64,000 bases of DNA from NCBI GenBank assembly GCA_025056455.1, contig JANWVY010000001.1:939757-1003756 (forward strand), written 5' to 3'. The notes beneath the pieces are model-generated. The model was not told where the DNA came from. It did no database searches and saw only the letters and a program-made list of their open reading frames with translations. Position 1 is the first letter of the stretch; every line of letters starts with the position of its first letter. The position numbers were made by a program, and so were the translations under genes. Below, piece by piece: positions 1 to 64,000 of this stretch. Origin of the DNA: Bryobacteraceae bacterium (lineage in GTDB: Bacteria > Acidobacteriota > Terriglobia > Bryobacterales > Bryobacteraceae).

Positions 1-1991
<1,991 letters not shown>

Positions 1992-2119
1992 ATAAAATTT
2001 ACTAAAGACACATTTACGCTCGAACTTGTGACCGCCCTTCAAACTTCGCTCAAAGCCCATGCACGGCTTTTCACTCCGCTTGATAGAAGCGGCCGGCTCA
2101 TTTGCCTTTGCCCATCAAC

Positions 2120-2139
2120 CTATTCAATTTTCAAAGATC
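2120..2139 (-). promoter_or_regulatory. Putative spacer boxA antitermination site
   Basis: On the minus strand this reads GATCTTTGAAAATTGAATAG. It resembles the boxA element (CTTTGAAAA/CTTTGACA-type) usually found in the 16S-23S spacer just before 23S, where Nus factors load. It lies about 130 nt before the 23S 5' end. Called by similarity only. Confidence 0.5.
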
Positions 2140-2248
2140 TCGATCCTGCCAGAAGAACAGGAGTCAGAGCTCATCTCAAAGCCCTGGCTTCTTTTCTTCT
2201 CGCAGAAACCCGCACGTCGCTTTTCTACTCAAACGGCGCCGGTTTTGC

Positions 2249-2325
2249 TGGTGGGCCTGGTTAGACTCGAACTAACGACCTCACCCTTATCAGGGGTGCG
2301 CTCTAGCCACCTGAGCTACAGGCCC
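2249..2325 (-). tRNA. tRNA-Ile (GAT)
   Basis: The minus strand folds as a cloverleaf starting GGGCCTGTAGCTCAG, with a CTGATAA anticodon loop (GAT), a GTTCGAGTC T-arm and an encoded CCA end. It is 77 nt including CCA. It sits in the 16S-23S spacer, on the 23S side of tRNA-Ala, the reverse of the common Ile-Ala order. Confidence 0.96.
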
Positions 2326-2390
2326 TCGGAGTGACCGTCGTCCCAGAGTCTGTCTTGGGTCCAGGTTTCCCACCCAGAGGCCATCGAATC

Positions 2391-2466
2391 TGGTGGAGCT
2401 GATCGGGATCGAACCGACGACCTCCTGAATGCAAATCAGGCGCTCTCCCAGCTGAGCTACAGCCCC
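2391..2466 (-). tRNA. tRNA-Ala (TGC)
   Basis: The minus strand gives a complete cloverleaf starting GGGGCTGTAGCTCAG, with anticodon loop TTTGCAT (TGC) and a GGTTCGATCCC T-arm, ending in an encoded CCA; 76 nt. It lies between 16S and tRNA-Ile in the spacer. Confidence 0.97.
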
Positions 2467-2658
2467 TGAACCGGACCGTCCAGTTCATGACTTCGATCGA
2501 GGCCAGTTGGACGCGCGGCTGAGACCAGCTCAAGCCGCAAGCCGCTCGCCGTACGGCGACGAGAAAGAGAGAGCCGAAGCGTTGGAGTGGAACGACTACT
2601 GGCTGTTATTTGACGCCGCGTAGGCTGCGGCCAACAGCCAGCTCCACCCACGTCCTCT

Positions 2659-4161
<1,503 letters not shown>

Positions 4162-4240
4162 CCGTTAGAGTACCGCTCGGAGCTTTCGCCCGAGCCTCGC
4201 TTCGGCTTAGAACTCGTCTCCTTGACGAACGTGCTTTTGC

Positions 4241-4263
4241 GTCCAACCAGATTGTCAAATATC
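4241..4263 (-). promoter_or_regulatory. Putative leader boxA
   Basis: The minus strand reads GATATTTGACAATCTGGTTG about 80 nt before the 16S 5' end. It resembles the boxA core TTTGACAAT seen in many rRNA leaders, the binding site of the NusB/S10 antitermination complex. A second weaker candidate (GTTCTTTCAC) lies nearer 4420. Confidence 0.45.
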
Positions 4264-4530
4264 TGACCGAATCCGGGCAAACCGAAACGGCCTGCTCCAT
4301 GATTCGGCGACCTCGAAACTCGCATCCGCGCACAGACGAGCAACGTCAAGAGCTGATTCCGCGGCCGCTTATCCAATCAGCAGCCGCAGGAAAATGTGCG
4401 CTAGATTGAAGTGAAAGAACTTCTGGAGGTAGCGGGCAACCTTCGTTGGGCTGCCGGCTGGTCGGAATGCCTCAACCCTTCGGTTGGGCCATCTCGTGCT
4501 AACCTCAACTACTCACTACTGCCATCGATC

Positions 4531-4559
4531 ATTCTATCCAAGCTGGTTTCTCTTGGCAA
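4531..4559 (-). promoter_or_regulatory. Predicted rRNA operon promoter (sigma-70 type)
   Basis: On the minus strand a -35 box TTGCCA (4554-4559) and a -10 box TAGAAT (4531-4536) are separated by exactly 17 nt. Just upstream (4560-4582) is an A/T-rich stretch with a run of seven A, like an UP element. Transcription would start near 4524, giving a leader of about 360 nt before 16S. No protein gene is seen between 4162 and 4714. Confidence 0.6.
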
Positions 4560-4682
4560 GACTTTTTGGCAATTTTTTTAACGTCCGATTCCGCATGAGT
4601 TCGAAAGACAGCAACCCGGTTTCCCCGGTGGCCACCGGCCAGATCCTGCTGCTGCCCTGCCCCGGGGGTTGGAGCAAGACCT

Positions 4683-4702
4683 CGGGCTGGATTTGCAGCC
4701 CG
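4683..4702 (-). terminator. Possible terminator hairpin after the TonB-dependent transporter
   Basis: CGGGCTG (4683-4689) and CAGCCCG (4696-4702) form a 7-bp perfect stem with a 6-nt loop, just 3' of the transporter stop codon on the minus strand. No clear U tract follows, so intrinsic termination is uncertain. Two copies of CGCCTAAAA lie between it and the gene. Confidence 0.35.
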
Positions 4703-4714
4703 CCTAAAACCCGC

Positions 4715-4945
4715 CTAAAAATAGAGCTTCACTGCAAGCTGGAGGATCCGGGGGGCGCGTGCTGAGCTGAACTCGCCGAAGTGAGAACCCAAGGGGAGCG
4801 CAGACCCCGGCGGTCGCAGGTTGTTGGTGACCTTGACTCTTGGCCAGTCGTTAAACACGCCGAGACCGATCACGCCTGCCTCGGACACCCACTGAGTGCC
4901 GAGGTTCACATTATTGAATTGGGTGGAATTGGTGAAGTTGAACAT
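4715..4945 (-). pseudogene. Displaced C-terminal end of the TonB-dependent transporter (out of frame)
   Basis: This 76-residue frame begins MFNFTNSTQFNN and ends RILQLAVKLYF, the typical last strands and terminal aromatic beta-signal of Oar-type TonB-dependent transporters. It continues the protein encoded upstream but in a different frame: restoring one C near 4954 would join the two as REFNFRLEMFNFTN. It is therefore not a separate gene but the detached end of the neighbouring coding region, split either by a real frameshift or a one-base error in the sequence. Confidence 0.85.
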
Positions 4946-4947
4946 TT

Positions 4948-7900
4948 CTAGACGAAATTGAATTCTCTCCCACTTTCACCGAGTTGAACGTTTTTGAACA
5001 CGCTAAGGTCATGATTGAGAAAACCTGGCAGCCGGAGATACATGCGAGGATATGGCCCGATATCGCCGATATCCGGAGCATAAAATGCGTCCGGGTTGAC
5101 CCAAATACCAGAACCTCGCATCGGTGCGCCGCCCACTCGGTACGGACGCACAGGTAAGTTATGCGAGCCCACAACGCGCTGCCCGACGTTGACTCCCTGG
5201 ATGGCCATGCCAAGCTCAGCTGGTAGCCCGCTGTAATGCAAAGAGATTCCGGACACTTGCCATCCATCTAGAAACATCCTGCCTAAAAGGCCGCCTTTGA
5301 AAAGCCGGCTGCCCCGCGGTATATCGATCACGTAATTTGCCGTGAACACGTGGCCGCGGTCAAATCCGGCCGGTGAGTAGTCATAAGCTCTTGTTTGAAA
5401 AGGATGGTTGCCGTCAAAGTCGGCGTCGGCGCTATTGAAGGCGCGCGACCAAGTGTAGTTCACGCCGAAGGTCGCTAGCCTTCCCAGCCGGCGTTGCGCG
5501 CTCAGCTGCAAGGCGTGATAGTTGGACGAGCCGGAGGCCTCGCGGTAGTTGATGGCGGTAATACCGCGATAGGGCCGCAAAAAGTCGGCGGGCAGAGAGC
5601 GCGCTCCCGAGAAGGCGAAGCCGGCTCGCTGGTAGGCAGTTGCAAGACCCGGCTCCTCGGCGGGTATGGCATTGTTGGGATATTGCGAGGGATCTTGCGC
5701 CCAGCGCTCAAAGGTAGCGAAGTAGGGGACCACATTGAGATTTCGGGATTGAATCAGATGGCGGCCCTGACTGGAGACAAACGCGGCGTCCAAGACGACT
5801 CCGGCGCCGAGATTGCGCTGCACTCCAAGCGAGTACGACATCACGTAGGGGGTTTTCAAGGTTTTGGGGAATCCAAAAACGTTGAAGGGTGCTAGCATGC
5901 CTCGACCTACAGTCGGCAACTGATCGAGGGTATTGAAAAGGACACGTTGAAGCACATTCGTCGGAGGCGTGTTGACGGTGGCCAGAATCAGATTGTTCTG
6001 CAAGCGGTCAAAAGAAATACCGAAGCCGCCGCGCAGAACCGTGCGGTTGTCCGAATGCGGGCTCCAGGCGAATCCGAATCGCGGTCCGAGATGAGCGCCT
6101 TGTCCCTCGAAGCCGCCTCGCGGGTAGTTCTCTCGACGCAACGAGATCAACCCGTTGAAAGGATCCCCTGACTCGGGCACGATCAGGTTGATAAAAGTTG
6201 CCGGCAGGGTGTTGCTCAGCGTGGGGGTCAGGGGTGGCGCCCCGGGATCGATAGCGCGCCGCTGCCCGCCAACGAGAAGTGGAGTGTAGAGCCGGACCGC
6301 ACGGGAGGGATCAAAGCGACCGAGGGCAAAAATGTTTGAGTTACCTTGGCGTTCGTACTGAGGAGGGAGGAAACTCACTCGCAAGCCAAGGTCCAGTGTA
6401 AGGTTGCGCCGCAATTTCCAAGTGTCCTGAGCGAAGAACTCTAAATCGAAATAGCGAATGTGGGCCATGGGCATGCTGTTGGCCTGTTGGAATTGAGTGA
6501 AAACTCCGAGCAGGGCGTTAGCAAACGGGTGTTGGGCGTTGAGCGGATTGTTGACGTCATGGCTGAAGTTGATGTCGCCGTTGACTGGATTCGCCGGCTG
6601 GAAGTTGAAGTCCGAGCGCAAGAACAGGAGACCGAATTTGGCCGCATGCTTGCCTTGAAACCAGGAGAGGTTGTTGCTCAGGCTGAGAGTGGGATTCGAG
6701 GAAGGTCGAGGCGTGGGACTCACCGAAAGGTTGGGAAAGGTTTGCTGCGCGATGCCACCAAAGGTCATCGCGGGAAGAACGTCCGCTTCCGTGTCCGCGC
6801 GGAATAATAGCGGAAAGCTCAAGCCGTGTCGCGACCGCGTCAGACCGTCGTCCAGGAAGCGAGCTTCCGAGCGGCTCCGCGTGAAGGCGAATTGAAACTC
6901 GTTGACCAGCCGTGCCCCGATGTTGGTTACCGAGTTGAGCGCCAAGTTGCGGGGAGCCTGAGTCTCGGTGGTTTTGGTGAGCGGCACGTTGTAGGTGATG
7001 TTGTAGGCGCCTCCATAAGGCTGACGCACAATTTCACTGTTTGAGATGAAGCGCCCAAACAGGCGTAACCGCTCGTGAAGGTTTCCATCGATCCGTAGAA
7101 TGTCCTCCCGGCGGGGTCGTTCACCGGAGATCTGCGAGGAATAGTTGTATCTTACGCCGCCCGTAGGATCGTTCGGTTGGGGGAAAAGAGCCAACAGCGC
7201 TGGGCCATCGCGAAACAACCGGGCAGCCGGGATGCGATTGCCGGGAAAGGGCTGGCCGCTCAGTGGATCGCGGATCACGATCGGGTTCCCGTTGCCATCT
7301 GTCGTCTCCGCGAAGTCACCCCGCCGTTCGGCGAGCGTGGGGACGCGAATGAGACGGGCCGATTGGGGGATCAACTGGTCGTACCACTCTTGCGCCCAGA
7401 AGAAAAATAGCTTGTCGCGATTCTGGTTGAATTTCGTGCCCGGAATCCTCACCGGACCACTCACGTCATAGCCATAGTAGTCGTAGCGGTAGAGTGGTCG
7501 GGGCAAACCCCGTGTATTGTTAAAGAAATTGTTCGCATTCAGCGAGTCATGGCGCCGGAAGTAGCGCGCGCCGAGGCGGAAATCCTTCGTCCCTGAACGC
7601 GTGGTGTAAACGAGCAAGCCGCCGCCGGCTCTGCCAAACTCCGCTTGGTAGTTGGAGGTCAAGATGCGCACCTCCTGCAGCGCATCCGGATTGACTGTCA
7701 CGTGGACGCGCATGCGAGCTCCTGTCAACACGTTCGGCGCGCCATCGATGGAGACTTCGTTCTGCGTCCCGCGCGCGCCATTAACGTTAAAATTCCGAAG
7801 CCCCGAATCCGAGGAAACCTGTGCGTTGACACTCGAAACCACACCCGGGATCAGCTTCATCAGATCAAGAATATTGCGGCCGTTCAAGGCTAAATCCCGG

Positions 7901-8328
7901 ATCTGGCGATTCGTAAGAATCTCGGAGCGCTCTCCCGACTCCGATTTCAGCTGTAGCTGACCCGCGTCGGCCGTGACCGTGATCGATTCGGTCTGTGTTC
8001 CTACCCTCAATTGAATGTCCAGCGCATGGCGCTCGCCAACGCGCAACACGATATTCGTTAGCTTCACCGGAGCAAATCCGGAGTGCTCGACTCGGACCGT
8101 GTAGACGCCAGCTGGCAGCAAGGGCAGAATATATTCTCCTTGCGCGTTGCTCGTGGCGCGAGCCAGAAAACCCGTGTTGGCCTGAATTGCTTCCACGGTA
8201 ACGCCTGGCACAACGGCGCCTGAGGAATCAACCACCACACCTGTCAGCGTAGAATGGATGGTTTGTGACCGCAGGAGCAGGCAGCTTGTCACTAGCAAGC
8301 TGGCAAGCCTTAGATTACGAGCAGCCAT
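4948..8328 (-). CDS. TonB-dependent outer-membrane transporter, Oar/CarboxypepD_reg type (frameshifted near 3' end)
   Basis: This is a large outer-membrane beta-barrel of the Oar-like family abundant in Acidobacteriota, thought to import bulky substrates using TonB energy. The start at 8328 has a GGAGGT ribosome site 6 nt upstream and opens a signal peptide (residues about 1-25). Next comes a carboxypeptidase-regulatory-like Ig domain (VVVDSSGAVVPGV, about 30-110), a plug (LALNGRNILDL, about 140-260) and a long barrel. An in-frame ATG 51 nt upstream would extend the protein but breaks the signal peptide. The frame stops early at 4948; the real C-terminus continues out of frame to 4715, about 1,200 residues in all. 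The substrate cannot be read from sequence. The family call is sure; whether the gene is functional is not. Confidence 0.9.
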   Translation of the reverse strand: MAARNLRLASLLVTSCLLLRSQTIHSTLTGVVVDSSGAVVPGVTVEAIQANTGFLARATSNAQGEYILPLLPAGVYTVRVEHSGFAPVKLTNIVLRVGERHALDIQLRVGTQTESITVTADAGQLQLKSESGERSEILTNRQIRDLALNGRNILDLMKLIPGVVSSVNAQVSSDSGLRNFNVNGARGTQNEVSIDGAPNVLTGARMRVHVTVNPDALQEVRILTSNYQAEFGRAGGGLLVYTTRSGTKDFRLGARYFRRHDSLNANNFFNNTRGLPRPLYRYDYYGYDVSGPVRIPGTKFNQNRDKLFFFWAQEWYDQLIPQSARLIRVPTLAERRGDFAETTDGNGNPIVIRDPLSGQPFPGNRIPAARLFRDGPALLALFPQPNDPTGGVRYNYSSQISGERPRREDILRIDGNLHERLRLFGRFISNSEIVRQPYGGAYNITYNVPLTKTTETQAPRNLALNSVTNIGARLVNEFQFAFTRSRSEARFLDDGLTRSRHGLSFPLLFRADTEADVLPAMTFGGIAQQTFPNLSVSPTPRPSSNPTLSLSNNLSWFQGKHAAKFGLLFLRSDFNFQPANPVNGDINFSHDVNNPLNAQHPFANALLGVFTQFQQANSMPMAHIRYFDLEFFAQDTWKLRRNLTLDLGLRVSFLPPQYERQGNSNIFALGRFDPSRAVRLYTPLLVGGQRRAIDPGAPPLTPTLSNTLPATFINLIVPESGDPFNGLISLRRENYPRGGFEGQGAHLGPRFGFAWSPHSDNRTVLRGGFGISFDRLQNNLILATVNTPPTNVLQRVLFNTLDQLPTVGRGMLAPFNVFGFPKTLKTPYVMSYSLGVQRNLGAGVVLDAAFVSSQGRHLIQSRNLNVVPYFATFERWAQDPSQYPNNAIPAEEPGLATAYQRAGFAFSGARSLPADFLRPYRGITAINYREASGSSNYHALQLSAQRRLGRLATFGVNYTWSRAFNSADADFDGNHPFQTRAYDYSPAGFDRGHVFTANYVIDIPRGSRLFKGGLLGRMFLDGWQVSGISLHYSGLPAELGMAIQGVNVGQRVVGSHNLPVRPYRVGGAPMRGSGIWVNPDAFYAPDIGDIGPYPRMYLRLPGFLNHDLSVFKNVQLGESGREFNFV

Positions 8329-8539
8329 TTGGGCACCTCCCAACCCCAAAAAACCGTCTTCCCAACTCGAAGTCGCCACCGGCGCCTACCGCTCGAGCGC
8401 AACCGACAACATCCCATCGCTCTGTGCCGTAGTATACTGAAGCGGCACCGAAACAGAAACGAAATTCGCATTGAGTTTCACTCAGCGAAACCAACAACCG
8501 GCAACACAGAAAGGCAAAGGTCCTGCCTGGCGGCGCGCC

Positions 8540-10477
8540 ATGACGGCAAGTAAGGCCAACATCACACGGCGGGGGGCGCTGTTTAGCGCCAGCGCCTTCG
8601 CTTCCCGTCTCACTGCTTGGAACCGTCCAGTTGACCCCGCGGCACAGCTTCGTGAGTGCGCTCAGCAGTTTCATCGGGTTTTCCGCGTTGAAGACGAGCT
8701 GTATGATTACGGGCGAAGTAGCCTGGAGATTTTAGAGCGCCTGCTGGCTGCCCTTTCGCTGTCAACGAGTCATCCCTTTGCCAAGCTCTACCGCCAGGTT
8801 CTCGCCAGGGAATTTGATGATCTGAGCCGCTTTCTTCGGGAAGAAATCGAGATCAACCGGAGGCGAAGAGTTGAACCCAGGCGCCAGATCCTGGTTCGAG
8901 AAGCGGGCTTGCGGGGCGACGCAAGGAGCGACAACCGCCCGGCACTTGCGGCGCTACTTGACGAAATCCGGAATTCCCGGTCGCGATGGGACATCCTCTT
9001 TCCGCCAGGAATTTACCGCTTCTCCGCGGCTGCTCCAACAGCACAGGCCGGGCCCGCAGCCGCTCTGCTGCTGAAAAATCTCCAGGGTGTCCGCCTGATT
9101 GGCGAAGGAAGCGTGCGGATTGTCGTTGATGGTCATCATACTCCTAGCTCTTTGCGGCTTGAAGGGTGTCGCGACGTTGAAATCCGCAATCTCACGCTGG
9201 AGATGGAACCACCGCCGTTCACCGCTGGCGTTGTCCGCCAGGCGTATCCTCAGCAGAACGAGTTCGAGCTGGACTTGCTACCTGGGGCTCGAGCGGCGCA
9301 CGACGCAGTGTTCGTCTCAAGCCAGCTGCTGCGAGGCAAGTTACATAATCCCGAGACTGGAGAAATTGACCGCAGCGGGGGGGATCCGCGCGTGGTCTCC
9401 GTACGCCCCCTGGGAAATGGCCTCTACCGGCTGAAGGTAGCGCGCTCCGATCTGTCGGATCCCCCTGGTTTAACCGCCGCATTCCGTCCCGGCCAGCTCT
9501 TCAGCCTCCACGCCCGATCGGACCGCGGGCGCGGCAACGGTATTGAAATCTGGGACAGCGCACACATTCTGCTTCGCGGCCTCACGCTGCATGGGGCCGC
9601 AGGCCATGCGGTACTGGTCGTCGGTTCGGCAGGTGTGCAGTTTCTTGATTGCACTATCCAACCGGCCCCTGGACGCATCGCGGTCAACACGGCCGATGGT
9701 TTTCATGTTCGGGGAAACCGCAAGGGCCCGTACTTAGAACGCTGCTGGGTTGAAAAGACCAACGACGATTGCATGAATTTCTACTCTCGCGCCAGCGCCG
9801 TGCTCAGCCAGCAAAACGAAGTTGCCCTTCTGATTCCCGCCGCGGATGCGAGGAACTGGCGTCCGGGGGACTTAGTGGCCCTGCTGGATGCCAATACGGG
9901 CGCCGTGGACTCTCTGCACACCGTGGCAGCCATGCGGCCGGCGACTTGGAGAGACCAAGCAGCCGTCGAGGTGAGATTTCAAGAGCCTTTCCCCCGGCGG
10001 GTTCACTCACGGGAGTCCACTGGCCGGGGCGCGGTTTCAACACGAGAGTACACGCCGAGCGGAGGCGAAGTCTACCGCCGAGCCATGGCTCTGGCGGCGC
10101 CTTTCGAGCACATGGCCGCCAACTTGAGCCTGAAAAATGACGGATTCCTCATTCGCAACTGCCAGATGGGCAACAACCGGGGCAGCAGCTTCAAATGTAA
10201 GGCATCGAATGGCATCATCGAGAACTGTCGGCTGGTGAACCCTTCGATGGACAACGGCATCCTGTTTCGCATCGAATTAGACTGGCGTGAGGCCTTCTAT
10301 CCGCATCAAGTGCTGGTGCGCAGTTGCCGGCTCGGGGGACGTAGACCCGTGGTCACAGGCGCTGGGTTGCCGGGCGAGCGGAAACTCACCGCAGCAGAGC
10401 TGCCTTGGATACGCGATATCGAGCTTGAGAATTGCTGGGATGAATTTGGGCTACGCCCGGTGCGTTTGGGTGCTTGA
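8540..10477 (+). CDS. Secreted right-handed parallel beta-helix protein (glycosidase/lyase-like)
   Basis: The start at 8540 is chosen because it places a twin-arginine-like leader (ITRRGALFSASAFA) at the N-terminus; an upstream ATG at 8471 gives an unlikely extension. The protein has about 645 residues. Residues about 170-560 show repeating short beta-strand coils typical of pectin-lyase-like folds (LEGCRDVEIRNLTLEME, then SAHILLRGLTLHG). A conserved-looking centre, NTADGFHVRGN followed by EKTNDDCMNFYSR, resembles the acidic active sites of GH28 and GH110 enzymes, so a role in cleaving plant or host polysaccharide outside the cell is likely. Specificity is unknown. It runs convergently towards an IclR/LacI-like hybrid regulator that may control it. 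Confidence 0.75.
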   Translation: MTASKANITRRGALFSASAFASRLTAWNRPVDPAAQLRECAQQFHRVFRVEDELYDYGRSSLEILERLLAALSLSTSHPFAKLYRQVLAREFDDLSRFLREEIEINRRRRVEPRRQILVREAGLRGDARSDNRPALAALLDEIRNSRSRWDILFPPGIYRFSAAAPTAQAGPAAALLLKNLQGVRLIGEGSVRIVVDGHHTPSSLRLEGCRDVEIRNLTLEMEPPPFTAGVVRQAYPQQNEFELDLLPGARAAHDAVFVSSQLLRGKLHNPETGEIDRSGGDPRVVSVRPLGNGLYRLKVARSDLSDPPGLTAAFRPGQLFSLHARSDRGRGNGIEIWDSAHILLRGLTLHGAAGHAVLVVGSAGVQFLDCTIQPAPGRIAVNTADGFHVRGNRKGPYLERCWVEKTNDDCMNFYSRASAVLSQQNEVALLIPAADARNWRPGDLVALLDANTGAVDSLHTVAAMRPATWRDQAAVEVRFQEPFPRRVHSRESTGRGAVSTREYTPSGGEVYRRAMALAAPFEHMAANLSLKNDGFLIRNCQMGNNRGSSFKCKASNGIIENCRLVNPSMDNGILFRIELDWREAFYPHQVLVRSCRLGGRRPVVTGAGLPGERKLTAAELPWIRDIELENCWDEFGLRPVRLGA

Positions 10478-10605
10478 GGAAGCGTCGCTGGTTTACGGCT
10501 ACCCAGCTGAAAGGGTGAAAAAGTCAGCTTATGGCACTTTGGATCCGCCGCCGACTCGCCGCTCGCCTGGATTGCCTAGCCGAGAACAAAAACGAGCTTT
10601 TCCGC

Positions 10606-11697
10606 TCAGCGATAGTAAAGACGGAGGCTCGCGCGCGTGAGCAAGGCATGTTCTGTGTAAACCGTCTGTGGCATGGGCTCGCCGCGCAGGATATTTTGAA
10701 TCAGGGGAACGAGTCTAGCGCCGAAACGCTCAGGGAAGTGGGCAACGGCGCCCCACAGTGCACTGCCCCGGCGAGCAATGGCCGCGCGGACTTCCGCTAC
10801 GCCGCCTTGGCTGAGGATTCGCACATCCGCCGTGCGACCGCACTCCTCCGTTGCACGTAAGGCGCCCATCGCATTCACATCGTTGTAGCAGAGCACAGCA
10901 ATACGCCGCATCTGCGGGTTGGACCTAAGGAAATTCTTCATCAGTTCATCCGCTCGTAAGCTTTCTCTTCCAGCATGAAAGTGGCTCACAGCCTCATCTG
11001 GCACAGCAACAAACTGGCGAAGGCCTTCGAGCATTCCCGTCATGCGCGCGCTTTGTGCCGGTGAGCTACCGGGAATGTCCAGTAAAACCACGTGGTCAAG
11101 CGAGCGGTTCCAACTTGTCAGCACATATTGGCCGAGCGCCTCGCCGCCGGTCAGGCCAGCTCGATAGTTGTTGATCCCGAACAGGCAGGCTCCGGGGACA
11201 GGAAAAGTAATTGCGATCACCGGTGTCCGGGCACACGCACAGCGATCGGCAATGACATGGGAGACGTGTTCATCGGGGTTGTAGACGACGAGAAGCGACG
11301 CGCCCTCGGCTAGAAGCTGGGTCGTCCCCTCAACGGCCAGCGACGGGTTGAAATAGTGACGCCGCACAAGTAGCGTGAAACCCGCCGCCTCGGCGAGAGA
11401 TTGAATCCCCTTCTCCACTTCCGCCACAAAAGGAATCTTTTCGGAGACCGAGAGTAAGCCCACGCGGCGCGGGCGGCGGCGCCAGGTTTGCCCATCTCGG
11501 GCGCGCTCGATGTAACCCTTTTTTTCTAAGGTGTAGAGGCAGCGGAAGGCAGTGCTTTTCGCAAGGTCAAGGTCTGCTACGACGTCAGAAAGCCTGAGCC
11601 GTTCATAACGGCTGAAAAGCTCGAGCACGTCCAGCAGCCGTCCTCCCGCCTCGATGTAGTAGCGGTCGACTTTGCTCATCGCAGAGAGATTTCCCAC
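10606..11697 (-). CDS. Transcriptional regulator with IclR-type HTH and LacI-like periplasmic-binding sensor
   Basis: Residues about 8-75 form a winged helix like that of IclR proteins (GGRLLDVLELFSRYERL, then KSTAFRCLYTLEKKGYIER). The remainder (about 85-350) resembles a periplasmic-binding-protein fold of the LacI/ribose-binding type (VGLLSVSEKIPFVAEVEKGI, then LLVVYNPDEHVSHV and ILSQGGVAEVRAAI) and not the GAF-like IclR effector domain. The swap suggests a sugar-like ligand. The start is a GTG at 11697; an ATG six codons in (11679) is an alternative. Targets are unknown, but the convergent beta-helix gene is a candidate by proximity. Family parts are confident; the ligand is inference. Confidence 0.8.
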   Translation of the reverse strand: MGNLSAMSKVDRYYIEAGGRLLDVLELFSRYERLRLSDVVADLDLAKSTAFRCLYTLEKKGYIERARDGQTWRRRPRRVGLLSVSEKIPFVAEVEKGIQSLAEAAGFTLLVRRHYFNPSLAVEGTTQLLAEGASLLVVYNPDEHVSHVIADRCACARTPVIAITFPVPGACLFGINNYRAGLTGGEALGQYVLTSWNRSLDHVVLLDIPGSSPAQSARMTGMLEGLRQFVAVPDEAVSHFHAGRESLRADELMKNFLRSNPQMRRIAVLCYNDVNAMGALRATEECGRTADVRILSQGGVAEVRAAIARRGSALWGAVAHFPERFGARLVPLIQNILRGEPMPQTVYTEHALLTRASLRLYYR

Positions 11698-11711
11698 TCC
11701 AGCCTAAGAGC

Positions 11712-11909
11712 TTGATCGTCAGCGGCATTTCCAGGCTAACACAGGAAATGAACTACCCGGCCATTATCATCGGTCCCGAGAAGACAGCGGCCATGGCGCA
11801 ACTGAAAGTTCTGGGCTTCTCGTCCGCGAACGAGTTTAGCGCTAACCGCGCGGCAGCCCGCCTTGCGGCGGATCAGCGCCGCGTAGAACCGGAGACTGAA
11901 CTACGCTAA
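11712..11909 (+). pseudogene. Possible 3' remnant of a phage head gene
   Basis: A 65-residue open frame ends ARLAADQRRVEPETELR directly before the fragment of a phage capsid gene. The tail is charged and helical, as at the end of phage head-morphogenesis proteins, but there is no diagnostic motif. It may be the surviving end of the gene that preceded the capsid gene, or chance. Low confidence. Confidence 0.3.
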
Positions 11910-12178
11910 ATCCTTTTCACAACAATGCCTTCACCAGGGCGGCCCTCGCCGGACCATGCGGGCCAAGCACGCCATCACCCAGGGGCCGGGGTGACGTCTC
12001 TGTGCTCGCCGGGGTTCTTTGATGCCCTGACCACGCACCACAAGGTCAAGCAAGCCTACTAGCGCTGGCGCGAGGGTCTGGTGCTGTTCTCGGACAACCG
12101 AACGGGCTTCACCTTCGGCGGCGTCACGTTCAAGGAGTACCGCCGCCAGGCGACCGACGCCCCGGGAGCGGCAGCTCA
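11906..12178 (+). pseudogene. Remnant of phage major capsid protein E (lambda gpE family)
   Basis: Two pieces of a capsid gene survive in different frames. 11906-11950 reads LNPFHNNAFTRAALAG, like the start of gpE-family capsid proteins. 12015-12150 reads FFDALTTHHKVKQAY, a stop (TAG at 12060), then SDNRTGFTFGGVTFKEYRRQA, like the family's C-terminal signature. The middle of a normal 330-350 residue protein is missing, and the reading frame is broken by the deletion and the stop. This anchors the region as a degraded tailed-phage prophage. Confidence 0.75.
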
Positions 12179-12256
12179 GTGTACGAGGTCGTGGACCTCG
12201 AAGCCGACGCCGAAGGCGGCCTGCAACTGGTGCTGCATCTTAGCCGGGCTGGATGA
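12179..12256 (+). pseudogene. Fragment of a phage head-tail protein
   Basis: A short frame reads VYEVVDLEADAEGG and ends LVLHLSRAG before a TGA at 12254. It resembles the end of small phage head-tail joining proteins, which often close with a similar acidic strand. It follows the capsid remnant directly, in gene order normal for siphovirus head modules. Too short for a firm call. Confidence 0.4.
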
Positions 12257-12306
12257 ACCGCGGGATTGTGCGGTCCATGGGAGCCTTTTATAGGATGGGA
12301 GATGCC

Positions 12307-12540
12307 ATGAAGAAGGGACACGGCGCTAAGGACTTTGTCTTGACGGTCAACTTCTACCGTGAAAAGGACGGACGTTGGCTGGCCGACATTCCCGAGCTAC
12401 CCGGCGTCACCGCCTATGGGCGCACCAAAAAGCAGGCCTGGGCTAAGGCGCAAGCGCTGGCCTTGCGTTTGATCGCGGATCGTCTCGAGCACGGGGAGGC
12501 GGTGCCGGGCGAACTTCAGGTGTCCTTCATTGCCGCGTGA
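12307..12540 (+). CDS. hicB: HicB family antitoxin
   Basis: A 77-residue protein with the partial RNase-H-like fold of HicB antitoxins: VNFYREKDGRWLADIPELPG, then GVTAYGRTKKQAWAKAQ and a C-terminal helix LALRLIADRLEHGE. HicB binds and neutralises the mRNA-cleaving toxin HicA. The start at 12307 follows a GGATGGGAG ribosome site; an upstream ATG at 12253 overlaps the preceding phage fragment and is less likely. The hicA gene overlaps its 3' end but is broken by a stop codon, so this antitoxin may have no partner here. It sits inside a prophage remnant, a common home for such pairs. Confidence 0.85.
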   Translation: MKKGHGAKDFVLTVNFYREKDGRWLADIPELPGVTAYGRTKKQAWAKAQALALRLIADRLEHGEAVPGELQVSFIAA

Positions 12541-12757
12541 GCCCGCGGACCGGTGGCCCTCGGTAAAGGCGTCGAGAGTCTTGGCTACCCTCCTTCGCAT
12601 CGGCTGGCGGATCAAACGTCAAAAGGGTTCCCACCGAATCTTGTAAAGACCCGGCTGGCCTGACGTGTTGTTTGCTTACCATGACCGCGTGACTCTCGGG
12701 CCGGTAGCCCTCAAGCTGCTGGCCGAAAAGACCGGACTCAAGCCAGAAGACCTGTAA
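12530..12757 (+). pseudogene. hicA: HicA family mRNA interferase toxin, nonsense-mutated
   Basis: From a TTG at 12530, overlapping hicB by 11 nt, the frame reads KASRVLATLLRIGWRIKRQ then KGSHRIL, a TAA stop at 12644-12646, and continues in frame as RPGWPDVLFAYHDRVTLGP and LLAEKTGLKPEDL. Together these make a complete HicA (about 75 residues): a dsRBD-like fold with the catalytic His in the GSHRIL motif. Family members usually have Ser after that Leu, so a single TCA-to-TAA change explains the stop. The truncated product keeps the His but loses half the fold, so it is probably inactive. Confidence 0.8.
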
Positions 12758-12795
12758 TTCGATCTGTGGCTTTCTGCAAGCTCCCACGATAGTGT

Positions 12796-13254
12796 GTGCC
12801 CAGCGTTCGGATCTGGTTCAAGAAGCAACTCCGGGTGGATCATTTGAATTTTCACCAGTTTCAGATGTTGAAGCTCGGCACCGTCGGGCTGGCGGCGGTG
12901 AAGAACCGGCTGGCCGCCGGCCTGGGGCCAACGGACGGGCCGGCCCAGCCGCTGACCAAGCGCTACGCGATCTACAGGTCGAAGCGGCGGAAGCGGCGCG
13001 CCGTTCGCCATCTCTCGCTTACCGGCAACATACTGTGCAACCTGTCGGTGCGGACGGTGAACGATCCTGCGGCGAAGGCGGCGCTGAGCTCGCGCCGGGA
13101 ACGCATCAAGGGCCTGGCCAACCAGCGGCGCGAGCCATGGCTGGTCTTCTCACCGCGCAACCGCGCCGCCGTCGTTGTGGCTGCCCGGCGCATGCTGCGC
13201 GAAACCACGCCACAACTACTGGTTGAGCGGATGCTGGGGGGCCGGCCGCGATGA
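12796..13254 (+). CDS. Phage virion-associated protein of unknown function
   Basis: A 152-residue basic protein from a GTG start. It contains MLKLGTVGLAAVKNRLAAG and LTKRYAIYRSKRRKRRAVRH, and ends in a helix AARRMLRETTPQLLVERML. Its style and place after capsid remnants fit the small head or neck proteins of siphoviruses; I recall similar proteins in prophages but cannot confirm a named family. The frame is intact and overlaps the next gene by ATGA, so it may be the best-preserved phage gene here. An internal ATG at 12865 is an alternative start. Confidence 0.55.
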   Translation: MPSVRIWFKKQLRVDHLNFHQFQMLKLGTVGLAAVKNRLAAGLGPTDGPAQPLTKRYAIYRSKRRKRRAVRHLSLTGNILCNLSVRTVNDPAAKAALSSRRERIKGLANQRREPWLVFSPRNRAAVVVAARRMLRETTPQLLVERMLGGRPR

Positions 13255-13511
13255 TCAACCCGGCAGAGCTGGTGGATGCGCTGGTGGCCAAGCTCCGCGC
13301 CATCCCTGCACTGGTCATCGTGATGGAAGGTGACGCGGAGCGGATTCGCGCCTACCGCCTGGAGGATATGAGGAGCTCTGCCCGATCGGACGCCTGGCGG
13401 CAGCGCGTCGAGGATTGAATTAGCGAGGAGGGAGAAAAGATTGCCCAGATTCGCAAGAAGTTCGACCGGACTGAACAGTGGTTGTCCGAGACCAGGTCGA
13501 AGCTCGGCTGA
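13251..13511 (+). pseudogene. Remnant of a phage-associated gene with an in-frame stop
   Basis: Starting at an ATG that overlaps the previous stop (ATGA), the frame reads INPAELVDALVAKLRAIP, continues to AWRQRVED, stops (TGA at 13416-13418), and goes on in the same frame as ISEEGEKIAQIRKKFDRTEQ to a final TGA at 13509. The continuous style across the stop suggests one gene inactivated by a point mutation, or a fusion of two decayed pieces. Function not recognised. Confidence 0.45.
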
Positions 13512-13790
13512 TGCGACCTTCGGGCGCATGGGCGAGAACGCGAGTCGCGGAACGGCGCCCGTCAACGACGTGTGAGCAGGGTGGCGCCCATGAAGTGCAT
13601 GTATGAGGAAATCGATGTTGTCTTCTTCTCAGGAAGCAGAATCGAAAAAACGCATCCCATGGCCTCCATCCCCTCCCAACGGGGCCGGAGGAACACAGGA
13701 GCATCGCCGTTGGCGTCCCTGCTTTGGACGCCAAACTGACGCCAAAGGAGGTTTTCGGAGGGGTGGAAGTCTGTAAGTCTTTGAAAACTT
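13512..13790. other. Non-coding stretch between prophage remnant and tRNA-Pro
   Basis: No supported gene is seen here. It holds one clear inverted repeat (13710-13734, listed separately). No direct copy of the tRNA-Pro 3' end was found at the far end of the prophage remnant, so attachment sites cannot be defined. Confidence 0.5.
13710..13734 (-). terminator. Inverted repeat, possible terminator of tRNA-Pro
   Basis: TTGGCGTCC and GGACGCCAA form a perfect 9-bp stem with a 7-nt loop. It lies 56 nt beyond the 3' end of the minus-strand tRNA-Pro. No U tract follows, so it may instead be a processing or attachment-related structure. Confidence 0.4.
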
Positions 13791-13868
13791 TGGTCGGGCC
13801 GCCGGGATTTGAACCCGGGACCTCTTGCACCCCAAGCAAGCGCGCTAGCCAGGCTGCGCCACGGCCCG
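13791..13868 (-). tRNA. tRNA-Pro (GGG)
   Basis: The minus strand starts CGGGCCGTGGCGCAG, has a CTTGC/GCAAG anticodon stem with loop TTGGGGT (anticodon GGG), a GGTTCAAATCC T-arm and an encoded CCA. It is 78 nt. The phage remnant lies directly 3' of it, the usual arrangement when an integrase uses a tRNA 3' end as its target. A TAGAAT hexamer at 13881-13886 may be its -10 box. Confidence 0.95.
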
Positions 13869-13902
13869 ACAAACTCCTCTATTCTACCAGCCACCCCTCC
13901 TT

Positions 13903-14667
13903 CTAGGCGAGCGCAGAGGTAATTTCCACCCCGCGCTCGAACATCATCCCCACTTCGCTCGAGCACCCCAAAAAGCGCATTCCCCTTTCCCGCCAGAATT
14001 TCCCAAGCTGCAAATTACGCGTCTGCGTTCCGGGCGCCACTCCCTTGGCCACACAAGCATCGCGGACTGCCTCCATCGCCGCCACAACTTTCGGGTTGAG
14101 AAAATCGCCCGGATGCCCGAGGGCAATCGAGAAATCCACAGGACCGATCATCACCGCATCGACTCCGGGCACCGAGAGCAGCTCGTGCCGGGCCTCGAAC
14201 CCTCGCATGGTCTCAATCTGAAATACCACCATGACCTGTTCGTTCATGTGGGCCATAATCTCGCCAATGGTCGCCTTGGCGTAATCCACGTGAAACGGCG
14301 TCAAGCCAAACCCCCGCACTCCAACGGGCGGATACTTCGTCCAGCTAATTGCTTTTTCCAAAAGCTCGGGAGATTCCATCCGTGGCAGCATAATTCCTTG
14401 CGCGCCGTTATCGAGCGCCCGGGCTACCAAATCGTACTGCAGATCCGCCACGCGAACCACCGGGCATAAGCCTGCTTGGTTACAAGCACGGCAGATGTCA
14501 GCCACCGTCTCAAAGCCTACGCTGCCGTGTTCGGCGTCGATAAAGGCCCAGTGGAACCCAGCTGCTGCTAAAATTCGCGCAATCTCGGGCGAGCGCAAAC
14601 ACCCATAAGAAGTTCCAAGTTGCGCCCGGCCCTCGCGCAGCGCCTGTTTGACTCTGTTCACGAGCAT
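13903..14667 (-). CDS. HpcH/HpaI family aldolase
   Basis: A 254-residue class II aldolase of the HpcH/HpaI (2-keto-3-deoxy-acid) type, which splits or forms 4-hydroxy-2-oxo acids such as 2-keto-3-deoxy-rhamnonate. Visible family motifs are AFIDAEHGSVG (base His), the metal-binding Glu in VVFQIETMRG and Asp in MIGPVDFSIALG, and the substrate loop GAQGIMLPRMESPE. Length is normal (about 250-265). It stands alone on the minus strand and ends 35 nt before tRNA-Pro. The substrate cannot be set from sequence; a role in sugar-acid breakdown is plausible given the nearby beta-helix enzyme, but they are separated by prophage debris. Confidence 0.88.
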   Translation of the reverse strand: MLVNRVKQALREGRAQLGTSYGCLRSPEIARILAAAGFHWAFIDAEHGSVGFETVADICRACNQAGLCPVVRVADLQYDLVARALDNGAQGIMLPRMESPELLEKAISWTKYPPVGVRGFGLTPFHVDYAKATIGEIMAHMNEQVMVVFQIETMRGFEARHELLSVPGVDAVMIGPVDFSIALGHPGDFLNPKVVAAMEAVRDACVAKGVAPGTQTRNLQLGKFWRERGMRFLGCSSEVGMMFERGVEITSALA

Positions 14668-14768
14668 GACTAAGGGAGAAGTCTAGCAGACCGGGCTAGG
14701 GTGCGGGCTCAAGTTCCTGTGAGCCTCAACGCGGCCCAAACTCCGGTGATACGGCGCTCTTGTCAACC

Positions 14769-16346
14769 CTAAAGGTACAAAACGTGATGGTCTACGCAAT
14801 TGGGATGTAAATGTTCGTAAAGCCGTTCTACCAGGTCTAAACCGTGCCGGGCTAGAAAAGGCAGGATGGTGTAATAGCGCTCTTGCAAGTGCTTATGCGG
14901 ATAGATTCCCTGAAACAGATATGCGCTTTCTTCCATCGCGCGTTGGGATCTGCGCAGCGATTCGCGCGCCACCTTGCGCTGAAGCTTGGTCAATTGATAC
15001 TGGATTTTGCGGGCACTGCGATCGAGAGCCTCGCCGAGCGTCTGGTCAAAACTTGCTACGCTGCGCCGGAGGTTTTCGAGCGCAGACCGCACGGACTGCT
15101 GAGTGGACTCAAGGGCATGAGCTACTTCCGGTGGCGTGAGCCGCGTTGCAATCCGTTCCCTGAGCGGTTCCTCGCCCTCAAAAAAGGATTCCAAACCAAG
15201 ACCGTAGCGTTGCATCAGCTTGCGGCTGCGCGGATCAATGAGCGTAAAAGCGTGGCGCGAGGTGGCCACTGGCATCCGCCCCAGAAGCTGCCGGTAGATG
15301 ACCTCCGATTGCGCTAAGTAAGCCAGTTCTGCTGGCCCCCCCACATAAGCGACGGTGGGAAAGATGTAGTCCTGAACAACTGGGCGAAGGGTAGCGTTGG
15401 GCGACAATGTTTCGGCGCGATCCATCAGCTGCTGGCTCGTCCAACGCCGGTCCTTGTGAAAATACTCGCCATTCTTCCGGCGCAGGTTGAGCCGGCGGCC
15501 GTCTTCCAGCAAGAAGAAAAGAGACGTGTGCTCGTCCATGTGGACTTGAGCATGATAGCCGGCCTTTTGGAGTTCGCGATTGCGCTCAAGAAGGGCTTGG
15601 GTCAGCAGCGGAGCGGCCGACACGGCTTGCTTTAAGATCGGAGCAGCGAGCCGCCGCGCTTCAGGCTGCATGGGATCAAAGAAGAGCAGATCGTAAGGCT
15701 TTAGCAACGCGCTCAGAAGTTGCTGGAAGGCTTCCCCCAGCGTCCGTCCGGGACAGTAGGCGGCGCGAGCTAGTCGCAGGACTTCCTCCGCATAAGGAAA
15801 TCCAGCCAGGCTCTCTTCCAGTTTCTTGATTGGTACCTCGCGTAATGCGATTTCCCCCACCGGCCGGTCACTCAACGCCTCTGCGGGCAGGCGCAGCAAC
15901 ACTGGGGTGTGATTGACGTCAAAGCTCCAACACGCGCTGACCTCGGCAAAATCATGGTCCTCGGTGGCGAGCCAAAATACTGGCACCGCCTCTAGGCCTT
16001 GCGCTGTGAGCTGCTCGGCCAGGCGCACTGCTGTGAGGGCCTTGTAAATCGAGTAAGCTGGGCCCGAAAACAAGCCGGTTTGCTGCCCCGTCGCGACGAC
16101 GAAGGTGCCTTCGCGGGCAAGACGCCGCACAGATTCGCTGGCACCGTTTTGCTTTTCCAGCACATCCACTAGCGCGCGCCTCCGCTCCGCTGGAAAATCG
16201 ATTTGTCGCGCCGCCTGCCAGTAGGATTGCGGCTCGTGCGGGTCGTGGGCGTAGAGCCCAGCTACACGGTCGAAATGGTAAAGCAAATCAGCGAATAACT
16301 TCGACGTATGCGGCAGCTCGATGTGGCGCTTACAAACAATTTCCAT
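14769..16346 (-). CDS. bshC: Bacillithiol biosynthesis cysteine-adding enzyme BshC
   Basis: A 525-residue protein matching BshC, which is needed to add cysteine to glucosaminyl-malate in the last step of bacillithiol synthesis. Recognisable stretches are VVATGQQTGLFSGPAYSIYK near residue 85-105, then VFWLATEDHDFAEV, and a C-terminal coiled-coil region (KLQRKVARESLRRSQRAMEE) typical of the family. Length is close to the usual 530-545. It is transcribed away from cyaY, sharing an 89-nt promoter gap. Bacillithiol is known from Bacillota, Deinococcota, Bacteroidota and Acidobacteriota, in keeping with the suggested host. bshA and bshB are not in the window. Confidence 0.93.
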   Translation of the reverse strand: MEIVCKRHIELPHTSKLFADLLYHFDRVAGLYAHDPHEPQSYWQAARQIDFPAERRRALVDVLEKQNGASESVRRLAREGTFVVATGQQTGLFSGPAYSIYKALTAVRLAEQLTAQGLEAVPVFWLATEDHDFAEVSACWSFDVNHTPVLLRLPAEALSDRPVGEIALREVPIKKLEESLAGFPYAEEVLRLARAAYCPGRTLGEAFQQLLSALLKPYDLLFFDPMQPEARRLAAPILKQAVSAAPLLTQALLERNRELQKAGYHAQVHMDEHTSLFFLLEDGRRLNLRRKNGEYFHKDRRWTSQQLMDRAETLSPNATLRPVVQDYIFPTVAYVGGPAELAYLAQSEVIYRQLLGRMPVATSRHAFTLIDPRSRKLMQRYGLGLESFFEGEEPLRERIATRLTPPEVAHALESTQQSVRSALENLRRSVASFDQTLGEALDRSARKIQYQLTKLQRKVARESLRRSQRAMEESAYLFQGIYPHKHLQERYYTILPFLARHGLDLVERLYEHLHPNCVDHHVLYL

Positions 16347-16435
16347 GCATGCCCCAGCAGGACAAACTTTCAGCGTATCAGATGAAGCAGACTAGCCGCC
16401 GGATTCCAGCGTTTGCTACTTTGAGGTTCAGATTT

Positions 16436-16765
16436 ATGATCGACGAACAGGAATTTCGATTGCGTTGCGACGAAGCGATGGCCGAGCTCTACCAAGCGCT
16501 ATCCAAAGCCGCGGAAGAGCGGGGGTTTGACGTCGACTACAACAACGGAGCTTTGACCGTAGAGTTTGACGAGCCCAAAACGAAATTCGTCGTGAGTCCG
16601 AATGCGCCAGTGCGCCAAATCTGGGTCTCTGCTTTGGTCAAAAGCTTTCGGTTTGATTGGGATCCGAAGCGACAGGCGTTCTTGCTTGTCGGCTCTGGCG
16701 CCACGCTTAAGGAACTGATGGGCGAGGTCATTAGCCAGCATCTTGGTGAGACCGTACGTCTCTAG
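16436..16765 (+). CDS. cyaY: Frataxin homologue, iron donor CyaY
   Basis: From the ATG at 16436 (GAGG site 9 nt upstream) the protein is 109 residues, the normal CyaY length. It shows the acidic first helix (MIDEQEFRLRCDEAMAEL), the strand pair DVDYNNGALTVEFDEP, and the family core APVRQIWVSALV followed by FRFDWD. CyaY binds iron and tunes iron-sulfur cluster assembly on IscS/IscU. An ATG at 16349 would add 29 residues without a better ribosome site. It is followed 9 nt later by hemW, which itself needs a 4Fe-4S cluster. Confidence 0.9.
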   Translation: MIDEQEFRLRCDEAMAELYQALSKAAEERGFDVDYNNGALTVEFDEPKTKFVVSPNAPVRQIWVSALVKSFRFDWDPKRQAFLLVGSGATLKELMGEVISQHLGETVRL

Positions 16766-16774
16766 CAAAGAGCC

Positions 16775-17869
16775 ATGGCGGGCGTGTATGTTTCCTATCC
16801 TTTCTGTGCGCAAAAATGCTCATATTGTAACTTTGCCTCCGGTGTTTTTACCGCCCAGCTTGAAGCGCGCTATTTACAAGCGCTCGCTCAGGAACTGCGC
16901 CAGTTTTCTTGGCCTTGGAAGCCTGAAACGATTTACCTCGGCGGAGGTACGCCAAGCCGCATGGAGCCGGCTGAGCTCCGTCAACTGCTCGCCTGCATTC
17001 CCGGCTACCCCTGGCAAGAAGCCACGTTAGAGGCTGCCCCTGGCGACGTGACACCGGCGCGAGCCGAGGCCTGGGTGCAAAGTGGGATCAACCGCATCAG
17101 CCTCGGCGTGCAGAGCTTCGAGGCACGGGAACTTTCGCAAACCGGCCGCCGTCACAGCGCACAAACCGTCCAAACCGAAGTCTCCGTGTTACGCGCGGCG
17201 GGCATTCAGAATTTCAATATCGATCTGATTGCTGGTCTGCCCCACCAAACGTTGGACAGTTTCACCCGGTCGCTGGACTGGGTGGAGCGGCTCGAAGCGC
17301 CGCACGTCTCGGTCTACATGCTGGAAGTGGACGAAGAAAGCCGGTTGGGCCGTGAGTTGATCCAACAGGGAATGCGCTACGGGGCTAGCGCGGTTCCGGA
17401 CGAAGCAGCGATTGTCGCCATGTATGAGCTGGCGGTGGAAAGGCTGGCGGACATGGGTTTGAGGCGCTATGAAATCTCCAATTTTGCCCGTCCTGGCTTT
17501 GAATCGAAACACAACCTAAAATATTGGCGCTTAGAGCCTTACGCCGGCTTCGGGGCCGACGCCCACTCGTTTGACGGCCGAGAGCGGCGTCAAAATGTGG
17601 AATCGGCCGCCGAGTACGTTGCGGCTTGGGAGAAGGGTGCGCCAGTTACCATCCATCGCGTCGCTGCCGATTTGGTTCAAGAGCGTCTTCTAGTGGGCTT
17701 GCGACTCTCCTCGGGCGTGCCTCTACAACCGGCCGAACGGGAACGTTACGCAGCGCCCCTGGCCCGTTTCCTCGAGCAAGGCTTCGTCGAAGAGCGCGAC
17801 GGGCTTCTTTGCCTCACCAATCTGGGAGTTTTGTACTCTAACGAAGTTTTCCAGGAGTTGTTGCCGTGA
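16775..17869 (+). CDS. hemW: Radical SAM haem chaperone HemW
   Basis: A 364-residue radical SAM protein. The CX3CX2C cluster motif is near residues 11-18 ([12 protein letters not shown]), the SAM-binding region follows ([11 protein letters not shown]), and the HNxxYW signature is at about 247 (HNLKYW). These separate HemW, a haem-binding chaperone that delivers haem to respiratory enzymes, from true coproporphyrinogen oxidase HemN. A C-terminal winged-helix region ([15 protein letters not shown]) completes it. Its stop overlaps the next start as GTGA, so ltaE is probably translationally coupled. Confidence 0.92.
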
Positions 17870-18906
17870 TCATTGATCTGCGCAGTGACACCGTCACCAA
17901 ACCCACTGCCGAAATGCGTCGCGCCATGGCCGAAGCAGAAGTAGGGGATGATGTCTACCAAGAAGACCCAACCGTCAACCAGCTGGAGCAACGAGCCGCT
18001 GAGATTTTTGGAAAGCAAGACGCGCTCTTTGTGCCCACAGGCACCATGGGCAACACCATCGGCATCAAGATCCACACCGAGCACGGGCAGGAGGTCATTT
18101 GCGAGGCCCGCTCTCACGTCTTCAACTATGAGCTTGCCATGATGGCTTGGTTCACGGGATGCCTGGCACGCCCCATTGCCACTGAGCACGGTCAAATGCG
18201 GTGGGAGCAAATCCGGCACGAGATTCGGAGCTTGAGCCCGCACTGGGCTCCAACCGGCCTCATCGCGCTTGAGAATACCCATAATATGGGCGGCGGCACG
18301 GTCTATCCCATCGAGTGGATCAACGAGATTTGCGATGGCGCCCATGAACGGAAATTGAAAGTGCACATGGACGGCGCTCGCGTGTTTAACGCAGCAGTGG
18401 CGCTTGGAAAACCCGTGCGCGAGATCTGCGCCAAGGTAGACTCGGTCATGTTTTGCTTGTCGAAGGGCCTGGGCGCTCCCGTGGGCTCGCTATTAGTAGG
18501 ATCAAAACAAGACATCGCCCGCGCCCGGCTCTACCGCAAACGGCTCGGAGGAGGCATGCGCCAAGCTGGCGTCCTCGCAGCTGCGGGATTAATTGCCCTT
18601 GAAATCATGCCTTCGCGTCTTGAAGAGGACCACGCCCATGCACGTCTTCTTGCTGAGGGACTGGCCGAGCTTCCCGGAGTAAAGGTTGATTTATCCTCCG
18701 TTCAAACGAACATCGTGATTTTTGACGTCTCTGCAACCGGGCGCAGCGCCGCCGAACTGAGCGCGGAATTCAAAGCACAGGGCGTCCTGATTAACCCGAT
18801 TAGCGAAACACACTTGCGCATCGTAACCCACTATGACGTCAACCGTGATGGCTGCAACAAGGCGTTGTCCGTAATTCGCAAAGTCGTTGCGCCCGTGATG
18901 GCCTAA
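17866..18906 (+). CDS. ltaE: Low-specificity L-threonine aldolase
   Basis: A 346-residue PLP enzyme of the beta-eliminating lyase type that cleaves L-threonine and L-allo-threonine to glycine and acetaldehyde. Landmarks are the N-terminal [27 protein letters not shown], the cofactor loop [17 protein letters not shown], and the Schiff-base Lys in [14 protein letters not shown] near residue 205. The GTG start overlaps the hemW stop by four bases. Its end is only 3 nt from the end of the convergent DUF3604 gene, with no obvious terminator between them. Confidence 0.92.
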
Positions 18907-18909
18907 TTT

Positions 18910-21444
18910 TCAATTTTTTGGATAGTTGACGAAAAACGGGCTAGACCAGGCCAGCATGCGGTCCTCTTGCTCGACCCGCACGTAGTAATAGTGGCGGCCT
19001 TTGATTTCTCCTTTGTCTGTAAACTCGAAATTGACTTCTTGCTGGTTGGGGGCCGTGGAGTAAATCACCTGACTGTCTTTGATGAGATCCACTTTCACCA
19101 CTCGCCGCGGCGCTTTCACCTTCACCTGAATCGGCAGCGCCTTGTCGAGCGAAAACTCATCCCCCATAAAATGAGAGCCCATCCGCACATCAAGGATTAT
19201 GTTATCCATGGCGCCATAGGTGTGGCGCTTACGAATGGCATCGAGAATCCCCTGACGCGAAGCATCCGCGGTGTACACCATGGCGTAAGAAATATGTGTC
19301 GAGCCGTGATCGGAACTCGTGATGATGCCGAGTTTATATCCTTTCGCCCAGGCGTTTGAAACCATACCTTGGGGATAGTATCCGGCCTGTTTGACATGCG
19401 GGCCGTCTTGGGAAGGGTCCGCGGTGTGAGGCGCACCGAGCTGCTCGTAGTTGGTGCGCGCGCCCTGATAAATTTCCACTACCGGCTCCAAAGCCGGGTC
19501 ATTATCTCGCCAGTCGGTTCCCATCCGTGTGGCTGAGGTATGCGAGATCGCGATGCCGTTGCGACCGCGAATATCTTCGTAGAGCAGCTTGGTGTCGTTT
19601 TCCACGAGGTCGGCGGTCCCGATGCCCGGCTCGTCGCCTAAGGGATTTTTGCCGAGATACCACGGCTCTACCCCGCTGCGGAGAAAAAAGGGAGTAACGC
19701 GCGCCTCCGAACGTTTGGCAAAAAAGATGTTGCGATGCCCATTTGGAAAAATCGCACTTCGCTCATAGCCAAAAATTGACGTGTAAACGCCCGGGATGTG
19801 GTACATGTCTGTCATTTTTTGCGTATACCACCACCAGTAAGGCCAAGCGCCGCCCTGGTGGTCGGTCGAGGCGCCGAAGTCCATGCTTGCCGCATCGATC
19901 ATGTAGCGGTAGAAATCCGGCAGCGAACCATCGTTTGCGCCGCCACCATCCCAGCTCAACTCCGTGTGCCGGTGGAAGTCGCCGCGCAGAATGCGATGAG
20001 CTTTACCGCCAAGGTTTACGGTGTAGGAGCGTATAGCCTGTACGGCACGCGCCTCGTCCGCATGCCCAAGTTCAGCGGTGACCGCTCGGTCGGGAGGAAG
20101 CTCGCCCCAGCTGAGCTGGGCTGTCGCCTTCGGAGCAGGCAGGATGGCCGAGTAAATTTGCTGTCTCACAGGCCGGTGATAGTAGCTCGGGCTCCGATTG
20201 TCTGTGTCCCATACCAGAAGAAGCCCGCCGTCCTTGGTCAAAGAAGCCCCCATCCGCGTGCTCGATCGCCCCTTGCTGTAGGGTAAAGCAAAGGCCTGCG
20301 ACCACTCTTTTCCCTCCCAGTGCGTCACCCAATATTCCCAATAGCCACGAGCGCGTTCCACCGCCTGAGGCCCAACCAAACGGCGTTTCGCCACCACGTA
20401 GACCGACCCTTTCCCGTCGGCAAAAACATTCGGCTGGTAGGTATTACCTGCGCCGAAAGCCTCCGCCAGAGGTTGAGCCAGCTCGTGCCATCGACCTTGG
20501 TCGAAACAGCGAATTCGAGGCTTGCGGGCTCCGCCAAGCGGCGCGCCCTTGGGGTTTTGCCGCAAAACGTAGCCCTGGTCTTTGCCCCATCCAGGACTTC
20601 CCTGCTCCCAGGCCACCCACACGCGGTCGTTTGCATCGACGGCGATCGTAGGGCGTGCGTCGAAAGTCTCCCCCTGCGCTACGGGTATTTCCAAGTCCAC
20701 TTTGCCGTTGCTGACCCGAGTTAAGAAGACGTCATAGTTGCCAGCTCGATAGCTATCAAAAGCAACCCAGATGTCTCCTTTCCGGTCAATGGCGACTGCG
20801 GGTTCCCAGTCATTTGCGGCATGATTGGTGAGGCGCACTTCGGTCGACCATTGGTCCCGCTCTAAGGTCTTGAGAAAAATGTTGCTGTGTTTTCCCCGAA
20901 AACCTTGCCAGACAACGGCGATCTTCCCTTTGCCGTCTGTGGCGATCCGGGGATTGATGTCTGGGAGCGGGTCCGTCGTCAAGCGTTCTAAGGCTCCCCA
21001 TTCCATCCTTGCCGGATCGTAGCGCCGCGCATAAAGATCCCAATTGCTCTGGCTCATTTGCGACCAGACGACCCACACCCGGCTCTCCGCGTCAGCAGCC
21101 ACCTGAGGCAGAAAGCTATCGCCGCTGGTGTTTGGAACCCACTGCATCACCCCCCACTGGCCATCTTTGAACTGGCGGATGACGACGTCATCGCGGTCGC
21201 CCACAAAGCTGAGCCAGGCAATCCAGATGGATCCATCGGGCGCTGCGGTCACCGAGGGGAGATCGTCTTGGCGGAATTCATGTCCCACCATGGTGACTTT
21301 CCATTCCGTTCCATCCGGAAGAGTGGTTTTCTGCATGGGTGGCGACGCCGCCTGAAACGCTTGCGCAGGCCGAGTGGAAAGCCAGGCGAACCCGCCGAGC
21401 AGTCCTAAAACAAGGAGGTAGAGGAAAAGCGGAGGACGGCGCAT
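18910..21444 (-). CDS. Secreted DUF3604 protein with N-terminal beta-propeller
   Basis: The start at 21444 places a signal peptide first (MRRPPLFLYLLVLGLLGGFA). Residues about 35-450 carry repeating strands of a sialidase-like propeller (DGSIWIAWLS, ESRVWVVWSQ, KGKIAVVWQG, KGDIWVAFDS, NDRVWVAWEQ). The rest (about 485-845) is a DUF3604 domain, whose motifs resemble metal-dependent PHP hydrolases: GDFHRHTELSWDGG, MDFGASTDHQGG, IAISHTSATRMG, IITSSDHGSTH. It probably acts outside the cytoplasm, perhaps as a metallo-hydrolase, but the family has no settled activity I can name. An upstream ATG at 21549 would bury the signal peptide. Confidence 0.85.
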   Translation of the reverse strand: MRRPPLFLYLLVLGLLGGFAWLSTRPAQAFQAASPPMQKTTLPDGTEWKVTMVGHEFRQDDLPSVTAAPDGSIWIAWLSFVGDRDDVVIRQFKDGQWGVMQWVPNTSGDSFLPQVAADAESRVWVVWSQMSQSNWDLYARRYDPARMEWGALERLTTDPLPDINPRIATDGKGKIAVVWQGFRGKHSNIFLKTLERDQWSTEVRLTNHAANDWEPAVAIDRKGDIWVAFDSYRAGNYDVFLTRVSNGKVDLEIPVAQGETFDARPTIAVDANDRVWVAWEQGSPGWGKDQGYVLRQNPKGAPLGGARKPRIRCFDQGRWHELAQPLAEAFGAGNTYQPNVFADGKGSVYVVAKRRLVGPQAVERARGYWEYWVTHWEGKEWSQAFALPYSKGRSSTRMGASLTKDGGLLLVWDTDNRSPSYYHRPVRQQIYSAILPAPKATAQLSWGELPPDRAVTAELGHADEARAVQAIRSYTVNLGGKAHRILRGDFHRHTELSWDGGGANDGSLPDFYRYMIDAASMDFGASTDHQGGAWPYWWWYTQKMTDMYHIPGVYTSIFGYERSAIFPNGHRNIFFAKRSEARVTPFFLRSGVEPWYLGKNPLGDEPGIGTADLVENDTKLLYEDIRGRNGIAISHTSATRMGTDWRDNDPALEPVVEIYQGARTNYEQLGAPHTADPSQDGPHVKQAGYYPQGMVSNAWAKGYKLGIITSSDHGSTHISYAMVYTADASRQGILDAIRKRHTYGAMDNIILDVRMGSHFMGDEFSLDKALPIQVKVKAPRRVVKVDLIKDSQVIYSTAPNQQEVNFEFTDKGEIKGRHYYYVRVEQEDRMLAWSSPFFVNYPKN

Positions 21445-21514
21445 ATGCCCATATTCTATGTAAGCCCAGTTTGTCGAGTGGACCCGTCGGGGCTGGTCGT
21501 ACACTGAGAGTGGG

Positions 21515-22726
21515 ATGTCTTTACTTTTCGCTCTCGCGCTAATTTTCACTTTGCCGGCGCAGCAAAGCTCCTACCGGTTCGCGCCTGGCGCAGGCGGGGC
21601 GCCCATCCTTGTGCTGCTACCAGCCGCTGCGGAGACTCTTGAGGCGGAGTTTCAGACCTGGACACAGATTGCAGCCACGCGAAAATGGAATCTGTTTGCC
21701 CCCACGGCTGGCTTATCGGGAGATGCGGGATTGAAGCAACTGGAGTCGTGGCTGAGCGAGCTAAGAACAACGCACAAGCTTGAGCAGGCTCCGTGTTATT
21801 TGGTTGGAGCGGGGGCGGCAGCAGCGGGCGTGTTCTATGCGGCGGCGCGGATACCGCATCTTTGGACTGCTGCGGTCGCGATCAGCGGGTCCCCCAAGCC
21901 CGCCATTGACTCCGACCGTATCTTTGCCGCGAACACGGGAAACGTCCCTGTGGCCTGGGCCGTTACCCCAGAAGAGCGTCAGTCAAGTGACGCGCTGCGC
22001 GCAAAAATGCTCGCTGCGGGCTACAACCTCACTGTGTTGGAGTCGGCCACCATCGAGCAAGTTCTCGATTTCCTCGCCCGGCACCGTTTCGTCGCCTATC
22101 CCGAAGCCATTGATTGCGAAACGGGAAATCCTCAGCTGGCCCGCTGCTACTGGATCACGGTGACAGCCTTCGATCCTGCGTTGCGCAATGACGCCTTACG
22201 CAGCAGCCGCATTCCGCCAGATCATCTCGGGGCCTCGTTGGATTTAGGGGGTTTCGGCTTTAAGCTGACGACGCCTGGTCCAGGCGTACTGGTTGAATAC
22301 CTGCCAGAGAACTACCGTGGCCCTCTTAAGCTGAATGACCGTATCGTTGCGCTTTCCGACAAGCAGATTCTCGACGCGAAACACTACGTGGAGCTAATGA
22401 GCCAGGTCACCGAGGAGCGCCCTGTGAGCGTGACCATTGAGCGCACCGAGAAAAAAGAGAAGGAGCGCATCCGCCTGACCACCTCCTATAAACTTCGCAA
22501 GCGTGAAGAAGTCATTACGGCCCGTATCCAAGCTTCTTATGCGAGCGAGGCGAAGGAAATCACGATCATCTCCCGGGCAGTGGCCGAAATTCAGATCCAG
22601 GTCCCGGATGCCTGGACCCCGGCCATCATCACTTGGAACGGAAACCAGATGGCGTCTCCTCAACAAGGAGGATGCCTCGCGCTCTCCCTGAAATCTCCTG
22701 GCTCGTCGCGGCCTTGCGGCCCCTAA
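21515..22726 (+). CDS. Secreted PDZ-domain protein with degenerate alpha/beta-hydrolase fold
   Basis: A 403-residue exported protein with a signal peptide (MSLLFALALIFTLPAQQ). Residues about 25-215 look like an alpha/beta hydrolase of the esterase type, but the nucleophile elbow reads VGAGAAAAG where GxSxG is expected, so the catalytic Ser is missing. Residues about 245-320 look like a PDZ domain (LDLGGFGFKLTT, then LKLNDRIVALSDKQI). The C-terminus (330-403) is charged and strand-rich. A peptide-binding or scaffold role is more likely than catalysis. It diverges from the DUF3604 gene 70 nt away. Function not known. Confidence 0.7.
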   Translation: MSLLFALALIFTLPAQQSSYRFAPGAGGAPILVLLPAAAETLEAEFQTWTQIAATRKWNLFAPTAGLSGDAGLKQLESWLSELRTTHKLEQAPCYLVGAGAAAAGVFYAAARIPHLWTAAVAISGSPKPAIDSDRIFAANTGNVPVAWAVTPEERQSSDALRAKMLAAGYNLTVLESATIEQVLDFLARHRFVAYPEAIDCETGNPQLARCYWITVTAFDPALRNDALRSSRIPPDHLGASLDLGGFGFKLTTPGPGVLVEYLPENYRGPLKLNDRIVALSDKQILDAKHYVELMSQVTEERPVSVTIERTEKKEKERIRLTTSYKLRKREEVITARIQASYASEAKEITIISRAVAEIQIQVPDAWTPAIITWNGNQMASPQQGGCLALSLKSPGSSRPCGP

Positions 22727-22840
22727 CGATTGGCTAGACAAGGAACCTGGAGCCCGGGCACGTCCGTCCAACTCAATGGCTAGCGTTCCTTGCCAAGGCC
22801 GCCGATAAACAGAAAAAAGTAAGATAAGAAAGGGGGTTGC

Positions 22841-23698
22841 TTGTCAGTTCGCTTGACCGCCTGGGGTGTTTTCTGCTTTTTGCTTGCGGGGATGCTGTTT
22901 GGCGAACCTGCGCCGATCAGCCGTGCCCGTCAGCTCTACTTACACACCCGTTATCAGGAGGCAATCGAAACCCTCAAAGGCCACAACAGCCCAGAGGCCT
23001 TTCGGATTGTGGGACAAAGCTGGTTCATGCTGGGCGAATTTAAGAAGGCTTGTGAGGCCTTTGAAAAGGCCGTCCAACTGGAGCCTGCAAACTCGGAAAA
23101 TCATTTGTGGCTTGGAAGGGCTTGGGGGCGCCGGGCCGAAACGGCGAATCCTTTACTCGCACCTCGATACGCCTCCCGGGCCCGACAGAGCTTTGAGAAA
23201 GCGGTGGAGCTGGATCCCAAAAATATCCTGGCCCTAAACGACCTATTTGAGTACTACATGCAAGCGCCGGGCTTCCTTGGAGGTGGCAAGGAGAAAGCAG
23301 CCGCCTTAGCAGAGCGGATCGCAGCGCTTGACGCAGCTGAGGGACATTATGTTCGCGCCCGTCTTGCCGAGGACCGCCGGGAATTTTCCAAGGCGGAAGC
23401 CCAATTGCGTCGCGCGGTCGAAGCTGCGCCTGCTTCGGTTGGCAGAATCATCGATTTGGCGAAATTCCTTGCGAAGCGGGGCCGCTATCAAGAAAGCGAA
23501 GCTGAGTTTGAGAAGGCCGAGCGCATCGCCCCAAACAGCCCAAAACTCCTGTTTGAACGCGCCGCGACCTACATCGAAACCAAGCGAAATTTGGATCTGG
23601 CGAAGATCTTGTTGCAGCGCTATTTGGAATCTCCCCTAACCCCTGACGATCCACCGCGTTCGGAAGCGGAAAAGCTTCTCAAGCTGGTAGGCTCTTGA
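22841..23698 (+). CDS. TPR repeat protein, exported
   Basis: A TTG start at 22841 follows a strong AAGGGGG ribosome site. A signal peptide (LTAWGVFCFLLAGMLFG) leads into about six tetratricopeptide repeats across residues 30-270, for example FKKACEAFEKAVQLEPANSE, ASRARQSFEKAVELDPKN, FSKAEAQLRRAVEAAPAS and YQESEAEFEKAERIAPNSP. TPR proteins act as binding scaffolds in the periplasm; the partner cannot be read here. Total length is 285 residues. It follows the PDZ protein on the same strand after 114 nt. Confidence 0.82.
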   Translation: MSVRLTAWGVFCFLLAGMLFGEPAPISRARQLYLHTRYQEAIETLKGHNSPEAFRIVGQSWFMLGEFKKACEAFEKAVQLEPANSENHLWLGRAWGRRAETANPLLAPRYASRARQSFEKAVELDPKNILALNDLFEYYMQAPGFLGGGKEKAAALAERIAALDAAEGHYVRARLAEDRREFSKAEAQLRRAVEAAPASVGRIIDLAKFLAKRGRYQESEAEFEKAERIAPNSPKLLFERAATYIETKRNLDLAKILLQRYLESPLTPDDPPRSEAEKLLKLVGS

Positions 23699-23761
23699 GT
23701 CCGAACTCCTTGCCTGTTTCTGTGGATTTTCTCTTTGGGACTTTCCGCCGCCAGTCCGTAC

Positions 23762-24379
23762 TCAGTCTTCTGTTTCGATCTCCTGAAGAACGTAGGCAAC
23801 AATCGTTTGTCCACATGGCGTTCCCTCCGCTTCCAGGTCAGAAAGGATCGCCTCCTCGATCATGTCCGGATCGATCTCCACGCGGCAGGCGTTAACGCGG
23901 TGTTCGCTGACGCCCTGGAAGCAGAGCCGGCAGGGCGGTAGATTCTCGCCTGCGATTCTCACGGGAGGGCCAAAAGTCCGGCAACTGATCGGGCGAAAAT
24001 CATAGAGCTCGCAAGCGCCAGTCTGCGGATCCAAGGCCGGACACGGCTCATGGGCGAACTTTTCCGCGAATCGCTCCTCGGCCAGCTCGTCCTCATCGAA
24101 GATTCCGGTCTTCACATCGCCTGGAAAAACCGGGCTCATTCGCCGCCAGGCTCCAGCTGCCCGCAAGCGAATTCGCCGGACACGCTCCTCGGGCAGAGCC
24201 TGCATTCCTCGGCGCAACCGCCAGGCATCGAGCATGTTGATCGGAAAAGGCCCAAAGCAGCATTCCGTACATCCCAGTTTACAGGCGAGGTCTGGTCCGC
24301 TTCGATCAACCGCTTCGCGCCAGGCCTGGTCAATCACCCGCAACAGCAAGTTGTCATTTTCGGAGATGCTCGTAAGCAT
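23762..24379 (-). CDS. YkgJ family cysteine-cluster protein
   Basis: About 205 residues from an ATG at 24379 that overlaps the end of the Nudix gene by 26 nt, implying translational coupling. It has the family's metal-binding cysteine set: KLGCTECCFGPFPI near residues 35-45, then CPALDPQTGACELYDFRP and RPISCRTFGPP, plus CRLCF. These are thought to bind zinc or an iron-sulfur cluster. Role unknown. A longer start at 24424 is possible but lies further inside the Nudix gene. Confidence 0.8.
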   Translation of the reverse strand: MLTSISENDNLLLRVIDQAWREAVDRSGPDLACKLGCTECCFGPFPINMLDAWRLRRGMQALPEERVRRIRLRAAGAWRRMSPVFPGDVKTGIFDEDELAEERFAEKFAHEPCPALDPQTGACELYDFRPISCRTFGPPVRIAGENLPPCRLCFQGVSEHRVNACRVEIDPDMIEEAILSDLEAEGTPCGQTIVAYVLQEIETED

Positions 24380-24878
24380 ACATTCCAATAATCGTCTTGG
24401 CGTCGCAAATTTTACCCCTCTCAATCTGGCGCCTGATCCAATCGGGTGTAAACCACTTCACAACGAGATGCTCATCGTCGGTGGGACGGGCCGGACCAGG
24501 CTTTAATTCTTGCGCTAAAAAGACCGTCATCTTTTCCTGTTGAAAGCCGGGGCTTGGAAAAAACTCAATCAATTTTCGCCACTTGGAAGCTCTCAGCCCA
24601 GTTTCCTCGGCCAATTCTCGCTTTGCTGCCTGAAGAGGCGTTTCCCCAGTATCTACCATCCCTGCGGGTAACTCCCACAAATAGGCCCGGACGGGGTAGC
24701 GATATTGGCGTACCAAACAGATGCGACCTTCGGAATCGACGGGCATCACCACCGTCGAGCCGCCGTGTTCAACCAGAATCCGCCGGATCTTATGTCCTTC
24801 GGGATCCAGAAGCCAGTTGTCGCTGACCTGAAAAATCGGCGTCTTCAGGATCACTTTTCGCGAGATCAGTTTTTTCAT
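24354..24878 (-). CDS. Nudix hydrolase (ADP-ribose pyrophosphatase-like)
   Basis: A 174-residue Nudix protein. The Nudix box is complete: GMVDTGETPLQAAKRELAEE followed by TGL, with the RELAEETG core that binds Mg. The upstream strand RQYRYPVRAYLWELPAG is typical of ADP-ribose pyrophosphatases (NudF-like), which clear ADP-ribose and sometimes other nucleoside diphosphate sugars. The start at 24878 follows an AAAGGAC ribosome site; an ATG 12 codons upstream is less likely. It is in a minus-strand series with polX (upstream) and the YkgJ gene (overlapping downstream). Confidence 0.9.
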   Translation of the reverse strand: MKKLISRKVILKTPIFQVSDNWLLDPEGHKIRRILVEHGGSTVVMPVDSEGRICLVRQYRYPVRAYLWELPAGMVDTGETPLQAAKRELAEETGLRASKWRKLIEFFPSPGFQQEKMTVFLAQELKPGPARPTDDEHLVVKWFTPDWIRRQIERGKICDAKTIIGMYAYEHLRK

Positions 24879-24966
24879 GCTCGTCCTTTGATTTGGTTGG
24901 AACGTTTGCGCCAAGGAAAGCCCGCTGCGAAGCTCGGATGCAGAAAAAGACAGGTCCCGGCCGGGC

Positions 24967-26706
24967 TCACCGCCAGCGAATCACCTTCTCGAATTCTTCT
25001 ACGGGTAAAGTGTTCCAGACATCAGCCGCTGTGAGCCAGCCGCGCCTTGCCATCGATACCCCAAATCGCATGTGGAGCAAATGCTTGGGATGATGAGCGT
25101 CTGTGGAAATGACGAATTTACAACCGAGCGATCGCGCCAAACGGATTAAGGGAGCGTGCAGGTCAAGGCGTTCGGGACTGGCGTTAATTTCGAGAGCTAC
25201 CTTGTGCCGTGCCGCGGCGCGGGCCACCTGCTCGAAGTCAAACGGATAGCCATCGCGGTGCAACAAAACCCGTCCCGTTGGGTGACCGAGGGCCCGAACG
25301 TAGCGACATTCCACGGCGCGCAGCAAGCGGTCGGTCATCTCGGAGACTTCGAGGTTCATATGGCTGTGCACGCTGGCAATCACAAAATCGAGCTCTGCTA
25401 AGGCGTCATCGGCCAGATCCATGCTTCCGTCGCGGCGGATGTCACACTCAATGCCCGAAAACACCCGGATGCCCAACTCGCCGTCCAATCTCCGGACCCG
25501 GGCAGCAAACTCGGTCACGCGCTTTTCATCCAGGCCGTTGGCCATGGCTAGCGCCTTGGAATGGTCCGTAATGGCGAGATACTGGTAGCCTAGCTCGCGG
25601 CACTGCTTGGCCATTTCTTCGAGCGTCGCCCTGCCGTCTGTCTCGGTGGTGTGCATGTGCAAGTCCCCGCGGATGTCCGCGAGAGTGACGAGCTTGGGAA
25701 GGGCGTGGCGTTCGGCAGCTTCGATTTCACCTTGATTTTCCCGTAGCTCGGGGGGAATCCAGTCCAATCCCAGACGCTCGTAGATTTCTTCTTCGGTTTC
25801 GCCGGCCACGCGTTCGTGAGTGGCCTTGCCATCCGCTCCGAGCCGGAACAGCCCGTACTCGTTGAGCGAATAGCCGAGGCGCAAGGCGCGATTGCGAAGG
25901 GCGATGTTATGCTCCTTGCTGCCTGAGAAATATTGCAAAGCAGCGCCGAAACTTTCGCGCGGAAGCGCCCGCAGATCCACTTGAAGTCCTTCCAAGCCGA
26001 CCTTGGCGCTGGCTTTGTTTTCTCCCCGGGAAAGCACCTGCTGGACGCGCGGATAGTGAACAAACGCCTCCAGAGCAGCCGCCGCTCCTGGACCTGTTAC
26101 CAGCAAGTCGAGATCTCCAACGGTTTCCTTTCCGCGCCGCAAACTTCCGGCCGGCGTAATGCGCTCCACACCCGCTACCTGCCCCAAATAGGCCGAGAGG
26201 TCTTGCGCGGTTTGCTCAGCGAAGTGAAGAAGAAAGCGCCCGGCGCTCTGGCGATACTGCGCAATTGAGCGCAGCACCTTTTCTTCGAGCTTAGCCCCCA
26301 TTCGTGGGAGGGTCTGCAACTTGTGTTCGCGACACAACCGTTCCAAGCCATCCACCGTTGAAACGCGGAAATGTTCCCAGATCATGGCGATGCTTTTGGG
26401 GCCGAGCCCTTGAATTTTAAGCAGTTCCAGCGCCGTTGGCGGATATCGCGCCAGCAGTTCGTCACGTCGCTCAAACGAGCCGCGCCGGACAATCTCCTCC
26501 AGAACGGCCGCTAGACCTTTGCCGATGCCTGGAATGTCGGTTACCTTCTTGTTTGGATTGCGCAGCACCTCCTCAATGCGCTCCGGATAGGCTTCAATGG
26601 CCGCTGCGCCGTTGCGATAGCTGCGAATGCGAAACGGATCCTCGCCTGCAATCTCCATCAGATCGGCGGTTTCGGCAAGCATCTGGGCGATTTCCCGGTT
26701 CTCCAT
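24967..26706 (-). CDS. polX: DNA polymerase X with PHP domain
   Basis: About 579 residues from an ATG at 26706 preceded by AGAGGGGG. The N-terminal 8-kDa HhH domain (RIRSYRNGAAAIEAYPERIE; DIPGIGKGLAAVLEEIV), then a polymerase-beta palm with the metal-binding DxD in GSLRRGKETVGDLDLLVTG, then a C-terminal PHP domain (DLHMHTTETDGRATLEEMA, AITDHSKALAMANG, ASVHSHMN, ISTDAHHP) that supplies 3'-5' exonuclease and AP-endonuclease activity in bacterial PolX. It works in gap filling and base-excision repair. Length is normal (about 570-580). All key motifs appear intact. Confidence 0.94.
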   Translation of the reverse strand: MENREIAQMLAETADLMEIAGEDPFRIRSYRNGAAAIEAYPERIEEVLRNPNKKVTDIPGIGKGLAAVLEEIVRRGSFERRDELLARYPPTALELLKIQGLGPKSIAMIWEHFRVSTVDGLERLCREHKLQTLPRMGAKLEEKVLRSIAQYRQSAGRFLLHFAEQTAQDLSAYLGQVAGVERITPAGSLRRGKETVGDLDLLVTGPGAAAALEAFVHYPRVQQVLSRGENKASAKVGLEGLQVDLRALPRESFGAALQYFSGSKEHNIALRNRALRLGYSLNEYGLFRLGADGKATHERVAGETEEEIYERLGLDWIPPELRENQGEIEAAERHALPKLVTLADIRGDLHMHTTETDGRATLEEMAKQCRELGYQYLAITDHSKALAMANGLDEKRVTEFAARVRRLDGELGIRVFSGIECDIRRDGSMDLADDALAELDFVIASVHSHMNLEVSEMTDRLLRAVECRYVRALGHPTGRVLLHRDGYPFDFEQVARAAARHKVALEINASPERLDLHAPLIRLARSLGCKFVISTDAHHPKHLLHMRFGVSMARRGWLTAADVWNTLPVEEFEKVIRWR

Positions 26707-26783
26707 GCGCCCCCTCTGATTGTAGCGTTTGAGAGCAGCCACCAAGCCCTCGGCGGACGCGGTTGGTTACAATGGGTCGCTGC

Positions 26784-27224
26784 ATGACACCACAAGAGAA
26801 GGCTGAAAGTTTAGGCATTGTGTTCGAGAAGCAGACGCCCGGATACTTGAACCTCTGCACCCGGCTCGGTTCCCAGCTCATCACCTCCGGCCATGTCAGC
26901 ACGATGAAAGGAAAGCTAGGGGCTGGTTTGACAACACAGGAAGGTTATCAGGCCGCCCGGGAATGCGCTGCCAAAATCCTAAACTCGGTGTGGAATGTGC
27001 ACGGCACGCTCAACGGGCTGCGGGTCGTTAAGTTGCTCGGATGTGTCAACTCCGCCCCCGATTTCATCGAGCAGCATTTGGTCATCAATGGCGCCTCCGA
27101 TCTGCTGCACGAAGTCTTCGGGAAAGAAACCGATGGCTACCATGCGCGCAGCGCTCTTGGATTCGCCTCCTTGCCCACTGGGGCCGCGGTTGAGGTGGAA
27201 GCCGTCTTCGAAATCAAAAGCTGA
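26784..27224 (+). CDS. RidA/YjgF family protein
   Basis: A 146-residue protein of the RidA superfamily. RidA deaminates reactive enamine/imine intermediates, but many subgroups have other roles. The family arginine near the C-terminus is present in GYHARSALGFASLPTGAAVE, with the glycine-rich SGHVSTMKGKLG at residues 36-47. It starts MTPQEKAESLGI; an ATG four codons upstream at 26772 is possible. The sequence resembles the Atu1372-like subgroup that begins with EKAESLGI-type text. Divergent from polX with under 80 nt between them. Confidence 0.85.
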   Translation: MTPQEKAESLGIVFEKQTPGYLNLCTRLGSQLITSGHVSTMKGKLGAGLTTQEGYQAARECAAKILNSVWNVHGTLNGLRVVKLLGCVNSAPDFIEQHLVINGASDLLHEVFGKETDGYHARSALGFASLPTGAAVEVEAVFEIKS

Positions 27225-27279
27225 TTTTTTTGGACCCGGCAAGACGGCAAGAAAGGGCCATATTCGGAAAGGAGAGGCG

Positions 27280-28665
27280 ATGAGGATGGGAACGCTTGGC
27301 ATGACCCGCCGCAGCTTGTTGCTCGCCTCTTGCGCAGCGCCACTTCATTCCGCCAACCCCGACGTGCGTCTGCATCGCCCGCCCAAACCTCTAGCTAAGG
27401 GCGCCAAAACGCACGACTGGACTCGCTTCCTCGGTCCCTCCATGAATGCGATTTCGACGGAAACGCGCCTGAATCGAAGCTTGCCTCCGCCCCTGGTGTG
27501 GGAATTACGCAAGGGGTCAGGTTATGCCTCTCCTGCGATTCTCGGCGACAAGCTCGTTTACTTCTACCGCAACGGCGACCGCGAAATCGTAGACTGTCTG
27601 CACCGGGAAACAGGTGAACGCTACTGGCAATTTCATTACCCGACGACATTTGAAGACCGTTACGGCTACAACAACGGCCCGCGCGCCTCGCCCGTCATTG
27701 AAGCCGATCGCGTCTACACGATGGGCGCTCAGGGCGTGCTGCACTGTCTCGATTTCGTCTCCGGCAAGCTCATTTGGAAGCGGGAGCTCAATCGCGAATA
27801 CAAAGTGCCACAGGATTTCTTTGGTACCGCTTCCACCCCCTTGGTCGAAGGTGACAAGCTGGTGGTGAACATCGGCGCGCCGGGAGGACCTAGCGTCATC
27901 GCGCTTCGCTTAGATTCTGGAAAAGAAATCTGGCGTGCGGCCAACGACTGGGGCCCAAGTTATGCTTCACCGGTATCTGCCCTGATCCACGGCCAGCGCC
28001 GCGTCTTTGTGTTTGCCGGGGGTGAGTCCGACCCTCCGACTGGAGGTCTGCTCTCGATTGACCCTGCCAACGGGAAAATCGATTTCGCTTTTCCGTGGCG
28101 TTCGCGCAGCTATGAATCGGTGAACGCCTCGTGTCCGGTCGTTTTTGAAAACAAGGTGTTTATCTCGGCGAGCTACCGGACGGGAGGCGCTTTGCTAGAG
28201 ATTCAGCCCAATTTCACGCACAAAGTGTTGTGGACCACCAGCGAGTTTGGTCTGCACTTCAACACGCCAGTCTATCGTGAGGGATATCTCTATGGCTTTG
28301 ATGGACGCAATGAGCCTGACGCATCGCTGGCTTGTTTAAATGTGAAGACCGGAAAGATCGTTTGGCGCCACACCCCCGAGTGGGTAGAACAGGTGGGCGG
28401 GCGGAAACAGCTGATGTCTACTTATCGCGGCACGCTGCTGGCCGTCGATGGACATTTTCTCTGTCTGGGCGAACTAGGCCATCTGCTGTGGCTGGACCTG
28501 ACGCCGGATGGCTACCGGGAGCTTGGCCGGTGTTGGCTGTTTGCCGCGCGCGAGACGTGGGCCTTGCCCGTGCTATCGCGAGGCCTGTTGTATATTTCGC
28601 AGAATACGCGCGATGTGTTAAACCAAACCCCTCCCCGGCTGCTTTGCTACGACTTGCGCGCCTGA
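27280..28665 (+). CDS. Secreted PQQ-type beta-propeller protein
   Basis: From an ATG at 27280 with GGAGAGG just upstream, the protein is 461 residues. A twin-arginine-like signal (GMTRRSLLLASCAAPLHSA) is followed by PQQ/BamB-type propeller blades: GYASPAILGDKLVYFYR, CLHRETGERYWQF, CLDFVSGKLIWKREL, ALRLDSGKEIWRAA, LNVKTGKIVWRH. Such proteins are often annotated as outer-membrane assembly BamB-like or as PQQ quinoprotein relatives. I see no quinoprotein dehydrogenase catalytic site, so a binding role is more likely. It ends 5 nt from the end of convergent truA. Confidence 0.82.
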   Translation: MRMGTLGMTRRSLLLASCAAPLHSANPDVRLHRPPKPLAKGAKTHDWTRFLGPSMNAISTETRLNRSLPPPLVWELRKGSGYASPAILGDKLVYFYRNGDREIVDCLHRETGERYWQFHYPTTFEDRYGYNNGPRASPVIEADRVYTMGAQGVLHCLDFVSGKLIWKRELNREYKVPQDFFGTASTPLVEGDKLVVNIGAPGGPSVIALRLDSGKEIWRAANDWGPSYASPVSALIHGQRRVFVFAGGESDPPTGGLLSIDPANGKIDFAFPWRSRSYESVNASCPVVFENKVFISASYRTGGALLEIQPNFTHKVLWTTSEFGLHFNTPVYREGYLYGFDGRNEPDASLACLNVKTGKIVWRHTPEWVEQVGGRKQLMSTYRGTLLAVDGHFLCLGELGHLLWLDLTPDGYRELGRCWLFAARETWALPVLSRGLLYISQNTRDVLNQTPPRLLCYDLRA

Positions 28666-28670
28666 GTGCT

Positions 28671-29417
28671 TCAATACTCGACTTCCGCTAGAAATAGACC
28701 CGCTGCTGGCGCAGTCCATTGGGCTACATTCAGGCGCTCAGTGGAGCGCCCTTGTAGAAGTTGTTCGAAATCCTCGAGACAAATTTCGTGCAGTCCAAGC
28801 TTGACCAAGGCCCCGACGAGTCTGCGCACCATCCTCCACAAGTAGTGCGAGGCGACGATGCGAAATTGAATCATTCCCTCTTCGACAGTAAACTCAGCGT
28901 GGTCGACAACGACAACCGTGGATTCTCCTGGCCGGGAAGGATCCTCGGCACAAAATGCCCGAAAATCATGCCTTCCCACCAGTTGGGCGGCCGCCTTCTG
29001 CATCAGTTCGACATCTAAGGGTTGTTTGATCCACCATACGTATTTTTTCGAGAAGGCGCTCTTGCGAGTAGCGAGCTGGTAGACATAGGTGCGGGATTTG
29101 GCGTCATGGCGCGCATGGAAGCCTTCGGGGGCGGGTTCTACGCGAAGAATCGCAATTGAAGCGGGAAGCCTGTCATTGAGCTCCCGAAGGATGACCTCTG
29201 GCGGTAACTTTTTGCCCTTCACCTTAAGATGCGCTACTTGAGCAGCGGCATGCACACCGGCATCGGTCCGGCCGGCGCCTTGGAGATCCACTTTGCAACC
29301 AAAAAGCTCTTCGCACGCTTGGCGCAGTTCACCTTGTATGGTGCGGGCGTTTTTCTGCTCCTGCCATCCGCTGTAACGCGTGCCATCATATTCGAGTGTC
29401 AGCTTCCAAGTTGCCAA
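28671..29417 (-). CDS. truA: tRNA pseudouridine synthase A
   Basis: TruA makes pseudouridine at positions 38-40 of the tRNA anticodon arm. The N-terminus WKLTLEYDGTRYSGWQEQ, the catalytic Asp motif GAGRTDAGVHAAAQ near residue 50, and DFRAFCAEDP followed by HYLWRMVRRLVGALV are all in place. No ATG fits the conserved N-terminus; I place the start at a TTG (29417) with GGAGGT 12 nt upstream, giving 248 residues, the usual length. The open frame extends further upstream to 29543 but that part is unrelated to TruA. Confidence 0.92.
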   Translation of the reverse strand: MATWKLTLEYDGTRYSGWQEQKNARTIQGELRQACEELFGCKVDLQGAGRTDAGVHAAAQVAHLKVKGKKLPPEVILRELNDRLPASIAILRVEPAPEGFHARHDAKSRTYVYQLATRKSAFSKKYVWWIKQPLDVELMQKAAAQLVGRHDFRAFCAEDPSRPGESTVVVVDHAEFTVEEGMIQFRIVASHYLWRMVRRLVGALVKLGLHEICLEDFEQLLQGRSTERLNVAQWTAPAAGLFLAEVEY

Positions 29418-29566
29418 GCCAGTTGCTGCACCTCCGCTTTTTACTATCGCGCTGAAGGTGCAGCCAGCGCAGGGGCCGTTGGGGCTAGGTGATGCGATAC
29501 CGATATCGGTAGAGCAATTCCAGATTGCCAGGCTGGGTGGCAACTGCCTAAACTGAAAACTCGCTC

Positions 29567-30505
29567 ATGCACTTGGTATTCAGCAGTACGCAGCATCAGG
29601 GAGCCCGAAGCGAGCAGCAAGACGCTTACGCCGTGTTTGCATCCGCGGACGAGGCGTTTCGCCGCCATGGCGGCGAACTCGTGGTTGTCGCTGATGGCAT
29701 GGGTGGACTGGCACATGGTGCGCTCGCCTCTCAGACTGCGGTTGATCGCTTTGTTGCGGCTTACCAGGAAAAAAGGCCAGAGGAAAGCGTCGCTCGCGCC
29801 TTGTCCCGGTCTCTCGAGGCGGCCAACACAGCCGTGTATCAACTCGCCGCGCAAAAGCAGGTAGCTGGAGAAATGGGAACCACCCTGGTGGCGGGGGCGT
29901 TTCTAGACTCCCAGCTATTTTGGATCTCTGTCGGTGACTCGGGCGTATTTTACCGTCCTGCAAAAGGTCCCATCCGGCTTCTGAACACCCCCCACACGCT
30001 CGGCGCCTTCTTAGCTCAGCAAGCAGAGAAAGGACTCCTGAGGTCAGAAGTGGCCCAAACCCATCCGGAGCGCGACGCGCTGACTTGCTTCCTTGGCCTT
30101 GAGCGGATCTCGCAAGTGGACTGTAACGAAAAACCCTTAATGTTGGAACCCGGCGATGTTGTTGTTTTCGCGACGGACGGTCTGTTCAAATTTCTGGATC
30201 AGGACGCCATGGAACAGACGATTCCCGGCGACCCTGCGACGCTTGCGCAGCGGCTCGTCAAACGAACTCTCCAACTCGGGCACCCCCAGCAAGACAACAT
30301 CACTGTGGTTTCGGCAACCCGCTGCAAGCAGGCCAACCCAGTGTTTTCGACGATTGCTTCCGTGATCGTAATTGGTGGTTTGATCGCTCTGTTCTGGTTC
30401 GCCAAGCGGTGGCCCGGCGGCCCGGGTCAAACCCAGACTACCTCGTTACCCCCGGTCGGGGAAGGCCAACTAGCCCGACCCACCGAAAAAACGCCCACCC
30501 CTTAA
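29567..30505 (+). CDS. PP2C-family serine/threonine phosphatase with C-terminal membrane helix
   Basis: A 312-residue PPM phosphatase. The metal-binding motifs are visible: RSEQQDAYAVF at residues about 14-24, VVADGMGGLAHGALAS at about 38-53, VGDSGVFYRP, FATDGLFKFL and HPQQDNITVVSA. It removes phosphate from Ser/Thr of proteins phosphorylated by Hanks-type kinases. A membrane segment near residues 262-283 (TIASVIVIGGLIALFWFA) and a Pro/Thr-rich tail tether the domain to the inner face of the membrane. No partner kinase is in the window. Confidence 0.88.
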   Translation: MHLVFSSTQHQGARSEQQDAYAVFASADEAFRRHGGELVVVADGMGGLAHGALASQTAVDRFVAAYQEKRPEESVARALSRSLEAANTAVYQLAAQKQVAGEMGTTLVAGAFLDSQLFWISVGDSGVFYRPAKGPIRLLNTPHTLGAFLAQQAEKGLLRSEVAQTHPERDALTCFLGLERISQVDCNEKPLMLEPGDVVVFATDGLFKFLDQDAMEQTIPGDPATLAQRLVKRTLQLGHPQQDNITVVSATRCKQANPVFSTIASVIVIGGLIALFWFAKRWPGGPGQTQTTSLPPVGEGQLARPTEKTPTP

Positions 30506-30573
30506 CCCACGCAGGTCTCGCCCTCGGGCCAGACGATAGGATTCGGGCGGAAGGTGCTCGCGCCGCGCGGGAA

Positions 30574-31083
30574 CTAGAGCGGCTCTGGAAGCCGTAAGGA
30601 GGCTTTGGCAAGGGCCTCGTTGAGAATTTCTTCCGCCCCCACCTCGGTTACCATCTTGGCAATCGAAGTTTCCGTGACCAGCATGTGCCGCGCACGGTCC
30701 AACATCTTCTTTTCTCGAAAAGAAAGGGGCTTCTCCTTCTGTAGGATCAAGAGGCACTTCAGGACTTCCGCTGTCTCGAGCAGAGAACCGAAACGCATCT
30801 TATCGGAATTCTCTTTGAAGCGGTCTTTCCAGTCCTGGCAGTGCTTGGTCTTGCCAGTCGCAAGAAACTGAAGAACTTTTTGAATTTCTGTTGGTTTGGT
30901 CACCTTCCGCAGGCCGACATGCGCGACATGCGAAAACGGAACCATGACGGTCATTTTGCTGGAATTAAGTCGGAGAAGGTAGAAGCGTTCGAATTGGCTT
31001 CCAAAAGCGCGGGCAGAGATGTTCTCAACTACTGCGACGCCGTGATTCGGATAAACTACGCGTTCGCCGATTTGAAAGGTCAT
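30574..31083 (-). CDS. carD: CarD/CdnL family RNA polymerase-binding regulator
   Basis: A 169-residue CarD protein. The N-terminal RNAP-interacting Tudor-like domain is clear (IGERVVYPNHGVAVVENISA and the strand FYLLRLNSSKMTVMVPF), with a C-terminal helical DNA-binding part (SGLLETAEVLKCLL-like, KPLSFREKKMLDRARHMLV). CarD binds the polymerase beta subunit and stabilises open complexes, especially at rRNA promoters. The start has an AAGGGG site 8 nt upstream, and a strong predicted promoter precedes it. Length matches the 160-170 family norm. Confidence 0.92.
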   Translation of the reverse strand: MTFQIGERVVYPNHGVAVVENISARAFGSQFERFYLLRLNSSKMTVMVPFSHVAHVGLRKVTKPTEIQKVLQFLATGKTKHCQDWKDRFKENSDKMRFGSLLETAEVLKCLLILQKEKPLSFREKKMLDRARHMLVTETSIAKMVTEVGAEEILNEALAKASLRLPEPL

Positions 31084-31146
31084 GCGGGGACCCCTTAAGC
31101 ATGATTTCCAGGCTTAAAATTGCCACCTAGGGCATGTGGAAAGTGA

Positions 31147-31175
31147 ATGTTAAGCCGAGGTATACGAAAAGTCAA
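31147..31175 (-). promoter_or_regulatory. Predicted carD promoter
   Basis: On the minus strand TTGACT (31170-31175) and TAACAT (31147-31152) are separated by 17 nt, close to the sigma-70 consensus. Transcription would start near 31140, leaving a 57-nt leader before carD. The rest of 31176-31520 has no gene that I can support. Confidence 0.55.
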
Positions 31176-31520
31176 GAGGAAATTTCGATGCGCGCCGTCT
31201 CCCTGTAATCTGTAGAAAACAAGAGGTTTGATGGCAAACCAGGTAGACAGCGGAAGGACCCGCAAAAGTGCTCTGGCGGGGTGAATACTATACACCCCGA
31301 TAGAGTTAACAGTGTTCAGTTACGTGCTGGAAAGAAAGCTGAAGAAAGATTAAGTCCAATTCTTTGTGAACGTTAACGTAAATCGCGAACACCGAAAACC
31401 GCCCGTTCGAAAAACTCATCGCAGGCGCCTTTCGATTTTGCATTTTCCTTAGCCTCGCCAAGTCCACCGAGCGAGCCCTTTGAAATTTATCGTCCAATTA
31501 GTTGGACGCTGGCCCCGAGC

Positions 31521-32888
31521 TCACTTCAATTTGGCCGGCTTGAGTGTCCAGGCTTGTAAACGGGCGAGCTCGAGGAGCTCCGGGGCGGCAAAGCCCTCCG
31601 GATGGATGATCCACTGAAAAGCGCCCTCCGGATCGCTGTTCACGTGCCGCTCGAAGGCGAGTTTGCCCCTGCGAACCGAGACGGCCGGTCCGCCGTCATC
31701 GCCCGCCAGAGTGGCGGCAAAGTCCGCTAAGGAAAGCCGTTCGCTCCCGAACCAGACATGGGAAGGAAGTCGGCGGTGGCGTTCGATATAGGAGATGGCG
31801 TCCTGCTTGCCTCTCAAAAATAACTCCCGCGGGATGGAAGTTGAGCGAACGGTGGACTCGACACGGATGGTGGGGCCGTCCACGTAGGTCGGGGGAAAGC
31901 CAAGCAGCGCCAGCAACACGTCCGCCGCAGAGTTGCGCCCTTGAATGTCGATGGCTTCCACAAATCGCTTGCGTGCTGCCGGGACATCCACTGGCTGATT
32001 GGGGTCCTCCATGAGCTGCGGCAAATCACGCCCCGTAGCAAACCGCACACCACTGGCTTTCACATAGCGGATGAAGTCAAAAAACAGGCGGTAGGCTTTT
32101 TCCATGGACTCCTTGGTGCGCAGCTTCGGCCGGCGATAGTCCGAGGGCGCAGTAAAGCGGCCTCGACTGAAGTTGACCGCATCCCAAAATTCAGTCGTGA
32201 CGAACTCCGTCGGGTGGTAGTAGGTTTGAATGACGCCGCCACCGGCCTGCCTTAGCCGACGAAGCGCTTCGTCGAATTGAGTTCGGGCTTGCAGGGCCTG
32301 ACGCTCGTCGTCGAGCTCAGCGCGAACGACATTGCGGTTCAGCCGGAAGCAGTAGAGGATGCCGCCATACCAAAAAGGCTGGTCATGGAGGCCAATATGG
32401 GATCCCTCGTCCATGTAAACCGGAATGCCCATGCGGCGCAGGGCAAGGTTGGACTGCGGCCCCCAAGAAGAGCCCGGTTGGCCGTAGCAGCTGGGAGTGA
32501 CACCGAAAATCCGGCGAATGTCTGCAACACCCTGACCTTCGCGGCGCTCAAACTCTTCCGCGCCTTCCAACAGACCGAGGGGCTTTAAATAGACGGCTGG
32601 CGTTGGCGGGATGCTGTGATTCTCTGCGTGATAGCCGATGTCATGTCGCGCGAGCGCCCGGATGACGTCGGTTCTCCCTCGTTGTTCCAACATGCGCGCT
32701 TTTTCCCCAACAATCTTGAAGGTGGCGCGCACGCCGAGTTTTTCGAGTTCCAAGGCTAACCGCATCGCCGCATCGTCAGCTGCCGGTTCAATGAAGTCCT
32801 CCGTATCAAACCACAGCAAATAGAAGACATCAGAGGCGCTCGCTGACATCCAGAAGGTAGCCAAGATAACCATCAAGCGTGAAGTCAT
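31521..32888 (-). CDS. Exported polysaccharide-deacetylase-like protein
   Basis: A 455-residue protein with a signal peptide (MTSRLMVILATFWMSASAS). Residues about 20-290 resemble the NodB/polysaccharide deacetylase barrel: YLLWFDTEDFIEP with the metal Asp, RATFKIVGEKARML, GYHAENHSIPP as a metal His pair, and TYYHPTEFVT later. This fold removes acetyl groups from cell-wall or extracellular sugars. The C-terminal 150 residues (from about 300) are not recognised. Divergent from the sdh operon, separated by 195 nt. Enzymatic activity is plausible because Asp and His residues are present, but the substrate is unknown. Confidence 0.78.
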   Translation of the reverse strand: MTSRLMVILATFWMSASASDVFYLLWFDTEDFIEPAADDAAMRLALELEKLGVRATFKIVGEKARMLEQRGRTDVIRALARHDIGYHAENHSIPPTPAVYLKPLGLLEGAEEFERREGQGVADIRRIFGVTPSCYGQPGSSWGPQSNLALRRMGIPVYMDEGSHIGLHDQPFWYGGILYCFRLNRNVVRAELDDERQALQARTQFDEALRRLRQAGGGVIQTYYHPTEFVTTEFWDAVNFSRGRFTAPSDYRRPKLRTKESMEKAYRLFFDFIRYVKASGVRFATGRDLPQLMEDPNQPVDVPAARKRFVEAIDIQGRNSAADVLLALLGFPPTYVDGPTIRVESTVRSTSIPRELFLRGKQDAISYIERHRRLPSHVWFGSERLSLADFAATLAGDDGGPAVSVRRGKLAFERHVNSDPEGAFQWIIHPEGFAAPELLELARLQAWTLKPAKLK

Positions 32889-33083
32889 GCTTTCTAATAT
32901 GCCCCAAGGTGCGACTTCATCCTAGCGCGGAGAGCGGCTCGAGCCGCAGGCATACCGCTGGGCGCAAAAATTCCCCTACAATAACAAGTGAGCCTTCATC
33001 TATAAAGCGAGAGCGTCCGAAAATCGAGCGCCTCAAAAGCCTCCTTTCGGAATTACCGGAAAAGGACTTCGAACAAACCAGCC

Positions 33084-33770
33084 ATGAGTGCAGCAGCCAG
33101 CACGTTCGCGCAAAAGGCGCAATCCCACCGATTTTATGACTCCACGATCGGCAAGAAAGCGGTCATGGCCGTCACCGGGGCGATCCTGTTCGGCTTTGTC
33201 GTGGTTCATATGCTCGGTAACCTACAGGTCTATTTCGGCCCCGAGAAAATTAATGCTTACGGCGAGCTCCTGCATAGCTCTCCCGGTTTGCTATGGACAG
33301 CGCGCCTTATTTTGCTGACTTCCGTGGTGCTTCACATCGTTGCAGCCCTCCAGCTCGCAGCCTTGAATAAAAAGGCTCGACCCGTCGGCTATGTACGAAA
33401 GAAAAATATTGCCTCGACTTACGCGAGCCGCACGATGCTCGTGAGCGGGCCAATCATCTTTTTCTTCCTCGTTTACCACTTGCTGCACTTTACAACGGGT
33501 CAGGCTCATCCGAACTTTCGTGCCGGCGACGTGTATCACAACGTTATTGCCGGCTTCCAACAACCGGCCGCCTCTATCGCCTACATCGTGGCGATGATTC
33601 TCTTGGTGAACCACCTCCACCATGGCGTTTGGAGTATGTTCCAGAGTTTAGGCCTAAACCATCCTCGTTACATGCCATGGTTGCGACGTTTCTCTGCGGC
33701 TGCAGCCATTCTCATCGGTGTGGGTAACATCTCAATCCCGGTTTCCGTTCTAGCTGGATTGCTTCAGTAA
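33084..33770 (+). CDS. sdhC: Succinate dehydrogenase cytochrome b558 subunit
   Basis: A 228-residue membrane protein with five hydrophobic segments and His residues suited to bind two haems b ([51 protein letters not shown]). This matches the single-subunit membrane anchor of Bacillus/Bacteroides-type succinate:quinone oxidoreductase, not the SdhC/SdhD pair of Proteobacteria. It is followed by sdhA after 7 nt and sdhB, forming a complete sdhCAB operon. A TACAAT (32977-32982) is a weak -10 candidate about 100 nt upstream. Confidence 0.92.
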
Positions 33771-33777
33771 GACGACA

Positions 33778-35691
33778 ATGACCTTAGATTCTCGCATACC
33801 GTCCGGACCCATCGAGCAGAAGTGGGACCGTTGTAAGTTCGAGCTCAAACTGGTGAACCCAGCCAACAAACGTAAATTTCACATCATTGTGGTTGGTACA
33901 GGGTTAGCCGGTGGTTCCGCGGCCGCTTCGCTCGGCGAGTTAGGTTACAACGTGAAAGCTTTTTGCTTTCAGGATTCGCCGCGCCGAGCGCATTCAATTG
34001 CGGCTCAGGGCGGCATCAATGCTGCAAAAAACTATCAGAATGACGGCGACAGCATTTATCGCCTCTTTTACGACACGATCAAGGGTGGCGATTTTCGCGC
34101 ACGCGAAGCCAATGTCTACCGTTTAGCGCAAATCAGTGTGAACATCATTGATCAGTGCGTGGCCCAAGGTGTTCCTTTTGCGCGAGAATACGGAGGCCTT
34201 TTAGCCAACCGCTCCTTTGGGGGCGCCCAAGTTTCTCGTACGTTTTACGCTCGGGGTCAGACCGGGCAGCAATTGCTGCTCGGTTGCTATCAAGCGCTCG
34301 AACGCCAAGTCGACGCTGGGCGGGTGTTAATGTTCCCGCGAACCGAGATGCTCGATCTGATCGTTATCAACGGCAAAGCGCGGGGCATCGTGACTCGTAA
34401 CCTCATTACGGGAAAAATCGAAAGCCATCTGGCCGACGCCGTAATTCTGGCCACCGGGGGTTACGGTAACGTCTACTATTTGTCGACAAACGCCAAAGGT
34501 TCAAACGCCACGGCCATCTGGCGAGCTTACAAAAGAGGCGCTTTGATGGCCAACCCCTGTTTCACGCAAATTCACCCTACGTGTATTCCGGTTTCGGGGG
34601 ACTACCAATCGAAGCTCACGCTAATGAGTGAGTCGCTGCGCAACGACGGCCGCATTTGGGTCCCGTTGAAGAAGGGAGACAAGCGCCCCCCAACGGAGAT
34701 ACCAGAAGAAGAGCGCGATTATTATCTGGAACGGAAGTATCCCAGCTTCGGTAACCTCGTCCCGCGTGACGTGGCTTCGCGAGCCGCCAAGGCAGTGTGT
34801 GATGAAGGCCGGGGAGTCGGAGAAACAGGTCTGGGTGTGTACCTCGACTTCAGCGACGCCATTCGTCGCCTTGGCCGTAAAACCATCGAAGAGCGGTACG
34901 GAAACCTCTTTGAGATGTATGAGCGGATCACGGGCGAAGATCCCTATAAGACGCCGATGCGAATTTTTCCCGCCATTCACTACACCATGGGCGGTCTTTG
35001 GGTGGATTATCACTTAATGAGCACCATTCCCGGGCTCTTTGTCTTGGGTGAAGCGAATTTCTCCGACCACGGAGCAAACCGCTTGGGCGCCTCGGCCTTG
35101 ATGCAGGGACTCGCCGACGGTTACTTCATCATCCCTTACACCCTCGGCGACTATCTCGCCAATACGAAGCTGGAAAAGGTCGACGATTCGCACAGCGCGG
35201 TTAAAGATGCAGAGCGCGAAGTCACCGTACGAATCCAGAAATTGTTGTCCATCAAGGGTAAGCGTTCCGTTGACTCCTTCCATCGCGAGTTAGGCAAGCT
35301 GGTGTGGGATTACTGCGGCATGGCGCGGAACGCGAAAGGGTTGCAGTATGCCATGGGAAAGATCGCAGAACTTGCCGAGGAGTTCTACCACAACGTGAAC
35401 GTTGTTGGTGACGGCAATGAACTTAACCAGTCCTTGGAGAAAGCAGGACGCGTAGCTGACTTTTTTGAACTCGCTCAGCTCATGTGCCGGGACGCCTTAG
35501 AGCGCAACGAATCCTGCGGCGGGCACTTCCGCGAAGAATTTCAGACCCCCGAAGGCGAAGCGCTCCGTGACGACGAGAATTACTGTCACGTTGCGGCGTG
35601 GGAGTATAAGGGAGAGGGACAGAGCCCCGTTCTTCATAAAGAGCCTCTCCGCTTCGAATACGTGCATCTTACTCAGCGGAGCTACAAGTGA
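33778..35691 (+). CDS. sdhA: Succinate dehydrogenase/fumarate reductase flavoprotein subunit
   Basis: A 637-residue flavoprotein that oxidises succinate to fumarate. The FAD Rossmann motif [17 protein letters not shown] is near residue 40, the covalent-FAD region [19 protein letters not shown] follows, and the substrate/catalytic motifs include [21 protein letters not shown], and [10 protein letters not shown], with [18 protein letters not shown] near the second FAD contact. The length matches the Bacteroides/Bacillus-type (about 580-640). SdhA passes electrons to SdhB, with whose gene it overlaps by one base. Confidence 0.95.
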
Positions 35692-36461
35692 TGAAACTCA
35701 TTCTCCATATTTGGCGCCAGAAAAACCAGGCCTCTCCGGGAAAAATGGTTCGCTACGAAGTGGAAGCGAACGAGCATATGAGCTTCTTGGAGATGCTGGA
35801 TGTTCTCAACGAGAACCTTATCGCCAAGGGAGAGGAACCCGTGGCATTTGACCACGATTGCCGGGAGGGCATCTGCGGATCGTGCGGATTCATGATCAAC
35901 GGCGTCGCCCACGGGCCCTTGCCAAATACGACGGTTTGTCAGTTACACATGCGGCATTTCAAGTCGGGGGATGAGCTTTATCTCGAGCCGTGGCGTGCTG
36001 CCGCTTTTCCCGTGATCAAGGATCTTGTCGTGGACCGCAGCGCATTTGATCGAATCATTGCCGCGGGCGGTTACATCTCCGTCGCCACTGGTTCGGCTCC
36101 CGATGGTAACGCGATCCCAGTCCGGAAACAAGACGCGGACCTGGCCATGGACGCCGCACAATGCATTGGCTGTGGGGCATGCGTTGCGGCGTGTCCAAAC
36201 GCTTCGGCGTCTTTGTTCATGGCCGCGAAAATCACCCACCTTGGCCTGTTGCCGCAAGGCCAGCCCGAACGCAAGGAGCGCGTCTTAAAAATGGTGGCAG
36301 CGGCTAACCGGGAACTCTTCGGTTCATGCACGAACATCGGGGAGTGCGAGGCAGTGTGTCCGAAGGGCATCCGAATGGAATTCATTGGGAGGATGAACCG
36401 GGATTATTTGAATGCCAGCTTCACCTACCAAGAAGAAAAGGAGATGGCGGGCGTCGGATAG
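35691..36461 (+). CDS. sdhB: Succinate dehydrogenase/fumarate reductase iron-sulfur subunit
   Basis: A 256-residue iron-sulfur protein linking SdhA to the quinone site in SdhC. The 2Fe-2S ligands are in [15 protein letters not shown] and the later CQLHM; the 4Fe-4S motif is [15 protein letters not shown]; the third cluster uses [15 protein letters not shown]. The ATG at 35691 overlaps the sdhA stop (TGATG); a GTG three bases earlier is an alternative. It ends 37 nt before the end of the convergent antiporter gene. Confidence 0.94.
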
Positions 36462-36498
36462 GCCGCGGCAGACCCGGGCTATTGCCAAGCCAAGGCTG

Positions 36499-37722
36499 TT
36501 AAACAATTTGCAATCGTTCTGACGGCCGGCACTCCTGCCCCCGATAGGCGAGCCTTAATAGGGGCGGCGCAATCATCGTTGTGACGATCGCCATAAAGAT
36601 CACCACGCTGTAAGTCTGGCTCGAGATTACCCCGAGCACCAACCCTAACTGCGCGACGACCATCCCGACCTCGCCCCTCGGCATCATTCCGATTCCCACC
36701 CGGAATACATCAGCCCGACCCCGGTTCCAAACTCCTAGGCCAGAAGCCAGTTTGGTGGCCACCGCCAAAATGGTTATGAGCGATGCTACCCCTAAAAGCG
36801 TGGTATTTTTCAGGAGCGATAAGTCGAAGTACAGACCGATGCCGACCAGGAAGAAGGGCACCAAGGTTTCCGTCACGCCATGCACCAAATCATGCTCCCG
36901 GTGACCAACACTTTCGGCCAACGCCATCCCCGCTAAAAAGGCTCCAATAATCGCGGCAACTCCAGCATAAGTGGCAAGAAGGGCTAAGGCGAACAGCAGC
37001 ACTAACGAAAAATTGAACCGGGCTTCCATGGCCGAGAGATTGGTCTCAATGGCCGGAAGGAGCCGGACGATTAATCGGTTTCCCCAAATTGCCACAATCG
37101 TAGTGAATCCGATGGCTAGCAGCGCAGTGAGCCCCAAGTCAAGCAGGTTGACACCACCCTGAGCGAGGCTGCTCACAATCGCAAGCACAATCAAGCCCAG
37201 GACATCGTCGATGACCGCCGCCGCGAGCACCGTACGGCTTGCCGGATGATGAAGATATCCCTTCGAAGCCAGAACTTGCGCCGTAATGCCCACACTTGTG
37301 GCCACCATGGCTGCCCCAACGAAAAGCGCTTCGATCCACTGGTAACCCAGGGCATGGGCCGCGAGCCAACCAACAAAGAACGGGGTCATCACGCCAATTA
37401 CAGCAACCAGCAGAGCACTGCGACCCACTTCGAGGATTTCGGAAGGCTTAACCTCGAGACCCACCCGAAACAGCAAAAACATGACTCCGAGCTCTGCTAG
37501 AGCGCTCATCGTATCACTCGGCTTGACCCATCCAAGCACCGAGGGCCCCAGAAGGATGCCCGCCGTAATCTCTCCAACGATGGCCGGCTGGCGAAGACGC
37601 TCGAAAATTTCTGCAAAGAGCTTGGCGGCGCCGAAGACCAGCAACAGGGCAAGCGGGAGCTCGCTAGGCTGGCCTGCGGAGGCAAGAAAAAATGCCCAAG
37701 GAGGATAAAATATCCAGTCCAC
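36499..37722 (-). CDS. Cation:proton antiporter (CPA2 family)
   Basis: A 407-residue integral membrane protein with about 12 hydrophobic segments and the CPA2 (NapA/Kef-like) signature: QPAIVGEITAGILLGPSVLG near residue 45-65, FLLFRVGLEVKP, AAVIDDVLGLIVLAIVSS with the paired Asp residues that mark electrogenic Na+/H+ exchangers (near 170), and MMPRGEVGMVVAQLG. It probably exports Na+ or K+ for protons. No Trk/RCK domain is attached. The start is a GTG at 37722. A tandem direct repeat lies in the upstream gap. Confidence 0.9.
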   Translation of the reverse strand: MDWIFYPPWAFFLASAGQPSELPLALLLVFGAAKLFAEIFERLRQPAIVGEITAGILLGPSVLGWVKPSDTMSALAELGVMFLLFRVGLEVKPSEILEVGRSALLVAVIGVMTPFFVGWLAAHALGYQWIEALFVGAAMVATSVGITAQVLASKGYLHHPASRTVLAAAVIDDVLGLIVLAIVSSLAQGGVNLLDLGLTALLAIGFTTIVAIWGNRLIVRLLPAIETNLSAMEARFNFSLVLLFALALLATYAGVAAIIGAFLAGMALAESVGHREHDLVHGVTETLVPFFLVGIGLYFDLSLLKNTTLLGVASLITILAVATKLASGLGVWNRGRADVFRVGIGMMPRGEVGMVVAQLGLVLGVISSQTYSVVIFMAIVTTMIAPPLLRLAYRGQECRPSERLQIV

Positions 37723-37805
37723 GGTCTCTTACAATCACTTTCTGCCGACGCGTTTCTCTTCCGCTTCGACTTAGGGAGATGTTTTAAAACTTCAAGGCTG
37801 GAAAC

Positions 37806-37840
37806 AGACTAGACACTTTTAAATAGACTAGACACTTTTA
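37806..37840. repeat. Direct repeat of a 16-bp unit (possible operator)
   Basis: Two exact copies of AGACTAGACACTTTTA lie at 37806-37821 and 37825-37840, spaced by a 19-bp period (about two helical turns). They sit in the gap upstream of the antiporter gene. A spacing of two turns is typical of paired regulator sites; a relic of an insertion element end is also possible. Confidence 0.55.
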
Positions 37841-37913
37841 TTGTGTCATGGAATCGCAGGCGTTTTGGAGTGTCTCTCCTGGCGCGATCCACTCACAGAG
37901 AGAGCCTTGCGCG

Positions 37914-39338
37914 TTACTCTCTCGCTGTAGCCAACTTGCTGTGATACCGGCTGTAGCTAAAGTAAATCACGAGACCGATTGCGAGCCAAATTAGAAGACG
38001 CAACCAGTTCGACCAGCCCAAGCCAAACATGAGGAGGAAATTCGCCAGAATGCCAAGTAGAGGCACGACCGGGACCAGTGGAGTTCGAAACGGCCGGGGA
38101 TGGTCAGGGTGCGTCTTGCGCATCACAATCACGCCAATGCAGACAAGAACAAAGGCAAAGAGCGTTCCAATGCTCGTCATTTCACCTACCACGTTAATGG
38201 GAGCGAAAGCTGCAAATAAGCTGACAAACACCATAAACAAGAGATTGGAACGCCAAGGAGTGAGGAATCGCGGATGGATATCAGAGAACAATCGCGGAAG
38301 CAAGCCATCTCTAGACATAGAAAAGAATACGCGAGACTGGCCTAGAAGCATGACCAAGATTACGGAGGTGTACCCTGCCAAGATTGCGATTTTGACAGCT
38401 TTGTTGAGCCAAAGATAGGGAGTACGGTCGACGGCTAGCGCCACGGGGGCAGCCGAGCCCTTGAACTCTTTGTAATTGACAATTCCTGTTAGAACATACG
38501 CGAATAAGACATACAGCAAGGTGCAAATCAACAGCGATCCTATGATACCGACAGGCATGGTCCGCTGCGGGTTCTTCGCCTCTTGTGCAGCAGTCGACAC
38601 GGCGTCAAAACCAATGAAAGCGAAAAACACAACGCCCGCCGCCCGGACAACACCGCTCCAGCCAAACTCGCCAAAGGTGCCGGTGTTTTCGGGGATAAAC
38701 GGTGTGTAATTCTGCTGGTTAATATAACCCCATCCCATCAGAATAAAAATCACGACCACCGAGACTTTTATGACCACAATGACTGCGTTTACGCGCGCTG
38801 ATTCCTGGATGCCGATGATTAGCAGCAAAGAGATTACACAAACAATTAAGATCGCTGGCAGGTTAACCAACCCGGGCGTTGCCGCGTAGGGTGAATTCGC
38901 TAGTTCCTGAGGGAAATCAATGCCAAAGTCTTTGAGCAAAGAAACGAAGTAGGCAGACCAGCTGACAGCGACCGTAGAGGCTCCCACCGCATATTCGAGC
39001 ACAAGATCCCAACCAATGACCCACGCCATTAACTCGCCCATGGTCGCGTAGGCGTAGGTGTAGGCGCTGCCAGCGATCGGAATCATCGTGGCGAATTCGC
39101 TGTAACACATCCCGGCCAGCGCACACCCGATCGCCGCGAGAACAAAGGAGATGACCACCGCTGGACCGGCGTGATCCGCAGCAGCAATGCCCGTTAAGGA
39201 AAAAAGCCCGGCGCCGATGATTGCTCCAATGCCTAAAGCCACTAACTGCAAGGCGCCCAACGACCGCCGAAGCGTGTGTGCACCGCCCTCTGACTCTGCA
39301 ATAATTCGGCTGAGCGGCTTGACTGAGGTCAGACCCAT
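37914..39338 (-). CDS. APC-family amino acid permease
   Basis: A 474-residue permease with about 12 membrane helices, of the cationic amino acid transporter/YfnA-like branch of the APC family. The substrate-site helices are evident: LGIGAIIGAGLFSLTG near residue 35-50, MIPIAGSAYTYAYATMGE, FFAFIGFDAVSTAAQEAKNP, and SRVFFSMSRDGLLPRLF. It starts at an ATG with GAGAGGAT upstream. Substrate is unknown, possibly a basic amino acid. thiE lies 30 nt upstream on the same strand, but a functional link is not obvious. Confidence 0.9.
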   Translation of the reverse strand: MGLTSVKPLSRIIAESEGGAHTLRRSLGALQLVALGIGAIIGAGLFSLTGIAAADHAGPAVVISFVLAAIGCALAGMCYSEFATMIPIAGSAYTYAYATMGELMAWVIGWDLVLEYAVGASTVAVSWSAYFVSLLKDFGIDFPQELANSPYAATPGLVNLPAILIVCVISLLLIIGIQESARVNAVIVVIKVSVVVIFILMGWGYINQQNYTPFIPENTGTFGEFGWSGVVRAAGVVFFAFIGFDAVSTAAQEAKNPQRTMPVGIIGSLLICTLLYVLFAYVLTGIVNYKEFKGSAAPVALAVDRTPYLWLNKAVKIAILAGYTSVILVMLLGQSRVFFSMSRDGLLPRLFSDIHPRFLTPWRSNLLFMVFVSLFAAFAPINVVGEMTSIGTLFAFVLVCIGVIVMRKTHPDHPRPFRTPLVPVVPLLGILANFLLMFGLGWSNWLRLLIWLAIGLVIYFSYSRYHSKLATARE

Positions 39339-39368
39339 ACGATCCTCTCTTTCCGCACAAACCGTGCA

Positions 39369-40019
39369 CTATACCATATCCCCAAGGCCCTTTCGCCAAG
39401 CTTCGACCAGGGCGCGCATCTCTGAGTAGGAGGGCCTGTTGGGGATCAGCCCTCGGATAACAGCTACAGCATCGGCGCCTGCCTTTAACACCTCAGGCGC
39501 CTTGTCGAGACTAATTCCTCCAATGGCAATGAGGGGCTTCGTTGTGAAACGACGTAGCTGCCGTAGTCGGTCTACGCCGAGCACCGGGTCTGGATTGTCC
39601 TTTGAAGTTGTCGCAAAAATTGGCCCCAGCGCGAGGTAGTCGACGGGCAGTGCGTCGCCTTCGATAACCTGCTGCTCATTGTGCGTGGAAAGACCGAGAA
39701 TGGCCGGCGGTTGAAGGAGCAGACGGGCAATGTGGGCGGGTAGATCGGTTTGTCCGACATGGAGACCACACTCAAGCAATAAAGCCACATCAGCTCGATC
39801 ATCGATCAGAAACTGCACTCCAGATTGCCGACAGAACGAGGCAGCTTGTTTGGCTTGTTCATAAATTGAGCGAGAAAAGTGGCCTTTGTGCCGGAGTTGT
39901 ATTACTTGCGCGCCCCCTTCCACGAAGGCTTTTACGCTCAGCGCCACATCGAATCCGCGCTGATGAAGAGCGGCGGTGTCAGCAATCGCGTACAATCTGG
40001 GAAACACAGCGGGGATCAT
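39369..40019 (-). CDS. thiE: Thiamine phosphate synthase
   Basis: A 216-residue ThiE that couples hydroxymethylpyrimidine pyrophosphate with thiazole phosphate. Family motifs are LYAIADTAA, AQVIQLRHKGHF (the usual QLR-K phosphate/pyrimidine site), FLIDDRADVALLLE, HVGQTDLP, LGPIFATTSKDNP and AIGGISLDKAPEVLKAGADA. The start has GAGG directly upstream. No other thiamine gene is in the window, and no TPP riboswitch was recognised ahead of it. Confidence 0.92.
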   Translation of the reverse strand: MIPAVFPRLYAIADTAALHQRGFDVALSVKAFVEGGAQVIQLRHKGHFSRSIYEQAKQAASFCRQSGVQFLIDDRADVALLLECGLHVGQTDLPAHIARLLLQPPAILGLSTHNEQQVIEGDALPVDYLALGPIFATTSKDNPDPVLGVDRLRQLRRFTTKPLIAIGGISLDKAPEVLKAGADAVAVIRGLIPNRPSYSEMRALVEAWRKGLGDMV

Positions 40020-40140
40020 ACCTCGCGTTGGGCAACCTGGATCTCGGATGCGCCTCTGTCAGGCCGCCAGAACCACGCTTCGTAAGTCAGGATGATTGCA
40101 AGCCGTGAATGTTCGTCTCTTCGGAGCGGGAAGCTAGTGC

Positions 40141-42621
40141 TCATCGAGTGATATTGATTCGCACTTCCTTTTCCACATCTCCCGCTTTGATTTTAAAGAC
40201 ATTCACGCCTGGCTCGGGGCCAAATTGAACATCAGAAATGAAAGCCAAGCCGGAATTCGCGATGCGGGCTGTATTGGTGACCCGTCCCCCGCCCGAGACG
40301 ACAGTCACTTCAGGAGATGCATTGACCGGCAGGTTCGCCACGTCTAATACACGGAATAGAATCCGGGCCGAGCCCGAAGTTCGCAACGATCTTTCGACGA
40401 TGTAAAACACGGAGATCTGTTTGGCCTCTTGCGAACGGACACCCAGCCAGTAGGGAATCCGGATGCGTTGTCCTTGGTCGTTGGCCACAAGTACGAATCC
40501 TTGGTATTCGCCGGGTGCAGGATTCTCGTGGCTCCAGACCAAAGTAACTTGGGCTGATTCCTTCGGCCCGAGCTTGAGTGATGCCGTAGCGAGGGCCGGG
40601 CGTAGAGTATCTTCGGAGTCGATGCTGAGAGTCAACTCGCTAGGTTCAGAACTCAGATTCGTGAGAGTAAGAGAGCGGCTCACTTGAGGCGACTGCCGGT
40701 TGAATTCTCCGAAGGTGATGGAGACAGGTTCAGCGGTTGTATTGGACACTAGCGCGGCGTTGAGATCTAAACGTCCTCCGCCGCTCAGCTGGACACTGGT
40801 CAGGGGACGCGCAGTGGGAAAAGGCTCAGCCGTGTTGACCAGCAGGGACCGGTATTGGGCCGTTGTCAATCCTGGTCGGGCCTGTTTGAGAACCGCTGCG
40901 GCTCCAGCAACGAGCGGAGTTGCGAGGCTTGTGCCCGAGGTCAGCACGTAGCTGCTCGTGGAAGGGTCGCCCGGCCGCGTGCCATTCGTTGCCGTCCAAA
41001 TGTTTGAGCCAACAGCCACTAGGTCTGGTTTTACGTGGTGTTCGAGCGTAGGCCCACGACTTGAAAAACTGGAAAGCACGCCGGGATCATCGGGCGTTGA
41101 CGTGCGGAAGTTGAGCGAGTACACAATCTCAGGCTCGGTGGCAATTTGGGCTTTCAGCGTCAGGCCGTCGGCTCGAGAAACCATTAAGGCGCGGAGCGTG
41201 GCAGCATTCACGGCCATGATGACGCGGCCGGAGGGGTTTTCGGCGTTGGCGCCAACGTTGTTGTAGACGACAGCAGCAATCGCCCCAGCCGCTTGCACAT
41301 TGTTCAGCTTTTCTTCGAAGGTGCATTCGCCGCGCAAGATGAATGCGATTCGACCTTCTAGGCTTGCTGGGGGGAAACCGCCGCAAGCAAGACCCGTCCG
41401 ATCAAGGGTCGCCACATCGACCATTCGACCGCTCACCGGTTCAGCGTTTTCGCTATTCGAGGCGGGGGTAGCAAGGAATCGCTGGTTGGGACTCGTCACG
41501 GAAGGCGTGGCGACGACCCAATTGCTGCGTGTCGACCCAACTGTGATCACCTGGGGGATAGCACCCAGATCGCCCACGGTGAGGGGGTCTGGGCCTTCGT
41601 TGCCTGAGGCAACAACCACAAGAATTCCCGCAGCAATCGCGCGTTGGATGGCAGCAGTTAGGACATTTTCTTCCACAGGGCCCAGGGCTGGACCGCTGAG
41701 GCTCATGTTGATCACATCCATGCCATCCTTCACGGCGTCGTCGAGGGCGCGAAGCAAGGCGTCATCGGTGATCCGGTCCTCGGCCCCTTCGCTGACCCGG
41801 TAGGCTCCTAGAAACGCCTTGGGTGCGACGCCGCCCATGTCCGGTCGATTGCCCAGGTGGACCACGCCCGCGGCGGCTGCGGCTACGCCAGTCCCATGCC
41901 CTTGTCGATCGGAGGCGCTGGTGCCGTCGTAGCTGCGAGCCACGATGATTTTGTTGGACGTGACGGCCCGGTCGCCCTCGGTTGTGAATTTCGGATACCC
42001 TTCGGGAGTTTGCAGGGACGGATCTTGAAAGGCAGCGTGATAGGGATCAATTCCGGTGTCAAAAATGGCGATTTTGGTTCCTGCGCCGGCCACATCCTTG
42101 CCGCCCACACGGGCCCAAGCTTGAGGAATGCCAAGCACGCTCAAGGCACGATCCAGGGCGAGCCGGTAGGTTCTTACGCGGCGAACGGACTTAACGAAGG
42201 GAAGGTTTTCGAGGGTTTCCGGATGATTGGTTTCCACAATTAGGGCATTGGCGACGGTGTCCACTCGCCCGCGAATGCGAACGTACCTGGGAAAGAGCTG
42301 CTCTATTACACGCTCTTGTTGTGCCAGCACGCGGTTGCGGCGAATTTGGTCGGCTTGGCGTATGCCCTCCGATGATGGGAGCCGCGGGTTGAGGGGCCGA
42401 TTCGCGTGAGTGTCGCGGAGGGCTTGCTGGTGGCCTCTCGTGGGCTCAAGAACCTCTCTGGGGCTTGAACGCTGAGATGATTGTGGGTGGGCTTGGAGCT
42501 GTTCCTCTTCCAAGCGCGCCGCCAAGACGGACGGCTCTTGCAACTCAACGATATAGCGACCGAGTTCATCTTGGGCACGTAAGGAAGCGATTAGCAGAAG
42601 GAGGAGAGCCAGTTTCCGCAT
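40141..42621 (-). CDS. Secreted subtilisin-like serine protease (S8)
   Basis: An 826-residue protein with a signal peptide (MRKLALLLLLIASLRAQ). An N-terminal inhibitor-like propeptide (IVELQEPS region) is followed by the S8 catalytic triad: Asp in KIAIFDTGIDPYH (about 190), His in RQGHGTGVAAAAAG (about 240), and Ser in VLTSGTSLATPLVAGAAA (about 565). A PA-like insert with GMVDVATLDRTGLACGGF-type text separates His and Ser. The C-terminal 230 residues are immunoglobulin-like strands (EPVSITFGEFNRQSPQVSRS). It is likely an extracellular protease. Confidence 0.92.
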   Translation of the reverse strand: MRKLALLLLLIASLRAQDELGRYIVELQEPSVLAARLEEEQLQAHPQSSQRSSPREVLEPTRGHQQALRDTHANRPLNPRLPSSEGIRQADQIRRNRVLAQQERVIEQLFPRYVRIRGRVDTVANALIVETNHPETLENLPFVKSVRRVRTYRLALDRALSVLGIPQAWARVGGKDVAGAGTKIAIFDTGIDPYHAAFQDPSLQTPEGYPKFTTEGDRAVTSNKIIVARSYDGTSASDRQGHGTGVAAAAAGVVHLGNRPDMGGVAPKAFLGAYRVSEGAEDRITDDALLRALDDAVKDGMDVINMSLSGPALGPVEENVLTAAIQRAIAAGILVVVASGNEGPDPLTVGDLGAIPQVITVGSTRSNWVVATPSVTSPNQRFLATPASNSENAEPVSGRMVDVATLDRTGLACGGFPPASLEGRIAFILRGECTFEEKLNNVQAAGAIAAVVYNNVGANAENPSGRVIMAVNAATLRALMVSRADGLTLKAQIATEPEIVYSLNFRTSTPDDPGVLSSFSSRGPTLEHHVKPDLVAVGSNIWTATNGTRPGDPSTSSYVLTSGTSLATPLVAGAAAVLKQARPGLTTAQYRSLLVNTAEPFPTARPLTSVQLSGGGRLDLNAALVSNTTAEPVSITFGEFNRQSPQVSRSLTLTNLSSEPSELTLSIDSEDTLRPALATASLKLGPKESAQVTLVWSHENPAPGEYQGFVLVANDQGQRIRIPYWLGVRSQEAKQISVFYIVERSLRTSGSARILFRVLDVANLPVNASPEVTVVSGGGRVTNTARIANSGLAFISDVQFGPEPGVNVFKIKAGDVEKEVRINITR

Positions 42622-42681
42622 GCTTTTTTGATTCTCGCACTGATTGGTTGAACCCGGAAATGATTGGAAACTCTCACAACG

Positions 42682-42721
42682 AAGTGGTGAGCCGCCGGGG
42701 GCCGGGTCGGGCTCACCACTT
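42682..42721 (-). terminator. Probable terminator between FecR-like and subtilase genes
   Basis: AAGTGGTGAGCC (42682-42693) and GGCTCACCACTT (42710-42721) form a perfect 12-bp stem with a 16-nt GC-rich loop. It lies just after the stop of the FecR-like gene on the minus strand and before the start of the subtilase. No U run follows, so it may act with Rho or only protect the transcript end. Confidence 0.5.
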
Positions 42722-42767
42722 GCTTGACTTCCGAATTTTGCAGTGCGGAATTAGGGAGTTTGGCCAG

Positions 42768-43670
42768 CTATCGGCTAATGGGCGCTTTGTCTTCGGCGGT
42801 TAAGGCGATGGCGGAGCCGGCAGCCGCGCCCGCGACCACGACGCCCGCGATGATTGCTTTTTTCGGAGCGCGTGAGGCTGTTCTTGCTCCGGCGGTTGCC
42901 TTTCCTTGACCGCCGGAGACCATGACAGCGCCAGAGTCACACCCTTTCACGCGGACAAGTTGGCTGGCACCTGCCACTGGGTGAGCGCTAGGGTCGACGA
43001 CGCCCTGAATTTGGACTGTTTTGCCGACGTATCGATCCAGGCAGTCGCCTTGCACCTCCACGGTCACACCTGAAATATCGTCGGTTAACAGGAAGTGACC
43101 GTTCGATTTAGTCAGCAATCCGGTCATCTTGACTGGGGCCGCTGCGCCGGCTTGCTGTGCGTCAAACTCGAGCGCGTGGCCTGGTTTCAGATTGGCTACA
43201 AGCATACCTGTCGCGGTATGGACGGAGATGGGCCCCTGGAGCGCGGCTACAAGCACTCGCTGATCGGGCTTGACAGCCACTTTCGCGATGGAACTTTGAG
43301 GAGTGTGAATTTCAAGGCCAGCTGCCTCGACGCGGTAGCGGTTGGCCGAGCTAGGCGGGGCTTCAATCTGCCCGGCGCCTTGTTCGAGAACCATATGGTC
43401 GTGATAGATCCGGGTTAGCGAACCGGTGTCGATTAGGACTCGCACGCCATTGTTCAAGTGCACCTGCGAAGCCGATTTCGCTGTCCGCAGCGCACTCCCT
43501 TCAAAGAGGGTTCCATGGCCTGAAATCGTGGAGGCATCTAGGGCGAATGTCCCGCGTGCGGTTGCTATGCCGATTATTGGGGAAGCCGACCAGGCGTTTC
43601 CCCCGGTGGCCGCCAGCCAAAGCGCCATGGCGGCTCGAACCGTAAAGCTGAAGCATCGATTGCGTTGCAT
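42768..43670 (-). CDS. FecR-domain-like exported protein
   Basis: A 300-residue exported protein: signal peptide FTVRAAMALWLAATGGNAWS, then a FecR-like beta region (GTLFEGSALRTAKSASQVHL, VRVLIDTGSLTRIYHDHMVL, IHTPQSSIAKVAV) at about 50-170. A cysteine-bearing stretch (VEVQGDCLDRYVGKTVQIQG) follows. The C-terminus has a hydrophobic segment (AIIAGVVVAGAAAGSAIAL) that could anchor it. FecR proteins usually sense outer-membrane receptors; here there is no sigma factor next door, so it is probably one of the stand-alone FecR-like surface proteins common in Acidobacteriota. Confidence 0.72.
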   Translation of the reverse strand: MQRNRCFSFTVRAAMALWLAATGGNAWSASPIIGIATARGTFALDASTISGHGTLFEGSALRTAKSASQVHLNNGVRVLIDTGSLTRIYHDHMVLEQGAGQIEAPPSSANRYRVEAAGLEIHTPQSSIAKVAVKPDQRVLVAALQGPISVHTATGMLVANLKPGHALEFDAQQAGAAAPVKMTGLLTKSNGHFLLTDDISGVTVEVQGDCLDRYVGKTVQIQGVVDPSAHPVAGASQLVRVKGCDSGAVMVSGGQGKATAGARTASRAPKKAIIAGVVVAGAAAGSAIALTAEDKAPISR

Positions 43671-43832
43671 GTTTCAGTTACTCCTCACTGTGGTGACCAT
43701 CTCGGTCGAGAAAATGACTCTCTTTGGTTGAAAATTTTTTGTGGCCGCCCGGCTTGAGCACTCGGGCGCCCCTTGTTAGCGTGGGCCTCTAGCGAGGCTC
43801 AGGCTAGTTTTCCCCTGGCGTTCTTTCCCGCG

Positions 43833-44066
43833 GCCTGCTTCTTCCTGCCTGTTTCTTCTCCTTGCTCCTGGCTACCTCCTCCTGCCTACCGCCTCTTGCT
43901 TCCCTCCTCTTGCTTCCATCCTCTTGCCTGCTCTCCCCGGGCCTACCCTCCTCCGCCTACCCTCCTCCGCCTGCTCTCCTTCGCCTGCTCGCCTTCACCT
44001 GCCCTTCTTCGCCTGCCCTCCTTTACCTGCTCCCCTTCGCCTGCTCTCCTTCGCCTGCTCGCCTGG
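43833..44066. repeat. 14-bp pyrimidine-rich minisatellite (about 16 units)
   Basis: The plus strand is built of degenerate 14-bp units close to GCCTGCTCTCCTTC. Nine clean units run from 43941 to 44066 with two identical copies each of GCCTACCCTCCTCC and GCCTGCTCTCCTTC. Looser units extend back to 43833, with two 15-nt units and one 8-nt partial. A 14-bp period keeps several overlapping plus frames open, none of which looks like a gene. It lies in the gap between divergent genes (43670 and 44173). Confidence 0.8.
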
Positions 44067-44172
44067 CCGGCTTTCTCAGCGCGCCCCGGCCCCTCGACAC
44101 TCTCACTCTGATTTTTCGGCGTGGAGAGGGGGAAACTTGAGTGGGTGAGAGAAAATAACTCTTTTCTGCACA

Positions 44173-45402
44173 ATGTATTACAGACGTATGCGGACGCTTG
44201 GCCTACTCAGCCGGTTGGTGCTTTGTCTAGTGCTCGCTTCGGCCGCCTATTGGTCTTTTCGACTCGCCTGGGCAGACTATCTTTTCCGGACAAACCGGCC
44301 GGAGAATATCCAGCGGGCGGCCGAGCTCGTGCCTTTTTCGGCGCTCTACCAAGCGCGCGCAGGCAATCTGAAGCGCGCCGTGGAGCTCAATCCGTACTTG
44401 TCGTCGGCGTGGCTGGAGCTGGCTTTTCGGGCCGAAGCCGCGACGAATTATGAGGAAGCGGAGGGTTACTTGCTCCGGGCGGCTGCAGTAGACCAACAAT
44501 TCGAGCCGCGGTGGGCGCTGGCAAACTTCTACTTTCGACGGGGAAAAAGCGAAGATTTCTGGCGCTGGATTCGCTTGGCAGCGGAGAGAAGTTATGGCGA
44601 TCGGAGTGCGATTTACCGCCTGTGCTCGCAGATGAGCGAATCTCCGGAAGAGATTCTGGCGAAGGGGCTGCCCAGTGACGCCGCTGTGCGCAGCGGATAC
44701 CTGGAGTATTTACTCAAGCAAGAGCAGCTTGATGCGGCGGTTGTGGTGTTCTCTGAGATTCTTCAACAGGCGAGTCAAGTGGATCTGGGCGTGTTCTTGA
44801 ATTTGTGTGAGCGCCTGCTGAAGGCCGGACGCGGCGTGGAAGGGGCGACAGTGTGGAATGCCATGATTGAACGGGGCTGGCTGCCGTATGACCTGCTTTA
44901 TCCGAAGGGTTCTAGGTGGATCACCAATGGCCGTCTGGAAGTAGAGCCCTCCGGCAAGGGTTTTGACTGGCGGCTGATGTGGCGCGCGGGCGTACACTCG
45001 GTCTGGCTTGGCCCTTTACACCAGCTGCTGATCGAGTTATCGGGCAAGCAGATGGAACAAACTGATCTGCTGCGGCAGTACGTGGCGGCGCTGCCGGCGG
45101 GAGACTATCTTTTCCGTTACCGGTATCGAACGGAAGGATTGCCGAAACGCTCCGGGGTGCGGTGGCAAATTTGGAGCTTAGCGCAGCCAGCAAACCAGCT
45201 AGCCTGCTCAGAGGAACTTTCTAGTGCGGAATGGAAGGCGGAGGAATTGCGGTTTCGGCTAAAGCGTTCAGAAAGCCTGGTCGAGGTCGTGCTGTTCTAT
45301 CAGCGGAGCCCGGGAACCTCGCGCGCTGCAGGTCGACTGCGGTTTGAGGCAGCTTTCGATTTGCAGCCAGTCCAGCCGGCGGTCGCTGTCCAACGCCAGT
45401 GA
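44173..45402 (+). CDS. Membrane-anchored TPR-like protein
   Basis: A 409-residue protein with one N-terminal membrane helix (LGLLSRLVLCLVLASAAYW, residues about 8-30) and a periplasmic part. TPR-like helices fill residues about 45-250 (NLKRAVELNPYLSSAWLELA, YEEAEGYLLRAAAVDQQ, LDAAVVVFSEILQQAS). The last 150 residues are strand-rich and resemble a carbohydrate-binding-like module (LPAGDYLFRYRYRTEGLP). Proteins of this shape occur with exopolysaccharide genes in Acidobacteriota, but none is adjacent. A second ATG at 44188 is an alternative start; neither has a strong ribosome site. Confidence 0.72.
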   Translation: MYYRRMRTLGLLSRLVLCLVLASAAYWSFRLAWADYLFRTNRPENIQRAAELVPFSALYQARAGNLKRAVELNPYLSSAWLELAFRAEAATNYEEAEGYLLRAAAVDQQFEPRWALANFYFRRGKSEDFWRWIRLAAERSYGDRSAIYRLCSQMSESPEEILAKGLPSDAAVRSGYLEYLLKQEQLDAAVVVFSEILQQASQVDLGVFLNLCERLLKAGRGVEGATVWNAMIERGWLPYDLLYPKGSRWITNGRLEVEPSGKGFDWRLMWRAGVHSVWLGPLHQLLIELSGKQMEQTDLLRQYVAALPAGDYLFRYRYRTEGLPKRSGVRWQIWSLAQPANQLACSEELSSAEWKAEELRFRLKRSESLVEVVLFYQRSPGTSRAAGRLRFEAAFDLQPVQPAVAVQRQ

Positions 45403-45414
45403 TATGATCAGCCC

Positions 45415-46269
45415 ATGACGCCCCTCGTGCTTTTCATTTCGCTCGCTAGCAGTGTTTGCGGGCAAACGGCCCCGGCGAAATACCCGGAGGTTTTCCCGCC
45501 TGGGGTGAAACTCGAGGCGAATCTCGCTTACGCGCAGTATCCGGAAACCGTGCTTGATGTTTTCTGGCACTCGGCACAGGGCAACAAGCGGCCGGCCATG
45601 ATTGTCATTCACGGTGGCGGCTGGGTGGGTGGCTCCAAGGAAGCCGTGTATGAGAATTTCGTGCGCCGTTATTTGGAGAAGGGTTTTGTGGTCGCCAATG
45701 TGGAATACCGGTTGGCGAAGGCCGCTCCTGCCCCGGCAGCCGTTGAGGATGTCATTCGCGCGGCAAACTGGTTCTCGGAACGGGCGGCGAAGTGGAACGT
45801 CGACCGGCGGAGAATCGCTGTGACGGGCGGTTCGGCGGGCGGCCATCTGGCTTTGATGGTGGGCATGGTCACTAAGGCTGCAGGGCTTGGAAAGCCACCG
45901 AAGGTCGCGGCGGTGATTAATTTTTACGGCATTACCGACGTGGCTGATCAGTTGAGCGGCCCGAATATGCGGCAGTATGCAGTGACGTGGATACCGGACC
46001 AGCCGGGCCGCATCGAGCTGGCTCGGCGGCTATCCCCACTCACCTACGTTCGCCGGGATGTCCCGCCTGTGTTGACCATCCACGGCGACGCCGATGAGAC
46101 CGTGCCTTATGAACACGGCGTCCAGCTCACGAAGATGCTGGTTGACTCCGGCGCGCGAGCAGAGATGATCAGTGTGCCCCAAGGCGGGCACGGGTTCCCA
46201 AAGGAGAAACTGGACCAACTGTATTCGGAAGTTTTTGCTTTTCTGGCCCGGAATGGCGTGCTGCGCTAA
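45415..46269 (+). CDS. Exported alpha/beta-hydrolase (esterase-like)
   Basis: A 284-residue secreted hydrolase of the BD-FAE/esterase D-like type. After a signal peptide (LVLFISLASSVCGQ), the oxyanion motif HGGGW is near residue 65, the nucleophile elbow GGSAGG near 139, the catalytic Asp in HGDADETVP near 225, and the His in QGGHGF near 260, so the triad appears complete. The substrate is probably a small ester such as an acetylated sugar. It starts 12 nt after the TPR protein and may be co-transcribed. Confidence 0.85.
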   Translation: MTPLVLFISLASSVCGQTAPAKYPEVFPPGVKLEANLAYAQYPETVLDVFWHSAQGNKRPAMIVIHGGGWVGGSKEAVYENFVRRYLEKGFVVANVEYRLAKAAPAPAAVEDVIRAANWFSERAAKWNVDRRRIAVTGGSAGGHLALMVGMVTKAAGLGKPPKVAAVINFYGITDVADQLSGPNMRQYAVTWIPDQPGRIELARRLSPLTYVRRDVPPVLTIHGDADETVPYEHGVQLTKMLVDSGARAEMISVPQGGHGFPKEKLDQLYSEVFAFLARNGVLR

Positions 46270-46355
46270 GAGCGGCGAATCTGGGCCAAGAGCCGCAAGG
46301 ACCCCTAGCGGCATAGGGTGGTTGTGCTCTCGAAATTCTTTGTCCGCGGCCTACA

Positions 46356-47519
46356 ATGAAAGTGAGTATGTTGTCGTGGCGTCGCCTTGATTCGCTGCTC
46401 CCGGTTGCGATGGCGGCGCTTTTTCTGCTTTCTCTGGCCGTCACTTTTCATCAGTACCGCGCTTTAGAAGCTCTCGAGAAGCGTCTCAACGAAATTCAGC
46501 GTCATCGCGTTGCTGTGCCGGTGGGAAAACGTTCGCTGAGCGTCGAAACCGTATTTTCGTTCCCCCCAACGCCGCAGTGCAGCCCCCAGCCTTCAGGCGT
46601 ACAGGCAGCAACGCTCGGTCATGCCAGCAAGGCGGGCGATCCTTTGTTGGAAACGCTTCGTGATCAATTGCATGGTGGGCTTTTGCTCAGCTTCGCCCTG
46701 CTTTTCGGTCTGATCCTAGGAGTGGCGCTGAGCCGCCGGGCCGCAGCCCGTGAAAGACGCCTCGCTGAGATGAAGTCGGCCTTTGTTTCCAATGTGTCGC
46801 ACGAGATGAAGACGCCGGTTTCCGTCATCCAGATGTACGCCGAGATGATGGAGTTGGGGCGTGTGCGCGATCCGGAAAAGCTCCGCGATTATTGTCGCGC
46901 CATCCAGAAGGAGAGCCAGCGGTTGAGCCGATTCATGGAAGACATCCTGGAGTGCGCGAAGCTAGAGAGCGGAAAGCGCGAGTTCTCCTTTTCCCGCGTT
47001 GACCTTTGCGAAGTTGTGGAGCGCGCTGTCGAGGAGTTTGAACCCGCCGCGCTATCGGCAGGTTGCGAACTTCAGCTCGAATCTTCAGGGCCGTTGTTTG
47101 CGCGCGCTGACGCCAAGGCTCTCAGCCAGGTTTTGCACAACCTGCTGAGCAACGCGCTCAAGTATTCGGCCGATGTAAAAGAGATTCGCGTCGTGGTTCG
47201 AAAGCAGGGAGGCCAAGCAGCAATTTCGGTTGCCGACCGCGGCATTGGAATTCCAGAGCCCGAGCAGCGCCGAATCTTTGAAAAATTCCATCGTGCCGAG
47301 TCCGAGCTAACTCACAACACGAAGGGGACAGGGCTTGGACTGGCCATCGCAGATCACATTGTCCGGGCCCACCAAGGACGCATTGCCGTGGCCAGCAAAC
47401 CGGGCGAGGGCAGCTGTTTCACGATCTTCTTACCGCTTGTTGAACCCTCGTCCCGCTTCACTGGCTCTACCGCTGTCTCTCCCGCGCATGACACCGAGAT
47501 TGTTGATCATCGAAGATGA
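46356..47519 (+). CDS. Two-component sensor histidine kinase
   Basis: A 387-residue membrane kinase. Two membrane helices (about 14-32 and 100-122) flank a short 70-residue periplasmic sensor; no HAMP domain is recognised. The dimerisation box SNVSHEMKTPVSVIQMYAEM holds the phosphorylated His (near 148), then the N box VLHNLLSNALKYS, G1 ADRGIGIPEPEQRRIFEKF and G2 TKGTGLGLAIADHIV. It overlaps the response regulator gene by 32 nt, so they form one pair. The signal is unknown. Confidence 0.93.
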   Translation: MKVSMLSWRRLDSLLPVAMAALFLLSLAVTFHQYRALEALEKRLNEIQRHRVAVPVGKRSLSVETVFSFPPTPQCSPQPSGVQAATLGHASKAGDPLLETLRDQLHGGLLLSFALLFGLILGVALSRRAAARERRLAEMKSAFVSNVSHEMKTPVSVIQMYAEMMELGRVRDPEKLRDYCRAIQKESQRLSRFMEDILECAKLESGKREFSFSRVDLCEVVERAVEEFEPAALSAGCELQLESSGPLFARADAKALSQVLHNLLSNALKYSADVKEIRVVVRKQGGQAAISVADRGIGIPEPEQRRIFEKFHRAESELTHNTKGTGLGLAIADHIVRAHQGRIAVASKPGEGSCFTIFLPLVEPSSRFTGSTAVSPAHDTEIVDHRR

Positions 47520-48168
47520 GGCGGAACTTGCCGCGGGGCTCAAGGATAGCTTTGAGTTTGAAGGCTACCAAGTCATCGTCGCCGCAGATGGTGAGCAAGG
47601 ACTTGAGGCGGCTGTGCACGAGAGGCCAGATCTCATCCTGCTCGATGTCATGTTGCCCAAGCTGAGCGGGCTCGAGGTTTGCAAAACACTGCGGCGTCGC
47701 GGGCTCACCATGCCCATCATCATGCTGACCGCTCGCGGAGATGAAACGGATAAGGTTACTGGACTCGAACTGGGCGCCGATGATTACGTCACCAAGCCAT
47801 TTTCTCTGCGCGAACTCACTGCCCGGGTCAAGGCCCAGCTCAGGCGCTCGCAAAATCCAGCCGACATTGAAGTCTACCGCTTTGGTTCGATTGTTCTCGA
47901 TTTCCGCCACAATCAGGCTCAGCGCGCTGGCCAAGAGCTGGAGCTCACGCCGCGCGAATTCGAGATTCTCCGCCATCTCATCCGACATCGAGGGGAGATC
48001 GTAACGCGCGAACAGCTACTCGAAGCCGTGTGGGGCATCACCAATTACCCGCTCACTCGCACGGTTGACAATCACATTGTGAAACTTCGGCAGAAGATTG
48101 AGGATTCTCCTGCCCATCCCAAATATCTTGTCACCGTACACCGGCTGGGATATAAGTTCGTCGGCTAG
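47488..48168 (+). CDS. OmpR/PhoB-type response regulator
   Basis: A 226-residue regulator. The receiver (LLIIEDEAELAAGL, phospho-Asp in DLILLDVMLPKLSG near 53, switch Thr in IIMLTARGD, and Lys in DDYVTKPFSLREL) is followed by a winged-helix effector (LELTPREFEILRHLIRHRGE, then REQLLEAVWGI, ending TRTVDNHIVKLRQKIEDSP and TVHRLGYKF). It starts inside the end of the kinase gene. It converges on the decaheme cytochrome operon, which is a possible but unproved target. Confidence 0.94.
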   Translation: MTPRLLIIEDEAELAAGLKDSFEFEGYQVIVAADGEQGLEAAVHERPDLILLDVMLPKLSGLEVCKTLRRRGLTMPIIMLTARGDETDKVTGLELGADDYVTKPFSLRELTARVKAQLRRSQNPADIEVYRFGSIVLDFRHNQAQRAGQELELTPREFEILRHLIRHRGEIVTREQLLEAVWGITNYPLTRTVDNHIVKLRQKIEDSPAHPKYLVTVHRLGYKFVG

Positions 48169-48243
48169 CCGCCAGTCTGGAAATTGCAGAGTTTTTTTAG
48201 CCGGGACTCCGAGGCGTGCTTGCCAGCTTCAGTCGGGATCGGC

Positions 48244-48450
48244 TTACTTTGAACACGCTTTCATGTCTTTTTTGGCTTCGTAACACTTACCAACGTCGTT
48301 GAGCTCTTTGGATTTTGCCGTGACATGACACACAGCGCAACCCTTTTTCTCCTTCTTGGTGTACTCCGGTGTACCGAATGAGACAGGGACCAAAGACAAC
48401 AACCCAACCGCCAAGACAAAACCAGAGATAATCGCCGGAATTTTCTTCAT
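48244..48450 (-). CDS. Small exported CxxCH protein (probable monohaem cytochrome c)
   Basis: A 68-residue protein with a signal peptide (KKIPAIISGFVLAVGLLSLV) and one haem-binding motif GCAVCHVTAK, then a Lys-rich tail with two more Cys residues (KCYEAKKDMKACSK). The start at 48450 has AAAGG about 9 nt upstream; an ATG three codons before is possible. It follows the barrel gene by 26 nt and completes a likely operon. The size and pattern fit the short 'KxxKxCxxCH' haem proteins I recall from Acidobacteriota and Deltaproteobacteria. Confidence 0.78.
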   Translation of the reverse strand: MKKIPAIISGFVLAVGLLSLVPVSFGTPEYTKKEKKGCAVCHVTAKSKELNDVGKCYEAKKDMKACSK

Positions 48451-48476
48451 GCCGTTCATCCTTTCCTTCTATCACA

Positions 48477-50462
48477 TCAATAGATCCGGAGCCCAACCAA
48501 GCCCTGATGAGTCCGGAAGCCCTCGTAGGCGTAAAAGGTCTGCGCGACGCCCCACCAGCGATACTCACTGAATAATTCCACATGTTTCACCACCGGCGCC
48601 GTCAAGCGCACAACCGGCTGATAGAATTCGGTTGGCCTGCTACCGGAGGAAAGAAACGCGCTGCCGCCCAGACTGAGCCTTGGCCGCCAGCTCCAGCTTG
48701 ATGGCGGAGCAACGCTCACAAGAGCTGTCACGGTGTGCGCATTCTCGCGGTAAAACGAGCGTTCCCGGAAAGACAGCATCTGAGGGGTCAAGTACTCGAG
48801 GTTGGATCGAATGGTGGAGCGGGAATATTCACCGAGCAACTGCAGCCGCTTGGCCCCCGGTAGCCATTGAATTCCCACGGCGGTTTGCTGGTTTCTAAAC
48901 TCGAACGCATTGAAACGGGGAGGATTCTGATTATCGAGATAGTGCCAGGCGCCGTAAACAAGAAGGCTTGGCCGGGCTTGATAGCGGGCTCTCAGGCGAA
49001 ACCGTTCGTAATCGGTCAGGCTGGTTCGGTACAGGACCCGGTCACTGCGAGCGATCTCGGCATCCCAGTTCAGGGACACCGAAGAAGCCAAACGCAAGGC
49101 TGCTCCCGCCAGGGCCACATGGCGGCGGAGCTCTCCGCTTTCAAACGGCGTCCGGCCGAGCAATCCGCTTCGGCCCAGGCCATCCCCCCAAACATAGCGG
49201 TAGCCGCCGCGCAAGGTGAGGAATCTGGTCAAATCGATCAAGAGTTCTGACTGCTGCTGGCTGTAGTTCCAGTGCAAGCGGTCCACAACGGGCGTATCTC
49301 GCAAAGCGGTCGCATTGTGCAGACGATCCGTCATCCAGGATTGCATCCAGCGGAGGCGGGCTCCTAATCTCAGGTCAGCTCCGAGATTGGCCGTCATATG
49401 CGGTTGTTTTGATGCTCCCAGCAGGCGGATATTCTGAGCGCTGAGAAATAGCAACGAATCAAGATCAATGAACAAACCGGTGTTCGTTTGCCGGTAATCT
49501 ACATCATTCCGCGGCTGGCTGAACTGGAAGGCGCCGGATAGGTCCACCCAGCTGGCGGGCTGAGCATTGAGCGCGCCTCGCGTAAAGATGCTGCTGCCCC
49601 GCACACGGTAGGCCTGCAGCAAATCGTCTAGAAAAAGCGTGCGGCCGAAGAGAGGCTGGGCGAGGTTGCCAGTATGGCGTCCATTGTTGAACAGCCGCTG
49701 GTTATCACGAAACTGAATACCGCCCTGTTCGAAGAACATGTGAAAATTCCGCCTCTCCAGCCGGACGCCGCCCCGGTAGAGATTCGCCGCATCATCCAGT
49801 TCATTCACCACAGGATATTCATTCGCGTCAGAAACAAAGCCGGTGACTCCCCGCCCAAAACCGTGATCTCGGACGAAACTCACATAGGGGATGATGACGC
49901 TGGTGGGGAGAAGATCCAACTGCAGCTCGGTGAACCGGCGGGCAATGTCAAATGATCTCTGGTTGGCGAGAATGCCGCGAGCCAGTTGAGGATTGGCAAA
50001 CGACGGCATCGCGTTAAAGTATGCCGTCGAGCGGTGGTCCGCCGTGAAACGGTAGGAACGGGGTTCTTCCGCACGGAACCTAAGCCAAGACGCCGGATCA
50101 CCTCCCCAACCTGCTCCCTGAAACTCAGCTCGCTTTAAAAACCCCAAACCGGGAGGATCATATCTCATGTCCCAAGCGGTTAAGCGGGGTCCTTCACCCA
50201 GGTTCACAATACTACGGTAGGTATCGTAGTGGCCATTCACGGCTTGGATCCAGCGCACGCCAACCTCAATCTCTGAGCGGAAGGCAGGTTCGCTTGGCGT
50301 CCCCTTGCTTTTGGTTTCTTGCTCGGGCTGAGCTTGTGTTTTTGCCTCGCTAGTGGCTTCAGGATCGCGGGGTGACTGGGCAGGTTGGACGCCTTGCCCG
50401 GCAACCAGCAAGAGGGGCCAGAAAAACGCGCCCACGGCGAAATGAGATATGTGGCGTCTCAT
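48477..50462 (-). CDS. Outer-membrane beta-barrel, MtrB/PioB-like partner of a decaheme cytochrome
   Basis: About 661 residues from an ATG overlapping the upstream stop (ATGA), so translation is coupled to the cytochrome. A signal peptide (HFAVGAFFWPLLLVAGQG), a charged Pro/Thr/Glu linker (about 35-65), and then about 580 residues of alternating strands typical of a 24-28 stranded porin: RFRAEEPRSYRFTADHRS, RLRWMQSWMTDRLHN, LSLNWDAEIARSD-type strands. It ends with an aromatic residue (RIY). MtrB/PioB barrels hold a decaheme cytochrome across the outer membrane. The N-terminal CxxC of Shewanella MtrB is not seen. The family call is by size, pattern and partner. Confidence 0.72.
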   Translation of the reverse strand: MRRHISHFAVGAFFWPLLLVAGQGVQPAQSPRDPEATSEAKTQAQPEQETKSKGTPSEPAFRSEIEVGVRWIQAVNGHYDTYRSIVNLGEGPRLTAWDMRYDPPGLGFLKRAEFQGAGWGGDPASWLRFRAEEPRSYRFTADHRSTAYFNAMPSFANPQLARGILANQRSFDIARRFTELQLDLLPTSVIIPYVSFVRDHGFGRGVTGFVSDANEYPVVNELDDAANLYRGGVRLERRNFHMFFEQGGIQFRDNQRLFNNGRHTGNLAQPLFGRTLFLDDLLQAYRVRGSSIFTRGALNAQPASWVDLSGAFQFSQPRNDVDYRQTNTGLFIDLDSLLFLSAQNIRLLGASKQPHMTANLGADLRLGARLRWMQSWMTDRLHNATALRDTPVVDRLHWNYSQQQSELLIDLTRFLTLRGGYRYVWGDGLGRSGLLGRTPFESGELRRHVALAGAALRLASSVSLNWDAEIARSDRVLYRTSLTDYERFRLRARYQARPSLLVYGAWHYLDNQNPPRFNAFEFRNQQTAVGIQWLPGAKRLQLLGEYSRSTIRSNLEYLTPQMLSFRERSFYRENAHTVTALVSVAPPSSWSWRPRLSLGGSAFLSSGSRPTEFYQPVVRLTAPVVKHVELFSEYRWWGVAQTFYAYEGFRTHQGLVGLRIY

Positions 50463-51355
50463 CGTAGCAAGCTCCGGTTCACATGCGATCCATGAATCTT
50501 CACGTGACAAATCGTGCAGTTCTGAATGCGGCTGCTTCGCAAGTCATGAAATGCAGGCGGCGGTCCGCCAAGCGTCCCAGCAGCTACGCTTAGGTTCGAG
50601 TGACATTCCAAACACTGCAGCCGCACCTCTTGCCGGGTAAGCATTCGAGGGTTGGCTGAGCCATGGGGCTCATGACAGGCGCGGCATCCCTCCATGCGCA
50701 TCGGCGCATGCTCGAAGGTGAACGGACCGCGTTTGTCGCCATGACAACGAAAGCAGCCGGGCTCATTCGCCGAGACCACCCGCAACGCTGTGGGAATCTC
50801 CCGGCCATGCGGATTATGGCAATCCACGCAGCGAATTCCGCCTTCTTGGAAACGGTGCCGATAGGGTTTCTGAAACTCGGCTAGCGTGGCGACGTGACAA
50901 CTTCCGCAGTCTTCGGCCGGTTTCTTCCGCGCACTGTCATGAATGCTGTGGCACTGGGTGCAAGCCACCTCGCTCCGCGCGTGACCACCAAAAATGTTGC
51001 CTACTTGAGTCACTTGATTGCGGTGACAACTGAGACAAGCTTGGTCGCCTTTGCGAGGAGGCATCTTTGCCGGGTTATCAATGTCGGTGGGCGAAGCCGA
51101 CTCTGCGTGAATACTCCCAGGACCGTGGCAAGATTCGCAGGCCCTCTCCTTCCAACCGTGTTTGCTGTGGCTTTCGACAATAAAGTGCGGATTCTTTTCA
51201 AAGGCCCGTGAGATCTCCTCATGACAGCCCTGGCAAGTGACCGAACCCATGTATTCGGCCTTTGTTTTCTTCGGTTTGTCTTTGGCTGTGGCAACCGTGA
51301 GAGCAGCCAAACACAAAACCGATAACAGCGCCGTCCGCCAAGGCAAGAGGTTCAT
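50459..51355 (-). CDS. Periplasmic decaheme c-type cytochrome, DmsE/MtrA-like
   Basis: A 298-residue protein with a signal peptide (WRTALLSVLCLAALTVATA) and ten CxxCH haem sites: CQGCH, CESCH, CLSCH, CTQCH, CGSCH, CVDCH, CFRCH, CRACH, CLECH and CTICH. The count, length and C-terminal HGSANPR stretch fit the DmsE/MtrA family, which carries electrons across the outer membrane inside a porin. No MtrC/OmcA surface cytochrome or DMSO reductase genes follow, so the terminal acceptor is unknown. A good GTGAGGT ribosome site precedes the ATG. Confidence 0.9.
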   Translation of the reverse strand: MNLLPWRTALLSVLCLAALTVATAKDKPKKTKAEYMGSVTCQGCHEEISRAFEKNPHFIVESHSKHGWKERACESCHGPGSIHAESASPTDIDNPAKMPPRKGDQACLSCHRNQVTQVGNIFGGHARSEVACTQCHSIHDSARKKPAEDCGSCHVATLAEFQKPYRHRFQEGGIRCVDCHNPHGREIPTALRVVSANEPGCFRCHGDKRGPFTFEHAPMRMEGCRACHEPHGSANPRMLTRQEVRLQCLECHSNLSVAAGTLGGPPPAFHDLRSSRIQNCTICHVKIHGSHVNRSLLR

Positions 51356-51440
51356 ACCTCACTCTAATGCTGCAATTTGTCTTCCAAGCCGGTTGTCTTG
51401 CGAGAGGGCAGAGTGGGATCGGGTTGAATCAGGAAGGGAA

Positions 51441-52958
51441 TTATTTTGCGCCAAGCGCCGCGAGCCGTTGCCCACTTTCCTGCTCCACTTTTTCATGCAA
51501 GCTATTGCCATGAGCATCCATGGTCACAATCGCGGCGAAATCGTCGACTTCCAAATGCCACATGGCTTCTGGAATGCCAAACTCCATCCAGTAGACGCCC
51601 AGCACTTTCTTCACCGTTCGCCCGTAATACTGGGCTGCGCCGCCAATCCCGTTCAGATAGACGGCACCGTAGTTTTTGAGCGCGGCTAGGGTCTTGGATC
51701 CCATGCCCCCTTTGCCAATCACGGCGCGCACGCCATAGCGAGCAATAATCTCAGCCTGATAGGGCTCCTCCCGGATGGAAGTCGTCGGTCCAGCAGCTTT
51801 CACGTGCCACTGCTCGCCTTGCTTGAGCATCACTGGGCCACAGTGATAGAGGATTGCACCGCGCAGATCAACCGGCGGCGGATGATGCATCAAATGGGCG
51901 TGCACTGCATCGCGTCCGGTGTAGACTTGGCCACGGATCAAGACAACATCACCCACCTTCAAGGCGCGCACTTGATCTTCCGTCAAAGGGGGTGTCAACA
52001 CGACTTCGCGTCCGGTCAGCGGGAATCCCTCGGCGCGGGCCATTTTCTCAAGCGGTCGCGAGGGGTCGCGATAAATCCATTGCCGGATTGCCCCCGTCGT
52101 GGCGTCGAGCCTGACACCCAAGCGGCGGAACGCCCAGCAGTCATAGGCTACGGAAACGAAAAAGCTGGCGGGCAAACGGTGGGCGGCGGTAATCTTACAG
52201 CCAATCAAGGAAGCGTTGCCACCAAAGCCCATCGCTCCCACGCCAATGCGGTTGGCCTCCTCCATAATTTCCGCCTCGAGCTGAGCTAAGGTGGGATTGG
52301 GATTGACGTCGTCGAGCGTGCGGAACAACTGCATCTTCGCTAACCAGTAACCATGAGCGCGGTCACTGCCAATACAAACGCCAAGGGCCCCAGGCGCACA
52401 GCCTTGCCCCTGCGCCTGCCACACGGCGTGCAAAATGCATTTCTTCACGCCCTCCAAATTGCGGCCGGCATGACCGAGATGCTCGAGGGAGCACGGCAAG
52501 GAATACTGAATGTTTTTGTTTTCACATCCGCCTCCCTTGAGCAGTAACTTCACCTCCAGATCTTCTTCCTCCCACTGCTCAAAATGAATCACCGGGGTCT
52601 CAATGCCGAGATTGTCGCCGCTATTTTTGCCGGTGATAGAATCGACCGAATTGGGCCGCAGCTTTCCCCGTCGCGTGGCCTCAGCCACAGCCGAGCGAAT
52701 GGCCCGAGCAATTTGCATTTGGTTCACTCCCACAGGCGTGTGCACGACAAACGTCGGCATCCCCGTGTCCTGGCAAATCGGCCCTTCATCCTCCGCCGCC
52801 ATGTCGATATTGGAGGCGATAATGTTCAGCGCTTGCGCCGACTGCGTGTTGGGGACCTCAAGATCCATGACATGCCGCATGGCTTGGCGCACGTCAGGAG
52901 GCAAATTGGTGGAGGTCTGCGTGATGAGCTCCACGAGGCTTGACTCAAGAAAGTGCAT
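51441..52958 (-). CDS. fumA: Fumarate hydratase class I (fused alpha-beta)
   Basis: A 505-residue iron-sulfur fumarase that interconverts fumarate and malate. The cluster cysteines are in DEGPICQDTGMPTF, GQGCAPGALGVCIGSD and LIGCKITAAHR. The C-terminal catalytic domain has GPTTSIREEPYQAEII and AVIGKGGMGSKT, characteristic of the beta part. In many bacteria these are two genes; here they are one. It sits 85 nt upstream of the decaheme cytochrome on the same strand and may be co-transcribed with it. Confidence 0.92.
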   Translation of the reverse strand: MHFLESSLVELITQTSTNLPPDVRQAMRHVMDLEVPNTQSAQALNIIASNIDMAAEDEGPICQDTGMPTFVVHTPVGVNQMQIARAIRSAVAEATRRGKLRPNSVDSITGKNSGDNLGIETPVIHFEQWEEEDLEVKLLLKGGGCENKNIQYSLPCSLEHLGHAGRNLEGVKKCILHAVWQAQGQGCAPGALGVCIGSDRAHGYWLAKMQLFRTLDDVNPNPTLAQLEAEIMEEANRIGVGAMGFGGNASLIGCKITAAHRLPASFFVSVAYDCWAFRRLGVRLDATTGAIRQWIYRDPSRPLEKMARAEGFPLTGREVVLTPPLTEDQVRALKVGDVVLIRGQVYTGRDAVHAHLMHHPPPVDLRGAILYHCGPVMLKQGEQWHVKAAGPTTSIREEPYQAEIIARYGVRAVIGKGGMGSKTLAALKNYGAVYLNGIGGAAQYYGRTVKKVLGVYWMEFGIPEAMWHLEVDDFAAIVTMDAHGNSLHEKVEQESGQRLAALGAK

Positions 52959-53032
52959 GATTCAACTAACCCCTGAGTCACCAGCATATCGCGAAGTGCA
53001 GCGCCTTCAGGAGATCGCGGGCTAGCAAGCCG

Positions 53033-54052
53033 CTACTGCAACTGGGGAGCTTGCGCGGGGGCCGCCTCAAGCTTGAGCTTCACGCTGCCCGTCATGCCAT
53101 GCTTGACAGCTGGCGTTGGACTCGTGAATTCCACCACCACGTGGACGTCCGTCACCTCTTTGATTTGGCCCGGCAAGGCGTCTGGACCGGCTTCGGGCAC
53201 CGTGACTAGCGCTTGCTGTCCCGCGTGCAGCAGGGCTCGAATTGGCCGCTCGGGCTCCAGCACAATCTCGAGCAGGGCCGGATCTACCGCAATTTGCACC
53301 AGCTCGCGCATGTTCCGGTCGACCTGTTGACCAACCTCCACGCCGAGCTTGAGCACTAAACCGTCGGCGGGCGAAAGGATCAGGGACGCCTGAAGGTCTT
53401 GCTTAGCCTCCTCAAGCGCCGCTTGCTTTTCTTCGAGCAGTTTCTTTGCGAGATCGAGATCTTTTTCCAGTTTCGCAATCCGCTCTCCGGCCTGCCGGGA
53501 AAGCTCTGCCGCGTTGTTTGCCTCTTCTTGGGCCGCTTTGTATTCCTTCTCCACTTTTTCAAACTTCAGCCGCGCCGTGGCTCCTTCCCGGTAGAGCAGT
53601 TGCTCCCGCGCATAAAGCTTTTCGAGACGCGCCGCTTCACTCTTTGCGCGCGCCGCCTCACTTTCCAGGCGCGCCGATTCTAGCCGGCTCGCAACAATGC
53701 TGGCTTCTAAATTGCTCACGCGGGATTGCGCTCGCTCTAGCTCCTGCTCGGCCTGTTCGCGTGCCGATTCCAACCCTTGGTTGGTGATGTGCCCGAGTTC
53801 CTGCTCCTCGAGGACTTCTTGCCCCACCTCGACAAACCAGCGATCAAGAGTGCCATCAACGGGGGCTGGCACGGCAACAATATGCGCAGCGCGGATTCTG
53901 CCGCTCAGAACCAGTTCGTCGCCTGGCTGCGGCCCAGAGGGCGCGGGTGGTTTAGAAGGCTCGGGCGCGGGCTTTCGAAGCACGGATAGCGTGCCGCCAG
54001 CCACTGCCAGCAACAACACTGTGCCCGACACCAGGATCCAGCGGCCGCGCAT
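53033..54052 (-). CDS. HlyD-type periplasmic adaptor (membrane fusion protein)
   Basis: A 339-residue adaptor: one N-terminal membrane segment (ILVSGTVLLLAVAGGTLSVL), a barrel-sandwich start (GRIRAAHIVAVPAPVDGTLD), a long coiled coil from about 95 to 225 (SRVSNLEASIVASRLESARL through EEKQAALEEAKQDLQ) and a beta-barrel end. Such proteins bridge an inner-membrane transporter to an outer-membrane channel. Neither an RND nor an ABC transporter gene is next to it. It is on the same strand 74 nt before fumA. Confidence 0.85.
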   Translation of the reverse strand: MRGRWILVSGTVLLLAVAGGTLSVLRKPAPEPSKPPAPSGPQPGDELVLSGRIRAAHIVAVPAPVDGTLDRWFVEVGQEVLEEQELGHITNQGLESAREQAEQELERAQSRVSNLEASIVASRLESARLESEAARAKSEAARLEKLYAREQLLYREGATARLKFEKVEKEYKAAQEEANNAAELSRQAGERIAKLEKDLDLAKKLLEEKQAALEEAKQDLQASLILSPADGLVLKLGVEVGQQVDRNMRELVQIAVDPALLEIVLEPERPIRALLHAGQQALVTVPEAGPDALPGQIKEVTDVHVVVEFTSPTPAVKHGMTGSVKLKLEAAPAQAPQLQ

Positions 54053-54133
54053 AGCCTGATCTTACCTTGGGAGCGAGGTGTACGGAGCAGCTGCTGGTGG
54101 TGGCATGTTAGGAATAGAGGGGAAGGGTATTGA

Positions 54134-54388
54134 GTGGCCCGAGGTTGGGAAAGTAAATCCGTCGAGTTCCAAATTGAATCGGCCCAGCAAGATGACCGCG
54201 TCTCCCAAACTGGCTGCGGGCAGCTTCCGCCCGGAGAAGCTCGGCGGCGAATGCTCGAACTCGACCGGAAACGGCTGCTTCAAGATCTCAACGCGGCGCG
54301 CCACCCTCGCCACCAGCAAATGCTCCGTCAAGCCTTGGCCCATGTCGAGCACCAGCTCGCTAGCCTGGACGACAATCCAGTATGCTGA
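54134..54388 (+). CDS. Small conserved-looking hydrophilic protein of unknown function
   Basis: An 84-residue protein from a GTG at 54134 with a GGGAAGGG ribosome site 6-7 nt upstream. It starts ARGWESKSVEFQIESAQQ, which I recall as the opening of small proteins in other Acidobacteriota, and ends in a long amphipathic helix (LLQDLNAARHPRHQQMLRQA). It is 7 nt before the MDR gene, so they probably form an operon. No function can be given. The minus-strand frame 54062-54352 that overlaps it has no comparable support. Confidence 0.55.
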   Translation: MARGWESKSVEFQIESAQQDDRVSQTGCGQLPPGEARRRMLELDRKRLLQDLNAARHPRHQQMLRQALAHVEHQLASLDDNPVC

Positions 54389-54395
54389 TCAAAAG

Positions 54396-55385
54396 ATGAA
54401 ACAAATCCTGATGGACCGGCCGGGTGACCCAGCCAGCGTCATCCGGCTTGCCGATGGGCCGGAGCCTCCCGAACCCGGGCCCCACCAAGCGCTGGTTGAA
54501 CTCGTCGCTAGCCCCATTCACCCCGCTGATCTGTTAACGATTGCAGGAATGTATGCTGCCTCGCCAGGACCCATGCCGAAGGTTCCGGGTAAAGAAGGTT
54601 TAGGGCGGGTTTTGCGGGTCGGTGAGCTCGTTCAGCATCTCAAGCCCGGCGATCTCGTCCCAGTCCTGCTGGCAAACGACGGAGTGTGGCAAGAACGGCT
54701 CGTGCTTGAAGCCGAGCACTTAGTCGCTTTGCCTCCAGGCGGTGACCCGCTTCAATACGCCATGGGCTTCGCCAACCCGGCCACGGCCTTCCTGCTGCTT
54801 CGCGAGGTCGTGCCACTGGGATTAGGCGATTGGGTAATCCAGAACGCGGCCAATTCCTCGGTTGGACAGTTTCTCATTCAGCTGGCGCGACGCCAGGGAA
54901 TTCGTACCATCAACATCGTGCGGCGGGAGGGGCTGGCGGACAAACTCCACCAGCTCGGGGCCGACGTGGTGCTTGTGGATGGACCGGAGCTGCCGCGCCG
55001 TGTCGCCGAAATTAGCGCTGGCGCCCCCATTCGACTTGCGATTGATGCCGTGGCGGGAGAGGCCTCCGCTCGCCTGGCCGCCTGCCTGGCGCCCCGAGGC
55101 ACACTGTGCAACTACGGGATGATGAGCGGCAAGAACGTCCAAGTTTCCCCCGCTGCTCTGATTGGTGCGGGAATCGTAGTTCGCGGCTTCTGGTTGACAC
55201 CAGCCCTCTCGGCCATGACGCCCGCACAGCGCGCCCAGCTGTTTGGGGAGCTGATCGCTCTGCTGGCTAGCGGCACGATCCGGGCAGCCGTGGAGGCGAC
55301 CTATCCTTTTTCCCGCGTTCACGAGGCGCTGGCTCATGCCGCGCGCGGGGAGCGCTCAGGAAAAATCTTTCTTGTCCCGCATTAG
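54396..55385 (+). CDS. MDR-family oxidoreductase, 2-enoyl-thioester-reductase-like
   Basis: A 329-residue NADPH-dependent reductase of the medium-chain dehydrogenase superfamily. It lacks the structural zinc cysteines and matches the MECR/Etr1 type: SPIHPADLLTIAGMYA, PKVPGKEGLGRVLRVGE, the cofactor loop VIQNAANSSVGQFLIQLA, RTINIVRREG, and GTLCNYGMMSG near the substrate site. These reduce trans-2-enoyl thioesters in fatty-acid synthesis, though quinone reduction is also possible. The start ATG at 54396 has no strong ribosome site. It may be coupled to the small upstream gene. Confidence 0.85.
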   Translation: MKQILMDRPGDPASVIRLADGPEPPEPGPHQALVELVASPIHPADLLTIAGMYAASPGPMPKVPGKEGLGRVLRVGELVQHLKPGDLVPVLLANDGVWQERLVLEAEHLVALPPGGDPLQYAMGFANPATAFLLLREVVPLGLGDWVIQNAANSSVGQFLIQLARRQGIRTINIVRREGLADKLHQLGADVVLVDGPELPRRVAEISAGAPIRLAIDAVAGEASARLAACLAPRGTLCNYGMMSGKNVQVSPAALIGAGIVVRGFWLTPALSAMTPAQRAQLFGELIALLASGTIRAAVEATYPFSRVHEALAHAARGERSGKIFLVPH

Positions 55386-55473
55386 CCGCGGAGAACGAAA
55401 ATTGTCTGAGCTCTAGTACTGTTCACCATAAAGTTTCATGCCCTTGCGGCCGATGTCCCCTGCAAGGAGACCC

Positions 55474-56073
55474 ATGACTCGACAACTCGTTCTCGGATTG
55501 ATCCTGGTTACGAGCGCCGCCCAGGCCGGCATCTGGCCCTTCAAAAAGGAGAAGGTCCACAAGAGCGCAGCCTCGCCCGCGGTGGACTCGAAAGCAGTCG
55601 CTCAGCCTGCGCAAGGATTCGATAGCGTTTACACCCAGGGAACGGTGGCCATGATCCCGCAACTGACCCCTGGGAAACTGGACCTTTCCGATCGCCAAAC
55701 GCTCCGGTTCCAATTTGGCAAACCCGTCTGGTCGCTGCCTTACAAAAAGATCTCCTCCATCGAGGTGTACGATAAATTCCCTCCGGAGTTGTTCAAAATG
55801 CCTTTCGTTCACAAAAAGAAGCGGGTGTTTACGCTGCACTTTGAGAGTGAGCGCGGCAAGCAGCGCGTCGAATTCGAGATGGGATTGGAGGCAGCGGCTT
55901 CGGTTTTACCCCTACTTGAGGAGCGCAGTGGCCGCGTAGCCTTTGTCGAGGGACAAAAAGATGCCGAAAGCGCCTGGACAGACCGGTATTGGAAGACCGC
56001 TGCGAACGCCCATAAATGGGAAGAGGCCGCCAGTGGCAACGCGAAAGTCATGACGGCCTCAAAAGAGGAGTAA
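55474..56073 (+). CDS. Exported protein of unknown function
   Basis: From the ATG at 55474, 7 nt after an AAGGAG site, the protein is 199 residues. A signal peptide (RQLVLGLILVTSAAQAG) is followed by a Lys-rich stretch (WPFKKEKVHKSAAS), then a strand-rich region near residues 70-145 (LRFQFGKPVWSLPYKKISSI, KKRVFTLHFESERGKQRVE) that looks like a small PH-like or lipocalin-size beta domain, and a basic C-terminal tail. No family recognised. Gene starts upstream at 55438 would remove the signal peptide from the N-terminus. Confidence 0.65.
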   Translation: MTRQLVLGLILVTSAAQAGIWPFKKEKVHKSAASPAVDSKAVAQPAQGFDSVYTQGTVAMIPQLTPGKLDLSDRQTLRFQFGKPVWSLPYKKISSIEVYDKFPPELFKMPFVHKKKRVFTLHFESERGKQRVEFEMGLEAAASVLPLLEERSGRVAFVEGQKDAESAWTDRYWKTAANAHKWEEAASGNAKVMTASKEE

Positions 56074-56144
56074 CCATCTCTCCTTTCTCCAACTTTTTAC
56101 GGCGTCTCAGGGCGGTGTGGAGAGCTGCCGCGGCGGCTTGGACT

Positions 56145-56228
56145 GCGTCGCTCAACCCCGCCCCGTAGGACCGCCTCCATGAGAGCCACCTGACCCGGCG
56201 CGACAGCTCGTACGGCGTCGCTCAACCC
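56145..56228. repeat. Direct repeat pair in an intergenic region
   Basis: GCGTCGCTCAACCC occurs at 56145-56158 and 56215-56228, 70 bp apart. The 275-nt gap between the two genes around it (56074-56348) has no gene that I can support. Meaning unknown; possibly a remnant of a longer repeat. Confidence 0.35.
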
Positions 56229-56348
56229 TGCTAGCTCATCACCCGAACCGCCTAGCTCGCGTTCGCACCAAGCGCCTTGCTCGCGGTCCTCCGTACAACC
56301 CAGCAGGGCTTTCTAGTTGGGCTTATACTAGCCACAAGGTGCGAATCC

Positions 56349-57812
56349 ATGATTGAGATCGTGTTGGTCGCCGCGGGCATGTCAACTGTCCTCGCCGTAG
56401 CCTTGGGGCTCGGCTACTGGCTGGCATGGATGATTCGGGGAAACGCGATACGAAAACTGCAGGCAATCCATGAGAAGCTGGCTCAACAAGGCAGCGAAGA
56501 TCTGAGAAACAAACAGGCGCAGCTTCAGGCACTGGAACGCAAGTTGATCGCCCAAGGTTCCGCACTGAAGGCTCGCGAAGAGGAAATCATTCGCCTGCGA
56601 AAGCGACTGGCTACGGTCGAGAAACAGCTTCTTGACCAGGTGACAGAATTTGAGGTCGTGAGCCTCCAGATGGAGGCGCGCGAAAAAAAGCTCGAAAGTG
56701 TTACCGCCGATCTCACCCGCGCGCAGAATTGTCTGGCTACGCTGCAATCCGAGTTCTTCCAAGCCCAAACTTCCTGGTCCGAGCAGGAGAAAACACTCCG
56801 AGAGCAATTGAGCGCCGTTACCAACCAAATCGACAACCTCACCCAGGAGCGAAACCAGCTCATCGAGCGAGAGTCTCGCCTGAGCGCCGAGCTCCAGAGT
56901 CGCTCTGACTCTCTCATGCAACTAGAGAAAAAGTACGCCGAGCTCCAGCAGCTTCACAAAGAGGAAACCAGCCGGCTGCGCCAGTCTCTGGACCAAGCAC
57001 AACAGGCCGCAGGACAGGCCGCCCTCGAAATAGCCGGCCTCGAGCAGCGTCTTCGATCCCTTGAATCGGAACGCCCGCAAGCCAGGGTTCAAGCTAATCG
57101 CGCAACAGCGCAATCGGTTGCGGAAGTGCACGAGTTGCAGGAGCGATTGCAGGTCACTCAGAAGGAGGCCGAAGGGTTACGACAGCAGCTCCGGGCCATG
57201 GAATCGGCCATGCGCACCCAGCCGGAAGCGCGCGCTGGTTCCCCTCAGTTCCCCGTGGAGGAACGGATCGGTCAGCCCCAAAGCCTCCTCTCACCGCCTC
57301 TCCAAACCCGCTGCGAGACCCAAGTCGAGGCCCTGTCCAGGCGGGTTTCGAGTCTCGAGTCTGACCGGGGCGAGGTCATCGGGCTCCTTCACTCGATGCC
57401 AGAACGAGCGGTCGCCGCCTCCGCGGGTGGCCGCGTGGTGACGCTTCCTCTCCCAGAGCTACGTCATTCCCCAGCCCCGCATTCCTCACCGCCCCCCTTT
57501 TGGCAGCAGGAACTCGATCAGGCCCGAGCCGAAATCGCTGTTTTGCGCCGTCGCTTGCACGCCTGCGAAACTGAATTTGAGGAGATTCGCACCGCTTCAC
57601 AAACGCTCCACACCGACCTGCTCGCTGAAAACGAACGGTTGCGCCGGATCAATTCCAGCCAGATGGCTCCTCGTGAGCCCGCCCTCGCACCCCTTCTCGC
57701 ACAAGTCGAACGCTTGGAAAACCACGTCCGAATCCTGGAAGCGGACAAACAGGAGCTTTTAGGCGAGCTACGCCGGGTCAGAAAATCGCGCTGCGCGGTT
57801 GGGATGTTCTAG
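56349..57812 (+). CDS. Membrane-anchored coiled-coil protein
   Basis: A 487-residue protein from an ATG at 56349 with AAGGTG upstream. One membrane helix ([20 protein letters not shown], residues 2-27) is followed by a nearly continuous coiled coil from about 35 to 320 ([68 protein letters not shown]). A Pro-rich break (about 375-415) and another coiled segment end the protein ([34 protein letters not shown]). Structural or septum/envelope scaffold roles are plausible; no family recognised. Another coiled-coil start at 56277 is unlikely. Confidence 0.72.
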
Positions 57813-57909
57813 CTGCGCTGCACTCCTGTCCCAAAGATCCTTCAACCGTCCGGCCCCCGCAGCGGTAGGAAACCTCCTCGTTGAGCTCATTGCTTTCCCA
57901 ATCTCCCTA

Positions 57910-57923
57910 TTGTCTATGGACAA
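57910..57923 (+). promoter_or_regulatory. Palindrome upstream of cysD (possible operator)
   Basis: TTGTC TATG GACAA is a perfect 5-bp inverted repeat with a 4-nt centre, ending 31 nt before the cysD ATG. Its size fits a regulator binding site near the promoter of a sulfur operon. No regulator gene is nearby to match it with. Confidence 0.4.
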
Positions 57924-57954
57924 GAGGGTAATTACACTGCTACACTTCTGCCAT

Positions 57955-58857
57955 ATGGGGTTATCGTCGCATCTTCGGGACTTGGAGGCCGAATCGATCC
58001 ACATTATCCGGGAAGTAGCAGCCGAGTTCGCCAAGCCAGTGATGTTGTACTCCATTGGCAAGGACTCCTCGGTAATGCTGCGCTTAGCGCAGAAGGCCTT
58101 TTATCCGGCCCCCATTCCCTTTCCTTTGCTCCATGTTGATACGGGATACAAATTCCGCGAAATGATCGAGTTTCGTGACTGGTATCCAAAGTCGATTGGA
58201 TGCGAGCTGCGGGTCTGGCGCAATGAGGAGGCGATTGCCGCAGGCGCAAGTCCCGTCAAGCTCGGCACATCGAAATGTTGCCATCTGTTGAAGACTCGCG
58301 GTTTGTTAGGGGCGCTTGAGGCGGGCGGCTACGATGCGGCCTTTGGCGGGGCCCGCCGTGACGAAGAGAAGTCCCGGGCAAAAGAGCGTATCTTTTCCTT
58401 TCGCGATCAGTTCGGGCAGTGGGATCCCAAAAACCAGCGACCAGAACTGTGGAATTTGTATAACTCGCGCATTGACAAGGGCCAAAGTATTCGCGTCTTT
58501 CCGTTGTCTAACTGGACGGAGCTCGACATCTGGCATTACATTCATTTGGAGAAAATTCCCGTGGTGCCGCTGTATTTTGCCAAGGTACGGGAAATGATCG
58601 TACGCGGCGATTCGCTCATTCCGCCCGAGCATAATGTGTATCCTTTACTGCCGGGAGAAAAACCCCAGCCAGTACTCTGCCGCATGCGGTCAATCGGCTG
58701 CACGCCTTGCACGGGAGCCATTCGCTCGGAAGCGGATACCGTACCCAAAATCATCGAGGAACTGCTCGCCCTGCGCCGTTCGGAGCGGGAGTACCGCATC
58801 ATTGACCACGATCAGGAAGGCTCCATGGAGCTCAAAAAACGGGAGGGGTATTTCTAA
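57955..58857 (+). CDS. cysD: Sulfate adenylyltransferase subunit 2
   Basis: A 300-residue PP-loop enzyme that, with CysN, makes adenosine 5'-phosphosulfate (APS) from sulfate and ATP. The PP-loop is [20 protein letters not shown] near residue 35-50, and further conserved text includes [48 protein letters not shown] and [14 protein letters not shown]. Length is close to the usual 302. A frame continues 52 codons upstream but the ATG at 57955 fits the family start ([20 protein letters not shown]). The stop is directly followed by cysN. Confidence 0.94.
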
Positions 58858-60534
58858 ATGGCGGCCGTGGAAAGCAACATCGAACTGAGCCCTTCAGCGA
58901 AGCAGGCCGGGCTGACGATTGAAGAATTCCTTGAGCAAGAAGCGAAGAAGGAGTTGTTGCGCTTTTTCACCTGTGGCAGCGTCGACGATGGCAAATCCAC
59001 GCTGATCGGCCGCCTGCTGTATGACGCCCGGGGCATTTACGAAGATCAACTGGCATCCATTCAGACAAGCAAGGTTAACCGTTCGACTGGGCCGATTGAT
59101 TTTTCTCTGCTCACCGACGGGTTACGCGCCGAGCGGGAGCAGGGCATCACCATTGACGTAGCCTACCGGTATTTCTCTACCCCCAAACGAAAGTTCATCA
59201 TTGCCGATACGCCAGGCCATGAGCAATATACGCGCAATATGGCGACTGGGGCGTCAACGGCGTCGCTAGCCATTGTTCTCGTCGATGCGCGTCACGGCGT
59301 GCTCCCGCAGACCCGGCGCCATGCGACGATCGCAAGTTTGTTGGGCATTCCCCGCGTGGTGGTTGCCGTCAACAAGATGGATCTTTTGGGCTTTCGAGAA
59401 GAGGTGTATCGCCAGATTGTGCGAGATTTCCATGCATTCGCTGATACGCTTGGCTTTGAGCAGATTCTCGCCATTCCCGTAAGCGCGCTCGAAGGGGATA
59501 ATGTGACAGCGCGTAGCGCCAGGACTCCTTGGTATGACGGGCCTTCGCTCATGGAAGTGCTCGAAACGGCGCCGGCCAGCAGTAGGGATCGTGACCAGCC
59601 GGCGCGTTTTCCAGTGCAATATGTTATCCGGCCCAATCAAGACTTTCGCGGCTATGCAGGGCAGATTGCGTCGGGTGTCTTTCGCCGCGGCGACGAAGTC
59701 GTCATTCTGCCTTCCGGGCAGCGAAGCCGCATTGCCTCGATTGTGACTTTTCATGGCGAGCTGGAGGAAGCCACGGCGCCCGCGTCGGTCACCTTGACTC
59801 TCAAAGATGAGCGCGACATCAGCCGGGGAGATCTCCTGGCGCACCCGGGACAAGAGCCCCAGGTGGCCCGCCAGTTTGAGGCGGATGTGGTGTGGATGGT
59901 GGAGGACGCTCTGACAACAGGCAGAAATTTTCTGCTGAAGCACACCACACAGCTAGTCAACGCGCGAGTGACTTCAATTGAAAGTCGGCTGGACATCGCG
60001 ACCATGGAGCGTAGCTCCGCCCATCACCTCAGCCTAAATGACATCGGCGTTGTGCGAATTGAAGCGAGCCGGCCCATCCTTTTCGATCCCTACCGTTTGA
60101 ACCGCGCAACGGGATCCTTCATTCTCATCGACCCGATTTCAAACCTTACGGCGGGTGCTGGCATGATCCGCCATGCCATCCAACGAAAAACCCAGGACGA
60201 TGTGCCAGTGACCCCGGCCGAGCGGGCAGCGCGGAACCACCATGCCCCGGCTTTGCTGCGGCTTTCCGACCGCGAACTAGCCAGACGTCTCGAGCGCCGC
60301 TTGTTCGATCACGGCTGCCAGGTGGTCTTCAGCGAAGACCTATCTGCTGCGCGGGGCCTGTTCGACGCCGGCTTGATTGTCATTTCTCCCGCGATTGACG
60401 ACCCGAGCGCTCTCGATCTGAACGCACTGCCTCTGCCCGCTAGCGCCGCATCAGCCATCGACGCAATTGTCGACTATCTGGAACAAAAAGGAGTGTTAGA
60501 ATCCGGCAGCTTGAACCTGGGAGAGGGGATTTGA
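58858..60534 (+). CDS. cysN: Sulfate adenylyltransferase subunit 1 (GTPase) with degenerate CysC-like tail
   Basis: A 558-residue protein. The GTPase core drives APS formation: G1 GSVDDGKSTLIGR (residues 40-52), AEREQGITIDVAYRYF, G3 DTPGHEQYTRN, G4 NKMDLL, then EF-Tu-like beta domains to about 440. CysN alone is about 475 residues, and CysNC about 630. The extra C-terminus (about 458-550; LSDRELARRLERRLFDHG, LFDAGLIVISPAIDD, AIVDYLEQKGVLE) resembles a shortened APS-kinase domain that has lost its P-loop (GLSGAGKST type), so no kinase activity is expected. It starts one base after cysD and is followed by cysH. Confidence 0.9.
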   Translation: MAAVESNIELSPSAKQAGLTIEEFLEQEAKKELLRFFTCGSVDDGKSTLIGRLLYDARGIYEDQLASIQTSKVNRSTGPIDFSLLTDGLRAEREQGITIDVAYRYFSTPKRKFIIADTPGHEQYTRNMATGASTASLAIVLVDARHGVLPQTRRHATIASLLGIPRVVVAVNKMDLLGFREEVYRQIVRDFHAFADTLGFEQILAIPVSALEGDNVTARSARTPWYDGPSLMEVLETAPASSRDRDQPARFPVQYVIRPNQDFRGYAGQIASGVFRRGDEVVILPSGQRSRIASIVTFHGELEEATAPASVTLTLKDERDISRGDLLAHPGQEPQVARQFEADVVWMVEDALTTGRNFLLKHTTQLVNARVTSIESRLDIATMERSSAHHLSLNDIGVVRIEASRPILFDPYRLNRATGSFILIDPISNLTAGAGMIRHAIQRKTQDDVPVTPAERAARNHHAPALLRLSDRELARRLERRLFDHGCQVVFSEDLSAARGLFDAGLIVISPAIDDPSALDLNALPLPASAASAIDAIVDYLEQKGVLESGSLNLGEGI

Positions 60535-60570
60535 GGGCGGCGAAACCGATCAAGAAAGGAGGTAAGCGGC

Positions 60571-61245
60571 ATGGAAGCGAAGCTGTCTGAGGACAACGCA
60601 CGTCAACTGGTTCGCCAGTATTTGGAGGGCGAGGAGCCGGCCTGCATCACTTGCAGCTTCCAGGCCGAGGACATGGTGGTTCTCCATCTGGCGCGCGAAG
60701 TCCGGCCACAGATCCCCGTGTTATTCCTAGAAACGGGCTATCATTTCCCAGAAACCTACGCCTACCGCGACCGCTACGCGGCAGAGTGGGGTTTACACCT
60801 CGTCAATCTGGCCCCGGAAACAACTGTCGCCGAGCACGAACGGCAATTTGGCAAGCTCTACCAAACTTCACCTGCGCAATGTTGCCAGATCCGTAAGGTT
60901 CAGCCCCTGATTGGCGGGTTGAAGCCATATCGAGTTTGGTTAACGGGATTACGGCGAGAGCAATCCCCCACCCGGGCTCACCTGCAACACGTCGAAGACC
61001 ATGTGCTCCCGGACGGGCACACCTTGAAGAAGATTAGCCCGCTTGCCGATTGGACGAACCGCGAAGTTTGGGCCTATCTCAAGCGCCACCGCATTGAGCC
61101 GCTGCCGCTCTATGAGCAGGGCTACACAAGCATTGGCTGCCAGCCCTGTACGACGCTTCCGCTCGACCCCAACAACCCGCGCTCGGGCCGCTGGGGCGGC
61201 GCAAAATTGGAATGCGGAATCCATACCTTCTCAGAAAAGAGGTGA
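60571..61245 (+). CDS. cysH: APS reductase (assimilatory, 4Fe-4S type)
   Basis: A 224-residue reductase converting APS to sulfite. Two cysteine pairs that bind a 4Fe-4S cluster are present: SPAQCCQIRKVQPL (103-104) and TSIGCQPCTTLPLDP (190, 193), with the catalytic Cys in KLECGIH (about 215). Enzymes with this cluster use APS directly; PAPS-specific CysH of enteric bacteria lacks the CC...CxxC set. A strong AAAGGAGG ribosome site precedes the ATG. It lies between cysN and a TauE/SafE permease. Confidence 0.93.
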   Translation: MEAKLSEDNARQLVRQYLEGEEPACITCSFQAEDMVVLHLAREVRPQIPVLFLETGYHFPETYAYRDRYAAEWGLHLVNLAPETTVAEHERQFGKLYQTSPAQCCQIRKVQPLIGGLKPYRVWLTGLRREQSPTRAHLQHVEDHVLPDGHTLKKISPLADWTNREVWAYLKRHRIEPLPLYEQGYTSIGCQPCTTLPLDPNNPRSGRWGGAKLECGIHTFSEKR

Positions 61246-61248
61246 GCC

Positions 61249-62001
61249 ATGACGACCCTCGCCGGCCTGCTGATCGGGCTCACCATTGGACTGACTGGAA
61301 TTGGAGGGGGAGTCTTAACGGCGCCCGTGTTGCTACTTTTTCTAGGCATGCCCGCACCGCAGGCGGTGGGTACGGCGCTCGTCTATGTGGCTGTGGTGAA
61401 GATTTTCGCCGCGCCGATGTTCATCCTGCGGCGACAGGTGAACTATCGCATTCTCGCTCTTCTGCTCGCGGGTGGAGTTCCAGGGGCGCTCGCGGGCTCC
61501 ATCTTCCTGAACCGGCTCTACAAAGGAGGAAGCGAAGGCTTGCTGCTGTTGTTGCTCGGCCTCACCATTGTGGTTTCCGCCGCCGCGACCTTCCTCAGGA
61601 GGCCATCGAGCGAAATTGAGCAACAAGACAAATCGCGGCGCTTGCCGTGGGTGAGTTTTGGCATCGGTCTGGAAGTTGGCTTTTCAAGCGCTGGCGCGGG
61701 CGCGCTTGGGTCGCTCGCCCTGATGCATTGGACGAAACTTTCGCCAGCGGCGATTGTTGGCACCGATGTGCTCTTTGGGTTGGCGCTCTCGGCAGCCGCG
61801 GGCAGCATCCATCTCGGATTTGGCGGCGTCGACGCCTTCGTCTTGCGCCAGCTGCTGTTAGGCGGTATCCCGGGCGCTATGGGCGGCGCTTGGCTAGCAA
61901 CAGTATGCCCGAACCGGGCCTTGCGCAAGGGCCTGGCCATCTGGCTCATGTGGCTTGGAGCCAATCTCTGCTGGCGCGGCGTGGGAGCCCTGGCCCGCTG
62001 A
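61249..62001 (+). CDS. TauE/SafE family permease
   Basis: A 250-residue membrane protein with about seven hydrophobic helices and the two-fold repeated TauE/SafE pattern: GLTIGLTGIGGGVLTAPVLL near the N-terminus and GLEVGFSSAGAGALGSLALM in the second half. The family moves sulfur compounds such as sulfite, sulfate or taurine. It starts right after the cysH stop with AAGAGG as ribosome site, so it is the fourth gene of the sulfur operon and probably the sulfate importer or a sulfite-export valve; sequence cannot decide. Confidence 0.88.
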   Translation: MTTLAGLLIGLTIGLTGIGGGVLTAPVLLLFLGMPAPQAVGTALVYVAVVKIFAAPMFILRRQVNYRILALLLAGGVPGALAGSIFLNRLYKGGSEGLLLLLLGLTIVVSAAATFLRRPSSEIEQQDKSRRLPWVSFGIGLEVGFSSAGAGALGSLALMHWTKLSPAAIVGTDVLFGLALSAAAGSIHLGFGGVDAFVLRQLLLGGIPGAMGGAWLATVCPNRALRKGLAIWLMWLGANLCWRGVGALAR

Positions 62002-62096
62002 TTCGCAGCGGCTTACGCTCGGGCCCGTTTGGTAGAATAGAGGGTTTCGCGCCTGATCGAAAATCACGCAATCTACCGGTTCATGAGGTTCTTTCA

Positions 62097-62654
62097 ATGC
62101 TTTCGGCAAACCAGTTGCGCCCTGGCATGGTGATTAAGTTCAACAACGAGCTGTATTCCATCTTCTCTTCCGTACACCGCACCCCGGGAAACCTTCGCGC
62201 CTTTGTTCAGGTGCGAATGCGGAACTTGCGAACGGGCGCCATGATTGACGAGCGTTTTGCGTCCGACGACCGCTTCGAAAAAGCCAATCTCGATGAACAA
62301 GAGATGGAGTATTTGTACGACGACGGCGAATATTACTATTTCATGAACACTGAGACGTTCGAACAAACGCATTTAACGAAGGATTTTCTCGGTGACGCCG
62401 TGTATTACCTCACCCCGCAGCTCAAAGTCCGGGTGGAATTTTTCGAAGGCAAGGCCATTAGCGTCCAACTACCGCCAACTGTTGATTTGACCGTCGTTGA
62501 GACCGAACCAGGCTTAAAAGGCGCGACCGTGTCTAACGTCACCAAACCCGCAAAACTGGAGACGGGACTCGTCGTGCAGGTGCCGCCGTTTATCAACCAG
62601 GGCGAGAAGATTCGCGTGAATACGGCCGAAGGCACCTACCAGGAACGCGCTTAA
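62097..62654 (+). CDS. efp: Elongation factor P
   Basis: A 185-residue EF-P that helps ribosomes synthesise Pro-Pro stretches. The N-terminal KOW-like domain, the linker (LTKDFLGDAVYYLTPQLKV) and the C-terminal OB domain (SVQLPPTVDLTVVETEPGLK; GATVSNVTKPAKLETG) are intact. The loop that contacts the P-site tRNA reads HRTPGNLRAFVQ, so the tip residue (position 32, aligned to E. coli Lys34) is Asn, not Lys or Arg. The ATG at 62097 fits the family; the frame continues upstream without a credible N-terminus. A TAGAAT (62033-62038) may be its -10. Confidence 0.93.
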   Translation: MLSANQLRPGMVIKFNNELYSIFSSVHRTPGNLRAFVQVRMRNLRTGAMIDERFASDDRFEKANLDEQEMEYLYDDGEYYYFMNTETFEQTHLTKDFLGDAVYYLTPQLKVRVEFFEGKAISVQLPPTVDLTVVETEPGLKGATVSNVTKPAKLETGLVVQVPPFINQGEKIRVNTAEGTYQERA

Positions 62655-62709
62655 GCGAAATTGGCCCATGTTTCGCAGCGGGGTTGACGCCGCGCCTCTC
62701 GAGGCGGAA

Positions 62710-63726
62710 TCACGGCTTCGGCTCGGAAGTAGTCCTCGGAGACGGGAAAAGTTGGCGCGCCTGGAAGCGCGAGAGCAACTCTGCTGAACAAGGCCGCACC
62801 GAACAAGCCGTCGCTAGCGCGTCGGCCACAGCGCCCTCCGGAGCCACAATCGAAACAGGTTTGGAGCGAGTGAGACCCAATCCAATGGCTGGATCCAAGA
62901 TGTGCGAATAGCGCAGGCCGCCGATTTCGACAAACTGATGCTCATCGCCGCTCGTGGAGATTGCCGCGTTCTGTAAGGCGTAAACTTCACCCTCAGCTTC
63001 AATCATCCACCCTGCCTTACCTGGGGGCGGATCGCCTACGGCGATATCCCCGCTCACAGCAACGAGGACACGGCTCACTCCCAGCGAGCGTAGCAGCCGC
63101 ACGACTTCGCTGGCCGCAAACCCCTTGGCGATTCCTCCAGCATCAAGCAACATCGAATCGCGTAGCAGCGTAACCGTGTGCCGGCGTTTGTCAATCCGCA
63201 AGAATTGATAGCCGCAGCGCTGGCGTGCGATTGCGACGGCGTAGGGTTCGGGAAGTTGCTTCGTCTTTCTCGCTTCTCGCCAAAGAGACACAAGCGGTCC
63301 GAGAGTGATGTCGAAGGCTCCCCCTGTAGCCTGAGCGATTTCTTGAGCCAGCTCGATGACCCGCATCACGTCGTGGCTCACAGGGATGGGGACACCCTTG
63401 GGAGAACGGCTCAGCCGCGTAAACTCGCTGTCCGGACGGTAATCGGAGAGCTTCTCCTCGAGCTCCCGGATGCGCTGAAAGGCCCGCTCAAAGACACGTT
63501 GCGCGGCGACCGCATCCCGGGCGTAGAGCCGGATTTGCACGAGGGTCCCCATGTGTGGCTCGACCGCTTCGAAACGCTCGAGCGAGGCGCCGTGGAGCGC
63601 AACCAGCGAGTTGCAGCTGACCAAAACCGCGCCCCAAAAGACCCTCCAAGCGAGACGAAACCCACACGCGGAGCGCTTGGCGCCGGAACGTTGCCCCAGA
63701 AAGCTCGACCCCTGGCCCCCTCGCAT
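62710..63726 (-). CDS. apbE: FAD:protein FMN transferase (ApbE family)
   Basis: A 338-residue ApbE that attaches FMN to Thr or Ser in proteins such as NqrC, RnfG or flavinylated reductases. The N-terminus has a signal with a lipobox-like LVSC, so it may be a lipoprotein. Motifs are PHMGTLVQIRLYARD, LSDYRPDSEFTRLSRS, MLLDAGGIAKGFAASEVV, ISTSGDEHQFVEIGG followed by HILDPAIG, and VADALATAC near the metal site. The ATG at 63726 shares its first base with the upstream stop (TGATG), so it is coupled to the gene before it. Long frames upstream of this start are not part of the protein. Confidence 0.9.
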   Translation of the reverse strand: MRGGQGSSFLGQRSGAKRSACGFRLAWRVFWGAVLVSCNSLVALHGASLERFEAVEPHMGTLVQIRLYARDAVAAQRVFERAFQRIRELEEKLSDYRPDSEFTRLSRSPKGVPIPVSHDVMRVIELAQEIAQATGGAFDITLGPLVSLWREARKTKQLPEPYAVAIARQRCGYQFLRIDKRRHTVTLLRDSMLLDAGGIAKGFAASEVVRLLRSLGVSRVLVAVSGDIAVGDPPPGKAGWMIEAEGEVYALQNAAISTSGDEHQFVEIGGLRYSHILDPAIGLGLTRSKPVSIVAPEGAVADALATACSVRPCSAELLSRFQARQLFPSPRTTSEPKP

Positions 63727-64000
63727 CACTCTTTTTCTACGCCGCTGTTCCAGTAATGGAACATCTCTTCCGCCGTGGGCACTCTCAGCGGACGTACCAA
63801 CCGAAAGCCGAGCCATTGGGCGTCGGTGTGATACCAAATACTCTTCGGTAGCTGGGGGTCCTGCATCTTCCAACTGGGATCCGAGGGGGTGCGCGCGGCG
63901 CAACGCAAACTCGCAGCGTCGTCGTTCCAAGAGCCGCCCCGCACCGCGTGCGGATAGGGCTTCGTGGCTTTCACCCACGGCATGCGCGCAGGGCCGGGGC
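63726..64000 (-). CDS. Formylglycine-generating enzyme (SUMF1) family protein, 3' end only
   Basis: Only the C-terminal 91 residues are in the window. They carry the SUMF1/FGE signature [20 protein letters not shown], then [20 protein letters not shown] and the closing [10 protein letters not shown]. The rest is beyond 64000. True FGEs oxidise Cys to formylglycine on sulfatases; most relatives have other roles. The active-site cysteines of canonical FGEs cannot be judged from this piece. It overlaps apbE by one base. Confidence 0.85.

Follow-up and report, generated by a model that had tools for sequence, protein, structure and literature searches.

We have identified three adjoining genes in a Bryobacteraceae genome that very probably encode an MtrAB-type outer-membrane electron conduit, most likely akin to the Mtr conduit of Shewanella but diverged from it. 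The genes lie on the minus strand of a 64,000-nucleotide stretch of DNA (the window) from a 4.98 Mb genome that is 98.9% complete (G000), in the order decahaem cytochrome, barrel and one-haem protein. The original prediction of a porin-cytochrome conduit is supported by the predicted MtrB fold of the barrel and by the conserved gene pair, and its coordinates and strand for the three genes were correct. The features of the locus and its surroundings are as follows:

50459–51355, minus strand: MtrA/DmsE-type decahaem c-type cytochrome, 298 amino acids (TIGR03508, 6r2q chain A and CXXCH count)
48477–50462, minus strand: outer-membrane beta-barrel of predicted MtrB fold, 661 amino acids
48244–48450, minus strand: small one-haem protein, 68 amino acids
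51441–52958: fumarate hydratase, beside the cytochrome gene
46356–48168: two-component genes, considered as regulators and convergent with the conduit genes
33084–35691 and 62710–63978: subunits resembling succinate dehydrogenase/fumarate reductase, and an ApbE-family protein, which may have a bearing on respiration

The genes are as tightly packed as had been claimed (gaps under 30 nt). The cytochrome stop codon overlaps the barrel start codon as ATGA, and 26 nt separate the barrel from the small gene when the latter starts at 48450; a start at 48459 would extend its product to 71 amino acids. An in-frame start codon is found at the equivalent overlap position in 72 of the 78 related loci holding both genes. 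Promoter- and terminator-like sites were about as numerous as in shuffled sequence. A fumarate hydratase like that of the window precedes the cytochrome in four relatives from the same genus (L083, L086, L087 and L089), and thus the window locus occupies the orthologous place.

Ten CXXCH motifs occur in the cytochrome, far above the maximum of 3 (mean 0.11) reached when its residues were shuffled 20,000 times, which bears out the earlier ten-haem assignment; no other protein among 324 window open reading frames of at least 60 amino acids has more than one. Its N terminus looks signal-peptide-like by eye. The protein exceeds the curated cut-off of TIGR03508, the DmsE family (226.8 versus 192.2 bits), and differs from the Geobacter GSU2203/GSU2204 families in matching the GSU2203-family model NF041028 at only 189.1 bits (cut-off 325), with one of 54 related barrels matching NF041027 (NCBIfam), weakly. 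Residues 36–291 match chain A of 6r2q (E 1.8e-33), which we take to be MtrA; the fold library names this entry 'Structure of the Mtr complex', and the sequence file gives chain A an unrelated molecule name. Across an alignment of 56 rows (the window and 55 of the 80 related loci considered below), the ten CXXCH motifs are invariant, as are exactly ten other histidines (57, 83, 125, 139, 167, 183, 216, 231, 270 and 288), the pattern that would be expected for bis-histidine haems. The Mtr crystal structure is described as containing 20 bis-histidine haems (PMC7198977).

The DmsE name of the cytochrome model would fit a DmsEF-like conduit serving DMSO or another extracellular reductase. We regard this as very improbable, as the conserved partner in relatives is OmcA/MtrC, and no molybdopterin oxidoreductase is among the matches listed for 38 window proteins (30 of them at E ≤ 1e-6) in a scan of the larger, non-overlapping frames beyond the first 4.9 kb, consistent with the original statement that a DMSO reductase is lacking.

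The barrel contains no cysteine and matches no model in Pfam at E ≤ 10, PF11854 included, or in NCBIfam at E ≤ 1, TIGR03509 included; the description of a divergent type therefore holds at the sequence level. The proposed comparison with MtrB/PioB profiles thus gave nothing for the window barrel itself and succeeded for part of its family: of 54 barrel sequences, PF11854 (MtrB_PioB) matches 13 (best 3.8e-9) and TIGR03509 five (best 7.6e-7) at E ≤ 0.01. When relatives were scanned singly, two of ten matched PF11854; one of them, L134, scored 24.1 bits (cut-off 23), no single region of it passing by itself. In the genome search, relatives gave PF11854 matches that were weak and under the cut-off, and the window genome yielded none at E ≤ 0.01. 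Proof of MtrB likeness from sequence alone was sought and abandoned: searching PDB sequences with phmmer and with profiles gave nothing meaningful, and when four canonical MtrB-type barrels were compared by hhalign, only 77–82 N-terminal columns aligned, at a probability of <4%.

Fold comparison settled the likeness. The predicted structure has 27 strand elements, compared with the 26 strands described for MtrB (PMC7198977), and MtrB was by far the top-ranking structure, well clear of the remaining barrels in the list, at 14% identity in the structural alignment. The predicted fold is that of MtrB, and a barrel unrelated to porin-cytochrome families, which together with too small a lumen was named at the outset as speaking against a conduit, is not what the model gives.

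Shewanella-type MtrB carries an N-terminal CxxC. Its absence from the window barrel had been noted correctly and offered as a distinguishing mark; it does not set the locus apart, because it is common to all 27 barrel stretches checked (own included), of which 23 are cysteine-free and none has two cysteines 1–4 residues apart.

The barrel is matched at E ≤ 0.001 in 40 of 61 genomes (own included) and 28 of 38 genera, in some by weaker paralogues only, and its profile in 69 of 297 genomes of a phylum sample. We examined all of the best 80 of 113 relatives from genome contigs. These are labelled Acidobacteriota, often Bryobacterales, Bryobacteraceae or Solibacter, with one exception: L085, a contig labelled Candidatus Sumerlaeaceae whose barrel is 53% identical to that of the window, possibly a misplaced contig or binning error. 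The cytochrome is present in 78 of the 80 loci; the two exceptions, L126 and L143, begin at the end of a contig. Within the fetched stretch, 67 loci have an OmcA/MtrC-family gene, 41 a tetrahaem cytochrome (class I-type domains in the one example scanned) and 35 a NapC/NirT-like five-haem protein. Among the 13 loci without MtrC, the contig ends too close in seven (L082, L085, L097, L100, L126, L143 and L149); the remaining six (L084, L088, L119, L123, L124 and L136) have sequence on both sides (>8.8 kb ahead of the cytochrome, several kb beyond the barrel) and show no MtrC at the threshold used.

Directly after the barrel (≤400 nt) stands a tetrahaem gene (41 loci), a homologue of the small protein (15), a NapC-like gene (2), none of these (19) or a contig end (3). 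A survey of the three-gene order finds the cytochrome–barrel pair kept and the small protein as a variable third member, present anywhere in the stretch in 21 of the 80 loci. The N terminus of this protein looks hydrophobic by eye; besides its single CXXCH it has two more cysteines, which four homologues (L106, L109, L117 and L126) lack, and it matches no Pfam family. It may carry electrons or help assembly. In one relative (L077:9357-10103; G001:C391), a 68–69 amino acid one-haem protein occurs in three tandem copies between barrel and MtrC.

These loci resemble the MtrCAB 'Group 5' described from five Acidobacteriia hits (Acidobacteriia/Bryobacterales), in which a tetrahaem cytochrome lies immediately downstream of mtrB (PMC8805035). 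The gene order is the same, with MtrA, MtrB and MtrC clustered and a tetrahaem gene after the barrel in about half the loci; we infer from the published description, rather than from accessions, that Group 5 is this family. The window locus differs in having neither MtrC nor a tetrahaem gene, and a one-haem protein instead. In addition, the passages on Group 5 report no putative inner-membrane quinone oxidoreductase nearby, in contrast to the NapC-like genes of many loci here. MtrCAB is defined in the same source by mtrC, mtrA and mtrB in one cluster; in the window genome, a different contig carries the MtrC-family gene. Compared with Shewanella oneidensis MtrCAB (6r2q; PMC7198977), the window system likewise differs in its unlinked MtrC, as well as in its cysteine-free barrel of low identity.

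That gene (G000:C22:268508-270400) is the genome's single TIGR03507 match at E ≤ 1e-5 (504.7 bits, cut-off 209.3) and has Pfam MtrC/MtrF domains. The reported lack of a surface MtrC-type cytochrome is therefore true of the window and not of the genome. A view of the locus as a basically MtrC-free type is ruled out, because most related loci have an MtrC and the window genome has one elsewhere. In MtrC trees, this orphan groups with unlinked MtrC of G002, G003, G008, G009 and G011 (support 100/99), and the locus-linked MtrC of G001, G002, G004, G005, G006, G007 and G010 form a separate group (100/100). The orphan's next neighbours are L101 and the locus-linked MtrC of G013.

Within its genus, the window's barrel is the earliest branch of the barrel tree, although the fork uniting the other ten has support of only 81/78; G003, G009 and G011 nest with G005 and G002 (97/98), both of which have a linked MtrC. 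Thus, if linkage is ancestral, the trees suggest that a linked MtrC became absent at least twice independently; alternatively, MtrC may have been gained in other lines instead of lost in that of the window. The position of linked MtrC differs, following the small gene in the window's genus and preceding the cytochrome in other genera, which argues that this genus itself saw rearrangement.

Among the 11 genus members with the barrel, the four without linked-type MtrC (the window genome, G003, G009 and G011) all have the orphan type, compared with one (G002) of the seven with linked MtrC. This tally, which includes incomplete genomes (G003, 89%; G009, 85%) and few independent events, hints that the orphan is functionally paired with this conduit. 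In G009 the contig ends ~0.6 kb past the small gene, and linkage there could be assessed solely from the other MtrC genes of that genome. G008 (99% complete) has the orphan type and no match to this barrel, so the orphan does not necessarily serve this conduit. We tentatively propose that in two separate lines of the genus the conduit operates without a linked surface cytochrome, either bare like PioAB or with the distant MtrC paralogue, and with the one-haem protein replacing the tetrahaem carrier. If true, the MtrAB core would be re-usable with swapped outer and periplasmic partners.

A decaying remnant, in which the pair no longer works without linked MtrC, would also account for the lack of that gene in the window genome and in the G003/G009/G011 group. 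We consider decay hardly likely, as the ten haem motifs, ten further conserved histidines, intact frames and gene overlap are all kept, and ten-haem cytochrome and barrel frames are intact in G003, G009 and G011 too.

In the working conduit that we favour, the cytochrome would form a complex with the barrel and thread it, serving as a bis-histidine haem wire that the barrel insulates and holds across the outer membrane. Electrons would most likely leave an inner-membrane NapC/NirT-like quinol oxidase; a candidate five-haem protein is encoded at C22:308122-309498 (PF03264, E 2e-8; 57% identical to the NapC-like protein of the G007 cluster). After crossing the periplasm, perhaps with the one-haem protein as carrier, they would run along the MtrA-like wire to an outer acceptor, either directly or via the orphan OmcA/MtrC-family cytochrome, which could act as outlet. 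The genome also has three cytochrome c assembly matches. Against a conduit stand the position of the genes for its surface and inner-membrane partners away from the locus, the marginal profile alignment with canonical MtrB-type barrels and the lack of an MtrB/PioB model match for the window barrel itself.

Outward flow is favoured on two grounds: in relatives the pair is linked to OmcA/MtrC and NapC-like proteins, and a search of the genome found no RuBisCO large subunit. The same observations make unlikely an MtrC-free conduit of the PioAB/MtoAB kind, bringing electrons inward from Fe(II) or a solid donor, since OmcA/MtrC is kept in 67 and NapC/NirT-like proteins in 35 of the 80 stretches. 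PioAB and MtoAB have no MtrC gene beside the core, as at the window locus, and the small c-type cytochrome next door would also suit such a system. Both are named as MtrAB-core systems in PMC8805035, which adds that Mtr conduits can be made to run in both directions.

Respiration of iron and humic substances by Acidobacteriota has been proposed and little tested. Decahaem cytochromes in tundra soil have pointed to Acidobacteria as possible iron reducers (PMC3669403); the text of PMC11475568 contains no term beginning Acidobacteri- or Bryobacter-, and that of PMC4245776 no Acidobacter-, Koribacter, Solibacter or Geothrix. As far as the literature searched shows, three observations are new: an MtrB fold mostly missed by standard models, NapC-like genes near many such clusters, and scattered absence of linked MtrC within one genus. 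PF11854 fails to match 41 of 54 barrels at E ≤ 0.01, so this conduit would tend to escape surveys of extracellular electron transfer that rely on profiles. In this genus, the same locus is also available in natural variants that have or lack a linked MtrC.

Other electron-transfer loci were seen in these genomes. A second decahaem–barrel pair in the window genome (G000:C24:72498-75018; L073:8373-11340), its barrel 26% identical, is followed by a 102 amino acid membrane-like protein, with no other CXXCH gene in the 19 kb read. Proteins of 1060–1068 and 212–213 amino acids, similar by eye (L073:4406-8310 and L079:12472-16367), adjoin this second pair in the window genome but the first pair in G007, an arrangement that may reflect exchange between the loci. 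Canonical MtrB/PioB-type barrels adjoin multihaem cytochromes at four places in the family (G010:C69, G010:C197, G002:C177 and G014:C213), all but G010:C197 with OmcA/MtrC on the same contig. None shows a tetrahaem gene, since a seven-haem gene directly follows the barrel at G014:C213 and G010:C69, and no haem gene does so at G010:C197 and G002:C177. Finally, a single open frame of 1164 amino acids with 27 CXXCH (L080:7814-11305, minus strand; G044:C12) comprises, by eye, a membrane part like NapC/NirT, four trihaem repeats, a stretch resembling a signal peptide and a decahaem part of MtrA type; it is either a genuine wire from inner to outer membrane or two genes with no intervening stop.
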